A DNA stretch of 9,795 bases from Candidatus Berkelbacteria bacterium (GTDB taxonomy: Bacteria > Patescibacteriota > UBA1384 > JAHJRZ01): the NCBI GenBank assembly GCA_026397195.1, contig JAPLVI010000060.1, forward strand, positions 1 through 9,795, read 5' to 3'. Shown here in pieces: positions 1 to 9,795 of the stretch (position 1 is the stretch's first letter; the number at the start of each line of letters is the position of its first letter). The notes under the pieces were generated by a model that saw only the letters and a list, made by a program, of their open reading frames with translations, made no database searches and was not told the DNA's origin. Position numbers and translations under genes: made by a program.

Positions 1-16
1 CTAGCTGTAAGACATA

Positions 17-55
17 TTGGCATTAGCCATCGCCCTAAGGGGCAGGCTGAGCCAA
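17..55 (+). promoter_or_regulatory. Structured 5' leader hairpin of prepilin gene 1
   Basis: The leader RNA can fold into one long hairpin. TTGGC (17-21) pairs with GCCAA (51-55), A22 bulges, TTAGCC (23-28) pairs with GGCTGA (45-50) including one U-G pair, and GCCC (32-35) pairs with GGGC (40-43). The same fold is found upstream of gene 2 at 951-990 with altered but still paired bases. It sits directly before the SD at 65-70. The function is unknown: it could be a protein-binding site, a stability element or a riboswitch-like element. I could not match it to a riboswitch class I know. Confidence 0.55.
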
Positions 56-64
56 ATCAGACTT

Positions 65-78
65 AGGAGGTGGTCACC

Positions 79-86
<8 letters not shown>
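65..86 (+). promoter_or_regulatory. SD and start-codon hairpin of prepilin gene 1
   Basis: A perfect AGGAGG SD (65-70) is 8 nt from TTG79. An exact inverted repeat, GTGGTCA (70-76) and TGACCAC (80-86), encloses the start codon. A competing pairing, GGTCAC with GTGACC (starting at 72 and 90), overlaps it. The two folds exclude each other and could modulate initiation. The same bases also encode protein, so the pairing could be incidental. An identical copy is at 1000-1021. Confidence 0.45.
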
Positions 87-738
<652 letters not shown>

Positions 739-790
739 CGGTCACCCCATGCCCCGCATCTGCCCTGATCGCGCGGCAGTATCTCTCAAG

Positions 791-850
791 TCTCCCGTCG
801 AGGGAAGCACAGCGTGTAACGTGTGCAACCCTCCCGGGAGTTTTTTTATT
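791..850 (+). terminator. Intrinsic terminator after prepilin gene 1
   Basis: CTCCCG near 792 pairs with CGGGAG ending at 840. Inner AGGG/CCCT and GCACA/TGTGC pairs extend the stem, which is followed directly by a run of seven T. This gives prepilin gene 1 its own transcript end. Confidence 0.85.
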
Positions 851-901
851 TAGGCAGATGGTTAATGAAACACTAAAAAAGCCTATCTCCACGACCAAAT
901 A

Positions 902-930
902 TTGACAATTGTCTCTTTTTAATCTAGAAT
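902..930 (+). promoter_or_regulatory. Sigma70-type promoter of prepilin gene 2
   Basis: TTGACA (902-907) is a perfect -35 box, followed by a 17-nt spacer and TAGAAT (925-930), a one-mismatch -10 box. Transcription would start near 937, at the beginning of the leader shared with gene 1. The surrounding 100 bases are strongly AT-rich, unlike the genes on either side. Confidence 0.85.
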
Positions 931-950
931 ACAACTAGCTGTATGCACCT

Positions 951-990
951 TGGCATTAGCCATCGCCGCCCTAGGCGGCAAGCTAAGCCA
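951..990 (+). promoter_or_regulatory. Structured 5' leader hairpin of prepilin gene 2
   Basis: TGGC (951-954) pairs with GCCA (987-990), A955 bulges, TTAGC (956-960) pairs with GCTAA (982-986), and GCCGCC (965-970) pairs with GGCGGC (974-979) around a CTA loop. Compared with the gene 1 leader, the apical helix is longer and different in sequence but still paired, and one U-G pair has become U-A. This supports selection on the fold rather than on the sequence. Confidence 0.6.
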
Positions 991-1013
991 CGCCAAACTA
1001 GGAGGTGGTCACC

Positions 1014-1694
1014 TTGACCACGGGAGTGACCAGACGCAAAGGCTTCACCCTCATCGAGCTGTTGGTGGTGATCGCCATCATTGCCATTCTGGCGGCGATC
1101 CTCTTCCCGGTCTTCGCTCGCGCGCGCGAAAAAGCGCGGCAGGCGAGCTGTTCATCGAACCTGAAGCAGTTGGCCCTCGGCGCCATCATGTACGCCTCGG
1201 ACTACGACGGCAAGTTCTTCCTCTCGGCCGATGCCTACTGCAACACGACGTACACCGGCTGCTGGTACAACAAGTACGTCTACAACCACGACAACATCTA
1301 CCCTTACGTGAAGAACGACCAACTGATCGAATGCCCCTCGGCCGGCGGGGATCGATACTCCTTCGCCAGCTACGGCTGGAACAAGTGGTGCGGCCCGGAC
1401 TTCTGGGGACGTCCCGGCATCAAGGACGCGACGATCAGGAACCCGGTTCGCGTGCTCATCTTCGGCGAAGGAGGCGGGCTCGTCTGGTTTCCCAAAGACC
1501 CCGGCTGCTGCGGCGGTCTTCCCAACCGCATGACTATGAATCCGCCCCGACCGCACGGCGCCGGCGACCCGCACAACGGCGGTCTGAACATCGCCTTCGC
1601 TGACGGTCACGTCAAGTGGTTGAGTTGCCAGGGCTTTCCTGACGACGATGCCAACCCGGCATCCGACCCCGTCCTCATCGACCCAGGCCTGTGA
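1014..1694 (+). CDS. Prepilin-like protein with H-X9-DG domain (copy 2)
   Basis: This 226-residue paralogue of the preceding gene has the same leader [10 protein letters not shown], the prepilin peptidase site before FTLIE, one hydrophobic helix and the [16 protein letters not shown] block. [15 protein letters not shown] motif follows, then H187 of an H-X9-DG motif ([12 protein letters not shown]). Start TTG1014 is 8 nt from AGGAGG (1000-1005). The first 130 or so bases of the gene are almost identical to copy 1 at DNA level, whereas the middle and C-terminal parts share only family motifs. The middle is rich in Tyr, Gly and Cys. It has its own promoter, leader and terminator, so it can be expressed independently. 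It is probably a surface or pseudopilus-type protein; the substrate or partner is unknown. Confidence 0.9.
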
Positions 1695-1720
1695 GTGTCC
1701 ATCCTGCCTCAACCCGTCTT

Positions 1721-1777
1721 GGTCCGGGTGGACCGACTCTCAACATTCTCATTGAGTCGGCCACCGGACCATTTTTT
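1721..1777 (+). terminator. Intrinsic terminator after prepilin gene 2
   Basis: A long stem runs from 1721-1739 to 1754-1770. GGTCCG...CCGACTC pairs with GAGTCGG...CGGACC, with two bulges on the left arm. A run of six T follows. Confidence 0.9.
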
Positions 1778-1801
1778 ATTAAAAAAATAACAAACCTTAA
1801 C

Positions 1802-1829
1802 TTGACTTTTAAATCATATTAACTAAGAT
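1802..1829 (+). promoter_or_regulatory. Sigma70-type promoter of prepilin gene 3
   Basis: TTGACT (1802-1807), a 16-nt spacer and TAAGAT (1824-1829) lie in an AT-rich gap. The predicted start is near 1836, giving a leader of about 40 nt. That leader does not resemble the hairpin leaders of genes 1 and 2. It holds a GATAGGA direct repeat (1835 and 1862), the second copy of which contains the SD. Confidence 0.7.
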
Positions 1830-1877
1830 GAAGGCGATAGGAATGCTCCACTACTCTGTCCGATAGGAGACTACCGA

Positions 1878-2555
1878 ATGAGAAGTCGAGGCTTTACGCT
1901 GATCGAACTCCTGGTTGTCATCGCGATCATCGCCATCTTGGCGGCGATCTTCTTCCCTGTGTTTGCCCGCGCCCGCGAGAAGGCGCGGCAGGCAAGCTGT
2001 CTCTCCAACGTCAAGCAGATCGTGCTGGGCGGGCTCATGTACGCACAGGACTACGACGAGACGTGGCCCACGGGACGCGTGTGCAACTGGGCCAGTGGAG
2101 GACCCTACGGCACCCACGTCATGGCCCTCATGCCGTACGTGAATAACCTGCAGATCTTCAGGTGTCCGTCGAGGGCCGGCTACACGGTCAACCCCAGCTT
2201 CATCCAGCCTCCGGTGACCTACATCGGCTCGTACGGGTTCAACCACTTGGCCTGTACAGCGATGGGTTTGGTCACGGCACCTGCGGAGCAGGTCTACACG
2301 CTCGACGCCTACAATCCGTGGATCGACTACGCGGGGGCCATCTGGGACCGGATATCGGGTCGAGGCGTTGGGAACTATAACGGCGACCCGAACTACCCCA
2401 CCAACTGGCACAACGACGGGCTCAACGTCGGCTTCATGGACGGGCACGCCAAATGGGGGAAGACCGGTGCTCTGCGCTGGAATCAGTTCTACATCACCAC
2501 TGACCCGCGCTATGCTGTCTCAATCAACATGGGAAGCGCATCCGGGCCGCCATAG
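1878..2555 (+). CDS. Prepilin-like protein with H-X9-DG domain (copy 3)
   Basis: This is the third tandem prepilin-like gene, 225 residues. The leader is short (MRSRG) before [19 protein letters not shown], so prepilin peptidase would cut after Gly5. The [16 protein letters not shown] block, a [14 protein letters not shown] motif and H178 of an H-X9-DG motif ([12 protein letters not shown]) place it in the same family as the two upstream genes. The start is ATG1878, with AGGAG (1865-1869) 8 nt upstream. It is more distant from copies 1 and 2 than they are from each other: it has another leader, another start codon and different codons in the signal region. It is transcribed alone. The partner assembly genes are not in the window. 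Confidence 0.9.
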
Positions 2556-2602
2556 CCGCGTCGGTCGGATGCCGCCACCTTCGTCCATCGATTCTCATCC
2601 TC

Positions 2603-2645
2603 CCGCGAGGGTAGCACTATGTGCAACCCTCGCGGTATTTTTTTT
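2603..2645 (+). terminator. Intrinsic terminator after prepilin gene 3
   Basis: CCGCGAGGGT (2603-2612) pairs with ACCCTCGCGG (2626-2635), with an inner GCAC/GTGC pairing, followed by TA and eight T. The inner GCAC...GTGCAACCCTC layout is shared with the gene 1 terminator, suggesting a common origin of the cassettes. Confidence 0.9.
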
Positions 2646-2698
2646 AATTTGAAGGAGTAAGAAGTGATAGTTTTTTGGCAGTGTCTTTCAGAAGATTA

Positions 2699-2707
2699 TG
2701 GTATAAT
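2699..2707 (+). promoter_or_regulatory. Extended -10 promoter of the FtsB-like gene
   Basis: TGGTATAAT (2699-2707) is a consensus extended -10 element. Transcription would start near 2713-2715, which is at the ATG codons themselves (2712 and 2715), so the mRNA may be leaderless. TTGGCA at 2675-2680 is too far away (21 nt) to be a standard -35 box. Confidence 0.6.
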
Positions 2708-2711
2708 TTGA

Positions 2712-3137
2712 ATGATGAAATTTTTTAATATTTTTAAGAGAAAAAGGAAGCCCAAAAAAGCTCCTGTTATTGATAAAAGGCCTATTTGGATAGTACTAAT
2801 ATTGTTATTGGTGGCAGGTTATCTTATTTTTATCTTTTCGCGCAGTTTATGGCGGAATTATGAAATTAATAAAGAGCTCTTGAATCTTGAAGCACAAATT
2901 GATAGTTCAAAAATGAGGCAAGATTATCTCACGAACCTGGTTTCATATTATGGGACTAAAAGCTTTACTGAAAAAGAAGCACGCGGAAAATTGGGATTGA
3001 AGAAAGAAGGGGAAACGGTACTTGCCCTACCGCGAAAAGGGGCGGTTGAGAAAAAACAGGAAATTATAGAGGAATCTAATCCAGTTCCTGAGAAGACGAA
3101 CGCGGAGAAGTGGTGGAAATTTTTCTTTAAAAGATAA
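2712..3137 (+). CDS. FtsB/DivIC-like septum formation initiator protein
   Basis: This 141-residue bitopic membrane protein resembles the FtsB/DivIC family, which bridges the divisome through a periplasmic coiled coil. A basic cytoplasmic tail (residues 1-23, rich in Lys and Arg) precedes one membrane helix (about 25-43). A heptad-like segment (about 48-78, ELLNLEAQIDSSKMRQDYL) follows, then the family motif EKEARGKLGLKKEGETVLALP at about 87-107, split here as EKEARGKLGL and KKEGETVLALP. The C-terminal tail is charged and ends in WWKFFFKR, which is unusual. There is no SD, and the promoter overlaps the start. The stop codon lies in the possible target duplication of the inverted-repeat element that follows. 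The family call is good, but whether it is FtsB or DivIC-type cannot be told. Confidence 0.8.
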   Translation: MMKFFNIFKRKRKPKKAPVIDKRPIWIVLILLLVAGYLIFIFSRSLWRNYEINKELLNLEAQIDSSKMRQDYLTNLVSYYGTKSFTEKEARGKLGLKKEGETVLALPRKGAVEKKQEIIEESNPVPEKTNAEKWWKFFFKR

Positions 3138-3138
3138 A

Positions 3139-3236
3139 CCCCCACACCAAAATTATATTTGGATTCAGACTATTTTATATATAAATTATTTTGAATAATA
3201 AAAATTGAGTTATTCGCAAAATTTTTGGTGTGGGGG
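3139..3236. repeat. MITE-like inverted-repeat element (98 bp)
   Basis: Perfect terminal inverted repeats begin with CCCCCACACCAAAA (3139-3152) and end with its complement (3223-3236). They enclose about 70 AT-rich bases with a nested hairpin (GAATAA/TTATTC). TAAA stands directly outside each end (3135-3138 and 3237-3240), consistent with a 4-bp target duplication. It has no coding capacity. It could also act as a terminator for the upstream gene, although there is no proper T run. Confidence 0.55.
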
Positions 3237-3265
3237 TAAATCTCTTAATTTGTGAATACAGTGGG

Positions 3266-3294
3266 TTGCAAAAAACTAAATTATATGATATATT
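3266..3294 (+). promoter_or_regulatory. Promoter of the initiator tRNA gene
   Basis: TTGCAA (3266-3271), a 17-nt spacer and TATATT (3289-3294), with TGA directly before the -10 box as an extended element. The predicted start near 3301 is about 5 nt before the mature tRNA 5' end. Confidence 0.7.
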
Positions 3295-3336
3295 TTTAGT
3301 TGCGCTGCGGGGTAGAGCAGTAGTAGCTCGTCTGGC

Positions 3337-3813
3337 TCAATCTTTTGAGAGACCTAGATTTTTCAAACGTTCTTTAAAAATGTGAACAAGTTTAATGTTA
3401 ATAGCTACTATCCTCATAATTCCGAATGGATATTTTCGTTTCCCTCCAAGATCTTTCTTGATGTAAGGTTTGTTAAATCGAGAAGTAGGAATGTTAGTTA
3501 GTTTTGACCAATACTTAAGACAGGTTTTGTAAGGCAGGGTGTCATGGCAATGGATTACTGCCTTGATCTTTTTCTCTTCGAGTCGGCAGACGACTCTCAA
3601 GAATTGAAGATACGTGGTGATAATGTTTGGATTACCATTCGACAATGAAAGCTGAGTTTTGTCTCCTTCGGTAGCCCAGAGCACTAATCCAATGATATTC
3701 AGGGAGCGGTTTTTTCTGGGATTGTAATCGAAAGGATCACCGAGAGGATTTCGTAGATTATAAATAGTTTTACTGCGAGTTAAAGATTTCGCCATATACT
3801 GGTAGTATACCAT
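3337..3813 (-). CDS. LAGLIDADG-like homing endonuclease, antisense in intron
   Basis: This 158-residue protein is encoded on the strand opposite to the tRNA and intron. IIGLVLWATEGDK (residues 40-52) looks like a divergent single LAGLIDADG motif with acidic residues at its end. It is followed by SNGNPNIITTYLQFLRVV and the family-typical YWSKLTNIPTSRFNKPYIKK (101-120). A single motif would imply a homodimer. The expected role is to cut intron-less tRNA-fMet genes and so spread the intron. The stop codon (3337-3339) spans the 5' splice junction. There is no SD; ATG3795 (residue 7) is an alternative start just below a TATACT box on the minus strand. The cyanobacterial tRNA-fMet intron is known for a PD-(D/E)XK enzyme, so this is a different pairing. 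The endonuclease call is inferred from motif and location. Confidence 0.65.
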   Translation of the reverse strand: MVYYQYMAKSLTRSKTIYNLRNPLGDPFDYNPRKNRSLNIIGLVLWATEGDKTQLSLSNGNPNIITTYLQFLRVVCRLEEKKIKAVIHCHDTLPYKTCLKYWSKLTNIPTSRFNKPYIKKDLGGKRKYPFGIMRIVAINIKLVHIFKERLKNLGLSKD

Positions 3814-4055
3814 AAGTTCACATTTTTAGGAAATTTTTGGGCGCCTTGTTTGGAAACATTCAAGGAGATTAGCTGTCAAATTCGGGGAAGTCCTTTTAAC
3901 GGGATAATCCCGAGCCAAGTCCCAATATGGAATTGGGGAAGGTGTAGAGACTAGTTGGCAGCTGCCGTCATTCAAAAATATTTGAATCGGCAAAGGGATA
4001 GTCCAGACTACAAACTCCGAAAATTTTCGGAGGCGATGAAAATCGTAGTAGTAAG
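3338..4055 (+). other. Group I self-splicing intron in tRNA-fMet
   Basis: The intron starts after U33 and ends with G4055, as group I introns do. The core lies at 3840-4055: P3 (3871-3877 with 3957-3963), P4 (3882-3886 with 3909-3913), P6 (3921-3926 with 3932-3937), P7 (GACTA 3949-3953 with TAGTC 3999-4003), P8 (3964-3967/3988-3991 with an inner helix) and P9 (4015-4032). A last hairpin with a GAAA tetraloop is at 4034-4045. R (GTGTAGAGACTAG) and S (GATAGTCC) elements are recognisable. A partial P1 can be drawn between TGGCT of the exon and GACCTAGA near 3351. The ORF occupies the 5' half. I did not assign a subgroup. Confidence 0.88.
3375..3828. repeat. Inverted repeat bracketing the intron ORF
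   Basis: TAAAAATGTGAAC (3375-3387) and its exact complement (3816-3828) are 13 bp long and extendable by a few imperfect pairs. In the intron RNA they would form a stem (P2-like or peripheral) with most of the ORF in its loop, leaving the catalytic core free. The left arm is also coding sequence for the ORF C-terminus. Confidence 0.6.
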
Positions 4056-4102
4056 CATAACCAGGAGGTCGGAGGTGCAATTCCTCCCCCCGCTATTTAA
4101 AC

Positions 4103-4137
4103 ATTCGAAATCCGAAGCACGAAATTCGAAATCCGAA
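4103..4137. repeat. Short tandem repeat, 21-bp period
   Basis: ATTCGAAATCCGAA occurs at 4103-4116 and again at 4124-4137. It belongs to the AT-rich CGAAATCCGAA-type filler that I recall from intergenic regions of many uncultured bacterial genomes. It has no coding content. Confidence 0.6.
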
Positions 4138-4155
4138 ACAAATTGACAAGGCAGT

Positions 4156-4239
4156 TGTCATTTCGAACGCAGTGAGAAATCTTAAGGGATCTCTCGCCGG
4201 AGCCTGCACTGAGCGAAGCGAATGTGGCTCGAGATGACA
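4156..4239. repeat. Imperfect palindromic intergenic repeat
   Basis: TGTCATTTCGA (4156-4166) pairs with TCGAGATGACA (4229-4239). An inner GAGAAATC/GATCTCTC helix and a CGCAGTG/CACTGAGCG pairing give a branched fold. It resembles the widespread GTCATTTCGAACG-type dispersed repeat. The remaining gap up to the next tRNA holds TTTAGGAT repeats and a CCGCCGGCGG palindrome; I see no gene in it. Confidence 0.6.
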
Positions 4240-4295
4240 GGGTCAGTTTAGGATTTAGGATTTTGAGTTTTGAAATTCCCGCCGCCGGCGGACAT

Positions 4296-4370
4296 GCCAG
4301 TATAGCTCAGCGGTAGAGCAGAGGCATCATAAGCCTTGTGTCGCAGGTTCGATCCCTGCTACTGGCACCA
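4296..4370 (+). tRNA. tRNA-Met(CAT), probably elongator
   Basis: This is a complete, uninterrupted 75-nt tRNA including an encoded CCA. The acceptor is GCCAGTA/TACTGGC, the D arm GCTC/GAGC with loop AGCGGTA, the anticodon stem GAGGC/GCCTT with anticodon CAT (4328-4330), and the T arm GCAGG/CCTGC with loop TTCGATC. All standard landmarks are present, including a paired 1-72, so it is not an initiator. The CAT anticodon also fits tRNA-Ile2 (lysidine-modified), which I cannot exclude. It lies 200 bp after the split initiator tRNA and 31 bp before ftsH. Confidence 0.93.
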
Positions 4371-4401
4371 ATAGTTAAATAACGCGTACGCGAAAAATAT
4401 T

Positions 4402-6213
4402 ATGAATAATTGTTCCAAAACCTTTATCTATCTTATTGTCATAGCTCTGGCCATCGCCTCTGTCTATGCCTTCGTCAGCTATATGAATCCCAAAAAAGAC
4501 GAGGTTGCATTGAGTACCGTCATTGAGCAGGTAAAGAATCAGGAGGTCAGTAAGATATTAGTCTCTGGTAATAATCTTGAGATTAGTCTCAAGAACGGTA
4601 AGAAAGAGTTCTCAGCCAAAGAGGATTCTGTTTCTCTGACCGAATATGGCATCAAACCAACTGACGTTCAAATAGATGTTAAAAATGGCGAATCAGCGAC
4701 TCTTTGGATTAGTTTAGTTACCGGCATTTTACCAATTTTGTTGATAGCTGGTTTTATTTGGTTTATCTTTCGTTCGGCGCAGTCGGGGAATAATCGTGCC
4801 TTATCCTTTGGGAAAATTCAGATGAGGTTTTTGAATGGCAAAGGAAAAAAGAAAACAACTTTTAAAGACGTTGCCGGGCTAAAAGAGCCCAAGAACGAGC
4901 TTGAAGAGATAGTTGAATTTTTAAAAAATCCAGGCAAATTTAGAAAACTTGGAGCTGAAATTCCAAAAGGAGTATTGCTCTTAGGCCCGCCCGGGGTAGG
5001 GAAGACCCTGCTTGCAAAGGCAGTCGCCGGAGAAGCTAATGTTCCTTTTTTCTCCATCTCTGCTTCCGAGTTTGTCGAGATGTTTGTCGGTGTAGGCGCT
5101 TCAAGAGTCAGAGATTTGTTTGATAAAGCGAAAAAGAATTCTCCCTCGATTGTTTTTGTGGATGAACTAGATGCGGTTGGACGCCAGCGAGGAACAGGAC
5201 TTGGGGGCTCACACGATGAACGCGAACAAACCCTAAATCAAATCCTGGTGGAGATGGATGGCTTTGATACTGATACTAATGTTATTGTCATGGCAGCCAC
5301 TAATCGTCCAGATGTCTTGGATCCGGCACTTTTGCGCCCGGGCCGATTTGACCGCCGGGTTATCTTAGATTTACCTGACGTCAAAGAAAGAGAAGCAATC
5401 CTTAAAATTCATTCAAGAAATAAACCGCTCGCCGAAGACGTTAATTTTGAAGATATTGCCAAAATCACCCCTGGATTTTCCGGAGCTGACATTGAGAATT
5501 TGATGAATGAAGCGGCAATCCTCGCTGCACAAAAAGATAAAAGTAAAATTTATCAAGATGATATTGAGAGATCAATTGAGAAAGTTATGCTTGGGCCTGA
5601 ACGAAGAAGCCATATGATGAGCAAAAATGAAAAAGAAATTACTGCTTATCATGAAGCTGGACATGCTGTAGTGGCTCATATTTTGCCTAATGCCGATCCA
5701 GTGCATAAAATCTCGCTTGTTTCTCGCGGTATGGCATTGGGCTATACTCTAAAACTTCCCGCCGAAGATAGAAAAATTCATTCCAAAAGCCAATTTTCAG
5801 ATGAGCTGGCTTCGCTTCTAGGCGGTAGGGCAGCAGAGGAATTAATTTTTAATGAAATGACAACCGGCGCGCAGAATGATTTGCGCGAAGCAACTAAATT
5901 GGCGAGAAAAATGATTAAACAATTTGGCATGTCAAATTCTTTGGGACCGGTCACTTATGGCGAGAACGAAGAGTTGGTCTTTTTGGGTAGAGAATTGGGC
6001 GAGCACAAGAATTATTCAGAGGAGACTGCCTCCAAGATTGACCATGCCGTCTTAAATATCATTACTGCTGCTGAAGAAAGAGCAAAAAAGGTTTTATCCA
6101 AACATAAAAGTGAACTTAAAAAAGTTACCGACAAGCTTTTGAAAGACGAAACGATTAATAAAAAGGAATTTGAAGCGATATTCATCAAAAGAAATGTTAA
6201 AAAACCAAATTAG
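4402..6213 (+). CDS. ftsH: ATP-dependent membrane zinc protease FtsH
   Basis: This 603-residue AAA+ metalloprotease degrades membrane and regulatory proteins as a membrane-bound hexamer. Two membrane helices (about 8-28 and 102-123) flank a short external domain. The AAA domain has Walker A GPPGVGKT (195-202), Walker [12 protein letters not shown] (250-260) and the second region of homology [17 protein letters not shown] with arginines R315 and R318. The protease domain has the zinc motif HEAGH (417-421) and the third ligand D493 in [10 protein letters not shown]. All catalytic residues are present, and the length is near the family norm. There is no SD before ATG4402, and the gene may be cotranscribed with the upstream tRNAs. 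The last 20 bases overlap the methyltransferase start. A degraded second copy of the 3' end lies at 6969-7050. Confidence 0.97.
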
Positions 6214-6961
6214 AATAAGATATCAAAAAAGTTTAAAAAAATATGGTTTTTGCCCACGAGCTTTAAAATGGAGAACACAACAGGCAGCTGAGGCTCGTTA
6301 CAAAAATCTAATTCATGATATTGATTTTAAAGGGAAAACCGTACTTGATGTTGGCTGCGGATTTGCTGATATTATTCCCTTAATTAAAGCAAAAACTGGG
6401 AGTTTTACCTATACCGGAGTTGATTTGGTCCCAGAGTTTATAAAATTTGCCAAACAGAAGTACCCAAATTTTCAATTTGTAGAGAGGGATTATTTTGGAG
6501 AACCTTTGGATAAGATGTTTGATATCATTATTTCTTCAGGGACACTCAACTCTAATATTAAAAATCCCTTGGAGTATCGCAAAAGGGCAATAAAGACAAT
6601 GTTTGAACACGCATCGAAGCTTTTAGCTTTTAATATGGCAGGAGGCCACCCCCAGCCTAAAAATATTAGAGGGAATAGAGTATATTATATTGACTCACTT
6701 GAAATGTTGAAGTTTTGTTTGAGTTTGACCCCGAAAATTATTCTTCGCCATCATTACCGTTTCAATGATTTTACAATAGTGATGTATAAACCCGACCCCG
6801 CCTGCGGCGGGACATCAGGGCGGGTTTGTTGGCAAAGTGGCAGCTTCCGTCAGACCTGTCTCGGCCATGGTCTTGGACGGACCTCGGCTCGGGGTCTGCC
6901 GAGACGGGCCGCTGCATCTATTGGCCTTCATTCCCGCCAAAGGCGGGATATTTCAGGCTAA
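6194..6961 (+). CDS. Class I SAM-dependent methyltransferase
   Basis: From ATG6194 this is 255 residues; an upstream TTG at 6170 would add 8. A short N-terminal helix with KYGFCPRALKW precedes motif I VLDVGCGFADIIPLI (about 50-64). YTGVDLVPEF (motif II acidic residue) and FDIIISSGTLN (motif IV region) follow, so it is a Rossmann methyltransferase. The substrate is unknown. The conserved fold ends near VMYKP (residues 195-199). The remaining 56 residues (PDPACGGTSG...) are read through a GC-rich terminator-like hairpin and palindromes and do not look like protein, so the original stop codon has probably been lost. It overlaps the ftsH end by 20 nt, suggesting translational coupling, though the pair may have been created by insertion. 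Confidence 0.8.
   Translation: MLKNQIRIRYQKSLKKYGFCPRALKWRTQQAAEARYKNLIHDIDFKGKTVLDVGCGFADIIPLIKAKTGSFTYTGVDLVPEFIKFAKQKYPNFQFVERDYFGEPLDKMFDIIISSGTLNSNIKNPLEYRKRAIKTMFEHASKLLAFNMAGGHPQPKNIRGNRVYYIDSLEMLKFCLSLTPKIILRHHYRFNDFTIVMYKPDPACGGTSGRVCWQSGSFRQTCLGHGLGRTSARGLPRRAAASIGLHSRQRRDISG
6788..6830 (+). terminator. Terminator-like hairpin at the methyltransferase end
   Basis: AAACCCG pairs with CGGGTTT, a CCC/GGG helix follows after a bulged A, and an inner CCCGCC/GGCGGG hairpin caps the stem; TTTGTT ends it. It lies inside the open frame, where the methyltransferase fold stops. It resembles GC-rich CCCGCC-type hairpins common at gene ends in Patescibacteria. It could be a terminator or a dispersed repeat. 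Confidence 0.5.
6840..6915. repeat. GC-rich imperfect palindrome
   Basis: GCAGC (6840-6844) and TGTCTCGGC (6857-6865) on the left match GCCGAGAC (6898-6905) and GCTGC (6911-6915) on the right. Alternative pairings exist in the centre (GGTCTTGGACG with CGTCAGACC). It is much richer in GC than its surroundings, which suggests a mobile or dispersed repeat. A separate CCCGCC-AAA-GGCGGG hairpin follows at 6933-6947. Confidence 0.5.
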
Positions 6962-6968
6962 TCCCAAT

Positions 6969-7050
6969 AAGTGAACTGAAAAAACGGCTGATGAGTTCTT
7001 GAAAGACGAAACGATTAATAAACCTGCCCCCTTTAAAAAAAGAATCGAGT
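6969..7050 (+). pseudogene. Degenerate duplicate of the ftsH 3' end
   Basis: A 24-bp stretch (6999-7022) is identical to 6139-6162 in ftsH. The preceding AAGTGAACT and A run (6969-6984) match 6108-6123, but the intervening segment is one base shorter, so the frame is broken. Read across that shift it gives SELKK, then [21 protein letters not shown] and a stop, close to [18 protein letters not shown] of FtsH. It has no start and is not expected to be expressed. It could be a remnant of the original ftsH end displaced by an insertion, or a duplication. Confidence 0.65.
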
Positions 7051-7210
7051 AGGGGAATGCCCAAAAAGGCATGATTGGCTCTTTCTGGTAAATTGTCTCT
7101 TGGGTTCTCCTGTTTTATCTAAATTTATTCTTCTAAGAGACGGCTGATGGCCCGGACTTTTCAGACAAAAAATAGAAAAATTTTTTATATCACTCCCCTA
7201 TCGATTTTTT
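7039..7210. repeat. Inverted repeat in the ftsH-murJ gap
   Basis: Arms 7039-7056 and 7194-7210 pair over about 17 bp with one bulged G and one G-T pair (AATCGA...AGGGGA against TCCCCTATCGATT). The 137 bp between hold a small ATGCC/GGCAT hairpin and no ORF. It may be a small non-autonomous element. The rest of the 6962-7329 gap holds the ftsH remnant, a terminator-like hairpin and the murJ promoter. Confidence 0.4.
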
Positions 7211-7223
7211 AATTTTTTTTGGG

Positions 7224-7253
7224 CAACTTAAGGGAGAATTTAGTTGTTTTTTT
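7224..7253 (+). terminator. Weak intrinsic terminator upstream of murJ
   Basis: CAACTTAA (7224-7231) pairs with TTTAGTTG (7239-7246), with one T-T mismatch, followed by seven T. It would end transcription coming from the ftsH side. Confidence 0.5.
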
Positions 7254-7273
7254 ATCACAATTAGCATAAAATT

Positions 7274-7302
7274 AAGACAATAAGGTTAAAAATCTGTATA
7301 AA
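7274..7302 (+). promoter_or_regulatory. Possible murJ promoter
   Basis: AAGACA (7274-7279) resembles a -35 box at its last four bases. A 17-nt spacer leads to TATAAA (7297-7302). The predicted start is near 7309, leaving a leader of about 20 nt without an SD. Confidence 0.45.
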
Positions 7303-7329
7303 AAGCAGCCTTGCTTAAATCTTTTAGCT

Positions 7330-8964
7330 ATGTTTGATTTTATCAGAAGGAAATTTACCGCGCGCAATTCAGTGGCCTTGGCTTCGGTTTATCTCGCCTT
7401 CTTTGCCCTTCTCTCAAGGATTTTAGGAATATTTAGGGATAGACTCTTTGCCGCCAGGTTTGGTGCAGGTAATGAACTTGATGCTTATTTTGCCGCTTTT
7501 CGAATCCCTGATTTTATTTTTAACTTGTTGATTATTGGGGCGCTTTCGGCGGCTTTTATTCCCGTTTTTACGCGGTATCTAACGCGTAATCACGAAGATG
7601 AAGCCTTTAAAATTTCAAATTCGGTAACGAATCTAGTGGTTCTCTTATGGATTGTAGTCGCCTTAATAATTTTTATTTTTGCAAGGCCAATACTTGGTCT
7701 TTTGGTTCCCGGTTTTAATGCTGAAAAATTAGGTTTAACTGTTTCATTGACGCGCATTATGCTTTTGTCTCCCTTATTTTTTGGCATTTCTGCTGTTGCT
7801 GGTTCAATGCTCAATTCGTTTCGCCGCTTTTTCTCTTTTGCCCTTGCTCCCGTTCTCTATAATTTGGGTATAATTGCCGGCGCAATCTTCCTAACGCCCA
7901 AATTCGGAGTGTATGGCTTGGCGATGGGTGTTGTTTTTGGTGCCTTTCTGCATATGCTTTTACAACAGATAAATGCCTATATGCTTGGTTATCGATATCA
8001 GCGAATTCTCGACTTGAAGCATCCTGGTGTCCGCCGTATTATTAAACTTGCCTTGCCTAGAATTTTAGGTATGGCAGTGGACCAGATAGATTTGTTTGTC
8101 CAGACTTTGATTGGTTCGCTTTTAATAGTTGGCACTGTGGCGGCATTTAATTTTGCCAATAATCTTGCTTCCCTGCCGGTTGGATTATTTGGGGTGGCGC
8201 TCGCGACTGCTGTCTTCCCTACCCTGGCTGAAAAAGCAGGTTTGCGACGAGATTCGGATTTTGTTTATGAATTTTCACGGGTAGCGCGGGTAATTCTTTT
8301 CTTAACTATTCCTACATCTGCCATGATTATACTTTTGAGAGCTCAGATCGTGCGTCTTGTTTTAGGTACAGGAAATTTTAGTTGGCATGATACTCGACTC
8401 ACCTTTGGTATTCTAGGTTTCCTTGCGATATCCATCTTTGCTTTTGCCCTAATTCCCCTCTTGGCACGAGCCTTCTACGCTTTTGAAGATACGCGCACGC
8501 CTGTTTATATTGGAATTACTTCGGTGGTGATTGATATTATTTTAGCCTTAACCTTTGTTGGCAAAATAAATATTGGTATTGATCTCGGTCCCCAAGGGTT
8601 AGCACTTGCCTATTCAATCTCGACTATTATTCAGATGCTTTTATTGTTTATTTTTCTACAGCGGAAACTTAAAATTATTGATTTCAAGTCTATATTTTTG
8701 TCTATTTTGAAATTTGGTATAGCTACCCTATTTATGATACCGGCAGTGCAGTGGTCAAAGTTTGCCATCTCACCTTTCATCCGAACAGACACCGGTGTTG
8801 GAATTCTTATTCAAGCCCTTGTCGCAATTTTGGTCGGGATCATATCCTACTCTATTGTTGCTTTCATCTTGCGCTGTGATGAATTTCGCCTCGTTGTTAG
8901 ATATTTGCCTTTTATTGGTAAAAGGCTTTACTCTGTAGAATATGACAGAAGAAGTGAAAAATGA
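7330..8964 (+). CDS. murJ: Lipid II flippase MurJ (MviN family)
   Basis: This 544-residue polytopic protein of the MOP superfamily moves lipid-linked peptidoglycan precursors across the membrane. About 14 hydrophobic helices span the whole length. The N-terminal signature SRILGIFRDRLFAARFGAG (29-47) is typical of MurJ, and SR30, R36, D37 and D51 align with E. coli S17-R18, R24, D25 and D39. The LPVGLFGVALATAVFPTL stretch in the middle is also typical. By eye, E. coli R52 corresponds to a Phe in PDFIFNLLIIGALS and R270 to Asn in NFANNLASLPVG, so two cavity arginines are absent. The start is ATG7330 without an SD. The last 23 bases overlap the next gene. Confidence 0.95.
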   Translation: MFDFIRRKFTARNSVALASVYLAFFALLSRILGIFRDRLFAARFGAGNELDAYFAAFRIPDFIFNLLIIGALSAAFIPVFTRYLTRNHEDEAFKISNSVTNLVVLLWIVVALIIFIFARPILGLLVPGFNAEKLGLTVSLTRIMLLSPLFFGISAVAGSMLNSFRRFFSFALAPVLYNLGIIAGAIFLTPKFGVYGLAMGVVFGAFLHMLLQQINAYMLGYRYQRILDLKHPGVRRIIKLALPRILGMAVDQIDLFVQTLIGSLLIVGTVAAFNFANNLASLPVGLFGVALATAVFPTLAEKAGLRRDSDFVYEFSRVARVILFLTIPTSAMIILLRAQIVRLVLGTGNFSWHDTRLTFGILGFLAISIFAFALIPLLARAFYAFEDTRTPVYIGITSVVIDIILALTFVGKINIGIDLGPQGLALAYSISTIIQMLLLFIFLQRKLKIIDFKSIFLSILKFGIATLFMIPAVQWSKFAISPFIRTDTGVGILIQALVAILVGIISYSIVAFILRCDEFRLVVRYLPFIGKRLYSVEYDRRSEK

Positions 8965-9649
8965 AAATTTAAGAGTTAAACCGACGGTTCAGTCGCAAAG
9001 AAAACAGAGTTGTTTTAATTTTAGAAACTGCTGTTTTTGTTGTTTAGGAATATTGATTGCCCTAATTATTTCTGCGCTTATTCTACTTTCTCTCTCTGGA
9101 CTCGTTCGAATTCCCTTGCTCTCTCCCCTATTCTATGGAAATGGCCCAAGCCCTTCAAGAATAGTCACCCCACAAACTATTGATGATAAATACATTGAGA
9201 ATCTTTTTAAAACCGCGTCAAACAATAATCAAACTCAAGTTGTAATTAATGAGAATGTCTTAAGTTATTTGGTTAATAATTATGTCAACAAAGAGAACAA
9301 CGTTCTCGTACCGGAAAACGAGAGAACAACGGGCAGCCAAATTTCTTTTGAAAATGGTTCGGCGGAATTGTTTTTAAAACCCAGAAGCCCCAGAACGGCT
9401 TTGACCATTAAAATTATCCCCGCCCAAAGCCGATTGATGGCGCAAAGGTTTAAACTGGGCAAACTTAGGACGCCGGTCTTTGCTTTAAATATGCTTTTTA
9501 GCCAATATTTTGATTTCAATTCGATGTATACTTCAGGCATAAAATCAATCCAGCTTGAAAAGGGTCGTGTAGTTGTAACGATTGATCCAGCAATGTTTAA
9601 GGGTGATAGACCAGAAGGGGAAGCGCCGATTCCCTTTATTCCTCATTAA
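8942..9649 (+). CDS. Single-pass membrane protein of unknown function
   Basis: I do not recognise this 235-residue protein. A charged N-terminus (1-28) holds a cysteine cluster, NCCFCC (C30, C31, C33, C34, plus C24), right before one membrane helix (about 34-55). The C-terminal 170 residues would be outside the cell: a Ser/Pro/Asn-rich linker, a helix-like segment (DDKYIENLFKTA), then strand-rich sequence (AELFLKPRS, ALTIKIIP, RVVVTIDP). It ends in a Pro-rich tail (APIPFIPH). It resembles a lipid- or envelope-binding domain in general pattern only. The start ATG8942 overlaps murJ by 23 nt, indicating cotranscription and perhaps a role in the envelope. Confidence 0.75.
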   Translation: MTEEVKNENLRVKPTVQSQRKQSCFNFRNCCFCCLGILIALIISALILLSLSGLVRIPLLSPLFYGNGPSPSRIVTPQTIDDKYIENLFKTASNNNQTQVVINENVLSYLVNNYVNKENNVLVPENERTTGSQISFENGSAELFLKPRSPRTALTIKIIPAQSRLMAQRFKLGKLRTPVFALNMLFSQYFDFNSMYTSGIKSIQLEKGRVVVTIDPAMFKGDRPEGEAPIPFIPH

Positions 9650-9705
9650 TGTGAAAGAAACCTTTTTGTCATTTATCTTTCTCTTGAAAATAATTTAAAT
9701 AAGAT

Positions 9706-9795
9706 ATGCTAACCAAGATTAGAAATTTTGCCATTATTGCGCATATAGATGCAGGTAAGTCGACTTTAGCTGATAGACTATTGGAATTAACACAT
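9706..9795 (+). CDS. lepA: LepA (elongation factor 4), N-terminal fragment
   Basis: Only the first 30 codons are in the window. [30 protein letters not shown] is the start of the GTPase domain, read here as [11 protein letters not shown], then the P-loop AHIDAGKST (12-20), then LADRLLEL. The LADRLLEL ending is characteristic of LepA rather than EF-G. LepA acts on the ribosome to ease initiation or back-translocation. Most LepA proteins have His where this one has Ala16. There is no clear SD. The gap of 56 bp from the previous gene is AT-rich, and I see no convincing terminator in it. Confidence 0.9.

What the first reader, a model, noticed from the sequence alone, without database searches (positions are those of the whole stretch)
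3306..4095. Initiator tRNA split by a group I intron at U33/C34
Seen: two exons form a full initiator cloverleaf only when 3338-4055 is removed, and the removed part has P3, P4, P6, P7, P8 and P9 pairings and a terminal G. Known: group I introns occur in cyanobacterial tRNA-fMet and in Patescibacteria RNA genes. Inference: this cell depends on splicing to start every protein, so the intron is a single point of control over translation.
Basis: partly seen in the sequence, partly recalled or inferred. Interest (0 to 1): 0.72.

Follow-up and report, generated by a model that had tools for sequence, protein, structure and literature searches.

The report
Mobile intron splits initiator tRNA gene
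The only initiator-tRNA gene found in this small bacterium's genome is cut in two by a group I intron, which holds on its opposite strand a gene predicted to encode a DNA-cutting enzyme that likely spreads the intron, so the cell would have to splice this RNA in order to start making proteins.

Summary
Window 3306-4095 is an initiator-type CAU tRNA gene split after U33 by a 718-nt intron. Rfam's group I model matches it (61.6 bits, cut-off 50), and covariation over 13 related introns supports the core. The same-genus genome G001 has the same site empty. No intact initiator gene was found in the own genome (79.5% complete) or in four other genomes with split initiators. Its motif and predicted fold fit a LAGLIDADG homing endonuclease, although no Pfam or NCBIfam profile matches; 114 other homologs were found. 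Its stop codon spans the 5' splice site and uses exon base U33. Other genomes of the phylum have introns at this site with an I-Ssp6803I-like PD-(D/E)XK gene in sense, or too short for a gene. Most likely it is a homing group I intron whose nuclease gene has been exchanged. Dependence on splicing is a fair inference; control of translation has no support. Initiator-tRNA introns are known, so this is a new variant of a known kind.

The parts
3306..3337 (+). 5' exon of the initiator tRNA (positions 1-33)
   Evidence: matches intact gene of G001
3338..4055 (+). group I intron, 718 nt, ends in G
4056..4095 (+). 3' exon of the initiator tRNA (positions 34-73), no encoded CCA
3337..3795 (-). antisense ORF of 152 aa (start 3795; an upstream in-frame ATG at 3813 gives 158 aa), predicted LAGLIDADG-type homing endonuclease; stop codon 3337-3339 includes exon base U33
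3825..4031 (+). stretch matched by Rfam RF00028
3873..3961 (+). P3 (3873-3877 with 3957-3961) enclosing P4 (3883-3886/3909-3912), P5 (3890-3894/3901-3905), P6 (3915-3916/3941-3942) and P6a (3921-3926/3932-3937)
3949..4003 (+). P7 (3949-3953 with 3999-4003), P8 between (3963-3967/3988-3992)
4007..4052 (+). P9 region: 4007-4011/4048-4052, hairpins 4015-4032 and 4034-4045
3332..3359 (+). likely P1: 5' anticodon-stem strand pairs with 3354-3359 (predicted), inside the last codons of the antisense ORF
4296..4370 (+). uninterrupted neighbour tRNA-Met(CAT), probably the elongator (the genome also has tRNA-Ile(UAU))

Best explanation
The initiator tRNA gene at 3306-4095 is interrupted after U33 by a group I intron that holds an antisense ORF predicted to encode a LAGLIDADG-type homing endonuclease, and the whole is likely a mobile element that copies itself into the anticodon loop of intron-free initiator tRNA genes and would splice itself out of the transcript. 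Steps: (1) the precursor is transcribed with the intron (inferred); (2) the core P3-P9 (shown by covariation) would bind guanosine at P7, join U33 to C34 and release an intron ending in G4055 (inferred from the family, no RNA data); (3) the antisense ORF is expressed from a separate transcript (inferred), and its protein, probably a dimer because it has one motif, cuts the uninterrupted anticodon-loop DNA (inferred, cleavage untested); (4) repair copies intron and ORF into the cut gene (inferred; the empty site in the sister genome and the patchy occurrence are shown); (5) since no intact initiator gene was found, splicing would be needed for normal initiation (inferred). I see no sign that the cell uses it as a switch.
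Confidence: 0.85

Rival explanations
1. The intron is kept as a regulator: splicing efficiency sets the supply of initiator tRNA and so the rate of translation.
For: No intact initiator gene found in five genomes with split initiators, so splicing would be rate-relevant.
Against: No control element in the window by Rfam; the sister genome does without the intron; only 10 of 379 genomes were found with a split initiator (lower bound); most length of the intron is an antisense gene.
Confidence: 0.04
2. The split gene is a dying copy and an intact initiator gene lies in the unassembled part of the genome.
For: G000 is 79.5% complete in 183 contigs.
Against: Exons and intron core are intact. In G159, G149 and G224 (each given as 100% complete) and G246 (93%), which also have split initiators, model R1 found no intact one either.
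Confidence: 0.06
3. The antisense protein is a maturase that helps the intron fold, rather than (or besides) a DNA endonuclease.
For: [quoted passage not shown] the ORF is conserved.
Against: The likely catalytic acid E43 is invariant in 45 of 45 aligned proteins, as expected for a nuclease; introns of the same type exist without room for an ORF (L149 220 nt, L166 245 nt).
Confidence: 0.05

Closest known systems
[quoted passage not shown] original papers not held, known from passages)
   Same: Same gene and anticodon loop; nuclease gene in the P1 region. The Patescibacterial relative L105 has the window's intron type, the U33/C34 site and an I-Ssp6803I homolog.
   Different: In the window the nuclease is unrelated (predicted LAGLIDADG-type, not PD-(D/E)XK) and lies antisense. 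The exact site in Synechocystis was not read here.
Group I introns in tRNA-Ile2(CAU) (Acidovorax, Burkholderia; PMC8450103, passage read)
   Same: Eight Ile2-type CAU tRNAs of the phylum are split at the same U33/C34, seven of them aligned with the window's core.
   Different: Other tRNA; where a gene is present it is an antisense HNH-like one (L096, L129, L190).
Single-motif LAGLIDADG enzymes of rRNA insertions in CPR bacteria, such as I-ShaI (PMC11270868, passages read)
   Same: One motif, similar size, group I intron, same kind of host.
   Different: I-ShaI lies in a 23S rRNA gene and has a Pfam LAGLIDADG_1 domain; the window's ORF matches no such profile and sits antisense in a tRNA.
I-DmoI (LAGLIDADG, archaeal)
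   Different: I-DmoI carries two motifs in one chain (recalled); 14% identity in the aligned part.

Membership tests
Group I intron (Rfam RF00028) | Conserved core with P3, P4, P6, P7, P8 | tested here: met
Group I intron (Rfam RF00028) | Intron ends in G | tested here: met
   G4055, read from the sequence; same in the relatives
Group I intron (Rfam RF00028) | U.G pair at the 5' splice site in P1 | tested here: inconclusive
   U33 with A3348 in the predicted fold; U.G clear in L103 only
Group I intron (Rfam RF00028) | Self-splicing with GTP | not testable with these tools
   needs RNA
Bacterial initiator tRNA | CAU anticodon, no standard pair at 1-72, purine 11 with pyrimidine 24 | tested here: met
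   U1/U72, A11-U24
Bacterial initiator tRNA | Three G-C pairs next to the anticodon loop (usual, not universal; recalled) | tested here: inconclusive
   30-40 and 31-39 are G-C, 29-41 is U-A; the intact gene of G001 has the same
LAGLIDADG homing endonuclease | Motif helix ending in an acidic residue | tested here: met
   IIGLxLWATEGD, E43-G44-D45 invariant in 45 of 45
LAGLIDADG homing endonuclease | LAGLIDADG fold | tested here: inconclusive
LAGLIDADG homing endonuclease | Recognised by a curated LAGLIDADG profile (a detection aid, not a defining trait) | tested here: inconclusive
   no match in Pfam or NCBIfam for 45 members; absence does not exclude
LAGLIDADG homing endonuclease | Site-specific DNA cleavage | not testable with these tools
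   needs protein
I-Ssp6803I-type tRNA-fMet intron | PD-(D/E)XK nuclease gene in the intron | tested here: not met
   the window's ORF has no such match; the relatives L105 and L194 have PF11645

The most novel reading that the evidence does not exclude
The CAU anticodon loop of initiator (and Ile2) tRNAs is a shared docking site for unrelated homing nucleases in this phylum: one group I intron type at U33/C34 carries, in different genomes, a sense PD-(D/E)XK gene, an antisense gene of a so far unnamed LAGLIDADG-type family, or an antisense HNH-like gene. In the LAGLIDADG-type family the stop codon is completed by exon base U33 and the last codons double as the ribozyme's guide strand, so nuclease and ribozyme are locked to this one site. 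The family is a branch of a larger set of tRNA-bound LAGLIDADG-type genes that sit directly upstream of many different tRNA genes.
Probability: 0.6. Interest if true: 0.65.

Novelty: new variant of a known kind. Interest (0 to 1): 0.5.

Why it matters
Every protein of such a cell would begin with a tRNA that a ribozyme of a predicted mobile element must first splice. It shows how a mobile intron can persist in what seems an irreplaceable single-copy gene of a reduced genome, and how its nuclease can be exchanged in family and orientation while site and ribozyme type stay. It also matters for annotation: of 17 split CAU tRNAs at U33/C34, ARAGORN in intron mode named 4 Met, 11 Leu and 2 Ser (window), so 'missing' initiator tRNAs in such genomes may be split ones.

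Tried and rejected
Chimeric contig: G+C drops from about 58% to about 32% near 2.6 kb, but G001 has a similar pilin-like gene upstream of DivIC, fMet and FtsH, so I dropped the idea.

Phylum-wide count of intact initiator genes with model R1: not run, because scores of elongators (52.3) and of an unresolved tRNA-Met of L038 (56.2) come close to each other.

dN/dS against the G159 homolog: dS saturated; I give codon-position differences only.

Promoter of the antisense ORF: 4 sites against 2.7 +/- 1.6 expected, none beside the ORF start. A TATACT-like box just upstream of the start was seen by eye only.

P1 as proof of the splice site: the folds of four 5' junctions do not agree on one form.

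LAGLIDADG by profile: no match for the family. Of nine more distant relatives seven have helix-turn-helix matches in Pfam, mostly under the cut-off, and two none; none has a LAGLIDADG match. PDB by sequence gave only chance matches. Foldseek's own best rows are unrelated proteins (YfiB, E 0.025).

My first comparison of P0041 with the 5' exon used a stretch too short to hold the right register and scored no better than other targets; repeated with a longer stretch it fits (28 of 33 bases at 3307-3339, shuffled maximum 24, 0 of 500). P0107 fits the 5' exon of L105 (34 of 39, shuffled maximum 27 of 300) but not that of the window (26 of 39, reached by 16 of 500 shuffles).

Literature: ten searches of an open-licence library; I saw no paper that describes an antisense nuclease in an initiator-tRNA intron, but most subscription papers, the original cyanobacterial ones among them, are not held. 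Papers named in this report were seen as passages only.

Full report
OBSERVATION. ARAGORN without introns sees only the neighbour tRNA-Met at 4296-4370. In intron mode it also finds 3306-4095 with a 718-nt intron. Rfam's group I model matches 3825-4031 with 61.6 bits (cut-off 50, E 5e-14). The joined exons make a 72-base cloverleaf with a U1/U72 mismatch, A11-U24 and no encoded CCA. The bases CA are repeated at 3338-3339 and 4056-4057, so other cuts are possible on paper, but only 3338-4055 gives a U before the intron and a G at its end.

CORE. I aligned 13 introns that split CAU tRNAs at the same place: six of initiator type (window, L042, L105, L149, L166, L194) and seven of Ile2 type (L096, L129, L133, L163, L178, L184, L190). 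Left out of the 17 found: L191 (no match to the seed used) and L103, L151, L193 (another, shorter intron type). The structure written from the window forms in 93.9% of 573 cells; 110 cells have a change on both sides, against 36.5 +/- 5.4 in shuffles, 0 of 500 as high; sliding the partners gives at most 20. The last pair of P7 is A-U in 8, U-A in 3 and G-C in 2 of 13. P5 is the weakest core helix (69.2% of cells); the outer P9 hairpin has letters in only two rows.

ONLY COPY? BLAST with the joined gene finds only the two halves in the own genome G000 (842,208 bases, 183 contigs, 79.5% complete). An initiator-tRNA covariance model (R1, six genes) finds an intact gene in G001 (86.1 bits) and nothing above 52.3 bits in G000, G159, G149, G246 and G224, which all carry split initiators. 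In the test set an intact initiator outside the model (L102) scores 74.2, the neighbours of known initiators 52.3 or less, and one tRNA-Met of L038 56.2 is unresolved. Completeness given by the tool: G159, G149, G224 100%, G246 93%. In G000 a copy could hide in the missing fifth.

EMPTY SITE. G001 is the only other genome of the family in the collection searched. Its initiator gene is intact, 93% identical over 72 of 72 bases, in the same order: pilin-like gene, DivIC, fMet, Met, FtsH; the window matches it up to 3339 and again from 4056. G001 in turn has group I introns in tRNA-Phe and tRNA-Ala(CGC), both uninterrupted in G000.

THE JUNCTION. The stop codon TGA is the complement of 3337-3339: U33 of the exon and the first two intron bases. 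The last codons cover the strand that would pair with the 5' exon in P1. In 93 of 115 homologs the distance from a conserved C-terminal motif to the end is 8 residues, as expected if they end at the same junction; the other 22 are of other types, truncated or not matched by the motif. Five homologs run on. The N-terminal ends of P0029 and P0102 (27 of 27 bases compatible at 4032-4058) and P0039 (53 of 60 at 4026-4085) decode to the antisense of intron end and 3' exon; none of 500 shuffles reaches this. The C-terminal ends of P0041 (28 of 33 at 3307-3339, 0 of 500) and P0107 (34 of 39 against L105; not against the window) decode to the antisense of an initiator 5' exon. So the family lives in initiator tRNAs elsewhere too, as far as proteins can tell.

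RELATIVES BY PROTEIN. A1 was searched in 379 genomes of the phylum: 83 have a match at E <= 1e-6, but besides G000 only G159, of another class, has the close type (E 6.2e-79), again antisense in an initiator intron, 730 nt long, at U33/C34. In the 55 genomes of the own class and the 13 of G159's class no further close one was found. The two ORFs are 62.5% identical (95 of 152), FtsH of the same two genomes 57%. Transfer between lineages is likely but not shown.

RELATIVES BY INTRON. RF00028 has a match at E <= 1e-6 in 164 of 379 genomes, 132 of them over the cut-off (strict filters). Of the matches that the answer listed (weaker ones were cut off) I examined all but three. Initiator tRNAs split at U33/C34: G000, G159, G149, G246, G102, G244, G141, G029, G354; G029 has U1-A72, the others no standard pair there. 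One more, G224, is split at U36/A37. That makes 10 of 379, a lower bound. Eight Ile2-type CAU tRNAs are split at U33/C34 too. Of the nine initiator introns at U33/C34, two have the antisense LAGLIDADG-type gene (window, L042), two a sense PD-(D/E)XK gene (L105: I-Ssp6803I, PDB 2OST, E 2.2e-56, PF11645; L194: PF11645), and five are only 192-245 nt long and were not scanned for genes. Among the Ile2 introns three over 400 nt have an antisense HNH-like gene (L096 over the Pfam cut-off, L129 under it, L190 by eye); L133 (418 nt) was not scanned.

EXPLANATION. Best: a homing group I intron whose nuclease gene has been exchanged. Shown: intron, site, empty allele, conserved antisense gene, same site with other cargo. 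Inferred: splicing, expression, cleavage, homing, dependence. Control of translation is not supported by anything found here.

NOVELTY. [quoted passage not shown] In Synechocystis the nuclease is PD-(D/E)XK in P1 (PMC3073962, table passage read). Group I introns in tRNAs of CPR genomes are mentioned without detail (PMC8172020, passage read). New, as far as ten searches of an open-licence library go, are the predicted nuclease family, its antisense place with a shared stop codon, and the exchange of nuclease families at one site.

Noticed in passing
L043-L070, L074-L076 (other genomes of the phylum); also L038-L040: More distant relatives of the ORF (mostly 200-230 aa, often with an N-terminal helix-turn-helix) sit directly upstream of a tRNA gene on the same strand: 30 of the 31 best-scoring loci within 130 nt (Thr, Tyr, Phe, Trp, Asn, Ile-UAU, Gly, Leu, Ser), and in 9 the tRNA has an intron by ARAGORN, 5 of these also listed by Rfam. 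This could be collaborative homing. No formal control was run.
   Followed up: partly
[quoted passage not shown]); many Asn and Thr introns over 500 nt have a sense HNH-like gene (by eye).
   Followed up: partly
L152 (G224): A different intron of 271 nt splits an initiator tRNA at U36/A37 instead of U33/C34.
   Followed up: partly
L103, L151, L193: A second, shorter intron type (192-216 nt) at the same U33/C34 of initiator tRNAs, with a clear U.G pair at the 5' splice site in L103.
   Followed up: partly
P0107 (database homolog): Its motif reads ATQGYK instead of ATEGDK, its N-terminus is odd, and it runs through the usual stop into the antisense of an initiator exon, which implies C in place of U33; it looks like a decaying copy.
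   Followed up: no
G001:C15, L224-L226: FtsH of the sister genome is one open frame of 1527 aa with two in-frame insertions of about 1.3 kb, intein-like. The window's FtsH has none.
   Followed up: no
window 70-2555: Three tandem pilin-like DUF1559 genes with about 58% G+C next to genes with about 32-45%; the sister genome has at least one at the same place.
   Followed up: partly
window 4096-4295: A 200-nt spacer with short repeats separates the split fMet from tRNA-Met; in G001 the two genes are adjacent.
   Followed up: no
L002 (G000:C6), about 1501-1661: A weak group I match (23.2 bits, under the cut-off) lies in the 23S rRNA gene of the own genome, which looks interrupted there.
   Followed up: no
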